Assembly (NCBI GenBank): GCA_030531695.1 | Contig: JAUNMV010000002.1 | Coordinates: 38,598-77,697, forward strand | Length of the DNA: 39,100 nt | Source: Bacilli bacterium | GTDB lineage: Bacteria > Bacillota_I > Bacilli_A > RF39 > UBA660 | Direction of reading: 5' to 3' | Shown: positions 1-39,100 of the stretch, piece by piece | Position numbering within the stretch: the stretch's first letter is position 1 | Layout of the letters: each line of letters opens with the position of its first letter | Position numbers and translations under genes: made by a program | Notes under the pieces: generated by a model | Database searches by the model: none | Seen by the model: only the letters and a program-made list of their open reading frames with translations | Told to the model about the DNA's origin: nothing

Positions 1-137
1 AACCATATACACTAAAGAGAGCATTCAATTTAGTAACACCATACTTCTTATTAATATCAGCTACATGGATTATATTAATAGTGGGATGGTATATATTAGG
101 TTTACCAATAGGACCAAAAGTTCTACCAACAATCTAA
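1..137 (+). CDS. C-terminal end of an AbgT-like transporter (partial)
   Basis: An open frame enters from the left edge (first full codon at base 3) and stops with TAA at 135-137. The 44 visible residues include one hydrophobic segment and end in a WYILGLPIGPKVLP-like tail. This resembles the last membrane helix and the conserved G-L-P-x-GP end of AbgT-family (p-aminobenzoyl-glutamate) transporters. Only the tail is visible, so the substrate cannot be judged. The assignment is by eye from a short motif. A strong terminator follows immediately. Confidence 0.55.
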   Translation, partial: PYTLKRAFNLVTPYFLLISATWIILIVGWYILGLPIGPKVLPTI

Positions 138-168
138 AACTTTTATGATTATCATAAAAGTTTTTTTA
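136..168 (+). terminator. Intrinsic terminator after the AbgT-like gene
   Basis: A 14-bp perfect inverted repeat (136-149 with 151-164, apex T at 150) runs straight into a T-run. The stem begins inside the stop codon of the upstream gene. Confidence 0.85.
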
Positions 169-172
169 TTTA

Positions 173-181
173 TGCTATACT
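173..181 (+). promoter_or_regulatory. Extended -10 promoter for the 198-1400 gene
   Basis: TGC followed by TATACT forms an extended -10 box. A second TATAAT overlaps downstream at 182-187. No good -35 is visible because the upstream terminator occupies that position. The untranslated leader would be very short. Confidence 0.45.
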
Positions 182-197
182 TATAATAGGTGATAAT

Positions 198-1400
198 ATG
201 AACAATGACTTAGAAAACTTATATGGAAATAATAACGAAACAAATAAAAATATAGCTCCAAATAATGAAGAGACATTCAATAATACAGTAAATGAACCAG
301 AAGATTTATCTTCTTTATATGGGAATGATAATGTAATGCAGGTAAATGAAAAAGTAAGTGAAGAAGATAATAATATAGAAGTTAATCAAGAAGGACTTAA
401 TAAACTATATAATCAAAATACTGTAGATTTAGATGCAGAACCAACAAATAATAATCCAGAACCAGTTGTAATAAAACATAAAAGTCCGTTACCTTCTGGA
501 GTAAAAAAAGATGTTGTTATAGAAGAAGATATATTAGTAGCTTATGTAGGAAATAACTTTGAAAAGATAGCAGGAAAACCATTTAATTTTGCAGCATTCT
601 TCTTTGGAAACTTATATTTATTTTATAGAAAAAAGCTATTATATGGATTAATACTATTTATAATAGCAACAATTTTATCTAGATTTATGAATACAGTTTT
701 AATAAATATAGGTATGAATATCATAATAGGAGCAGCATTTAATACTTTGTATATGTATGATGCTAAAGCATATGTTAAAAATTTAAAACAAAAAAATCCA
801 ACACAAACAAATGCAGAATTAAGAGATAAATGTAAAAAAGTTGGTGGAACAAGTATTATATATATAATAGTTGGTATGGTAGTATCATATATTGTAGGAA
901 TAGTAGTAGCAATGTTTATGATTAAATTAGGATTTACTAATACTAACAGCAATACAAATATTAATATTAAAGACTTAATAAATAATAAAAAAACAGTATA
1001 CTTAGGTGAAGTAGAAAAAGATAAAAAGATTAAAATTGCTGATAAATACACTATAGAAGTACCAAATGAATTTGAAGATAAATCAGAAAATACAAGTGAA
1101 TATAATTATTCAAAAGATAACTGTAATTTTAGCTTATATAAAGCATCAAAGATAACAGATGCCAAAAAATTAGCAAACGAAATGTCTATATACTACTTAT
1201 CTGTAGAAGATATTAAAACTACAAGAATTAATAATATTAACTGGTATTATGTAGAAAACCAAGATGGTACAGATAACCAATATCATTATGTAACAAGTAA
1301 TAATGGAGAAGTATATATATTTGAATATAATACAGATTCTAAAGATAAAACTTGTATAAATAGTAAAGACAAGATTCTAAATAGTATAAAAGAAAAATAA
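198..1400 (+). CDS. DUF2628-like membrane protein with repeated N-terminal motif
   Basis: The protein has 400 residues. Residues 1-100 are acidic, Asn-rich and probably disordered, and carry three copies of an L-x-x-LY motif (LENLYGN, LSSLYGN, LNKLYNQ). Residues about 125-240 hold an FNFAAFFFGN...YRK segment followed by several hydrophobic helices, typical of DUF2628-like small membrane domains. After the last helix, residues about 270-400 form a soluble, probably extracellular domain with no family I recognise. The start has GGTGAT as ribosome-binding site, the form used by many genes here. It is a single-gene unit with its own terminator. Function unknown. Confidence 0.8.
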   Translation: MNNDLENLYGNNNETNKNIAPNNEETFNNTVNEPEDLSSLYGNDNVMQVNEKVSEEDNNIEVNQEGLNKLYNQNTVDLDAEPTNNNPEPVVIKHKSPLPSGVKKDVVIEEDILVAYVGNNFEKIAGKPFNFAAFFFGNLYLFYRKKLLYGLILFIIATILSRFMNTVLINIGMNIIIGAAFNTLYMYDAKAYVKNLKQKNPTQTNAELRDKCKKVGGTSIIYIIVGMVVSYIVGIVVAMFMIKLGFTNTNSNTNINIKDLINNKKTVYLGEVEKDKKIKIADKYTIEVPNEFEDKSENTSEYNYSKDNCNFSLYKASKITDAKKLANEMSIYYLSVEDIKTTRINNINWYYVENQDGTDNQYHYVTSNNGEVYIFEYNTDSKDKTCINSKDKILNSIKEK

Positions 1401-1428
1401 ATATATGAATTTACTTCATATATTTTTT
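1400..1428 (+). terminator. Intrinsic terminator after the DUF2628-like gene
   Basis: A 10-bp AT-rich stem (1400-1409 with 415-424 of the same kilobase) with a 5-nt loop is followed by T residues. Confidence 0.7.
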
Positions 1429-1444
1429 ATTTATAAAGATTATG

Positions 1445-1453
1445 TGATATAAT
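1445..1453 (+). promoter_or_regulatory. Extended -10 promoter of ychF
   Basis: TGA directly precedes a consensus TATAAT about 30 nt upstream of the ychF start. No recognisable -35. Confidence 0.6.
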
Positions 1454-1484
1454 ATTGACGATTAAGAGAAAAGAGGTATAAATT

Positions 1485-2585
1485 ATGAGTTTAACAGCAG
1501 GAATAGTAGGTTTACCAAATGTAGGAAAATCAACATTATTTAACGCTATAACAAACCAAAAGATATTAGCAGAAAACTATCCTTTCGCAACAATAGAACC
1601 AAATGTAGGTATAGTAACTGTACCAGATGAAAGAATGGATAGATTAAAAGACATGTATGAGCCAGAAAGATTCATTCCAACAGCATATGAATTTACAGAT
1701 ATAGCAGGATTAGTAAAAGGAGCATCTTTAGGTGAAGGTTTAGGTAATAAATTCTTATCACACATTAGAGAAGTAGATGCTATAGTAGAAGTAGTAAGAT
1801 GTTTTGAAGATGGCAAAATTATACACGTAGACGGTAATGTTGATCCAATAAGAGATATAGAAACTATTAATTTAGAATTAGCAATATCTGACTTAGAGAT
1901 AATTAATAATAGATTAGAAAGAGTAGCAAAGAAAGCTCGTACTACAAAAGATAAAGATGATTTATTAGAAGTATCAGCTTTAGAAAAATCTAAAAAAGCT
2001 CTAGAAGAAAATATACCATTAAGACAATTAGATTATTCTGAAGAAGAAAGAAAACTATTAAAATCATATAGTTTCTTAACATTAAAACCAATCATATATC
2101 TAGCTAATATAAGTGAAAGTGAGTTAGGTAGTGAAGATAATGAATATGTAAAAAAAGTTAAAGAATATGCTAGTCGTGAAAATGCTAAAGTAGTTAGTTT
2201 ATGTGCTAAAGTAGAAGAAGAATTAAGTGAATTAGATGAAGAAGATAAAAAAGAAATGTTAGAAGGATTAGGTCTAGATAATTCAGGACTTAATAAATTA
2301 ATAACAGCAACATATGACATCTTAGGTTTAGCAACATACTTCACAGTAGGTAAAGATGAAGTAAGAGCCTGGACATTTAGAAAAGGAATGAATGCTAAGC
2401 AATGTGCTGGAATTATACATACAGATTTCGAAAAAGGATTTATAAGAGCAGAAGTTATTTCATATACTGACTTAATAGAACAAGGTAGCGAATTAAAAGT
2501 AAAAGAAGCAGGTAAAGCTAGATTAGAAGGAAAAGATTACTTAATGCAAGATGGAGATATTTGTCACTTTAGATTTAATGTATAA
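1485..2585 (+). CDS. ychF: Redox-regulated ATPase/GTPase YchF (Obg family)
   Basis: The protein has 366 residues, the usual YchF length. The G1 P-loop GLPNVGKST lies at residues 8-16, the G3 region DIAGLVKGAS around 70, and a coiled-coil region around 130-200. The C-terminal TGS domain contains the conserved RAWTFRKGM and ends in DGDICHFRFNV. YchF binds ATP and associates with ribosomes. The start follows an AGAGG ribosome-binding site. In Bacillus this gene (yyaF) lies just before rpsF; here two genes separate them. It forms an operon with the next gene, 13 nt downstream. Confidence 0.97.
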   Translation: MSLTAGIVGLPNVGKSTLFNAITNQKILAENYPFATIEPNVGIVTVPDERMDRLKDMYEPERFIPTAYEFTDIAGLVKGASLGEGLGNKFLSHIREVDAIVEVVRCFEDGKIIHVDGNVDPIRDIETINLELAISDLEIINNRLERVAKKARTTKDKDDLLEVSALEKSKKALEENIPLRQLDYSEEERKLLKSYSFLTLKPIIYLANISESELGSEDNEYVKKVKEYASRENAKVVSLCAKVEEELSELDEEDKKEMLEGLGLDNSGLNKLITATYDILGLATYFTVGKDEVRAWTFRKGMNAKQCAGIIHTDFEKGFIRAEVISYTDLIEQGSELKVKEAGKARLEGKDYLMQDGDICHFRFNV

Positions 2586-2598
2586 TTAGGAGTAAAAA

Positions 2599-3372
2599 AT
2601 GGAGTCAAAAATAAAGATATTTGAGTGTGGTAAAGCAGAAGGTATATTTAGTAAAAATAAGAAATTTTATCCAGATAATCTAACTAAAAGTGAGATTACA
2701 AAACAATTTAACGAAGTTAAGAAAAGAGCTGGAGAACACTTTGACTTCGATGATAAAAAAGTAATACAAGCAACTCAGAAATATAAAGATTGTAATTTTG
2801 ATTATCCAGATGGTAAGTATGTGGTTTTAAATGAAACACACATGCAAAAGAAAGATTACTGGAAAGAAAGAATAGAAGCAGATATATTAATATTAGAAGA
2901 AAAATACAAGGGAGTAGTACTAGGTAATCAAATGGCAGATTGTCCTATAGTAATAGCTGAAGATAGAAAAAAAGGGGTAACAGCCTTAGCTCATTGTGGA
3001 GCATCTTATATAGATAGATTGTTACCACAAGATATAATTAAGGCTCTTAGAAAAGAATATAATAGTAATTTAGAAGATATATATGTATATATAGGAAGTA
3101 GTGCAAAAAAAGATACATATATTTATGATAAATATCCATATTGGGCTATTAATAAAGAATTATGGAAAGATAATTTAGAAGTAATTAACGGTAATTATCA
3201 TATAGATATGAATGGAGCCATAATTAAACAATTAAAAGAATTAGGAATAAAAAATATAGAAGAAAGTCCTATTAATACAATGATAGATGATAGATATTAT
3301 TCACATGCAGAGTCATCTAAAGGTAATAAAGATAAATTAGGGCAAAACTTTGTAGGATTCTATTACATATAA
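2599..3372 (+). CDS. Laccase-domain (YfiH/PgeF, DUF152) family protein
   Basis: The protein has 257 residues. The key sign is ADCP (around residue 113) followed by a short strand and AHCGAS (around 131). These match the ADC...HAGW core of the YfiH family, which supplies the metal- or substrate-binding Cys and His; an upstream ETHMQ could supply another His. Family members act as purine nucleoside phosphorylases or adenosine deaminases, or in peptidoglycan-editing checks. This member is divergent: the usual GWRG is replaced, so activity is uncertain. Ribosome-binding site AGGAG at 2587-2591; co-transcribed with ychF. Confidence 0.7.
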   Translation: MESKIKIFECGKAEGIFSKNKKFYPDNLTKSEITKQFNEVKKRAGEHFDFDDKKVIQATQKYKDCNFDYPDGKYVVLNETHMQKKDYWKERIEADILILEEKYKGVVLGNQMADCPIVIAEDRKKGVTALAHCGASYIDRLLPQDIIKALRKEYNSNLEDIYVYIGSSAKKDTYIYDKYPYWAINKELWKDNLEVINGNYHIDMNGAIIKQLKELGIKNIEESPINTMIDDRYYSHAESSKGNKDKLGQNFVGFYYI

Positions 3373-3400
3373 AAAAGTTCACATTAGTGAACTTTTATTT
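3373..3400. terminator. Bidirectional terminator between convergent genes
   Basis: A 10-bp perfect stem AAAAGTTCAC/GTGAACTTTT (3373-3382 with 3387-3396, loop ATTA) has T-runs on both strands. It serves the plus-strand gene ending at 3372 and the minus-strand gene whose stop codon overlaps it. Confidence 0.9.
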
Positions 3401-4123
3401 TTTTGTAATAGTATATTCTTTCTCATACTGTTTAATTAAAGAATCATATAAAGAATTTAAATTCTCATATCCAACAACATATTCAGTCTTTTCTAAGTTT
3501 AAATCGTATTTAGGAGCTTCTACTCTAGCGTTACTTACATCATGAGCAATACTACCATGATCTACTTTAACATTTTCATATATAACTGGTATATAAAGTT
3601 CATAAGTAATAGTTCCGTTAGTATAAACATTTTTGTATATTGGAATTAACATATTACCTTCATCATTTGATAGTAAGTATAATACAACTCTCTTAGAACT
3701 ATTTAAATGAAAATAAAAAGTGCTAGTATCTTCTCTAGAGATAGCTATAGAAGAATTAGTATCTATAAAAGTATAATCAAAATTAGATATATCACTTATA
3801 CTACTTAAATATGTTACATTTGCTTCTCCATTTTCTAAAATAGAAGCATTATCTTCATGAGCATGGAAAACTGAAAAAGAAATAACAGATATAATAATAG
3901 CTACTATAAAGAAAAATATTCCATATACAATAAAGATATATTTAAATCCAGTACCTACACCCTTACTAATATCATTATATATTAAACTTATTTTATCAAG
4001 ATTATCAGTATCTCTTTCTATTTCAAATTCTCTTTTACAGTAATCACATTTACAGCTTTTTTCATTTTCTCCAAAAGAAAGATTAGCTCCGCAATTAGGA
4101 CACTTTTTTTCAACCAATCTCAT
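3395..4123 (-). CDS. Zinc-ribbon membrane protein of unknown function
   Basis: The protein has 242 residues. The N-terminus carries a zinc ribbon (CPNCG at residues 8-12, then CKCDYC around 28-33), so it faces the cytoplasm. A single membrane helix follows at about 60-85. The rest is a predicted extracytoplasmic beta-rich domain without a family I recognise. A cytoplasmic zinc ribbon joined by one helix to an external domain is seen in small sensor or assembly proteins, but no function is claimed. The start is preceded by AGGTGAT on the minus strand. It is divergent from rpsF. Confidence 0.75.
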   Translation of the reverse strand: MRLVEKKCPNCGANLSFGENEKSCKCDYCKREFEIERDTDNLDKISLIYNDISKGVGTGFKYIFIVYGIFFFIVAIIISVISFSVFHAHEDNASILENGEANVTYLSSISDISNFDYTFIDTNSSIAISREDTSTFYFHLNSSKRVVLYLLSNDEGNMLIPIYKNVYTNGTITYELYIPVIYENVKVDHGSIAHDVSNARVEAPKYDLNLEKTEYVVGYENLNSLYDSLIKQYEKEYTITKK

Positions 4124-4139
4124 ATAATCACCTAGAGTA

Positions 4140-4148
4140 ATTATAGCA
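4140..4148 (-). promoter_or_regulatory. Extended -10 promoter of the zinc-ribbon gene
   Basis: On the minus strand TGC precedes a consensus TATAAT, about 17 bases upstream of the start codon. It sits back to back with the rpsF promoter. Confidence 0.5.
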
Positions 4149-4169
4149 AAAAAAAGTATAAAAATAAAC

Positions 4170-4198
4170 TAGACAAAAATAAAAGTATTTGTTATAAT
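4170..4198 (+). promoter_or_regulatory. Promoter of rpsF-ssb-rpsR
   Basis: TAGACA (4170-4175), a 17-bp spacer, then TATAAT (4193-4198). The same hexamers and spacing recur at 5336-5364 for the next operon. Transcription would start near 4205, at the first hairpin of the leader. Confidence 0.75.
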
Positions 4199-4204
4199 AC
4201 CAAC

Positions 4205-4270
4205 GAGTATTAAAAAATACTCCTTGCTGCATTTTATATGTGGCCTTAAGTCCAAAAGGAGGTGCAAAGA
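4205..4270 (+). promoter_or_regulatory. Candidate S6:S18 autoregulatory leader of rpsF
   Basis: Two hairpins fill the short leader. The first is GAGTATT/AATACTC (4206-4212 with 4217-4223, AAAA loop). The second is GCTGCAT/ATGTGGC (4227-4233 with 4239-4245), with two G-U pairs and flanked by CCTT on both sides. The ribosome-binding site AAAGGAGG follows. In many bacteria the rpsF-rpsR mRNA leader is bound by the S6:S18 complex for feedback control, and this RNA is in the right place. Fit to the published consensus was not tested. Confidence 0.5.
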
Positions 4271-4558
4271 ATGAATAAATATGAAATTATGTTCATCGTT
4301 AGACCAGATATGGAAGAAACTGAAATTAAAGCAGTTGCTGAAGAAATGAAAAAGGTTTTAACAGATGGAAAAGCAACAATCGTTGAAGAAAAGAGTATGG
4401 GGCAAAGAGAATTAGCATACGAAGTTAAAAAATTCAATACAGGATACTATTTCTTATACGTAGTTGAAGCTTCATCAGAAACAATTGATGAATTTGATCG
4501 TGTAGTTAGAATTAATGAAAAAGTTATTCGTCATTTAATCGTAAATGTAGAAGAATAA
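4271..4558 (+). CDS. rpsF: 30S ribosomal protein S6
   Basis: The protein has 95 residues, standard for S6. It begins MNKYEIMFIVRP and carries the GQRELAYEVKKFNTGYY core and the RVVRINEKVIRHLIV end. S6 pairs with S18 on the 30S platform, and S18 is encoded two genes downstream. The ATG at 4271 is chosen over an in-frame GTG at 4262 because that GTG lies inside the AAAGGAGGTG ribosome-binding site. Confidence 0.98.
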   Translation: MNKYEIMFIVRPDMEETEIKAVAEEMKKVLTDGKATIVEEKSMGQRELAYEVKKFNTGYYFLYVVEASSETIDEFDRVVRINEKVIRHLIVNVEE

Positions 4559-4576
4559 TAGAAAAAGAGGTATTTT

Positions 4577-5068
4577 ATGAATAGAGTTTTTTTAATAGGA
4601 AGATTAACAAGAGATCCTGAATTAAGATATACAGGTAGTAATCTACCAGTAGCAACATTCTCTTTAGCAGTAAATAGAAACTTTTCTAATCAGAATGGAG
4701 AAAGAGAAGCAGACTTTATTAATATAGTTGTATGGAGAAAGCAAGCTGAAAATTGTAAAAACTACTTAAAACAAGGTAGTCAATGTGCAGTTGAAGGAAG
4801 ACTTCAAACAAGAACTTATGATGATCCAAATGGACAAAAGAGATATATTACTGAAGTAGTAGCTGATAATGTTGAATTTTTAGGGTCAAAAAATTCCTCA
4901 AGTGATTCTAATAGTATGAGTGCTCCTGCAAGTAGTAATAATGCAGGACCAAGCCCTTATGATTTTGGAGATTCTACTCCAGAACCTAAAGGAACAGATG
5001 TAGATAGTAATCCATTTGCTGATTTTGGTTCAAGTATTGAAATCAGTGATGATGAATTACCTTTCTAA
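4577..5068 (+). CDS. ssb: Single-stranded DNA-binding protein
   Basis: The protein has 163 residues. The N-terminal OB fold (MNRVFLIGRLTRDPELRYT to about residue 105) includes the typical ADFINIVVWRKQAEN strand. A Ser/Asn/Pro-rich linker follows, then the acidic tip DDELPF that docks replication and repair partners. It lies between rpsF and rpsR as in Bacillus ssbA, and is translated from its own GAGG site. Confidence 0.98.
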   Translation: MNRVFLIGRLTRDPELRYTGSNLPVATFSLAVNRNFSNQNGEREADFINIVVWRKQAENCKNYLKQGSQCAVEGRLQTRTYDDPNGQKRYITEVVADNVEFLGSKNSSSDSNSMSAPASSNNAGPSPYDFGDSTPEPKGTDVDSNPFADFGSSIEISDDELPF

Positions 5069-5086
5069 TGAAAAGGAGGATAGCAT

Positions 5087-5302
5087 ATGGCAGAATTCAA
5101 TAGAAGAAAGAAAAAAGTATGTATGATGTGTACTGGTAAAACAGTTGATTATAAAGATCCAGAAACTTTAAAGAGATATACTAATGAAAAAGGTAAAATC
5201 GTTCCAAGAAGAGTAACTGGTAACTGTGCATTACATCAAAGATACATTTCTAAACAAGTTAAAAGAGCAAGAGCAATCGCTTTAATGCCTTATTCAAGAT
5301 AA
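5087..5302 (+). CDS. rpsR: 30S ribosomal protein S18
   Basis: The protein has 71 residues. It is basic and carries [21 protein letters not shown]-like and TGNCALHQR segments and a [10 protein letters not shown] end, all typical of S18. The strong ribosome-binding site AAAGGAGG lies 7-8 nt before ATG. It is the last gene of the S6 operon and is followed by a terminator. Two cysteines near the N-terminus (CMMC) suggest the zinc-binding form of S18. Confidence 0.98.
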
Positions 5303-5306
5303 AATT

Positions 5307-5333
5307 AAGCATACCCATTGGGTATGCTTTTAT
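5307..5333 (+). terminator. Terminator of the rpsF operon
   Basis: A 10-bp perfect stem AAGCATACCC/GGGTATGCTT (5307-5316 with 5320-5329) with a 3-nt loop is followed by T residues. Confidence 0.9.
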
Positions 5334-5335
5334 GT

Positions 5336-5364
5336 TAGACAAATACTCCTAATTATTATATAAT
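5336..5364 (+). promoter_or_regulatory. Promoter of the DHH-rplI-dnaB operon
   Basis: TAGACA (5336-5341), a 17-bp spacer, then TATAAT (5359-5364). These are the same two hexamers and spacing as at 4170-4198. Confidence 0.75.
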
Positions 5365-5389
5365 AAGTATGAATTTATAGGAGGAAAAA

Positions 5390-6376
5390 ATGGGGATAAT
5401 TAAAGAGAGAAGAATATTAAATAAATCTATTAGAGAAGCTAAAACAATCTTTTTAATGGCACATAAAGACTTAGACCTAGATGCCTTAGGTAGTTGTATA
5501 GGTATGTACATGATACTATCTAAAAGAAAAAAAGATATCTATATTGTTATAGATGACAAAACTCATGAATTAGGAGTTGAAAAAGTACTAATAGAACTAG
5601 AAGGATGTATAAAAATTATAAAGAGTGAAGATATAGATAAATATATTAATCCTCGTAAAAATAAAAATCTCCTAATAGTCTTAGATACAAATAAGAAAGA
5701 ATTAGTACAAAGTCAAGAAATATTAAAGAGAATAGATAAAAAGATAGTAATAGATCACCATGACTTAGGCAAAACTTCTATAAAAGATTGTATTATGATT
5801 AATGATACAGAAGTATCTAGTACTTGTGAAATGATTACAGAACTGGTAGAATATTATGACGTAGAAATAGAGCCTTACTATGCTACAGTTCTACTATCTG
5901 GTATCGTATTAGATACAAATAACTTCACATTAAAAACTAATCCTGAAACCTTCTATGCAGCTTATTATTTAACTAGTTTAGGAGCAAGTGCTAAAAAAGT
6001 TCAATACTTATTAAAACAAGATATTAATGAGTATACAGAAAGACAAAAACTAATGTCAGCAATTGAAACTATAAATAATAAGATTGCCATAACTAAGGCC
6101 ACTCCATATACAGTATATAGAAGAGAAGACTTAGCAAAAGTTGCAGATACATTATTATTCTTTAATAATATAGAAGCATCATTTGTAATAGGTAAGATTG
6201 GAAAAGATACTATTGGAGTAAGCGCTAGAAGTTTAGGTAATTATGATATTAATGAAATATTATCTAAATTAGGAGGCGGAGGAAGTAGTTATAATGGAGC
6301 TGCCCAATTAGATGACACAACTATAAGTAAAGTAGAGCAACAGCTAAAAGAGGCAATAAAGGAGGAGTCGGAATAA
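5390..6376 (+). CDS. Stand-alone DHH/DHHA1 phosphoesterase in the gdpP position
   Basis: The protein has 328 residues. The motifs follow the GdpP order: AHKDLDLDALGS (residues 24-35), VLDTNK (around 97), VIDHHDLGKT (around 122), SGIVLDTNNFTLKT (around 170), and a C-terminal DHHA1 domain with GGGGSSYNGAAQ (around 296). GdpP hydrolyses cyclic-di-AMP and normally has about 650 residues, with two membrane helices, a PAS and a degenerate GGDEF domain ahead of DHH. All of those are absent here, and the gene starts cleanly with AGGAGG at 5379-5384, so this is not a frameshift remnant. It leads the operon ending in ung. Substrate c-di-AMP, pApA or nanoRNA remains open. Confidence 0.88.
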   Translation: MGIIKERRILNKSIREAKTIFLMAHKDLDLDALGSCIGMYMILSKRKKDIYIVIDDKTHELGVEKVLIELEGCIKIIKSEDIDKYINPRKNKNLLIVLDTNKKELVQSQEILKRIDKKIVIDHHDLGKTSIKDCIMINDTEVSSTCEMITELVEYYDVEIEPYYATVLLSGIVLDTNNFTLKTNPETFYAAYYLTSLGASAKKVQYLLKQDINEYTERQKLMSAIETINNKIAITKATPYTVYRREDLAKVADTLLFFNNIEASFVIGKIGKDTIGVSARSLGNYDINEILSKLGGGGSSYNGAAQLDDTTISKVEQQLKEAIKEESE

Positions 6377-6817
6377 ATGGAAGTAATTTTTATTAAGGAC
6401 CTTAGGGGTCAAGGAAAAAAAGGACAAATCAAAAATGTAAAGGATGGTTATGCAGAAAACTATTTAATTAAAAATGGTTATGCAGTAATCAAAACAAAAG
6501 AAAATCTCCAAAAATTAGAAACTGAAAATAAAAAGAAAGCAGAACAAGATGCAGCAAACAAAAAAGAAGCACAAGAACTACAAAAGAAATTAAAAAATGT
6601 AGTTTTAGAATTTAAAGTAAAAACTGGAGAAGGAGATAAAGTATTTGGTAGTATCAGTGTTAAACAAATAAAAGATGAGTTAGCAAAACAAGGATACAAA
6701 ATTGAAAAGAGCCAAATAAACTTATCAAATCCAATATCTTCATTAGGATTTCATAATGTAGATATTAATCTATATCCAGGAGTAGAAGGACAAGTAAAAG
6801 TACATGTAATAAAATAG
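6377..6817 (+). CDS. rplI: 50S ribosomal protein L9
   Basis: The protein has 146 residues, close to the usual 149. The N-terminal domain starts [16 protein letters not shown] and has [17 protein letters not shown] charged connecting helix and a C-terminal rRNA-binding domain ending [21 protein letters not shown] follow. The ATG comes straight after the stop of the upstream gene, with AAAGGAGG inside that gene's end. It stops with TAG. Confidence 0.97.
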
Positions 6818-6827
6818 AGGTGATAAT

Positions 6828-8189
6828 ATGCCAATAAGAAATTTACCAAACAACATAGAAGCAGAAGAATCAGTTTTAGGGGCATGTTTTCTATCTAAGT
6901 ATGCATTACAAAAAGCTTGTGAATCATTACAACCAGAATCATTCTACAGTGAAAAAAATAGTAAGATATTTGCTAGTTTAATAGCTTTATCTGAAGCAAA
7001 GACACCAATAGATTTAACAACAGTAACAAGTTATTTAAAAAATCATAATGAGTTAAATGATGTAGGAGGAGTTGAATACCTAACAGAAGTATTAAACTTT
7101 GTACCTACAGCTAGTAACGTAGATTACTATATTCAAAACGTAGAAGAAACAGCACTATTAAGAAGATTAATAGAAACCGCAACAGAGATAGCAGAAGAAG
7201 GATATAGAACTGATGAAACAGTTAATGATATATTAGATAATTCTGAAAAGAAAATCTTAGGTATTGTTAAAAATAGAAAATCAAGTGAATTTAGAAATAT
7301 AAAAGATGTCTTAAATAAAACTCAACTAGACTTAGAAAGATTATCAGAGAATAAAGGTGAAATAACAGGATTATCTACTGGATGGTATGATTTAGATAAA
7401 GTAACTACCGGACTACATCCAAGTGAATTTATTATTATTGCAGCACGTCCTGCTATGGGTAAAACTGCATTCGCCTTAAATTTAGCAACACATGTTGCTA
7501 TGACACAAGATAAATCAGTAGCTGTATTCAACTTAGAAATGTCTGCTGAGCAATTAGCAATGCGTATTATTTCTTCATTAGGTCAATTAGAAGGATTTAA
7601 GTTAAGAACAGGTAACTTAATGAATAATGATTGGAAAAGAATTAATGAAGCATGTTCTCAATTATCTGGAACAAATATGGTAATAGATGATACACCAGGA
7701 ATTACTATAGGTGAAATAAGAGCTAAATGTAGAAGATTAGCAAGTAGTGAAAAAGGATTATCTCTAGTAGTAATTGACTACTTACAACTTATATCTGGTG
7801 GAAAGAACTATGGTACAAATAGACAACAAGAGGTATCTGATATATCAAGAAGTCTTAAAACACTTGCTATGGAACTAAAAGTACCAGTAATAGCATTATC
7901 ACAATTATCACGTAGTGTTGAAGGAAGAGAAGATAAACGACCATTAATGAGTGACTTACGTGAATCTGGATCAATAGAACAAGATGCTGATATAGTAGCA
8001 TTCTTATATAGAGATGATTACTATAACAAAGAAGCAAGAACAGAAGATAATAACAGTATAAGTGAATTAATAATAGGAAAACATCGTAATGGACCTACAG
8101 CAACAATAGAACTATTATTTAAAAAGAATACATCTACTTTCTTAAATTTAAGAAAAGATAGAGAGAATACGGAGGGACAAAGTGGTTAG
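6828..8189 (+). CDS. dnaB: Replicative DNA helicase DnaB/DnaC
   Basis: The protein has 453 residues, the normal size. The N-terminal DnaB domain covers about 1-105. The RecA-like helicase domain has Walker A ARPAMGKTA (around 206-214), Walker B VVIDYLQLI (around 312) and the SDLRESGSIEQDAD arginine-finger region (around 378). It unwinds DNA at the replication fork as a hexamer. In Bacillus it is called dnaC and follows rplI, as here. The ribosome-binding site is GAGGTGAT. Its end overlaps the next gene by 8 bp. Confidence 0.98.
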   Translation: MPIRNLPNNIEAEESVLGACFLSKYALQKACESLQPESFYSEKNSKIFASLIALSEAKTPIDLTTVTSYLKNHNELNDVGGVEYLTEVLNFVPTASNVDYYIQNVEETALLRRLIETATEIAEEGYRTDETVNDILDNSEKKILGIVKNRKSSEFRNIKDVLNKTQLDLERLSENKGEITGLSTGWYDLDKVTTGLHPSEFIIIAARPAMGKTAFALNLATHVAMTQDKSVAVFNLEMSAEQLAMRIISSLGQLEGFKLRTGNLMNNDWKRINEACSQLSGTNMVIDDTPGITIGEIRAKCRRLASSEKGLSLVVIDYLQLISGGKNYGTNRQQEVSDISRSLKTLAMELKVPVIALSQLSRSVEGREDKRPLMSDLRESGSIEQDADIVAFLYRDDYYNKEARTEDNNSISELIIGKHRNGPTATIELLFKKNTSTFLNLRKDRENTEGQSG

Positions 8190-9675
8190 GTATAAGAAAA
8201 TAATACTAGCTGTATTATTATTAAGTATATTTATAACAACTGGATTTTCTAGAGTCTTACAAAATCCTAAAACAGTATACAGAGTATACCTAAAAGGAGA
8301 GTCTATTGGACTAATAGAGTCTAAAGTGGAACTAGAAAACTACATCGATAAGAAACAAGCTGAAATAAAAGAAAAATATGGAGTAGAAAAAGTATATGCT
8401 CCTACAGATCTAGATATAGTTAAAGAATATACATATTATGATAAGGTATCCACAACAAAAGAAATATACAATAAGATGAAAGATATCTCACCATTTACCA
8501 TTAATGGATATGTAGTAACTATAAATGGATTAACAAAAACAGATAATAATGGTAATAAAGTAAAAGAAAAAAATCAAAAAATCTATGTAATAGACAAAAA
8601 AGTATTCACAGATGCTATAGAAGCTACTGCCAAAGCATTTATTCCAGAAAGTGAATATGAAGCATTTGCTAATGATACACAAAAAGAAATAGAAACAACA
8701 GGTAAAATAATAGAAAAGATATATATTGAAAATAAAATAACAATTAAACAAGACCACATACCAGTAAATAAAACAATATATATGGATAAAACAATATTAG
8801 GACAATATCTATTATTTGGTACTACATCTCCACAAAAAACATATATAGTTCAAGAGGGAGATACAATAGAAGATATATCATTTAATAATAAGATATCTAC
8901 AGAAGAATTCTTAATAGCAAATCCTGATATAACAAGTACAAAGACTTTATTATATAAAGGACAAGAAGTAACAATAGGTATCTTAAAACCTCAAGTAAAT
9001 GTAGTAGAATGGGATTATGTAGTAAAAGATGAGGAACAAAAGTTTACTTCTCGTACAGAAGAAGACCCATCACAATATACAAATTACTCTGAAGTAAGAC
9101 AAGTTGGAGTAAACGGAATGAATAGAGTTACTCAAAAACTCGAATTAATAAATGGAGAAAATACATCAGTTGTTGGTATTTCAACAGAAGTATTAAAATC
9201 TCCAGTAGAAGAGATTATAGTTAAAGGAACTAAACCAATTGCTTATGGTGGTTCTGGATATGGAAACTTAATAGTAACAAAAGGTATCTTCGGATGGCCT
9301 GCAACATGTTCAACAATATCAAGTCCATTTGGATATCGTTGGGGATCTCTTCACGATGGTACAGATATTGCCGGATGTGGATATGGTTCTAACATATTCG
9401 CTGCAGAATCAGGTACAGTAGTACAATCTTCAGTAAAATGGGATAATGGAGAATATGTTACAATTCAACATGATAATGGATACTTCACTATGTATGCACA
9501 TATGTGTAGTGGATGTAGAAAAGTTCAAGTAGGGGATAGAGTTACAAGAGGACAAGTTATTGGTCTTATGGGACAAACAGGATGGGCTACAGGTATTCAC
9601 GTACACTTCTCAGTATGGACAGGATATCCATATAGAAGTGGTAGTATAGCTGTAGATCCAATGCAGTTCTATTAA
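8182..9675 (+). CDS. LysM-G5-M23 cell-wall endopeptidase
   Basis: The protein has 497 residues. It starts with a signal/membrane segment (7-24), then an alpha/beta region to about 215. A LysM domain covers about 222-270 (VQEGDTIEDIS...LIANPDI), a G5 domain about 275-355, and a complete M23 peptidase domain about 370-497. Zinc ligands are visible as HDGTD and HVHF with the middle YMYAH-like strand (FTMYAHM), so it should cleave peptidoglycan cross-links. The GTG start overlaps dnaB and is supported by GGAGGG at 8171-8176. It occupies roughly the place that yycH/yycI hold in Bacillus. Confidence 0.92.
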   Translation: MVRYKKIILAVLLLSIFITTGFSRVLQNPKTVYRVYLKGESIGLIESKVELENYIDKKQAEIKEKYGVEKVYAPTDLDIVKEYTYYDKVSTTKEIYNKMKDISPFTINGYVVTINGLTKTDNNGNKVKEKNQKIYVIDKKVFTDAIEATAKAFIPESEYEAFANDTQKEIETTGKIIEKIYIENKITIKQDHIPVNKTIYMDKTILGQYLLFGTTSPQKTYIVQEGDTIEDISFNNKISTEEFLIANPDITSTKTLLYKGQEVTIGILKPQVNVVEWDYVVKDEEQKFTSRTEEDPSQYTNYSEVRQVGVNGMNRVTQKLELINGENTSVVGISTEVLKSPVEEIIVKGTKPIAYGGSGYGNLIVTKGIFGWPATCSTISSPFGYRWGSLHDGTDIAGCGYGSNIFAAESGTVVQSSVKWDNGEYVTIQHDNGYFTMYAHMCSGCRKVQVGDRVTRGQVIGLMGQTGWATGIHVHFSVWTGYPYRSGSIAVDPMQFY

Positions 9676-9676
9676 A

Positions 9677-10432
9677 ATGAAAGTTCAACTATTATCAAGT
9701 GGCTCAAAAGGTAATTGTGCAATTATCTTAAGCGACGACGCTAATATCATTATAGATGCGGGAATTTCTTTTATAACTCTTAAAAAGAAGTTAGAAGAGA
9801 ATTCCCTTTCTTTTGATATATTTGATGCCATCTTAATAACACACTGTCATAAAGACCATACAAGTGGTTTGTCTTCAATAATTAAACATTCTAATATAAA
9901 CGCTTATATCCCAAAAAAAATGTATGAAAGTATAAAAGAATATATCCCATATACAAGATGTAATTTTATAGATGATGAATTTAATATTAATTCCTTAGAT
10001 ATAGAATTAATACACACATCACATGATGCTCCATCATCAGTAGGATTTATAATAAAAAGTAATAATAAAAAGATGTGTTATGTAACTGATACAGGTTATA
10101 TAAATAGAAAATACCTATCAAAAATGGTAGGTATGGATTGCTATGTTATAGAAAGTAATCATGATGAAGTAATGTTAATGGATGGACCATATCCTAGATT
10201 CTTAAAAGAAAGAGTCATTAGTGATAAAGGCCATTTATCCAACATAACTACCGCAAAGTATCTAAAAAAGATAATAGGTAATAATACCAAGAATATAGTA
10301 TTAGCCCACTTAAGCGAAACAAATAATACTGAAGAATTAGCTCTTAAAACAGTAAGAGAACAAGTACCAGATGAAAAAATAAATATAATCGCAGCTAGAC
10401 AAGACGAAGTAAGTAAAATAATAGAGGTGTAA
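9677..10432 (+). CDS. yycJ: Metallo-beta-lactamase-fold hydrolase YycJ/WalJ
   Basis: The protein has 251 residues. The metal site THCHKDH lies around residues 54-60 (HxHxDH type); further ligands are in HTSHDA, the DTG motif around 139, and the late LAHLSETNN. YycJ proteins resemble RNase Z/exonuclease-type MBL enzymes and are linked to DNA repair or wall control. It begins 1 nt after the upstream stop and is followed by rlmH, as in the Bacillus walRK region, although no WalRK genes are in this window. Confidence 0.93.
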   Translation: MKVQLLSSGSKGNCAIILSDDANIIIDAGISFITLKKKLEENSLSFDIFDAILITHCHKDHTSGLSSIIKHSNINAYIPKKMYESIKEYIPYTRCNFIDDEFNINSLDIELIHTSHDAPSSVGFIIKSNNKKMCYVTDTGYINRKYLSKMVGMDCYVIESNHDEVMLMDGPYPRFLKERVISDKGHLSNITTAKYLKKIIGNNTKNIVLAHLSETNNTEELALKTVREQVPDEKINIIAARQDEVSKIIEV

Positions 10433-10433
10433 T

Positions 10434-10889
10434 ATGATAAAGATAATTACAGTAGGTTCTATAAAAGAAAAGTACTTAAAAGATGCTATAGAAGAGTATA
10501 AAAAAAGAATAAGTAAATATTCCAATATAGAAATACTAGAAGTAAAAGATGAGGGAACAGTAGAACCAGTAAAAGCTATTGAATTAGAAGCAGAAAAGAT
10601 AAAGAAGTATATTAATCCTAGAGATTATATAATTACCCTAGAAATAGAAGGAAAACAAATAACTTCCGAAGAATTCTCGAAAAGAATAGAAGATATATTT
10701 CAAGAAACAAGTAATATTACATTTATAATAGGTGGAAGTTATGGATTAAGTAATCAAATTAAGAATATATCTAATTTTAAATTATCTTTTTCAAAAATGA
10801 CTTTTCCACATCAATTATTTAGAGTTATCTTACTAGAACAAATCTATAGAGCATTTAAAATATCACATAACGAAAGTTACCATAAATAA
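10434..10889 (+). CDS. rlmH: 23S rRNA m3-pseudouridine1915 methyltransferase RlmH
   Basis: The protein has 151 residues (family about 159). The SPOUT fold signature includes ITLEIEGKQITSEEFS, the SAM-binding knot FIIGGSYGLS (around 99-108), and the highly conserved C-terminus MTFPHQLFRVILLEQIYRA...ISHNESYHK. It methylates pseudouridine 1915 in helix 69 of 23S rRNA on assembled ribosomes. It follows yycJ by 1 nt, in the classic yycJ-rlmH pair. Confidence 0.98.
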   Translation: MIKIITVGSIKEKYLKDAIEEYKKRISKYSNIEILEVKDEGTVEPVKAIELEAEKIKKYINPRDYIITLEIEGKQITSEEFSKRIEDIFQETSNITFIIGGSYGLSNQIKNISNFKLSFSKMTFPHQLFRVILLEQIYRAFKISHNESYHK

Positions 10890-10898
10890 GGAGTAAAT

Positions 10899-11561
10899 AT
10901 GATAGGAAATAATTGGGATAAATTACTAGAGGATGAATATAAAAAAGAATACTTTGTAAATCTAATAGATTTTTTAAAGAAAGAATACAAAGAAAAGACT
11001 ATTTATCCAAAACAAAATGAAATATTTAATGCCTTTAGATATACTTCATATGATGATGTGAAAGTAGTAATAATAGGGCAAGATCCATATCATGGACCTA
11101 AACAAGCAGAAGGATTATCCTTCTCAGTAAGTAACGACGTACTAAAACCACCATCACTACAAAATATATTTAAAGAGCTACAAAGTGATTTAGGAATACC
11201 ATTTCCGGAACATAACTCACTTATTCCATGGGCTAGAGAAGGTGTCTTATTACTTAATGCAGTTCTAACAGTAGAGGAACATAAACCAGCTTCACATTCA
11301 AAAATAGGTTGGGAAATGTTTACTGATCACGTAATAGAAATATTAAATAAAAGAGAAAAACCAATAGTATTTATATTATGGGGAGCTTTCGCAAGAAGTA
11401 AAAAGGCTCTTATTACAAATCCAAATCATTATATTATAGAGTCTGCACATCCATCTCCATTTTCCGCAAGAAATGGATTCTTTGGAAGTAAACCATTCTC
11501 TAAAACAAATGAATTCTTAAAGAAGAATAATATAAAAGAAATAGATTGGAAAGTAGAATAA
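10899..11561 (+). CDS. ung: Uracil-DNA glycosylase, family 1
   Basis: The protein has 220 residues, normal for Ung. The water-activating motif GQDPYHGP (around 63-70), LLLNAVLTVE (around 123), the helix LWGAFARSK and the minor-groove loop HPSPFSA (around 185) are all intact. It removes uracil from DNA. It is the last gene of the seven-gene operon, 9 nt after rlmH with AAGGAG before ATG. Confidence 0.98.
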   Translation: MIGNNWDKLLEDEYKKEYFVNLIDFLKKEYKEKTIYPKQNEIFNAFRYTSYDDVKVVIIGQDPYHGPKQAEGLSFSVSNDVLKPPSLQNIFKELQSDLGIPFPEHNSLIPWAREGVLLLNAVLTVEEHKPASHSKIGWEMFTDHVIEILNKREKPIVFILWGAFARSKKALITNPNHYIIESAHPSPFSARNGFFGSKPFSKTNEFLKKNNIKEIDWKVE

Positions 11562-11562
11562 A

Positions 11563-11592
11563 AAAAGTACTCAAATAATTGAGTACTTTTTA
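11563..11592. terminator. Bidirectional terminator between ung and the 11590 gene
   Basis: A 12-bp perfect stem AAAAGTACTCAA/TTGAGTACTTTT (11563-11574 with 11579-11590), ATAA loop, has T-runs in both directions. It ends the long operon and the convergent gene. Confidence 0.9.
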
Positions 11593-12120
11593 CATTCTGT
11601 TTAAAGTTTTTACCATCTTTTTAGTAAAGTCATTTGTATTAGTATTTGTTAATAAACTTGAATTAGTTTCTATTTTCTTTAATGAATCTTCAGTATTATA
11701 AAAATCTAATAAAGACATAGCTTTATCTAAGTAATTTAAATTTTCTTTAACGTATTCTTTATTTAAAACATCAAGGAACTTTTCACCTTTTTTATCAGGA
11801 CTTACTCCATAAGTAAAGATAATACCTTTTGCTTCATCATCAAAAAAGTCAAATTCAGAATCAATTCTATAACAGTTGATTCTACCATCTTCATCTAAAT
11901 AAGCAGGTATAGTATCAAAATCTAAACCATCTCTTCTTAAATCAGTATATAATCTTTCAAAATATTTATCATTCGCAACTATCATAAGATCTTTATCATA
12001 GTCTTCTGAGAAAGATTTATATAATCTAACATTCTTAATACTGAATTCTTCTCCCTCTACAATAACTAATACATTTTCAACATATCCTAGTAAATCAAGT
12101 TGTTTCTTATTAATAGACAT
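11590..12120 (-). CDS. Protein of unknown function, 176 residues
   Basis: I do not recognise a family. The protein is acidic and soluble, without membrane segments or cysteine clusters. The first 130 residues look like a compact alpha/beta domain (LVIVEGEEF, MIVANDKYFERL, IIFTYG strands), followed by helical and Ser/Thr/Asn-rich C-terminal residues. The start is well supported by AAAGGAGA seven bases before ATG on the minus strand and by a good promoter upstream. Confidence 0.75.
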   Translation of the reverse strand: MSINKKQLDLLGYVENVLVIVEGEEFSIKNVRLYKSFSEDYDKDLMIVANDKYFERLYTDLRRDGLDFDTIPAYLDEDGRINCYRIDSEFDFFDDEAKGIIFTYGVSPDKKGEKFLDVLNKEYVKENLNYLDKAMSLLDFYNTEDSLKKIETNSSLLTNTNTNDFTKKMVKTLNRM

Positions 12121-12144
12121 AATAATCTCCTTTCACAAGTAGTT

Positions 12145-12173
12145 ATTATAATTACATTTTAAATAAAAGTAAA
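12145..12173 (-). promoter_or_regulatory. Promoter of the 11590-12120 gene
   Basis: Read on the minus strand: TTTACT (12173-12168), a 17-bp spacer, then TATAAT (12150-12145), about 25 bases before the start codon. Confidence 0.6.
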
Positions 12174-12219
12174 TGACAAATCATGACTATTAATATAAAA
12201 TTAAAGTTAGGTGAGAATA

Positions 12220-12975
12220 ATGAAAAAGATATTAAGTAAATTCAGTGAATACTACATAATATTCGCAGTATATTGTTTAATAGGATGGCTATATGAAGTC
12301 TTTATGATGTGGGTAGTATGTCCACCATATCATTTTGTGAATAGAGGAGTATTATTAGGACCATTCCTTCCAATATATGGATTTGGTATGTTAGTACTTT
12401 TATTCTTATTAGCTAAATTTATGAGTAAGAGTCATAAAGCAAGTAATCCACTAGTATTATCAATATCTACAGTTATAATAACTACATTTATCTACATTAC
12501 TACAATAGAGTATACAACTACTCCAAAGATACTAAGAGTAGACTATTTTCTAGAACAATATGGTTTAGGTTTATTTATAATAAATGTAATTGCCTTATTA
12601 CTAATCAATATTTTATTAAAGAAAACAAAGAGTAAAGAATTAAAAAACTTAGATCTAACAATCTACTTAGTCTTCTTAGCTATTTGGATTATTACTACAT
12701 TAATAGAATATGGTACTCATTATGTAATTGATACATTTCAACATAAAATGTTATGGGATTACACAAAAGACTTCTTAAACATAAATAAAAGAGTAAATTG
12801 GGATGCCAGTAGAAACTTCGCAATAGGAGGAACATTCCTACTATATACAGTCCAACCATTACTTAATAAACTAAATAATAAGTTAAAAGATAAAACAAAA
12901 CTATTAATCACATTAATAGTAGGTATACCAATGTTATTAGATTTTATTCTACATGTAGTTCTACATATAATATAA
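12220..12975 (+). CDS. Putative ABC-transporter type IV / CmpB-like membrane protein
   Basis: The protein has 251 residues and about six membrane helices. The N-terminal signature CLIGWLYEV followed by VNRGVLLGPFLPIYGFG (around 48-64) is diagnostic of the PF06541 'putative ABC-transporter type IV' family. No ATPase gene is nearby, so transport is only inferred from the family name. The ATG at 12220 is chosen over the GTG at 12211 because AGGTGAG at 12209-12215 is its ribosome-binding site. Confidence 0.85.
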   Translation: MKKILSKFSEYYIIFAVYCLIGWLYEVFMMWVVCPPYHFVNRGVLLGPFLPIYGFGMLVLLFLLAKFMSKSHKASNPLVLSISTVIITTFIYITTIEYTTTPKILRVDYFLEQYGLGLFIINVIALLLINILLKKTKSKELKNLDLTIYLVFLAIWIITTLIEYGTHYVIDTFQHKMLWDYTKDFLNINKRVNWDASRNFAIGGTFLLYTVQPLLNKLNNKLKDKTKLLITLIVGIPMLLDFILHVVLHII

Positions 12976-13005
12976 AAAGTTTCCACAATTTCTGTGGAAA
13001 CTTTT
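12975..13005 (+). terminator. Terminator with CCACA-N5-TGTGG core
   Basis: A 13-bp perfect stem (12975-12987 with 12993-13005) with a 5-nt ATTTC loop ends in TTTT. It also faces the convergent small gene. The top of the stem, TTTCCACA/TGTGGAAA, resembles the palindromes in prmC and rpiB. Confidence 0.85.
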
Positions 13006-13006
13006 A

Positions 13007-13201
13007 TTATTTAGTATGTTTATATACGTTACTAGTAGTATTCTCATCTATATAATGAATTTCAGAAAAGTTAGCTTCATGTATAACGTTTTCATTACTT
13101 TTAGGAGTATCATGATGAAGTACTAAATATCCCGCTGAAATAGCAGCAAGCATAATTAAAAATCTAGTTAAATTATCTTTATTAAATATTAATCCTTTCA
13201 T
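13007..13201 (-). CDS. Small single-pass membrane protein, 64 residues
   Basis: No recognised family. Residues about 10-26 form one membrane helix (FLIMLAAISAGYLVL), followed by a short hydrophilic tail. The start at 13201 is chosen because GAGGGGG lies about 8 bases upstream on the minus strand. A longer in-frame extension to 13240 would place the start upstream of this ribosome-binding site and within the promoter. An extended -10 promoter supports real expression. Confidence 0.65.
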   Translation of the reverse strand: MKGLIFNKDNLTRFLIMLAAISAGYLVLHHDTPKSNENVIHEANFSEIHYIDENTTSNVYKHTK

Positions 13202-13228
13202 AACCAATTCCCCCTCAATTGTTACCAT

Positions 13229-13237
13229 ATTATACCA
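13229..13237 (-). promoter_or_regulatory. Extended -10 promoter of the 64-residue membrane protein
   Basis: On the minus strand TGG precedes a consensus TATAAT, 27 bases upstream of the start codon. Confidence 0.55.
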
Positions 13238-13254
13238 CATTTTATTAAAAAAAT

Positions 13255-13278
13255 CAAAAAAAGAGCCCTATAAGGGCT
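13255..13278 (-). terminator. Terminator of lemA-pta
   Basis: Read on the minus strand, AGCCCT/AGGGCT (13278-13273 with 13269-13264) forms a GC-rich hairpin with a 3-nt loop, followed by a run of T residues. Confidence 0.8.
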
Positions 13279-13282
13279 TCTT

Positions 13283-14275
13283 TTATCTTCCAGCTTGAAC
13301 AGCAGTAATAGCAATTACACCAACTACATCATCTGTACTACAACCTCTAGATAAATCATTAACAGGTTTAGCAATACCTTGACATATTGGTCCATAAGCT
13401 TCAGCTTTAGCAAGTCTTTGAACTAATTTATAACCTATATTACCAGCATCTAAGTCTGGGAATACTAATACGTTAGCATGTCCTGCAACTTTAGAATCTG
13501 GTGCCTTAGAAGCAGCTATTTCAGGTACTATAGCAGCATCTAATTGTAATTCTCCATCCATATCATATTGTGGATAATCTCTTTTAGCAATTTCAACAGC
13601 AGCAAGTACTTTATCAACATCGGCATGTTTAGCACTACCTTTAGTAGAATGTGATAAGAATGCTACCTTAGGTTCTTCTTCAACAAGTAACTTAAAGCTA
13701 TCAGCACTTGTAGCAGCAATAGCAGCTAACTTTTCAGGATCTGGATTTTGTTCAAGTCCAGCATCTCCAAAAATAAATGTACCATTAGCTCCATATTCAC
13801 AATTAGGAACAACCATTAAGAAGAATGCAGATACTAGCTTAGTATCAGGAGCAGTCTTAATAATTTGTAATGCAGGTCTAATAGTATTAGCAGAAGAGTG
13901 ACATGCTCCAGACACAACACCATCAGCTTTACCATCTTTAACTAACATACATGCATAATACATATAATCAGTTAATAATAATTCTTTTCCTTCTTCATAA
14001 GTCATACCCTTAGCTTTTCTAAGTTCTACAAACTTATTAATTAAATCCTCAGTCATATCAGAAGTTTGAGGATCAATAAACTTAATATTAGTAAAATCTA
14101 AATCACTATTATTACCTTTAACTTCTTCTGAATTACCTAAAACAATGATATTAGCAATACCTTCATCTCTTGCCTTACATGCAGCTTCCATAACACGTCT
14201 ATCCATATATTCAGGTAAGATAATTGTTTTTAAATTTTGTTTAGCTCTTTCTTTAACTCTATCAATGAAATTCAC
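13283..14275 (-). CDS. pta: Phosphate acetyltransferase
   Basis: The protein has 330 residues, the typical short Pta without an extra N-terminal domain. It has KTIILPEYMDRRV at the start, DGVVSGACHSSANTIRPALQII (around 120-140), FLSHSTKGSA (around 205-215) and the end NDLSRGCSTDDVVGVIAIT. It interconverts acetyl-CoA and acetyl phosphate, usually with an acetate kinase, for fermentation energy. The start is GTG at 14275, preceded by AAGG; lemA lies 17 bases upstream in the same operon. Confidence 0.97.
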   Translation of the reverse strand: MNFIDRVKERAKQNLKTIILPEYMDRRVMEAACKARDEGIANIIVLGNSEEVKGNNSDLDFTNIKFIDPQTSDMTEDLINKFVELRKAKGMTYEEGKELLLTDYMYYACMLVKDGKADGVVSGACHSSANTIRPALQIIKTAPDTKLVSAFFLMVVPNCEYGANGTFIFGDAGLEQNPDPEKLAAIAATSADSFKLLVEEEPKVAFLSHSTKGSAKHADVDKVLAAVEIAKRDYPQYDMDGELQLDAAIVPEIAASKAPDSKVAGHANVLVFPDLDAGNIGYKLVQRLAKAEAYGPICQGIAKPVNDLSRGCSTDDVVGVIAITAVQAGR

Positions 14276-14292
14276 GATTTACCTTCTTTCTA

Positions 14293-14823
14293 TTATTCAC
14301 CTAATATTTCATACATTTCTTTATCTTCATCACTATAGAACTCTTTTCTCTTATAATGACGAAGTAGAGCAACTATCTTAGATGGAAAAGATGAAACTAA
14401 TTGATTAAATATAACAACATTATCATTATAGAACTTAATAGAACCAATAATAGCTTCTTCATTATCATTTAAATCTCTAAGTATTCTATTTAGAGATTCA
14501 CTCTTAAATAATTTTTCATTATCATCAAGAGTTTTAAATAAAGTAGCATATTCAGTACGTAATAATTCATTTAATTGAAAATGATTAAGATTAGCTTCTT
14601 CAATAGTAGCCATATCAGATAAGAATTCTTCTAACTTTAATTCTTTCTTAATAATAGGTACAGTTCTCTCTAATAAATCTAATTTTCTAAGTAATAATAC
14701 ATCTAGATTACTTTCTGCTTCATCAATCTTAATAATCGCAAAATGAAATCTATTTCCGTATATTATGATAATTAAACTAAGTATTATGATAAGAACTGCT
14801 ACCGCAATAATTATTTCTATCAT
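14293..14823 (-). CDS. LemA family membrane protein
   Basis: The protein has 176 residues. A single N-terminal membrane helix (2-22) is followed by NRFHFAIIKIDEAESNLDVLLLRKLDLLERTV-like sequence, i.e. the LemA signature of a helix with alternating hydrophobics, and by the late YNDNVVIFNQLVSSFPSKIVA motif. LemA proteins have an extracytoplasmic N-terminus and a four-helix cytoplasmic domain; their role is unknown. It is in an operon with pta. Confidence 0.85.
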   Translation of the reverse strand: MIEIIIAVAVLIIILSLIIIIYGNRFHFAIIKIDEAESNLDVLLLRKLDLLERTVPIIKKELKLEEFLSDMATIEEANLNHFQLNELLRTEYATLFKTLDDNEKLFKSESLNRILRDLNDNEEAIIGSIKFYNDNVVIFNQLVSSFPSKIVALLRHYKRKEFYSDEDKEMYEILGE

Positions 14824-14846
14824 ATCATCCCTCCAACACTAAAGAA

Positions 14847-14855
14847 ATTATATCA
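14847..14855 (-). promoter_or_regulatory. Extended -10 promoter of lemA-pta
   Basis: On the minus strand TGA precedes a consensus TATAAT, between the PBP terminator and the lemA start. The ribosome-binding site GGAGGGATG follows. Confidence 0.6.
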
Positions 14856-14862
14856 TAAACAA

Positions 14863-14892
14863 ATAAAAAATAGTACTACTGACTAGTACTAT
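14863..14892 (-). terminator. Terminator of the PBP gene
   Basis: Read on the minus strand, ATAGTACT/AGTACTAT (14892-14885 with 14877-14870) encloses a 7-nt loop and is followed by T residues. The TAG stop codon lies at the edge of the loop. Confidence 0.85.
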
Positions 14893-16837
14893 AATTATCT
14901 TTCTCATCAAAAACACTCTCTGTACCTGTAGGTTCTGTACCTTTAATAAAATACATAAATTTACTTTTATCTGTTTTCTCACCTACAGGTACTCCAGTAA
15001 TAGGATCAACTAATACAACAGATATATTCTTAGGTTTACTATACCAACTATCTATATCAGTTCTATCTCTTTCATAGTATTCAATAGAATTATACCAAAT
15101 ATTCTGAGCATATTTATATTCAATCTTCTGTAATTCTTTATTATCATCATACCCAACCCATACAGCACAAACGATATCTTTATTATAACCAATATTCCAA
15201 TTATCAGTATTAGTAGTACCACTCTTTAAAGCATACTTATGAGTAAGTTTAGGAGCTAAACTAATAGCAGTAGGATAATTATAATCTATATAAGAACTAT
15301 CATATGTAGCAGTTAACATATTATTAAGAATATAAGTAACTGAAGGATTTAATACTAACTCTTTAACTTCTTTATTTTGATATAAAACTTTACCATCAGA
15401 ATCAACAATCTTTTCAATTAGATGTGGCTTTATCTTATATCCTTCGTTTGCAAAAGCAGAGTATCCTGAAGCCATCTCTATAATATTAATTTCATTAGTA
15501 CCTAAAGGAAGAGAAGGTATATCTTCTAATTTAGCAGTAATCCCTACACGTCTAGCAGTATTAATTAAAGCATCACTTCCTAAGAATAAATGCGTCTTAA
15601 CTGCATAAATATTATCAGAATAAGCAACAGCAGTAGCCATAGATATAGGTTTATTAGCATAAACATCATTGTAATTCTTAGGAGAATAAGTTTTCTTATT
15701 ATCTAAATTAAAAGTAGTAGCTTCACTAGTAAAAGTAGAACTAGTAGTAAATCCATTCTCTAAAGCAGCATAATATAAATAAGGTTTCATAGTAGAACCA
15801 ACTTGTCTCATAGACTTAGTAGCTCTATTAAAAGAAGACTTTAAATAATCTCTACCACCAATTAAAGAAATAATTCCTCCAGTATTAGGATTCATCATCA
15901 CAACAGAAGTCTCTATACTAGAATCATCTGGAATACTATTATTAACAGTCTCTTCTAAATATGTTTGCATATCAATATCTAAGTTAGTATATATCTTTAA
16001 TCCTTTGATATCATCATAACTCTTAGGAATATTACTAATAGTCTCTAATTCATCCATAACAGCATCTTGATAATACATAATAGAGTTAATATTATCTTTA
16101 TCATCATTAGTGTTAAAAGCTAACTCCTCGTTATAAGCCTTATTAGCTTCATCTTCAGTAATAATACCATTATGTACTAAAGAATTAAGTACAATTAATT
16201 GTCTTTCTTTAGCAAGATCATAATTAATTAAAGGAGAATAAATAGAAGGAGCTTTAGGAATACCTGTAAGAATACTAGCTTCAGCTAAACTTAAATTACT
16301 AGCTTCTTTATTAAAATAATACTTAGAAGCATTAGATATACCATATTGCCCATGTCCATAATTAATAGTATTTAAATATCCTTCTAGTATCTCATCTTTA
16401 CTATAATTAGCTTCTATTCTTAAAGTATACCAAGCCTCATCCCATTTTCTTTTCCAAGTCTTATCAAAACTAAGAAATAAGTTCTTAGCATATTGTTGAG
16501 TAATAGTAGAAGCTCCCTGTACAGTAGATTTATTCTTTAGATTGATGATAGAAGCTTTAACTATTCTTAGATAATCAAACCCATGATGTTTATAAAAATT
16601 CTTATCTTCAACATATATAGTAGCATTTATTAAATAACTAGAAATATTATCAAGTTTTACCCATCCCTTAGAATGACTACCATAAGAAAACACTTTATTA
16701 TTAGAATCATATAAAATAACATTATTACAATTATTAATCTCTAGTTTAGGAGAAGTCTTAATATAAATAAATATAAAAGTAAAAACAATAAAAAAAACTA
16801 CAATAAAAAATCTAACTAACTTAAATAATTTTCTCAT
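14876..16837 (-). CDS. Bifunctional class A penicillin-binding protein (PBP1a type)
   Basis: The protein has 653 residues. A cytoplasmic stub and one membrane helix (8-28) are followed by a GT51 glycosyltransferase domain (about 60-230) with EDKNFYKHHG, QGASTITQQYAKN and KWDEAWYTLRIE-type motifs. The transpeptidase domain (about 310-600) has SxxK as GSTMKP, SxN as SDN, and KSGT. Both active sites appear intact, so it polymerises and cross-links peptidoglycan. It is a single-gene unit on the minus strand. The gene stops with TAG and has its own terminator. Confidence 0.95.
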   Translation of the reverse strand: MRKLFKLVRFFIVVFFIVFTFIFIYIKTSPKLEINNCNNVILYDSNNKVFSYGSHSKGWVKLDNISSYLINATIYVEDKNFYKHHGFDYLRIVKASIINLKNKSTVQGASTITQQYAKNLFLSFDKTWKRKWDEAWYTLRIEANYSKDEILEGYLNTINYGHGQYGISNASKYYFNKEASNLSLAEASILTGIPKAPSIYSPLINYDLAKERQLIVLNSLVHNGIITEDEANKAYNEELAFNTNDDKDNINSIMYYQDAVMDELETISNIPKSYDDIKGLKIYTNLDIDMQTYLEETVNNSIPDDSSIETSVVMMNPNTGGIISLIGGRDYLKSSFNRATKSMRQVGSTMKPYLYYAALENGFTTSSTFTSEATTFNLDNKKTYSPKNYNDVYANKPISMATAVAYSDNIYAVKTHLFLGSDALINTARRVGITAKLEDIPSLPLGTNEINIIEMASGYSAFANEGYKIKPHLIEKIVDSDGKVLYQNKEVKELVLNPSVTYILNNMLTATYDSSYIDYNYPTAISLAPKLTHKYALKSGTTNTDNWNIGYNKDIVCAVWVGYDDNKELQKIEYKYAQNIWYNSIEYYERDRTDIDSWYSKPKNISVVLVDPITGVPVGEKTDKSKFMYFIKGTEPTGTESVFDEKDNYSTSQ

Positions 16838-16903
16838 AGTATCAACCTCATACTTATTATTGGTTTAAAGAATAAAAAATATGTATAAAAATAATAATAA
16901 TTG

Positions 16904-16912
16904 TGATATAAT
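16904..16912 (+). promoter_or_regulatory. Extended -10 promoter of ywiB-argS
   Basis: TGA precedes a consensus TATAAT 34 nt upstream of the ywiB start. The -35 region is AT-rich and unclear. Confidence 0.6.
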
Positions 16913-16945
16913 CTAAACTAAGTTTTTGAGAAAGGAGTTCATATT

Positions 16946-17302
16946 ATGAATAAGATAGTTAGAGTTACCCTTATAGGTAATGGTAATACAACTGATTTTG
17001 AGACTAAATGTGTTATTAATGAAAAAGATAACACTATTAAGTATGTAGAAAATGATGAATTAAATACTATTGTCAAATTTGATTTTAAAGATTATACTCT
17101 TACTAGAAAAAATAAAAATATGAAACTCCGCTATAAATTCCTTTTAAATGAGGTAACTAATGGAGAATTAGAGGTTACTGGTATGAATACAAAAATGATT
17201 CTAAGAGTTGAAACACGGTACATAAAACATAATGATAAAAATATAGAAATAGAATTTTTAGTAGAAAATGAAAAATTTAAATATAATATAGAGGTGAAAT
17301 AA
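16946..17302 (+). CDS. ywiB: DUF1934 (YwiB) family protein
   Basis: The protein has 118 residues, a small all-beta protein of calycin-like character. Identification rests on length, strand pattern (VTLIGNG..., IVKFDFKDYTLTRK, LEVTGMNTKMILRVET) and position: ywiB sits directly before argS in Bacillus. Function unknown. It has an AAGGAG ribosome-binding site. Its stop overlaps the argS start by one base (TAATG), indicating translational coupling. It contains the only CGG arginine codon I noticed in the window (17216-17218). Confidence 0.75.
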   Translation: MNKIVRVTLIGNGNTTDFETKCVINEKDNTIKYVENDELNTIVKFDFKDYTLTRKNKNMKLRYKFLLNEVTNGELEVTGMNTKMILRVETRYIKHNDKNIEIEFLVENEKFKYNIEVK

Positions 17303-19050
17303 TGAGTATTTTAAAGAAAATCAATGATGATTTAAAAGAATCTCTTAAACACTTAGGATACGATGTAGAAAATATTAATTTATTACCATCAAAAGTAAAA
17401 GAATTAGGAGATTTTCAAATAAATGAAGCTATGCCTTTAGCAAAGAAATATGGTAAAAATCCTAGAGTTATAGCAGAAGAAATAGCAGAAGAATTAAAAA
17501 AAGATAGTAAGTTTACAAATATTAATATAGCAGGACCTGGTTTTATTAATGTTACACTTACAAATGAATTTTTAACAGAAGAATTAAATAAATTAGTAGA
17601 TAATGTAGAATTAAATATCGATAAACCAGAACCTAAGAAAGTAGTAATAGACTTTGGTGGAGCAAATGTTGCGAAAGCATTACATGTAGGACACTTAAGA
17701 AGTGCTAACTTAGGAGAAGGTTTAAAAAGATTAGCAAGATTAATGGGATATACAGTATGGGGAGATGCTCACTTAGGAGATTATGGTAGACCATTAGGAT
17801 TAGTAGAACTAGAAATAAAGAAAATGTATCCAGATCTACCATTCTTTGATGAAACATTTACTGGTAATTATGATGAAGTAGAACTACCTATAACAAATGA
17901 AGATTTAGAAAAGATATATCCACTAGCTTCACAAAAATCTAAAGAAGATGAAGAATATTTAGAAGAAGCAAGAATAATAACAGCTAAGATTCAAAATAAA
18001 GAAAAAGGCTATTATGAGTTATGGAAAAGAATAGTAGATATCTCTAAAGAAGATATTAAAGAAGTATATGATAGCTTAAATGTTGATTATGACTTATGGC
18101 TAGGAGAAAGTGATTCAGTAGAATACTTTGACGAGTTATATGAATTATTTGATAAAAAAGGATTATTAAAAGATAGTGAAGGAGCAAAAATCGTAGAGTT
18201 AAAAGAAGACACTGATAAGATTGAAATGCCACCATTACTATTTATTAAATCAAATGGATCATTATCTTATCAAACAACAGATTTAGCTACTATCTTACAA
18301 AGAAAACATGAAGAAAATCCAGATGAAATATGGTATTGTGTAGACGGAAGACAATCTCTTCACTTTGATCAAGTATTCCGTGCAGCAAGATATGCTGAAA
18401 TAATAGATCCTAAAGTAAAACTAGAATTTATTGGTTTTGGTACAATGAACGGTAATGATGGAAAACCATTTAAAACAAGAGATGGCGGAGTAATGACACT
18501 AAAATCCCTAATAGATTTAGTGAATGAAGAAACTTATAAGAGAATAGTAATAAGTACTGATTCAGAAGAAGAGAAAAAAGATATTGCCCATAAAGTAGCA
18601 ATCGCATGTCTAAAATATTCAGACTCACTTCCATTTAGAGGAACAGATTATATCTTTGAATTAGATAAATTTGCTGATATGGAAGGAAAAACTGGAGCAT
18701 ATATACTTTATTCAACAATAAGAATGAAGTCACTTCTTAAAAAAGCAGAAGATATTAAATATGACAAAATGTATGATCTATACGGAAATGTAGAAAAAGA
18801 AATAGCACTTACATTAATGAACTTACCTACAGTATTAAATAAAACTCTAGAAACTAAGTCATTAAATGAAATAACTGATTACTTATATAAATTAACTTCA
18901 ATATACAATAAATTCTATTCAGAAAACAAAGTATTAATTGAAGAAAACGAAGAGAAGAAAATCTCATGGCTAGTATTAACAAAACTAGTATATGATGTTA
19001 ACATGTTACTTATAGACACTTTAGGAATCTCAGTTCCAGAAAAAATGTAA
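17302..19050 (+). CDS. argS: Arginyl-tRNA synthetase
   Basis: The protein has 582 residues. The N-terminal Add-1 domain (1-100) is followed by the class I HIGH motif as HVGH (around 126-129) in the conserved ALHVGHLRSA, the GDYGRPLG segment, and the KMSKS-equivalent KPFKTRDGG (around 388-396) typical of ArgRS. A DALR anticodon-binding domain ends in the conserved DTLGISVPEKM. It charges tRNA-Arg. The ribosome-binding site GAGGTGA lies inside ywiB. Confidence 0.98.
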   Translation: MSILKKINDDLKESLKHLGYDVENINLLPSKVKELGDFQINEAMPLAKKYGKNPRVIAEEIAEELKKDSKFTNINIAGPGFINVTLTNEFLTEELNKLVDNVELNIDKPEPKKVVIDFGGANVAKALHVGHLRSANLGEGLKRLARLMGYTVWGDAHLGDYGRPLGLVELEIKKMYPDLPFFDETFTGNYDEVELPITNEDLEKIYPLASQKSKEDEEYLEEARIITAKIQNKEKGYYELWKRIVDISKEDIKEVYDSLNVDYDLWLGESDSVEYFDELYELFDKKGLLKDSEGAKIVELKEDTDKIEMPPLLFIKSNGSLSYQTTDLATILQRKHEENPDEIWYCVDGRQSLHFDQVFRAARYAEIIDPKVKLEFIGFGTMNGNDGKPFKTRDGGVMTLKSLIDLVNEETYKRIVISTDSEEEKKDIAHKVAIACLKYSDSLPFRGTDYIFELDKFADMEGKTGAYILYSTIRMKSLLKKAEDIKYDKMYDLYGNVEKEIALTLMNLPTVLNKTLETKSLNEITDYLYKLTSIYNKFYSENKVLIEENEEKKISWLVLTKLVYDVNMLLIDTLGISVPEKM

Positions 19051-19058
19051 AAAAAGTG

Positions 19059-19087
19059 TTGAATTTATATAGTTTATATGTTATAAG
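19059..19087 (+). promoter_or_regulatory. Promoter of rpoE
   Basis: TTGAAT (19059-19064), a 17-bp spacer, then TATAAG (19082-19087). A second possible -10, TATAAT, lies at 19132-19137 close to the ribosome-binding site. Confidence 0.55.
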
Positions 19088-19088
19088 T

Positions 19089-19116
19089 TATGTGGTAATT
19101 TTTATTACCGCACATA
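19089..19116 (+). terminator. Imperfect hairpin in the rpoE leader
   Basis: TATGTGGTAAT (19089-19099) pairs with ATTACC...CACATA (19104-19116), leaving a 2-nt bulge. A T-rich but interrupted tail follows. It could terminate argS or act as an attenuator in the rpoE leader, since the rpoE promoter lies upstream of it. Confidence 0.45.
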
Positions 19117-19159
19117 TCATTTATTTTTACATATAATGTTTGATATAGGAGGGCTACTT

Positions 19160-19606
19160 ATGAGTCTTAAAAAAATGAAAAAAGAAGAACTAGAATTATT
19201 ATCTAATAAGGACATTGCTTGTTTAATATTAGATGAAAGCAAAAAATCAATGAATACAGCTGAATTATTTAAACAAATAATAATCTTATTAGAATTACCA
19301 GAAAGCACATTTGAAAACAAAATTGCAGATTTCTATACTGCATTATCTACAGATAAAAGATTTATCCTATTAAAAGATGGAACATGGGATTTAAGAAATC
19401 ATCATACTTCAGATAAAGTTATTAAAGTAACAGAAGAAGATGATGACGAAGAAGAATTACAAGAAGAAAAAGAAGAAACTGAAGAAGAAGATTTAGATGA
19501 AGACAACTATGATGATCAAGAACCTGAAGATTACGATGAAGATACAAACGAAGAGTTAAAGGATCTTGTAATACTTGATGAAGATGAATTAGAACTAGAA
19601 CAATAA
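19160..19606 (+). CDS. rpoE: RNA polymerase delta subunit
   Basis: The protein has 148 residues. The N-terminal HARE-HTH domain (about 1-90, with LIFxxL-like helices and FYTALSTDKRFILLKDGTWDLR) is followed by a disordered, almost purely Asp/Glu tail (about 98-148). This is the classic delta subunit of Gram-positive RNA polymerase, which raises turnover and promoter selectivity. The ATG at 19160 is chosen because AGGAGG at 19146-19151 precedes it; an in-frame ATG at 19136 lies upstream of that site. Confidence 0.96.
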   Translation: MSLKKMKKEELELLSNKDIACLILDESKKSMNTAELFKQIIILLELPESTFENKIADFYTALSTDKRFILLKDGTWDLRNHHTSDKVIKVTEEDDDEEELQEEKEETEEEDLDEDNYDDQEPEDYDEDTNEELKDLVILDEDELELEQ

Positions 19607-19620
19607 TCTAGTTTTTTTTC
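19593..19620 (+). terminator. Terminator of rpoE
   Basis: AACTAGA/TCTAGTT (19593-19599 with 19607-19613) with a 7-nt loop containing the TAA stop, followed by a T-run. Confidence 0.85.
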
Positions 19621-19631
19621 TTCAAGATTTG

Positions 19632-19640
19632 TGTTATAAT
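19632..19640 (+). promoter_or_regulatory. Extended -10 promoter of prfA-prmC
   Basis: TGT precedes a consensus TATAAT, 30 nt upstream of the prfA start. The -35 position falls in the preceding T-run. Confidence 0.6.
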
Positions 19641-19670
19641 ACCAGTGATTACCGGAAGGGGAGAATAAAA

Positions 19671-20735
19671 ATGATAGAAAGATTAGAAGCTACTCTACAA
19701 AAGTATGAGTATTTACAAACTGAATTAACAAAACCGGAGATTCTATCTGATATCAAAAAGACTCGTGAATATTCAAAAGAAATGAGTGAGTTAGAAGATA
19801 TCGTAAATTGTTATAAAAGATATAAACAAGTTTTAGCAGGTATTGAAGATGCTAAAGAGATGACTAAAGATCCAGACTTAGGAGAAATGGCTAAAGAAGA
19901 ATTAAAATCTCTAGAAGAAGAAAAAACAAAGTTAGATGGAGAATTAGAAATATTACTAATTCCAAAGGATCCTAACGATGGAAAGAACGTTGTTATTGAA
20001 ATAAGAGGAGCTGCTGGTGGAGATGAAGCAAATATCTTTGCTGGAGACTTATTTAGAATGTATACAAGATATGCTGAAAAACAAGGCTTTAGTTATCAAG
20101 TATACAACTCAGTAGATGGTACTGCTGGAGGATTTAGTCAAATAGAGTTTATTATCAAAGGAAAGAATGCTTATTCTTTATTAAAATATGAATCAGGTTC
20201 ACACAGAGTACAAAGAGTACCTGTAACTGAATCAAATGGTAGATTACAAACTTCAACTGCAACAGTATTAGTAATGCCAGAAGCAGACGAAGATGTAGAT
20301 ATCGAAATCAATCCTAATGATTTAAGAATTGATATCTATAGATCAAGTGGATGTGGAGGACAAGGAGTAAATACTACAGACTCTGCAGTACGTATAACAC
20401 ATTTACCTACAGGTGTAGTAGTAACATGTCAAAATGAACGTAGCCAAATACAAAATAAAGAACAAGCTATGAAAGTATTAAAAACACGTCTATATGAACT
20501 TCAAGAACAAGAACGTTTAGAAAAAGAAGGAAACGAAAGACGTAGTAAGATTGGTACTGGAGATAGAGCAGAAAAGATACGTACATATAACTATCCACAA
20601 AATAGAGTAACTGATCATAGAATTGGATTTACTACAAATAACTTAGATAGAATTATGGATGGAGCATTAGATGATGTAATCAATGCCTTAATACAAGAAG
20701 ATCAAAGAAGAAAGTTAGTTGGAGAAACTGAATAA
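19671..20735 (+). CDS. prfA: Peptide chain release factor 1
   Basis: The protein has 354 residues. The stop-codon recognition motif P-x-T is present as PVT (in RVQRVPVTESNGR), which is the RF1 type reading UAA and UAG. The catalytic GGQ lies in SSGCGGQGVN around residue 226. The ATG at 19671 is chosen because of the AAGGGGAG site just upstream; in-frame extension towards 19629 lies within the promoter. All genes in this window stop with codons this factor reads. Its stop overlaps prmC by one base. Confidence 0.98.
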   Translation: MIERLEATLQKYEYLQTELTKPEILSDIKKTREYSKEMSELEDIVNCYKRYKQVLAGIEDAKEMTKDPDLGEMAKEELKSLEEEKTKLDGELEILLIPKDPNDGKNVVIEIRGAAGGDEANIFAGDLFRMYTRYAEKQGFSYQVYNSVDGTAGGFSQIEFIIKGKNAYSLLKYESGSHRVQRVPVTESNGRLQTSTATVLVMPEADEDVDIEINPNDLRIDIYRSSGCGGQGVNTTDSAVRITHLPTGVVVTCQNERSQIQNKEQAMKVLKTRLYELQEQERLEKEGNERRSKIGTGDRAEKIRTYNYPQNRVTDHRIGFTTNNLDRIMDGALDDVINALIQEDQRRKLVGETE

Positions 20736-21553
20736 TGACTATAGAAGAATTATTAGTCTATGGAAAAAGTAAGATACATAAAGAACATGCTAAAATACTT
20801 CTTGCAGAACTAATAAATAGAAATCCTTTAGAATTATATAATATATTATCTGAAGTAGTAGACGAAGATAAAGCAGAAATATATAAGAAAGAAGTAGATG
20901 CTGTTCAAGAAGGAAAACCTATCCAATATGTAATTGGAAATGTTAATTTCTGTGGACAAAGATTTATCATAAATGAAAATGTACTGATACCTAGATTTGA
21001 AACAGAAGAATTAGTAGAATACACAACTAAGTATGCTAAAGAGTTATTCACAGAACCTGTGGATATAATAGATTTAGGTTGTGGAAGTGGCGTAATAGGT
21101 CTATCTTTAGAAAATAAATTATCCACAAAATCTGTGGATTTAGTAGATATTTCTGAAGAAGCTTTAGAAGTAGCTAAGATAAATAGAGATAATCTTAATA
21201 GTAAAGCTAATTTAATCCACAGTGATATGTGGAAAAGTATAACTAACAAATATGATATTGTGGTAAGTAATCCACCATACATTAAAACAAATGAAGAAAT
21301 AGAAGATATTGTTAAGAATAATGAACCACATCTAGCACTTTATGCTGGAATAGATGGCTTAGATTGCTATAGAAAAATATTTGAAAGTATTAAGCCACAC
21401 TTAAAAGATAAGTTCTTAATAGGATTAGAAATAGGTTATACACAAGCTATAGATATAACGAATCTTGCAAATAATTACTTAGATAATATCAAAGTAATAG
21501 TAAAAAAAGATATGTCAGAAAAAGATAGAATGATATTTATTATGAATAAATAA
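20735..21553 (+). CDS. prmC: Release factor glutamine methyltransferase PrmC
   Basis: The protein has 272 residues. The N-terminal helical domain covers about 1-85. The SAM-binding motif IDLGCGSGVIGL (around 111) and the substrate motif SNPPYI (around 178-183) identify it. It methylates the Gln of the GGQ motif of release factors, and prfA is immediately upstream with a TAATG overlap. The reading frame contains an unusual set of DnaA-box-like palindromes (20951-21236), described separately. Confidence 0.97.
   Translation: MTIEELLVYGKSKIHKEHAKILLAELINRNPLELYNILSEVVDEDKAEIYKKEVDAVQEGKPIQYVIGNVNFCGQRFIINENVLIPRFETEELVEYTTKYAKELFTEPVDIIDLGCGSGVIGLSLENKLSTKSVDLVDISEEALEVAKINRDNLNSKANLIHSDMWKSITNKYDIVVSNPPYIKTNEEIEDIVKNNEPHLALYAGIDGLDCYRKIFESIKPHLKDKFLIGLEIGYTQAIDITNLANNYLDNIKVIVKKDMSEKDRMIFIMNK
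21044..21141. repeat. Two DnaA-box-like inverted pairs inside prmC
   Basis: Pair A: TTATTCACA (21044-21052), spacer GAACC, TGTGGATAT (21058-21066). Pair B: TTATCCACA (21119-21127), spacer AAATC, TGTGGATTT (21133-21141). Both have half-sites on opposite strands separated by exactly 5 nt. TTATCCACA and TTATTCACA both match the DnaA box TTATNCACA. Related single or looser copies lie nearby: TGTGGACAA at 20951-20959, and TAATCCACA/TGTGGAAAA at 21213-21236 with a 6-nt spacer. Confidence 0.7.
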
Positions 21554-21559
21554 TATAAA

Positions 21560-21598
21560 AAGTCTCACTATACCTATGTAAGGAAAGTGAGATTTTTT
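21560..21598 (+). terminator. Terminator of prfA-prmC overlapping the spoIIR start region
   Basis: TCTCACT/AGTGAGA (21563-21569 with 21586-21592), extendable by further pairs and with an inner CCT/AGG, is followed by six T residues. The spoIIR ATG comes directly after the T-run. Confidence 0.8.
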
Positions 21599-21599
21599 A

Positions 21600-22115
21600 A
21601 TGAAGAAAACTATAATAATATTATCATTAATAGTAATAATACTATGTATATTTAAAACAGAAGAAGTAATAATACCAAATGAAAGTATAAGATTTAGAGT
21701 AGTAGCTAATTCTAATACTATTAAAGACCAACAAATAAAGAAAGTAATAGTAGAGTCTCTAAATAGTGAAATAAATACTATTTCAAATAAATCAAATACA
21801 ATAGAAGAAGCAAGAACTAATATTATAGAAGATATCCCAACAATACAAAATAATATAAATAATACAATTAAAGAACTAAACTATAATAAGAATATAAAAG
21901 TAGAGTATGGTAATAACTATTTTCCAAAGAAAACATATAAAGGTATTACGTATAATGAAGGAGAATATGAATCATTAGTAATAACAATAGGCGATGGTAT
22001 AGGTAAAAACTTTTGGTGTGTATTGTTTCCTCCATTATGTAATATAGATGATACCAAAGAAGATGTAGAATATGTATCATTAATAAAAGAAATAATTAAT
22101 AAATATAAAAGATAA
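21600..22115 (+). CDS. spoIIR: Stage II sporulation protein R
   Basis: The protein has 171 residues. An N-terminal membrane/signal segment (3-17) is followed by IRFRVVANSNT (around 30-40) and the hallmark GEYESLVITIGDGIGKNFWCVLFPPLC (around 121-147). SpoIIR is made in the forespore and secreted to trigger SpoIIGA cleavage of pro-sigma-E. In Bacillus it also follows prmC. It lies behind a terminator whose 3' arm contains the only ribosome-binding-like bases (AAGGAAAG/GTGAG), so translation signals are odd. I see no vegetative promoter, which would fit sigma-F control. Confidence 0.93.
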   Translation: MKKTIIILSLIVIILCIFKTEEVIIPNESIRFRVVANSNTIKDQQIKKVIVESLNSEINTISNKSNTIEEARTNIIEDIPTIQNNINNTIKELNYNKNIKVEYGNNYFPKKTYKGITYNEGEYESLVITIGDGIGKNFWCVLFPPLCNIDDTKEDVEYVSLIKEIINKYKR

Positions 22116-22125
22116 ACATAAGATT

Positions 22126-22150
22126 AAATAGATAGGAATATCTATTTTTC
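22126..22150 (+). terminator. Terminator of spoIIR
   Basis: AAATAGATA/TATCTATTT (22126-22134 with 22139-22147) with a GGAA tetraloop, then T residues. Confidence 0.8.
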
Positions 22151-22186
22151 TTTACAGCTAAAACACGTAAAAAAACATTGAATTAA

Positions 22187-22215
22187 TTGACAATACCATT
22201 ATTATTTCTTATGAT
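22187..22215 (+). promoter_or_regulatory. Promoter of fba-murA
   Basis: TTGACA (22187-22192, perfect consensus), a 17-bp spacer, then TATGAT (22210-22215). This is the closest match to consensus in the window. The start site near 22222 leaves only about 11 nt of leader. Confidence 0.8.
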
Positions 22216-22232
22216 TTAATTGGGTGAAAATT

Positions 22233-23075
22233 ATGTTAGTTAATTCAAAAGAAATGCTTGAAAAAGCAAAAAAAGGTCATTATGCAGTTCCACATTTTAA
22301 TATTAATGATTTAGAGTGGACAAAATATATCTTAGAGAAATGTAACGAGTTAAATGTTCCAGTTATTTTAGGAGTTAGTGATGGAGCAGGAAAATATATG
22401 GGTGGATATAATGCTATATATGGAATGGTTACAGGTCTAATCAAAGATTTAAACATTACAATTCCAGTATGCTTACATGTAGATCATGGATGTACTGAAA
22501 CTTGTAAGAAAGCACTAGAAGCAGGATTTACTTCAGTAATGATAGATGCTTCTAAATATGAATTAGATGAAAATATTAGAATTACAAAAGAAATAGTAGA
22601 TTTAGCACATGCTAAAGGCGCAACAGTAGAAGCAGAAGTAGGACATATTGGAGGAACAGAAGACAATATTACTAGTGATGTATTCTATGCTACTTTAGAA
22701 GAATGTGAAAGATTATATAATGAGACAGGAATTGATTCAATCGCACCAGCTTTAGGTAGTGTACACGGATTCTATAAAGGAGAACCAAATCTTAACTTTG
22801 AAAGAATGGCTCTAATTAATGAAAAACTACCAATACCACTAGTACTTCATGGAGGAAGTGGAATTCCTAATGAAAAAATAGAAAAAGCTATTGAATGTGG
22901 TATATCAAAAATTAATGTAAATACAGAATTACAAGCTTCATGGAGTAAAGCTGTAAGAGAATTTTTAAATACAGATGACAAAGCTTATGATCCACGTAAA
23001 GTTATAGGTAGTGGTGAAAAAGCTATGAAACAAACTATTGAAGATAAAGTAAAATTATTTAAAACAGTATTATAA
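22233..23075 (+). CDS. fba: Class II fructose-1,6-bisphosphate aldolase
   Basis: The protein has 280 residues. Zinc ligands and phosphate loops are visible: HVDHG (around 80-84), EVGHIGGTED (around 130-140), GSVHGFYKG (around 175), LHGGSG (around 205) and INVNTE (around 230). It cleaves fructose-1,6-bisphosphate in glycolysis. The ATG at 22233 is preferred to a GTG at 22224, because GGGTG at 22222-22226 serves as its ribosome-binding site. It is followed 20 nt later by murA, as in Bacillus. Confidence 0.95.
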   Translation: MLVNSKEMLEKAKKGHYAVPHFNINDLEWTKYILEKCNELNVPVILGVSDGAGKYMGGYNAIYGMVTGLIKDLNITIPVCLHVDHGCTETCKKALEAGFTSVMIDASKYELDENIRITKEIVDLAHAKGATVEAEVGHIGGTEDNITSDVFYATLEECERLYNETGIDSIAPALGSVHGFYKGEPNLNFERMALINEKLPIPLVLHGGSGIPNEKIEKAIECGISKINVNTELQASWSKAVREFLNTDDKAYDPRKVIGSGEKAMKQTIEDKVKLFKTVL

Positions 23076-23095
23076 TTAACTCCAGGAGGTTGAAT

Positions 23096-24352
23096 ATGAA
23101 AATAATAGAAATAGAAGGAGCAAAAGAATTAACTGGAACAATAAGAGTAAGTGGAGCAAAAAACGCCACAGTTGCTCTTATCCCAGCAGCTATTCTAACA
23201 GATGAAGAAGCTACTATTTGTAACGTTCCAGAAATAACTGATACAGAAGCTCTTTGTGATATATTAAGACTATTAAATGTAAATGTTAATAGATCAACAG
23301 AAAGTGTAGTAATTAATCCAACTGATATGGTTAATACAGAAATAACAGAACCATACTCTAAAAAATTACGTGCATCATATTACTTTATGGGAGCACTATT
23401 AGGTAAATATAAAAAAGCTGTTATGTATTTCCCAGGAGGATGTTCTATAGGTGCAAGACCAATAGATCTACACTTAAAAGGATTTGAAGCTTTAGGAGCT
23501 AAAGTAACAAGTGATAAGAATAAGTATATAGTTGAAGCAGAAGAACTAAAAGGAGCAAATATCTATTTAGATATAGCTTCAGTAGGAGCAACTATTAATA
23601 TAATGTTAGCTGCTGTAAAAGCTAAAGGTACTACAGTAATTGATAATGCTGCTAAAGAACCAGAAATAGTTAATGTCGCAACATTCTTAAATAATATGGG
23701 TGCTAAGATTACAGGGGCAGGTACTTCTACAATTAAAATTCAAGGAGTAGAACATCTACATAAATGTTTCCATGAAGTTATTCCAGATAGAATAGAAGCA
23801 GGAACATATGTGATAATTGGTGCTCTTTGTGGTAAAAATCTAAGAGTAGATAATATGATTCCAGAACATCTAGATTCTCTTATATCTAAATTAGAAGAAA
23901 TAGGAGTAAAACTAGAAGTAGGAGCAGATTACGTAGAAGTATTAGAACATGAAAGAAATTATAAAACAACTAATATAAAAACAGCCGTATATCCAGGATT
24001 CCCAACAGATCTACAACAACCATTTACTGTATTACTAACACAATGTAATGGTAAATCTAAAGTAACAGAGACTATATGGGAAAATAGATTTATGCATATA
24101 CCATATCTAAAAGATTTAGGTGCTGATATAGAAGTAAAAAATCAGACAGCTACAGTATTAGGTCCAACAGAATTAAAAGGATGCCAAGTAGTTGCTACAG
24201 ATTTACGTGCAGGAGCTGCAATGGTAGCTGCAGGACTTCTAGCATCAGGTACTACTACAATAACAAATGTAGAACACATACTTAGAGGTTATGAAGATAT
24301 AATAGAAAAACTTTCAGATGTAGGTGCTAAAATAACTCTTAAAGAAATATAA
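23096..24352 (+). CDS. murA: UDP-N-acetylglucosamine 1-carboxyvinyltransferase MurA
   Basis: The protein has 418 residues, standard length. It has the N-terminal SGAKNATVALIPAAIL, the active-site loop PGGCSIGARPIDLHLKG with the catalytic Cys (around 117), GFPTDLQQP, and DLRAGAAMVAAGL near the end. It catalyses the first committed step of peptidoglycan synthesis using PEP and is fosfomycin-sensitive in form (Cys, not Asp). The ATG at 23096 follows AGGAGG by six bases; an in-frame TTG at 23090 overlaps that site. Confidence 0.97.
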   Translation: MKIIEIEGAKELTGTIRVSGAKNATVALIPAAILTDEEATICNVPEITDTEALCDILRLLNVNVNRSTESVVINPTDMVNTEITEPYSKKLRASYYFMGALLGKYKKAVMYFPGGCSIGARPIDLHLKGFEALGAKVTSDKNKYIVEAEELKGANIYLDIASVGATINIMLAAVKAKGTTVIDNAAKEPEIVNVATFLNNMGAKITGAGTSTIKIQGVEHLHKCFHEVIPDRIEAGTYVIIGALCGKNLRVDNMIPEHLDSLISKLEEIGVKLEVGADYVEVLEHERNYKTTNIKTAVYPGFPTDLQQPFTVLLTQCNGKSKVTETIWENRFMHIPYLKDLGADIEVKNQTATVLGPTELKGCQVVATDLRAGAAMVAAGLLASGTTTITNVEHILRGYEDIIEKLSDVGAKITLKEI

Positions 24353-24377
24353 TATATTGATTATATTTCTTTTTTTA
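24341..24377 (+). terminator. Terminator between murA and the SGNH gene
   Basis: AAAGAAATATAA/TTATATTTCTTT (24341-24352 with 24361-24372), a 12-bp stem with 8-nt loop, followed by T residues. The murA stop lies in the stem. The next gene must be reached by readthrough or an unseen promoter. Confidence 0.85.
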
Positions 24378-24387
24378 TGGAGGAAAA

Positions 24388-25113
24388 ATGAAAAAATTAA
24401 TAAGCCCTAAAATGATATTTCTATATATATTAATAATCTTCTCTACATCAATAATATTTAAGAATAATAATATAAATAATATAACATATCTAAATATAGG
24501 AGATGGTTACGCCAAAGGGTTAGATTCTTTTGGTATAAATAGATATGGTTATGGAGATTATTTAAGAGATAAATTAAATGATAATAATGAATTAAAAGAA
24601 TATATTAACTATTTTACTAGTAATGATATGACTATTGAAAAAGTAGAAAATTTAATATCTAATAATACTTATTGTGTATCAAAAGAACAAAAAAAGTCAT
24701 TTAAAGGCTATCTTCAAGAAGCAGATTTACTAACTTTAAGTATCGGATTAAATGATTTAAAGTATAAATTTCTATCAGTGGAAGAAATAGACTCCACTAA
24801 GATGAATTCAGCACTTCAAGAATTAGAAAATAAATTTAATAAACTTATAACAGAAATAAAGAAGTATTATAAATATGATATCTATGTAATAGGATACCCA
24901 ATAAATAATCTAGATTCATATTATTTATCAATGTCTATAAGAAAATATAATGATTATTTAGAAAATAATAAGAATATTATCTATATTAGTCCAAAACAAC
25001 TAGATAGTAATTTCTTTTTAAATCCAAAAACTAACTACTATAATATAGAAGGACATAAGTTAATATCAGATGCTATATATAAAACTTACGAAAAAAGCTT
25101 GAAAAATAAATAA
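24388..25113 (+). CDS. Membrane-anchored SGNH-fold protein lacking the catalytic triad
   Basis: The protein has 241 residues. A signal-anchor (8-25) is followed by an SGNH/GDSL-like domain. Block I reads NIGDGYAKG (37-44) where the family has GDS, so Gly40 replaces the Ser nucleophile. Block III keeps SIGLND (around 116-121). Block V reads KTNYYNIEGHKLI near the end where the family has DxxHPNxxGHxxI, so Lys and Tyr replace the catalytic Asp and His. It is therefore probably not an ordinary esterase and may bind a ligand. GGAGG precedes ATG. It lies behind the murA terminator. Confidence 0.7.
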   Translation: MKKLISPKMIFLYILIIFSTSIIFKNNNINNITYLNIGDGYAKGLDSFGINRYGYGDYLRDKLNDNNELKEYINYFTSNDMTIEKVENLISNNTYCVSKEQKKSFKGYLQEADLLTLSIGLNDLKYKFLSVEEIDSTKMNSALQELENKFNKLITEIKKYYKYDIYVIGYPINNLDSYYLSMSIRKYNDYLENNKNIIYISPKQLDSNFFLNPKTNYYNIEGHKLISDAIYKTYEKSLKNK

Positions 25114-25127
25114 ATTAATGATATATT
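25099..25127 (+). promoter_or_regulatory. Promoter of rpmE
   Basis: TTGAAA (25099-25104), a 17-bp spacer, then TATATT (25122-25127). The -35 lies inside the 3' end of the SGNH gene. The leader would begin near 25134. Confidence 0.65.
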
Positions 25128-25145
25128 AATAACGCAATTTATTTC

Positions 25146-25176
25146 TATGACAAATTTTGTCATGGCGAAGGGAGAG
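25146..25176 (+). promoter_or_regulatory. Hairpin in the rpmE leader next to the ribosome-binding site
   Basis: ATGACAAA/TTTGTCAT with a single central T (25147-25163) stands a few bases before the AAGGGAGAG ribosome-binding site. Short leaders bound by L31 are known upstream of rpmE in several phyla. This is a candidate for such control, not tested against a consensus. Confidence 0.35.
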
Positions 25177-25182
25177 AAGAAA

Positions 25183-25398
25183 ATGAAAAAGGGAATTCAT
25201 CCAGAAGTAAAAGATTGCGTTGTTACATGCGCATGTGGAGAAACATTTACAGTTAAATCTACTAAACCAGAAATGACAGTTGAAGTTTGTTCTAAATGTC
25301 ATCCTTTCTATACAGGAAAACAAGCTAGAGCATCTCGTGCTGGACGTGTAGATAAATTCAATAAAAAATATGGATTTAATTCAAATGAAGCTGCTTAA
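25183..25398 (+). CDS. rpmE: 50S ribosomal protein L31 (zinc-binding form)
   Basis: The protein has 71 residues. It begins MKKGIHPEV and has the zinc-binding cysteines as CAC and CSKC, with the HPFYTG motif. This is the C+ form of L31, made when zinc is available. The ATG at 25183 is chosen because AAGGGAGAG lies just before it; an in-frame ATG at 25147 is part of the leader hairpin. Confidence 0.97.
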
Positions 25399-25417
25399 TT
25401 TAAGCAGTTTTTATTTT
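25391..25417 (+). terminator. Terminator of rpmE
   Basis: CTGCTTAA/TTAAGCAG (25391-25398 with 25400-25407) followed by TTTTTATTTT. It includes the last codons and the stop. Confidence 0.85.
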
Positions 25418-25466
25418 GTATTTTTATAGATAATCTTATATAATGAATATAGAAAAGAGGGATAAA

Positions 25467-25907
25467 ATGAAAATAGGTATTGCAAATGATCATAGAGGTT
25501 TTCCTCTAAAAGAATACATAAAAGCAAAACTACAAGAATTAGGTTATGAAGTAGTAGATTATGGAACAAATTCCACAGAATCTGTGGATTATCCAGATTA
25601 TGCATTTGTTTTATCCACAAATGTTGTGGATAAAAACGTTGACTACGGAGTAGCTATCTGTGGAAGTGGTATAGGTATAAGTATTGCTTGTAATAAAGTA
25701 AAAGGAATACGTTGTGCCAAAGTATCAAATGTAGAAGAAGCAAGATATACAAGAGAAGATAATGATTCTAATATAGTAGCATTTGGAGAAAAGACAGATA
25801 AAGATGAAGCAGTAGAAATAGTAAAAACATTCGTAAAAACTCCATTCACTAATTTAGAAAAACATGTACGTAGAATAAATAAGATAAAAGAGTATGAGGA
25901 AAAATAA
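25467..25907 (+). CDS. rpiB: Ribose-5-phosphate isomerase B
   Basis: The protein has 146 residues. It has the RpiB/LacAB motifs NDHRGFPLKE (8-17), SVDYPDYA (around 42), and the active-site CGSGIGISIACNK (around 67) with the catalytic Cys. It interconverts ribose-5-phosphate and ribulose-5-phosphate. The ATG at 25467 has GAGGG upstream; an in-frame ATG at 25443 overlaps the TATAAT at 25439-25444. The frame contains two DnaA-box-like palindromes. It overlaps the next gene by TAATG. Confidence 0.96.
   Translation: MKIGIANDHRGFPLKEYIKAKLQELGYEVVDYGTNSTESVDYPDYAFVLSTNVVDKNVDYGVAICGSGIGISIACNKVKGIRCAKVSNVEEARYTREDNDSNIVAFGEKTDKDEAVEIVKTFVKTPFTNLEKHVRRINKIKEYEEK
25569..25633. repeat. Two DnaA-box-like inverted pairs inside rpiB
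   Basis: Pair C: AATTCCACA (25569-25577), spacer GAATC, TGTGGATTA (25583-25591). Pair D: TTATCCACA (25611-25619), spacer AATGT, TGTGGATAA (25625-25633), a perfect dyad made of two consensus DnaA boxes. As in prmC, the half-sites are on opposite strands exactly 5 nt apart. Confidence 0.75.
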
Positions 25908-26104
25908 TGCACGGTAAATTATTTATATACTTAATAGTTTCTATATTAGTAATGTGGTCTTTAGAATCAGTAAATATAAATGCAATATTTAAGAAAAATA
26001 GAGTATTACAAGCAAACCTATTCTATTTCTTCTTAGGAGTATCTCTAATATATTTAGTAACAAACTTTATAATGGATTTATACACTTCAATAAAAATATT
26101 ATAA
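25907..26104 (+). CDS. ywzB: DUF1146 (YwzB) small membrane protein
   Basis: The protein has 65 residues with two membrane helices (about 5-20 and 37-60). The pattern W-x-LES near the start, then a basic turn with RVLQANLFYFFLGVSLIYLVTNFI-type second helix, matches the DUF1146/YwzB family. In Bacillus ywzB lies between the ATP synthase genes and murA, upstream of spoIID-spoIIQ; here spoIIQ also follows. It is translationally coupled to rpiB. Function unknown. Confidence 0.75.
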   Translation: MHGKLFIYLIVSILVMWSLESVNINAIFKKNRVLQANLFYFFLGVSLIYLVTNFIMDLYTSIKIL

Positions 26105-26128
26105 GAATTGTATAAATTCTTTTTTTTT
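26103..26128 (+). terminator. Terminator of rpiB-ywzB
   Basis: AAGAATT/AATTCTT (26103-26109 with 26115-26121) with GTATA loop, followed by a T-run. Confidence 0.85.
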
Positions 26129-26154
26129 GTCCACAATTATATTGAGGTGAAATA

Positions 26155-26784
26155 ATGAAAAGAAAAAGATTAAGACCATTTGTAGTACCCACATTATCAT
26201 TTATACTTTTATTTAGTTTATTTATATCCACCTTCTTTATGAAAGTGTCATCTTCTCCAACAAATAACCTACACTATGTAACAGATATAATATTAGGTAA
26301 TAGATTACCAGTAATGAATATAACTAATAAAACAATTAATTATCCATATACTAATAAAAATGTAACTATAGGCAAAACATTCTATGATTATAAAGCATCA
26401 GAAGAATCACAAGAAAAATCTATTATTAAGTATGATGATACATATATGCAAAACTCTGGAGTGGATTTTGTATGTGAAGAAGTATTTGATGTATTATCAG
26501 TATTAGATGGAGAAGTAATAAGTGTAAGTGAAGATGAAACAGTAGGTAAAGTTGTAAAGATACAACACGATAATAATTATGTATCAGTCTATCAAGGATT
26601 ATCAGAAGTATCAGTACGAAAAGGAGATAAAGTAATTCAAAATCAAGTATTAGGTAAGAGTGGAACTAATAAAATTGATGAAGAATTAGGTAATCATCTA
26701 CATTTTGAATTATATATAAATAACGTAATGCAAAACCCTACAAATTACTTAGGAAAAAGTATAAATGAGATAAAAGGAGAGTAA
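26155..26784 (+). CDS. spoIIQ: Stage II sporulation protein Q (degenerate LytM/M23)
   Basis: The protein has 209 residues. An N-terminal membrane anchor (about 13-33) is followed by the SpoIIQ-like strand FYDYKASEESQEKSIIKYDDTY and a LytM domain (about 100-205). The first zinc ligand motif HxxxD is replaced: NSGVDF has no His, as in Bacillus SpoIIQ, while NHLHFEL keeps the H-x-H. It is expected to be a non-catalytic forespore partner of SpoIIIAH in the engulfment channel. It lacks an extended -10 promoter. The GTATA at 26110-26114 with GTCCACAATT 14 nt on is only a weak sigma-F-like match. Confidence 0.85.
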   Translation: MKRKRLRPFVVPTLSFILLFSLFISTFFMKVSSSPTNNLHYVTDIILGNRLPVMNITNKTINYPYTNKNVTIGKTFYDYKASEESQEKSIIKYDDTYMQNSGVDFVCEEVFDVLSVLDGEVISVSEDETVGKVVKIQHDNNYVSVYQGLSEVSVRKGDKVIQNQVLGKSGTNKIDEELGNHLHFELYINNVMQNPTNYLGKSINEIKGE

Positions 26785-26798
26785 ATACTCTTTTTTTT
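26778..26798 (+). terminator. Terminator of spoIIQ
   Basis: AGAGT/ACTCT with an AAAT loop followed by eight T residues, overlapping the stop codon. The stem is short but the T-run is strong. Confidence 0.65.
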
Positions 26799-26851
26799 AT
26801 ATATAAACTACGTAAAATAAGCATATAATAATATTAGAAAGAGAAAAAATG

Positions 26852-26860
26852 TGTTAGAAT
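26852..26860 (+). promoter_or_regulatory. Extended -10 promoter of the mreB-family gene
   Basis: TGT precedes TAGAAT, 28 nt before the start codon. No clear -35. Confidence 0.5.
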
Positions 26861-26887
26861 ATTAATTGACAAAAAGGATGTGACATA

Positions 26888-27895
26888 ATGATGAAGATGA
26901 TTTCAAAAGATATAGGAATTGACTTAGGAACTGCAAATGTACTTATCTACATTAAAGGAAAAGGAATAGTACTAGATGAACCTAGCATTGTAGCATTAGA
27001 AGCAGATACAAAAAGAGTAATTGCTGTAGGAAAAGAAGCTAATGAAATGTTAGGAAGAACTCCAGGGAAAGTTAAAGCTATAAGACCAATGAAAGACGGA
27101 GTTATAGCAGATTTTGAAATCACCGAAATTATGTTAAATGCCTTTATAAAGAAAATTAAAGCTAAAAGATTATTCTCTAGACCTCGAGTATTAATTTGCT
27201 GTCCAACTAATATTACACCAGTAGAGAGAAATGCTATAAAAGAGGCTGCTGAAAGAACAGGAGCTAGAAGAGTATATATAGAAGAAGAACCTAAAGTAGC
27301 TGCTATAGGTGCAGGTATGGATATATCTAAACCAACTGCTAATATGGTAATAGATATTGGTGGAGGTACTACAGATATAGCAATCCTATCATTAAATGAT
27401 ATTGTAGTATCAGAATCAGTAAAAGTAGCTGGTAATGCTATGGATCAAGATATTATTAGATATATAAAGACTAAGTACCATTTATTAATAGGAGATCTAA
27501 CAGCAGAAGAAATAAAATGTAACTTTGCTAATGTAAACGATCCAGATAAAAAAGAAAAGATGGAAATAAAAGGAAGAAATCTTCTAACAGGACTTCCAGA
27601 TACTATAACAATAACTCAACTAGAAATTAAAGAAGCTCTAACAGATAGTGTTAATACAATTATAAAATCAGCAACTAGTGTATTAGAAGATTGTCCACCA
27701 GAACTATCCGGAGATATTGTGGATAAAGGAATAGTCCTTACTGGAGGAGGAGCACTTCTTACAGGATTATCAGATTTATTAGAAGAAAATCTAAAAGTAC
27801 CTATTCTAATTGCAGAGTCTCCACTTACTTGTGTAGCCGAAGGAGCAGGAGTTCTTTTAGAAAACATAAAAGCCTTAGAAGAAAAAGATTATTAA
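26888..27895 (+). CDS. mbl: Rod-shape-determining protein, MreB/Mbl family
   Basis: The protein has 335 residues. Actin-like ATPase motifs: IGIDLGTANVLIYIKGKGIV (phosphate 1), MVIDIGGGTTDIAILS (phosphate 2, around 154) and the adenosine motif LTGGGALLTGLSDLL (around 297). It forms membrane filaments guiding lateral wall synthesis. The name mbl follows the spoIIQ neighbourhood; mreBCD genes are not adjacent. The spoIIID gene found before mbl in Bacillus is absent. Two other ATG codons lie in the first four residues, so the exact start could be 26891 or 26897. Confidence 0.95.
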   Translation: MMKMISKDIGIDLGTANVLIYIKGKGIVLDEPSIVALEADTKRVIAVGKEANEMLGRTPGKVKAIRPMKDGVIADFEITEIMLNAFIKKIKAKRLFSRPRVLICCPTNITPVERNAIKEAAERTGARRVYIEEEPKVAAIGAGMDISKPTANMVIDIGGGTTDIAILSLNDIVVSESVKVAGNAMDQDIIRYIKTKYHLLIGDLTAEEIKCNFANVNDPDKKEKMEIKGRNLLTGLPDTITITQLEIKEALTDSVNTIIKSATSVLEDCPPELSGDIVDKGIVLTGGGALLTGLSDLLEENLKVPILIAESPLTCVAEGAGVLLENIKALEEKDY

Positions 27896-27899
27896 TGAT

Positions 27900-27932
27900 A
27901 AGCAATTCAATTTAATTGAGTTGCTTTTATTT
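27900..27932 (+). terminator. Terminator of mbl
   Basis: AAGCAATTCAA/TTGAGTTGCTT (27900-27910 with 27916-27926, one G-T pair), then T-rich sequence. Confidence 0.85.
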
Positions 27933-27935
27933 ATT

Positions 27936-27944
27936 TGGTATAAT
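27936..27944 (+). promoter_or_regulatory. Extended -10 promoter of tagO
   Basis: TGG precedes a consensus TATAAT, 25 nt upstream of the TTG start chosen for tagO. Confidence 0.6.
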
Positions 27945-27968
27945 CTTTTTAAAGAAAGAAGTGATAAA

Positions 27969-29042
27969 TTGAAATGGCAATTATTTAATGCTGGAATAAT
28001 AGTAGGTGCAACATTCCTCTTCTCAGCAATTATAATGATATTTATTAAAAAGATAGCTTTTCATATTAATGCCGTAGATGTTCCAAGAAGTGAAGAAGGA
28101 AATAGACATATACATAAGAAAACTACTCCTAAGTTGGGAGCTGTAGGAATATTCTTAGCATTCCTATTTGGATATATGTTATTCGGAGAACAAAGTGTTA
28201 AAATGAACTCTATTCTTATAGGTAGTTTTATAATTATACTTACAGGAATAATAGATGATATTAATCCAATTAAAGCAGGACAAAAATTAATAGGACACAT
28301 AGCAGCAGCACTAGTAATAGTCTTCTATGGTGGAATATTACTAAATAATATATCTGCTTTTGGATATCAAATAGATTTTGGACTAATGGCATATCCATTT
28401 ACTCTATTATTTATAGTAGCTTGTACAAATATAATTAATTTAATAGATGGTATGGATGGATTAAGTGGAGGAATATGTGCAATATTCTTCTTCACAATAG
28501 CAGCCTTATCATTCTATCAAGGTAGATATGGAAGTCTAGTATTAATATTATGCTTAATAATGTTTGGTTCAACATTAGGATTCCTATGGCATAACTTCTA
28601 TCCCGCAACTATATTTGCAGGAGACTGTGCTACATTTATGGGATTCATGATATCAGTAATAACATTATTAGAATTCAAAGGACCAGCTCTTATCGGTTTC
28701 TTTGTACCATTAACAATAATAGGTATTCCAATATTAGATACATTATTCGCAATAATAAGAAGACTACTAAAAGGAGAACCTCCATTTAAAGCAGATAGAC
28801 AACACCTACATCATCAATTATTAGGAATGAACTTCTCACATAGAACTACAGTGTTAATTATATATGCAATAAATATCTTATTCGCATCAGCATCAATGTT
28901 CTATACAATGGTAGATCAAAAAATAGGACAAATAATCTATATAATAATATTTATATTAGTAATATGGTTTGTTCTACATACATCAATTATTACTGACAAA
29001 ACTAAAGAATTAAAAATAAACAATAAAAGAAAAGATATGTAA
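27969..29042 (+). CDS. tagO: Undecaprenyl-phosphate GlcNAc-1-phosphate transferase (TagO/WecA)
   Basis: The protein has 357 residues and about ten membrane helices. Family motifs are all present: HIHKKTTPKLGAVGIF, the IDDINPIKAGQK loop with DD, NLIDGMDGLSGG, GDCATFMGF, and the C-terminal DRQHLHHQLL histidine loop. It attaches GlcNAc-1-P to undecaprenyl phosphate, starting wall teichoic acid or other envelope glycans. The TTG start at 27969 is preferred because GTGAT sits just before it; a longer frame back to 27921 runs through the mbl terminator and the -10 box. Confidence 0.93.
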   Translation: MKWQLFNAGIIVGATFLFSAIIMIFIKKIAFHINAVDVPRSEEGNRHIHKKTTPKLGAVGIFLAFLFGYMLFGEQSVKMNSILIGSFIIILTGIIDDINPIKAGQKLIGHIAAALVIVFYGGILLNNISAFGYQIDFGLMAYPFTLLFIVACTNIINLIDGMDGLSGGICAIFFFTIAALSFYQGRYGSLVLILCLIMFGSTLGFLWHNFYPATIFAGDCATFMGFMISVITLLEFKGPALIGFFVPLTIIGIPILDTLFAIIRRLLKGEPPFKADRQHLHHQLLGMNFSHRTTVLIIYAINILFASASMFYTMVDQKIGQIIYIIIFILVIWFVLHTSIITDKTKELKINNKRKDM

Positions 29043-29057
29043 ACATCTTTTCTTTTT
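29025..29057 (+). terminator. Terminator of tagO
   Basis: A 12-bp perfect stem AAAAGAAAAGAT/ATCTTTTCTTTT (29025-29036 with 29045-29056) with an 8-nt loop and T tail; the stop codon lies in the loop. Confidence 0.85.
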
Positions 29058-29068
29058 ATTATGCGTAA

Positions 29069-29077
29069 TGATATAAT
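29069..29077 (+). promoter_or_regulatory. Extended -10 promoter of hpf
   Basis: TGA precedes a consensus TATAAT, 23 nt before the hpf start. Confidence 0.6.
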
Positions 29078-29099
29078 AAAAGTACAAGGAGGAGATAGT

Positions 29100-29630
29100 A
29101 TGGAAATAACAATTCATGGAGATAAGTTAAAAATTACTTCATCTATGAAAGAGTACATTGAGGAGAAACTAGGAAAACTAGATAAATACCTAGAGAAGAG
29201 CGGAGAAGTTCATGCTAATGTCATAGTAAAAGTAAGTAACTACACACAACGTGTTGAAATCACCATACCATTAAAATCAGTAATTTTAAGAACAGAGGAT
29301 TCACAACAAGATTTCTACGCTGCTGTAGATAAAGCTATAGACAAGCTTGAAAGACAAATTAGAAAGAATAAGACAAGAATTGCGTCTAAACAAGTTAAGA
29401 ATGACTATGGTTTTGCTTTATCAGAAATAGTAGATGAAGAAGAAGCAGAAGAATCAAAAGTAGTTAAGAGAAAGAAAGTAGAAGTAAAACCTATGGATGA
29501 AGAAGAAGCAATTCTTCAAATGGAATTATTAGGTCATGAATTCTACATGTATAAGGATAGTGAAACAAATAAACCAACAGTTGTTTATAAGAGAAAAGAT
29601 GGCAACTATGGTATTATTGAATCTGAATAA
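29100..29630 (+). CDS. hpf: Long-form ribosome hibernation promoting factor
   Basis: The protein has 176 residues. The N-terminal RaiA-like domain (1-100: EITIHGDKLKITSSMKEYIEEKLGKLDKY) is joined by a charged linker to the C-terminal dimerisation domain (about 122-176: KPMDEEEAILQMELLGHEFYMYKD...VVYKRKDGNYGII). This is the long HPF that dimerises 70S ribosomes into 100S. The ATG at 29100 is set by AAGGAGG at 29086-29092. As in Bacillus, it lies shortly upstream of secA, although three kinase genes are inserted between them here. Confidence 0.97.
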   Translation: MEITIHGDKLKITSSMKEYIEEKLGKLDKYLEKSGEVHANVIVKVSNYTQRVEITIPLKSVILRTEDSQQDFYAAVDKAIDKLERQIRKNKTRIASKQVKNDYGFALSEIVDEEEAEESKVVKRKKVEVKPMDEEEAILQMELLGHEFYMYKDSETNKPTVVYKRKDGNYGIIESE

Positions 29631-29638
29631 AATTAAAT

Positions 29639-29669
29639 AGAGGATTTCAAAAGAAATTCTCTTTTTTTA
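29639..29669 (+). terminator. Terminator of hpf
   Basis: AGAGGATTTC/GAAATTCTCT (29639-29648 with 29653-29662, one G-T pair), AAAA loop, followed by a T-run. Confidence 0.9.
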
Positions 29670-29678
29670 TGTTATAAT
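29670..29678 (+). promoter_or_regulatory. Extended -10 promoter of the first histidine kinase
   Basis: TGT precedes a consensus TATAAT, 28 nt before the start codon at 29706. Confidence 0.6.
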
Positions 29679-29705
29679 TCTTTTAGATAGAGAGGTTGTT
29701 TCAGT

Positions 29706-31187
29706 ATGAATATTGGTATGATTAACAGTGGAATTATAAGTGGTTGTGAACCATATTTATTAGTTTTAAATATATTAATGGCAGGTATTACATTAGCTTT
29801 CATATTATTCTTATCTATTCTATATTTTACTAAGAAGAATATGCCTAACTTAGAAACAAAAATCTATAAATTCTTAATTATAACAACACTAATCGAACTA
29901 ATTACTTTTTTAGCCCAATATATATTAGATATGAATGGAAACAACTATCCTAATTTAATAGTATTTCTTTGTAAAACTAGAATGGTGGACTTAGCATACT
30001 GGTATGCATTAATAAATTTATATAGATATGTAGTAATAAAAGAACAAGATAAAAACTTAGAGAAGAAGATTCACCATAACAGAAAAAAACTAAATACTAT
30101 TTTCTTTACTATTATGGGTGTAGTAACACTATTAGGTTATTTATTACCATTAGAAATGCAATATTCTGCATTAGGATCAAAAATAGTTATTAATGTATAT
30201 GTTATATATTTAGCAATCTATTTCACATTAAGTGATGTTATTTATATTGGATTACTAATATATAGTAGGGGAAAGTTTACTAAAAGAAAATTTATACCAT
30301 TTATAATAATAGATATATTTATGATTGTATTATTTGGTATAGGAAATATATTTGGAGAAGTTCAAATATCAGTGGTTATAAGATCGCTAGTAGTATATGC
30401 TATGTACCATACACTAGAAAATCCAGATGTTAAGATGGTAAATGAACTTACATTAGCCAAAAACCAAGCTGAGAAAAGTAATAATGCAAAGAGTGATTTC
30501 TTATCAAGTATGTCTCATGAACTACGTACACCATTAAATGCCATAGTAGGCTTATCTCAATTAATAGAAGAAGAATCTAATCAAGATGAAGTCAAGAATG
30601 ACGCTAAAGATATTTTGATTGCCTCAGAAAACCTATTAGAATTAGTAAATAGTGTATTAGATATAAATATGTTAGAAGCAAATGAATTAGAGAAAGTAGA
30701 AGTAGAATACAATCCACAAGAAGTATTTACTTCACTTATTAATATGCTAAATATAAGATTAAGAGAAAAACAAATAGATTTTAATTCAAATATATCAAGT
30801 AATATACCTAATAAATTATATGGTGATAAAGAAAAGATAAAAAGAATAATAAGTAATTTATTAACAAATTCAGTTAAATATACAGATAATGGTAATATAA
30901 CATTTAATATAGAATGTACTAATACTAAAGATAAATGTAATTTAAAAGTAATAGTAAAAGATACAGGTAGAGGAATGTCAGAAGAACAACTAGATAATTT
31001 ATTTACTAAGTTTAATAGATTAGATAGTGATATAGATAGTAATATAGCAGGAGCAGGATTAGGTCTTGCTATAACTAAAAGTTTAGTTGATTTACTAGAT
31101 GGAAAGATAAATGTAGAATCTAAAATAAATGAAGGTACAACATTTACTGTAGAAATAACACAAACAATTGTAGAAGAAACATTATAG
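29706..31187 (+). CDS. 7-TM sensor histidine kinase 1 of a tandem triplet
   Basis: The protein has 493 residues. About seven membrane helices occupy residues 15-235 with no large extracellular domain. A short coiled linker (LAKNQAEKSNNAKSDFLSS) leads to HisKA with His271 in SHELRTPL. The HATPase domain has the N box NLLTNSVKYT, the G1 box DTGRGMS, the F-box-like LFTKFNR, and G2 AGAGLGLAI. All catalytic boxes look intact. It stops with TAG and is followed 10 nt later by a paralogue with AGGAGG, so they form an operon. The architecture recalls peptide-sensing kinases such as AgrC, but no peptide gene is visible. Confidence 0.9.
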   Translation: MNIGMINSGIISGCEPYLLVLNILMAGITLAFILFLSILYFTKKNMPNLETKIYKFLIITTLIELITFLAQYILDMNGNNYPNLIVFLCKTRMVDLAYWYALINLYRYVVIKEQDKNLEKKIHHNRKKLNTIFFTIMGVVTLLGYLLPLEMQYSALGSKIVINVYVIYLAIYFTLSDVIYIGLLIYSRGKFTKRKFIPFIIIDIFMIVLFGIGNIFGEVQISVVIRSLVVYAMYHTLENPDVKMVNELTLAKNQAEKSNNAKSDFLSSMSHELRTPLNAIVGLSQLIEEESNQDEVKNDAKDILIASENLLELVNSVLDINMLEANELEKVEVEYNPQEVFTSLINMLNIRLREKQIDFNSNISSNIPNKLYGDKEKIKRIISNLLTNSVKYTDNGNITFNIECTNTKDKCNLKVIVKDTGRGMSEEQLDNLFTKFNRLDSDIDSNIAGAGLGLAITKSLVDLLDGKINVESKINEGTTFTVEITQTIVEETL

Positions 31188-31197
31188 GAGGAAAAGT

Positions 31198-32646
31198 ATG
31201 GATAGAAGTATAATATCTACAAATATAGGAATGTTATCAGTATTATTAATATTCATGTCATTTTTAGCCTTTATGTATTTTACTAAAAAGAATATGGATA
31301 ATATAGAAAATAAGATATATAAAATAATGATTATAGGAGCATTACTAGAAATAATTACAGGATTAATAGCTAGAATAATACAAATAAATGGACCAGTAGA
31401 TGCACCAATAATAACGTTCTTATTAAGAATAAAAGAATTTGCTTTTCTAATATTCTATTTCTATATAGTTGTATATAAGATAGTAATAATGAAATCTAGA
31501 AAAAAGGATTTCTTAGAAAAATATAATAAGAACAAGAAAAAAGTATTTATAGTATTCTCGGTTATAATGATAATATCTTTCTTATTATGTTTATTCCTAC
31601 CTATGAAACTTACAATAAGTGAAATAGAAAATATCTATGAGACAGATGTTTGTCCAGCAATGCTGTTCTTTGGATTACTATTCTTATTTCTAACAATAAC
31701 GTATGCTATAGTAACATTATTAAGTATTGGTAAGATAGAAAAGAAAAAGATAATTCCATTCCTAGTAATAGATATTTGTTACTTTGTACTTTCTTTTGAT
31801 AGTATCTTCTCAAATTATATAACAGCTACCCTACAAAGAGTATTAGTAGTATTTATTATGTACCATACTATAGAGAATCCTGATATGAAATTAGTAAATG
31901 AAATGGAATTAGCTAAAAATCAAGCTGAAAAAAGTAATAATGCTAAAAGTGATTTCTTAAGTAGTATGTCACATGAATTAAGAACACCACTTAATGCCAT
32001 AGTAGGTCTTTCTCAAATGATAGAGGAAGAATCAAATCAAGAAGAAGTAAAAAATGATGCTAAAGACATAGTAGTCGCATCAGAAAACCTATTAGAACTA
32101 GTAAATGGTATTCTAGATATTAATAAATTAGAAGCTAATGAAGTAGAAAGAGTAGAAAAGAATTATAATCCTATACAAATGCTAAATGAGTTAGAAAATA
32201 TGATAAAAATACGTATAGGAGATAAACCAATAGAATTAAGAACAAATTATCAAGATAATATACCTAATACATTATATGGTGATAAAGATAATATAAAAAG
32301 AATTGTTAGTAATCTATTAACTAACGCAGTTAAGTATACTGAAAGTGGTTATATAGACTTTATTGTAGAAAGTACAAACACAAAAGATAAATGTAATCTA
32401 AAAATAGTAGTAAAAGATACAGGTAGAGGTATATCAGAAGACAGAATACCAGATCTATTTACTAAGTTTAATAGATTAGAGTCTGATAAAGATAGTGATA
32501 TATCTGGTACAGGATTAGGTCTTGCTATAACAAAAAGCTTAGTAGACTTATTAGGTGGAAAGATACAAGTAGAGTCTAAGTTAGGAGAAGGAACTACATT
32601 TACAGTAACACTAACTCAAATAATAGTTAATGAAGAAATATTATAA
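31198..32646 (+). CDS. 7-TM sensor histidine kinase 2 of the tandem triplet
   Basis: The protein has 482 residues with the same layout as its neighbours: seven-helix N-terminal sensor (about 10-225), the linker LAKNQAEKSNNAKSDFLSS, HisKA with His259, then HATPase with NLLTNAVKYT, DTGRGIS and GTGLGLAITKS. The cytoplasmic half is nearly the same as in kinases 1 and 3, while the membrane half has diverged. This suggests duplication followed by diversification of the signal-sensing part. No receiver domain. It is co-transcribed with kinase 1 and followed by a terminator. Confidence 0.9.
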   Translation: MDRSIISTNIGMLSVLLIFMSFLAFMYFTKKNMDNIENKIYKIMIIGALLEIITGLIARIIQINGPVDAPIITFLLRIKEFAFLIFYFYIVVYKIVIMKSRKKDFLEKYNKNKKKVFIVFSVIMIISFLLCLFLPMKLTISEIENIYETDVCPAMLFFGLLFLFLTITYAIVTLLSIGKIEKKKIIPFLVIDICYFVLSFDSIFSNYITATLQRVLVVFIMYHTIENPDMKLVNEMELAKNQAEKSNNAKSDFLSSMSHELRTPLNAIVGLSQMIEEESNQEEVKNDAKDIVVASENLLELVNGILDINKLEANEVERVEKNYNPIQMLNELENMIKIRIGDKPIELRTNYQDNIPNTLYGDKDNIKRIVSNLLTNAVKYTESGYIDFIVESTNTKDKCNLKIVVKDTGRGISEDRIPDLFTKFNRLESDKDSDISGTGLGLAITKSLVDLLGGKIQVESKLGEGTTFTVTLTQIIVNEEIL

Positions 32647-32648
32647 AT

Positions 32649-32676
32649 AAGTGGATGTTAAATCCACTTTTCTTTT
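32649..32676 (+). terminator. Terminator after kinase 2
   Basis: AAGTGGAT/ATCCACTT (32649-32656 with 32662-32669), GTTAA loop, then TTCTTTT. Confidence 0.8.
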
Positions 32677-32683
32677 ACTATTA

Positions 32684-32692
32684 TGTTATACT
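32684..32692 (+). promoter_or_regulatory. Extended -10 promoter of kinase 3
   Basis: TGT precedes TATACT, 28 nt before the start codon; the sequence closely resembles the promoter of the 198-1400 gene. Confidence 0.5.
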
Positions 32693-32719
32693 TATAATAG
32701 AAAAAAGTAGGGTGATAAA

Positions 32720-34705
32720 ATGGATGAATCAAGAATAGCAAACATAGCAATTACCTGCTGTTGTTTTTTATTTATATCATTGTTAGCAATAATGTATTTT
32801 TCAAAGAAAAATATGAAGAATTATGAAAATAAGATATATAAGCATATATTAGTATGGAGTATATTAAACTTAATATTCTATATGGCAGGAGGATTACCTT
32901 TCTTATTTAATAAGCCATTATATTTTAGTGATGAATATTCAATTATAATAGGAAAGTTTACAGGATGTGCAACAGTAGTATGGTTTGCTTACTTCGCTTT
33001 ATATATCCAAGTAGTAGCTAAACAAAATAAAAAGAAGAAATCTTTTATTCAAAGATATAAGTATGCACCTATATTTGTACAAATATTAATAATAATACTA
33101 GCTATATTAGCTTTTACATTCCATATGGGTAGATTAATAGATCCAAATGGAGAAACATATATAGGAGGCCCTGCAGCTATCTATTACTGGTTGACATCAA
33201 CAATATGTGTATTAATATCTGTAATAACTCTAATAACTAACTTAAGAGGAGTACCATTTAAAAAAGCATTCCCATTATTATTAATAACATTCCTATTACC
33301 AGCAAGTATAATTGCTAATGGAATGGTATCATTATCAGTATTACCATTATCTATGACTTTAGTATCTTACTTAATGTACTTTACTATAGAAAATCCTGAC
33401 TTAAAATTAATAAATGAATTAACTTTAGCAAAGAATCAAGCAGAACAAGCATCTAATGCTAAAAGTGATTTTTTATCTAGTATGTCACATGAGTTAAGAA
33501 CACCACTAAATGCTATAGTAGGATTATCTCAGATGATAAAGACAAATGAAAACTTAGAAGAGATACATACGGATTCAGATGACATAATAGTAGCCTCAGA
33601 AAACCTACTAGAACTAGTAGATGGAATACTTGATATTAATAAACTAGAAACTAATCAAATGGAATTAGTAAAATCAAACTATCACCCAGTAGATGTAATA
33701 AATGATTTAATTAAAATGATAGATATAAGAATAGGTGAAAAGAATCTACAATTAAGAACAAACTTCAGTAAAGATATACCATATGAATTATCTGGAGATA
33801 AAGATAAATTAAAAAGAATAATAAGTAACTTACTAACTAATGCAGTTAAGTATACAGAAGAAGGATATATAGACTTTAATATATCTTGCACAAATATAAA
33901 AGATAAATGTAATTTAAAAGTAGAAGTAAAAGATACAGGTAGAGGAATATCAGAAGAAAGAATACCAGAGTTATTTACTAAATTTAATAGATTAGAGTCT
34001 GATAAAGATTCAGATATACAAGGTACAGGATTAGGTCTTGCTATAACAAAAAGTCTAGTAGACTTAGTAAATGGAAAGATACAAGTAGAATCTAAATTAG
34101 GAGAAGGAACAACATTCACAGTTACTTTAACACAAGATATAATTACACAAACTTCTCCAACAGAAGTAGCAATAGAAAAGCCAATACATAGTGAAATTAA
34201 TGCACCTAATATTACAAATACTGAATTAAAAACTCAAAATATAGAAGATAATACACCTGAATCTAATAAAAAAATACTAGTAGTAGATGATAATAAATTA
34301 AATCTAAAAGTAGCATCTAAGATATTAGAAAGTTTCAATTTTGATGTAGAAACATCTAATAGTGGATTTGAGTGTATTGATAAAATAACTAATCAAAATA
34401 GATACGATATAATATTTATGGATATAATGATGCCAGAAATGGATGGAGTAGAGACAATGAAGAAACTTAAGAATATGTCTCTTAAAACTCCAATAGTAGC
34501 CTTAACAGCAGATGCAGTAGAGGGTAGTCGTGAGAGATATTTAGATGAAGGATTTGATGATTACGTAGCAAAACCAATAGATCAAATGACTTTAGAAGAA
34601 ACTCTACACAAATTACTAGATTTAAATGTAATAACAGAACAACAGGCTAATACATATAAAGAAAACTATAATAAAAAAGATGAAGAAGATACTGAAATCC
34701 TTTAA
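32720..34705 (+). CDS. 7-TM hybrid histidine kinase 3 with fused receiver domain
   Basis: The protein has 661 residues. The seven-helix sensor (about 8-225), HisKA with His257 and HATPase (to about 475) match kinases 1 and 2. A 60-residue Thr/Asn/Glu-rich linker then leads to a receiver domain (about 520-640). It has ILVVDDN, the phospho-acceptor Asp568 in FMDIMMPEMDG, ALTADA and the conserved Lys in VAKPI. No HPt domain and no DNA-binding output domain are present or encoded nearby. GGGTGAT precedes the ATG. It has its own promoter, although adjacent to the kinase 1-2 operon. Confidence 0.92.
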   Translation: MDESRIANIAITCCCFLFISLLAIMYFSKKNMKNYENKIYKHILVWSILNLIFYMAGGLPFLFNKPLYFSDEYSIIIGKFTGCATVVWFAYFALYIQVVAKQNKKKKSFIQRYKYAPIFVQILIIILAILAFTFHMGRLIDPNGETYIGGPAAIYYWLTSTICVLISVITLITNLRGVPFKKAFPLLLITFLLPASIIANGMVSLSVLPLSMTLVSYLMYFTIENPDLKLINELTLAKNQAEQASNAKSDFLSSMSHELRTPLNAIVGLSQMIKTNENLEEIHTDSDDIIVASENLLELVDGILDINKLETNQMELVKSNYHPVDVINDLIKMIDIRIGEKNLQLRTNFSKDIPYELSGDKDKLKRIISNLLTNAVKYTEEGYIDFNISCTNIKDKCNLKVEVKDTGRGISEERIPELFTKFNRLESDKDSDIQGTGLGLAITKSLVDLVNGKIQVESKLGEGTTFTVTLTQDIITQTSPTEVAIEKPIHSEINAPNITNTELKTQNIEDNTPESNKKILVVDDNKLNLKVASKILESFNFDVETSNSGFECIDKITNQNRYDIIFMDIMMPEMDGVETMKKLKNMSLKTPIVALTADAVEGSRERYLDEGFDDYVAKPIDQMTLEETLHKLLDLNVITEQQANTYKENYNKKDEEDTEIL

Positions 34706-34710
34706 TAGTA

Positions 34711-34740
34711 AGGAAAAACTTTATTTCTTCTTTTTTTTTT
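34711..34740 (+). terminator. Terminator of kinase 3
   Basis: AGGAAA/TTTCTT (34711-34716 with 34724-34729, one G-T pair), a weak stem followed by a very long T-run. Confidence 0.55.
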
Positions 34741-34748
34741 GGTAGAAT
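34740..34748 (+). promoter_or_regulatory. Extended -10 promoter of secA
   Basis: TGG precedes TAGAAT at the end of the T-run, 24 nt before the secA start. The start site would fall close to the AAGGAG ribosome-binding site. Confidence 0.45.
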
Positions 34749-34771
34749 AGTAAGGTGAAGGAGATGAGTAA

Positions 34772-37264
34772 ATGCAATTTTTAAGAAAATTGTTTGATCA
34801 TGAATATAAAGAATTAAAAAGATTCGAAGTATTAGCTAATCAAATAATGGATTTAGACGAAGAGTATTCAAAATTAACTGATACTGAGTTACAAAATAAA
34901 ACTGAAGAATTTAAAGAAAGATTAAAAAAAGGTGAAACATTAGATGATATCTTAGTAGAAGCATTTGCGACTGCAAGAGAAGCATCTTTCCGTGTAATTG
35001 GAGAAAAGCATTACTATGTACAAATATTAGGTGGTTTAGCAATTCACTTTGGTAACATTGCTGAAATGAAAACTGGTGAAGGTAAAACTTTAACATCAGT
35101 ATTACCGGCTTACTTAAATGCTTTATCTGGTGAAGGAGTTCATATCATCACAGTAAATGAATACCTAGCTGGACGTGATGCTGAATGGATGGGTGGAATA
35201 CATAGATTCTTAGGATTAACAGTAGGTGTTAATGGTAGAGAATTAACTCCAACAGAAAAACAAGAACAATATAATTGTGATATCTTATATTCTACTAATA
35301 ATGAAGTTGGTTTCGATTACTTAAGAGACAACATGGTAGTAAGAAAAGAAGATAGAGTACAAAGACCATTAAACTTTGCTATAGTAGATGAAGTTGACTC
35401 TGTATTAATAGATGAAGCAAGAACTCCATTAATAATATCAGGTGGAGAAATGAAATCAGCTAATCTATATATAGATGCAGATAGATTTGCTAAAAGTTTA
35501 AAAGAAACCACAGATTATGTATATGATGAAAAAACAAAGAGTGTTAACTTAACTGAATCTGGTTCTGAAAAAGCAGAAAAGATGTTCAGAATAAGTAACT
35601 TATACGATATAGAAAACTCAACATTACTACACTATATAAATCAAGCACTACGTGCTAACTATGGAATGAGAAATGATGTAGATTACGTAGTACAAGATGG
35701 AGAAGTAATTATAGTAGATCAATTCACAGGACGTCTACAAAAAGGTAGAGCTTTCTCTGATGGTCTACATCAAGCAATAGAAGCTAAAGAAGGAGTTAAT
35801 ATTAATCAAGAAACTAAGACTTTAGCAACTATCACATTCCAAAATTTATTCAGAATGTATAAAAAACTTGCTGGTATGACAGGTACTGCAAAGACTGAAG
35901 AAGAAGAGTTCAGAAATATCTATAATATGTATGTTATAGAAATACCTACAAATAAACCAGTAATAAGAGTAGATGCACCAGACTTAGTTTATGCAACAAA
36001 AGAAGCTAAGTATAAGGCAATAGTCCAATTTGTAAAAGAAAGATATGAAGCTGGTCAACCAGTACTTATAGGTACAATTGCTATTGAAACATCAGAATTA
36101 ATAAGTGGTTTATTAAAACAAGCGAAAATACCACATGAAGTATTAAATGCTAAGAACCATGCTCGTGAAGCAGAAATAATCTCAAAAATAGGTTTAAATA
36201 AATCTGTTACTATCGCAACTAATATGGCAGGTCGTGGTACAGATATTAAACTATCAGATGAAATAAGAGAATTAGGTGGATTATGCGTAGTAGGTACAGA
36301 ACGTCATGAATCACGTCGTATTGATAACCAACTTCGTGGACGTTCAGGACGTCAAGGAGATCCAGGATATACTCAATTCTTTGTATCTATGAAAGATGAT
36401 TTAATGGTAAGATTCGGTTCTGATAGAATTGGAAGTATGTTAGAAAACATGGGATTAGGAGATCAACCTATCCAAAGTAGAACATTCACATCATCTCTAA
36501 CTCAAGCTCAAAAAAGAGTTGAAGGTAATAACTTTGATATAAGAAAATCTCTTCTTCAATATGATGATGTTATGAATAACCAAAGAGAAATAATCTATGG
36601 TAAGAGAAATGAAATACTAGATAGTGAAAGTATTCATGAAACAGTATTATCTACATTTAGACATCATATAGAAGATTTAGTAAATTCACATCTAGCACCA
36701 GAAGGTATGTTAGTAGATTCTGACTATGATGAAATAACTGAATTTACTAATAATAACTTACTAGCTAAAGATATAAAAGTATCAGAAATAAAGAATAAGA
36801 AGCCAGAAGAAGTAATAGATACTATTTGTAAGTTAGTAATAAATGAATATGAAGAAAAGATTAAACCAGTTCCACAAGAATTAACTAATGAATTTGAAAA
36901 AGTAATAAGCTTACAAGTATTAGATAATTACTGGATGGAACATATTAATACAATGTCTCATTTAAGAGAAGGTATCCACTTAAGAGGATATGCTCAAGAA
37001 GACCCACTTCGTGCTTATACTATGGAAGGATTTGATCTATTTGATCAAATGCTACAAAGAATAGATAAAGATATATCAATCTTCTTATTAAAAGCAGAAG
37101 TAAGACAAAATGTAGAAAGAAAAGAAAATACAACTAAACAAATTACTAATGATCCAGATAAAGGAGAAAAAAGACAACCTAAAAAAGCAAAACAAAAAAT
37201 AGGTAGAAACGATCCTTGTCCATGTGGCTCAGGGAAAAAATATAAACAATGCTGTGGTAAGTAG
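34772..37264 (+). CDS. secA: Preprotein translocase ATPase SecA
   Basis: The protein has 830 residues, usual for Bacillota SecA. Walker A is MKTGEGKT (around 99-106), and the DEAD-type Walker B region VDEVDSVLIDEARTPLIISG lies around 209. MAGRGTDIKL and QLRGRSGRQGDPG form the second motor domain. The C-terminal zinc-binding tail is RNDPCPCGSGKKYKQCCGK. It drives Sec-dependent export with SecYEG. The stop is TAG. In Bacillus prfB follows directly; here an integrase with a repeat array does. Confidence 0.98.
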   Translation: MQFLRKLFDHEYKELKRFEVLANQIMDLDEEYSKLTDTELQNKTEEFKERLKKGETLDDILVEAFATAREASFRVIGEKHYYVQILGGLAIHFGNIAEMKTGEGKTLTSVLPAYLNALSGEGVHIITVNEYLAGRDAEWMGGIHRFLGLTVGVNGRELTPTEKQEQYNCDILYSTNNEVGFDYLRDNMVVRKEDRVQRPLNFAIVDEVDSVLIDEARTPLIISGGEMKSANLYIDADRFAKSLKETTDYVYDEKTKSVNLTESGSEKAEKMFRISNLYDIENSTLLHYINQALRANYGMRNDVDYVVQDGEVIIVDQFTGRLQKGRAFSDGLHQAIEAKEGVNINQETKTLATITFQNLFRMYKKLAGMTGTAKTEEEEFRNIYNMYVIEIPTNKPVIRVDAPDLVYATKEAKYKAIVQFVKERYEAGQPVLIGTIAIETSELISGLLKQAKIPHEVLNAKNHAREAEIISKIGLNKSVTIATNMAGRGTDIKLSDEIRELGGLCVVGTERHESRRIDNQLRGRSGRQGDPGYTQFFVSMKDDLMVRFGSDRIGSMLENMGLGDQPIQSRTFTSSLTQAQKRVEGNNFDIRKSLLQYDDVMNNQREIIYGKRNEILDSESIHETVLSTFRHHIEDLVNSHLAPEGMLVDSDYDEITEFTNNNLLAKDIKVSEIKNKKPEEVIDTICKLVINEYEEKIKPVPQELTNEFEKVISLQVLDNYWMEHINTMSHLREGIHLRGYAQEDPLRAYTMEGFDLFDQMLQRIDKDISIFLLKAEVRQNVERKENTTKQITNDPDKGEKRQPKKAKQKIGRNDPCPCGSGKKYKQCCGK

Positions 37265-37287
37265 CGATAAATAAAGGGTTTGCGAGG

Positions 37288-37409
37288 ATTTTGTCCACGT
37301 AAAAAACACTCAAAAAAGGCTATTTGTCCACATTTTGTCCACGTAAATTTAAGATTGTGGACAAAAATGCATAATTTATATGAAAATTTAGTATATTATT
37401 CGTGGACAA
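37288..37409. repeat. Phased array of five TTGTCCAC repeats between secA and the integrase
   Basis: Plus-strand copies of TTGTCCAC lie at 37291-37298, 37324-37331 and 37335-37342. Inverted copies (GTGGACAA) lie at 37357-37364 and 37402-37409. Steps between starts are 33, 11, 22 and 45 bp, close to whole helical turns. Copies 1 and 3 share 16 bases (ATTTTGTCCACGTAAA at 37288-37303 and 37332-37347). The likeliest role is arm-type binding by the adjacent recombinase. TTGTCCACA is also one base from a DnaA box. Confidence 0.75.
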
Positions 37410-37420
37410 CACGTTAGATA

Positions 37421-37447
37421 AAAGTCATCAAAATTTGATGGCTTTTT
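37421..37447 (+). terminator. Terminator between secA and the integrase
   Basis: A 12-bp stem with one G-T pair (37421-37432 with 37434-37445) has a very tight apex and is followed by T residues. No strong promoter is seen between it and the integrase ATG, so integrase expression may be low. Confidence 0.75.
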
Positions 37448-37479
37448 GTTTACCATAATTTAGGAAAGAGGTACAAAGA

Positions 37480-38787
37480 ATGGTAAGCGTAAGAAAACGT
37501 GGAAAGGTATATGAATACCGAATTGAAATAGCATCTATTGATGGAACAAGAAAGTGGCTAACAAAGTCAGGATTTAAAACTAAGCAAGAAGCATTACACG
37601 AAGGAGCATTAGCTTATAATGAATATTACTATTATGGTAAGAAGAATAAGAATAGAGATATGTCATTTGCAGACTATCTAGATTATTGGATTGATAACTA
37701 TTGTAATTTTAATTTGAAATATGCAACTATAGTAACTTATTTAAATATTATTAAGGTTCATTTAAAACCTAAACTTGGAATGTATAAGTTATCTCAAATA
37801 GATTCAGAACTTATACAAAATTTTATTAATCAATTATATGTAGAACATAGTTATTCAAAATGCTATTTAAAAGGAATATTAAAAGCAATTAAAGGAGCAT
37901 TAAAATATGCTTGTTATGATGTTAATTTTATTAATCATAATCCAGCAGAACATGTTCATATTCCGAGATATGAAGTAGTAACAGGTGATCCAGCTCATAT
38001 TTATACACAAGAAGAAATAGAAAGAATATTAGATAGATTTAAAGATTTACCATACATCTATTATTCATTTTTAACAGCATACTATACAGGATTAAGAGTA
38101 TCAGAAGTATACGGCTTAACTTGGGATAATATAGATTTTGAGAATAAAACATTGACTGTCGATAAAAATATAATAAGAAAGAATAAAGATGGACTACCTA
38201 AAAGATATAATATAGCTAAAGGACATTCTACTGAAACATGGTTTTATGGTAGTTGTAAGAATCCTCAATCAAGAAGAACTATTGCAATAGGAGATACATT
38301 AATAAAAGCTTTAAAAGAATATAAGAAACTAACAGAAGAACATAAGAAGTTTTATGGAGATAAATATTTAAAACATTATGAAAAGAAAGTATTAAATGAA
38401 TATACTAAAAGAGAAGAAATTAAAATAGTAGATGCAGAAGCTGAATTAGATGTTAATCTACCAGAAGCAAGACTAATATTTGTAAAACCCAATGGACAAT
38501 TTAGAGGAACTGAAACCCCAAGACATGCTTATAAAGTAATTAACTATGAATTAAAAATACCAAGTAGATTTCATGACTTTAGAGACACACATGCAACAAG
38601 ATTAATTGAGCAAGGTGCAGATATTAAAGCAGTATCTAAAAGATTAGGTCATTCTACTATTATGACTACTTATAACATTTATGTAAGAGTAACTGAGAAG
38701 ATGGAAACAGATACAGTAGATAGATTTGAGAGTTATACTAATTCATTAGATATACCAGATAATGAAGAAATAAAATATAAAGACTAA
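37480..38787 (+). CDS. int: Tyrosine recombinase / integrase (phage or ICE type)
   Basis: The protein has 435 residues. An N-terminal arm-binding domain (1-60, VSVRKRGKVYEYRIEIA) is followed by a SAM-like core-binding domain (about 62-160) and a catalytic domain (about 175-425). Catalytic residues visible: Arg206 in YTGLRVSEV, His365 and Arg368 in FHDFRDTHAT, His391 in RLGHST, and Tyr401 in YNIYVRV. The lysine hairpin is harder to place. The catalytic domain has an extra 60-residue charged insert (about 275-340). AGAGG precedes the ATG. No other mobile-element gene is visible, so it may be a stranded remnant or one end of an element. Confidence 0.93.
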   Translation: MVSVRKRGKVYEYRIEIASIDGTRKWLTKSGFKTKQEALHEGALAYNEYYYYGKKNKNRDMSFADYLDYWIDNYCNFNLKYATIVTYLNIIKVHLKPKLGMYKLSQIDSELIQNFINQLYVEHSYSKCYLKGILKAIKGALKYACYDVNFINHNPAEHVHIPRYEVVTGDPAHIYTQEEIERILDRFKDLPYIYYSFLTAYYTGLRVSEVYGLTWDNIDFENKTLTVDKNIIRKNKDGLPKRYNIAKGHSTETWFYGSCKNPQSRRTIAIGDTLIKALKEYKKLTEEHKKFYGDKYLKHYEKKVLNEYTKREEIKIVDAEAELDVNLPEARLIFVKPNGQFRGTETPRHAYKVINYELKIPSRFHDFRDTHATRLIEQGADIKAVSKRLGHSTIMTTYNIYVRVTEKMETDTVDRFESYTNSLDIPDNEEIKYKD

Positions 38788-38821
38788 TTTCGTTTTTTAA
38801 GGAATATGTCGAAATAAAAAC

Positions 38822-38850
38822 TTACGAAAAATAAAAAAATATGCTACAAT
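38822..38850 (+). promoter_or_regulatory. Promoter of the gene starting at 39098
   Basis: TTACGA (38822-38827), a 17-bp spacer, then extended -10 TGC-TACAAT (TACAAT 38845-38850). Transcription would begin near 38857. Confidence 0.7.
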
Positions 38851-38878
38851 TATATTGTTTTTAACAAGAATTTAGGCG

Positions 38879-38953
38879 ACACATGTAGAGTTTTTAACTC
38901 GTAAATCTGATCACAGAACTAAATCTTTGATTGGATTAATGCATGTGTTTTTT
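38879..38953 (+). ncRNA. Three-way-junction RNA with terminator tail (attenuator candidate)
   Basis: Closing stem ACACATG/CATGTGT (38879-38885 with 38942-38948) encloses two hairpins: GAGTT/AACTC (38888-38892 with 38896-38900), and a 10-bp stem 38904-38913 with 38928-38937 that includes G-U pairs and has a 14-nt loop. A run of T residues follows the closing stem. It therefore looks like a riboswitch or protein-bound element whose closing helix doubles as a terminator. No match to a named class was recognised. Confidence 0.55.
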
Positions 38954-38983
38954 GTTTAAAATTTTTTACTTATATTTTTATAA

Positions 38984-39080
38984 AAGAGATAGTTGTCTGT
39001 TGAATATTTAATGGCAGATAGATATTCTGAAATAACTAGATCTGATCTCTTAAATAATCAATAACTGCAAAATTGATTAT
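38984..39080 (+). ncRNA. Downstream leader structures with mutually exclusive hairpins
   Basis: AAGAGAT/ATCTCTT (38984-38990 with 39045-39051) and AGTT/AACT (38991-38994 with 39034-39037) enclose two overlapping options: hairpin A GTCTGTT/GGCAGAT (38995-39001 with 39013-39019), or hairpin B GAATAT/ATATTC (39002-39007 with 39022-39027). A separate perfect 9-bp hairpin (39054-39062 with 39072-39080) ends 3 nt before the ribosome-binding site. Confidence 0.5.
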
Positions 39081-39097
39081 GACAAGGAGGTATATAA

Positions 39098-39100
39098 ATG
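39098..39100 (+). CDS. Start codon of a gene that leaves the window
   Basis: Only ATG is visible, with AAGGAGG eight bases upstream. The product cannot be identified. From position after secA it might be prfB displaced by the integrase, or another gene with a long regulated leader, such as infC. Confidence 0.5.

Follow-up and report, generated by a model that had tools for sequence, protein, structure and literature searches.

Chromosomal sites made of DnaA boxes are already known from several bacteria. In Escherichia coli, double DnaA boxes are near-consensus pairs at a fixed short spacing that are bound by a DnaA dimer (PMC11317965), while in the DARS elements boxes I and II face each other, with a head-to-head contact of DnaA reported, and promote the release of ADP (PMC8682772). 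The inverted boxes 2 and 3 of the Thermotoga maritima oriC bind ATP-DnaA as cooperative dimers, with an optimum spacing of 4 bp and another higher-order complex at 5–6 bp (PMC10316083). Clusters of DnaA boxes outside oriC restrain initiation in Bacillus subtilis, as PMC5295017 states in reporting Okumura 2012, and the boxes of E. coli are dense around oriC and titrate DnaA (PMC12371093).

The stretch of DNA analyzed here, termed the window (39,100 nucleotides, contig C18:38598–77697 of the source genome), carries palindromic dyads that resemble each of these systems in part. They share with the E. coli double boxes the pairing at a fixed short spacing, the small number of sites per genome, and the purine that follows the box, but the E. 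coli sites are direct repeats 2–3 bp apart and mostly upstream of genes, whereas the dyads are inverted, spaced by 5 bp, and situated in coding DNA or terminators. As in the core of DARS1 and DARS2, two DnaA boxes face each other; DARS, however, exist as two loci that include a third box and, in the case of DARS2, IHF/Fis sites, whereas the dyads are many, minimal, and close to the origin, without conserved flanks. Inverted DnaA boxes are also common to T. maritima, where cooperative dimer formation depends on spacing, but there a single pair lies inside oriC and the optimum spacing is 4 bp. The B. subtilis clusters and the E. coli origin-proximal boxes also lie outside oriC, from where they restrict initiation or titrate DnaA, but they are clusters or single boxes without fixed dyad geometry, whereas the dyads have a fixed geometry and lie on one side of oriC, partly in genes. 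Finally, like parS and Noc boxes, the dyads are palindromic, origin-proximal, and also found within genes, but the parS and Noc sequences (TGTTTCACGTGAAACA or ATTTCCCGGGAAAT) differ from them in sequence and symmetry. What is new is the fixed inverted N5 geometry, the setting inside genes, and the one-sided origin-proximal spread within one clade.

Within the window, the rpiB coding sequence (25467–25907, + strand) hosts two dyads; no strand is assigned to these or to the other dyads. Dyad A (25569–25591) reads AATTCCACA-GAATC-TGTGGATTA, with an exact TCCACA-N5-TGTGGA core and the codons N-S-T-E-S-V-D-Y. Dyad B (25611–25633) reads TTATCCACA-AATGT-TGTGGATAA and consists of two perfect TTATCCACA boxes, in the codons L-S-T-N-V-V-D-K. 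A preliminary description of this DNA had located both palindromes at 25569–25633 and called dyad B perfect, as we find; the distance of 33 bp that it gave between them is actually 19 bp edge to edge and 42 bp center to center. The prmC coding sequence (20735–21553, + strand, with Pfam matches to PrmC_N and MTS) carries an exact-core dyad at 21119–21141, TTATCCACA-AAATC-TGTGGATTT, in the codons L-S-T-K-S-V-D-L, and a weaker one at 21044–21066, TTATTCACA-GAACC-TGTGGATAT. The count of four N5 pairs in the two genes therefore stands for both rpiB dyads and for prmC 21119–21141, which have the exact core, while the pair at 21044–21066 has a single mismatch. A terminator copy of the CCACA-N5-TGTGG core, also reported earlier, is present at 12979–13001, where GTTTCCACA-ATTTC-TGTGGAAAC forms the terminator hairpin directly after an ORF ending at 12975. 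Single TTATCCACA boxes had been counted as four in the window and are in fact five, the one at 13569 on the minus strand having been overlooked. The dnaA gene lies at ~25.2–26.6 kb of C18 with oriC adjoining, so that the window begins ~12 kb from the origin, and ~37.6 kb separate dnaA from the rpiB dyads.

These palindromes are real and chance is excluded as their source. Counted with up to two mismatches, CCACA-N5-TGTGG occurs 12 times in the window against 3.5 expected, and TTATCCACA with up to one mismatch 38 times against 12.5; in neither case did any shuffle reach the observed number. The 1.46-Mb source genome contains 15 exact CCACA-N5-TGTGG copies and none of the reversed control, and all 15 extend to TCCACA-N5-TGTGGA. 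An enrichment elsewhere in the genome, set beforehand as a test of the idea, is thereby met. The spacing is fixed: 15 of the 22 TCCACA/TGTGGA pairs with spacers of 0–24 bp in the source genome have a spacer of 5, as do 51 of the 61 head-to-head pairs with spacers of 0–40 bp in 80 related loci (rpiB-region loci totaling 879 kb, collected with rpiB as query). Dyads with one mismatch follow the same rule, with 75 at N5 versus 0–2 at each other spacing. In an unbiased list of inverted repeats, the dyad is the top signal of the source-genome sample, and on the origin contig of genome G018 it stands level with parS at the top. TCCACA-N6-TGTGGA variants were also seen in the source genome, at C24:9805, 16123, and 16729, two of them being the full palindrome TCCACAGATATCTGTGGA. 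An uptake-signal-like repeat was considered as well and is disfavored, the k-mer over-representation showing single TCCACA to be merely mildly enriched.

Conservation in sister species, the other test set in advance, was likewise borne out. The exact core of dyad A is present in six of six genomes of the genus and, in the comparison of rpiB codons with relatives that had been proposed, its codons TCC ACA ... GTG GAT are kept while neighboring codons vary. Dyad B is exact in the sister genome G003, where the loop reads GCAGT instead, and degraded in G001 and G002. A prmC dyad occurs at the same place in several genera (G004, G005, G018, G060, G076, G088, G089, and G111). At loci L249 and L262, the rpiB dyad sits at another codon and a second one lies 53 bp upstream in intergenic DNA; the dyad thus persists in the same place although its precise position shifts. 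Two further genes carry dyads. In a gene for an HtrA-like serine protease, within an acidic N-terminal stretch, they fall at differing codons between species and occur twice in G005; these loci (L013, L138, and L170) were assigned by Pfam in G000 and G005, the G001 gene being without annotation. In dnaN, a conserved S-T-E-T-V-D segment near the end carries a dyad that is exact in G003 and G088 and has one mismatch in G000, G018, and G373; in E. coli, ChIP places DnaA inside dnaN too (PMC11317965).

The same comparison bears on whether the dyads form a small family of dispersed palindromic repeats, as had been suggested, or a mobile, REP-like one. The copies are indeed short dispersed palindromes, but they share no flanks outside the dyad, their loops are unrelated, many are intragenic, and they hold orthologous positions across genera. 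Because flanks and loops are unrelated, and because sites stay at orthologous codons or are rebuilt elsewhere in the same gene, this explanation finds no support and we give it hardly any credence.

About 60% of the 121 sites inspected are in open frames, the remainder being terminator-like or in other intergenic DNA. The coding sites are mostly read in the frame TCC ACA NNN NNT GTG GAN, and most of them spell S-T-x-x-V-D/E; dyad A overlaps a conserved RpiB motif. Chance together with protein constraint, by which a conserved S-T-x-x-V-D motif in RpiB and PrmC would bring the palindrome along, might seem to follow, but TCC and GTG are minor codons in these genes (8% of Ser and 11% of Val, respectively) and both are retained wherever a dyad is compatible with the protein. 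Synonymous-codon shuffles of rpiB produced two dyads in 1 of 20,000 trials; for C18 they gave 0.03 dyads versus 3 observed, and for the G018 origin contig, counting dyads with up to one mismatch, 0.55 versus 10 observed. These shuffles and the terminator copies, which have no protein to constrain them, refute the explanation, and the displaced rpiB dyads of L249 and L262, each with its neighbor just upstream, also speak against it; we regard it as extremely improbable.

The intergenic copies raise another possibility, that the sites work at the RNA level, as hairpins (terminators, attenuators, or RNA-protein sites), the palindrome in the DNA being a by-product. Intrinsic terminators, with a T run after the stem, are numerous among the sites, but the copies in rpiB and prmC are followed by no such run, and terminators whose stems differ from the dyad do not recur. 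The inner bases are a purine on the left and a pyrimidine on the right, each kept independently, so that an unpaired A..C is common, and at box position 2 the terminator copies retain T although the A run predicts A there. Inner bases conserved without pairing, together with this T, favor recognition of double-stranded DNA, and the hairpin explanation appears very unlikely. We conclude that selection maintains the dyad as a DNA element of fixed spacing, both within coding sequence and in terminators.

The half-site points to DnaA. Its logo over 49 distinct coding sites, T-T-W-T-C-C-A-C-A-R, equals the DnaA box TTWTNCACA plus a following purine, giving the dyad consensus TTWTCCACAR-NNN-YTGTGGAWAA, and the boxes of the source genome's own oriC have the same form. 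In dyads with one mismatch, the position changed most often is number 5 of the box, where TTWTNCACA has its free N; none of the exact dyads of the 80 loci has a base other than C at this position in both halves. In the E. coli DnaA ChIP table, a purine follows 11 of 12 consensus-like boxes (PMC11317965; our count). Viral contigs (IMG/VR) often contain head-to-head TTATCCACA pairs at 3–6 bp, in at least 55 to more than 120 phage-like stretches, and 10 were found at N8 among the matches listed, with 0 for one scrambled control; since direct repeats are also common there and the counts are partly lower bounds, we draw no claim on spacing from them.

Among 98 family genomes sampled, three or more dyads were found only with the DnaA motif GGKDH, in 14 of 45 genomes as against 0 of 37 others. 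None of the nine family genomes with N for D in this motif has three or more, nor has any of the 16 whose DnaA motif did not match the pattern. In G024, which carries this N, the oriC boxes have G or A, not C, at position 5. A possible structural parallel is the base contact made by D433 of E. coli DnaA. Each genome examined encodes only one DnaA C-terminal domain. In the DnaA tree, all genomes with three or more dyads fall into one fully supported clade, accounting for 28 of its 34 rows; these are uncultured gut Bacilli whose relatives include Candidatus Faecimonas and Onthousia. Outside the family, genomes across the class have 0–3 dyads each, near background. As DnaA is universal but the dyads are confined to one clade, the association with the DnaA motif could reflect shared ancestry and is no more than suggestive.

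The dyads are concentrated beside the origin, mostly to one side of dnaA. Seven genomes whose origin contigs are long (G373, G375, G374, G018, G102, G089, and G002) have 46 exact dyads in sum, of which 36 are found no more than 160 kb from dnaA on the rpiB side, which carries rpmH, parAB, dnaB, prmC, and rpiB. This amounts to 36 dyads in a zone of ~1.1 Mb versus 10 in ~7.9 Mb elsewhere, a density ~25-fold higher; the figure is descriptive, because sites that are orthologous between related genomes cannot count as independent observations. In G373, where the flip of GC skew at dnaA confirms the origin, nine of ten dyads are within 156 kb on the rpiB side and one is 16 kb away on the other, with none in the remaining ~590 kb of the contig; those with up to one mismatch within 200 kb divide 13 versus 3 between the two sides of dnaA. 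The rpiB side holds seven of eight dyads within 132 kb in G375, the other being the only one in 733 kb on the opposite side, and six of nine within 150 kb in G374. The origin-proximal zone on that side has six of seven in G018 and four of five in G102. The 77.7-kb dnaA contig of the source genome, 5% of the assembly, carries 5 of its 15 dyads. With 15 genomic copies, conservation in the genus and several genera, and this strong clustering beside dnaA, the earlier suggestion of an origin-linked element is upheld.

In the dyad-poor relative G024, no replacement dyad was found in ~100 kb around dnaA, only ~40 kb of which is on the rpiB side. Another inverted repeat, GATGTA-N11-TACATC, occurs seven times in these 100 kb (C24 of G024, ~60–160 kb, L328–L332). 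The oriC regions of G018 (C6:10569, L313) and G024 (C24:120360, L331) each contain a single pair of inverted DnaA boxes separated by 4 bp, which is the spacing reported as best in T. maritima. In G373, an interleaved parS/Noc-box cluster lies ~8 kb from dnaA.

A dedicated, clade-specific dimeric DNA-binding protein other than DnaA could also read the dyads, organizing or anchoring the origin-proximal arm as parS, Noc boxes, and RacA sites do in other Bacilli, in which case the likeness to DnaA boxes would be fortuitous. Such a protein would suit the confinement to one clade, the fixed spacing with a strict C at position 5 of exact dyads, and a one-sided origin-proximal domain placed in coding DNA, which recalls segregation sites rather than regulators. 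Against it, the half-site equals the DnaA box over ten positions, among them the outer T-T-W and the purine after the box; ParB and Noc have sites of their own, true copies of which lie elsewhere, near gyrA, in the source genome; and no candidate came up, although no systematic search was made. The gyrA-side copies, four parS-like TGTTTCACGTGGAACA and two perfect Noc boxes ATTTCCCGGGAAAT, form one cluster at C18:17004–17365, outside the window. We consider this protein somewhat unlikely, but since the one-sidedness is without explanation it stays alive as the main rival.

We favor, with moderate confidence, the reading of the dyads as head-to-head pairs of DnaA boxes with a 5-bp spacer that serve as cooperative DnaA-binding sites; binding is inferred here, in the absence of binding data. 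Some observations sit uneasily with it, among them the strict C at position 5 of exact dyads, stricter than the textbook DnaA box, and the T. maritima inverted-box optimum of 4 bp, not 5 (PMC10316083). Under the DnaA reading, each dyad would be bound by a symmetric head-to-head pair of protomers. Less confidently, origin-near sites, which are doubled soon after initiation, might bind newly available DnaA or, alternatively, might alter the nucleotide it carries, in the manner of boxes I and II of the E. coli DARS; early doubling suits both titration and nucleotide switching, either of which could restrain or time initiation. The dyads meet one trait of titration sites, enrichment near the origin, and titration by them is plausible but not shown; simple titration does not predict that they should lie on one side. 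In B. subtilis, YabA, the product of yabA, restrains DnaA. The gene is missing here from what we take to be its usual place, between ricT and yabB as in the B. subtilis gene order (that place only), which may leave room for another control of DnaA.

More tentatively, and at less than even confidence, the dyads may mark a one-sided domain of ~160 kb beside oriC, read by head-to-head DnaA dimers or by an unknown partner, so that one arm would be marked for initiation control, anchoring, or segregation by signs written through codon choice. Codon choice in these bacteria is constrained by a function of the chromosome. It is still an open question how DnaA is kept in check where the control loops of E. 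coli are absent, and a minimal two-box site with a spacer of exactly 5 bp allows the geometry of DnaA dimers, and titration beyond model organisms, to be approached from sequence.
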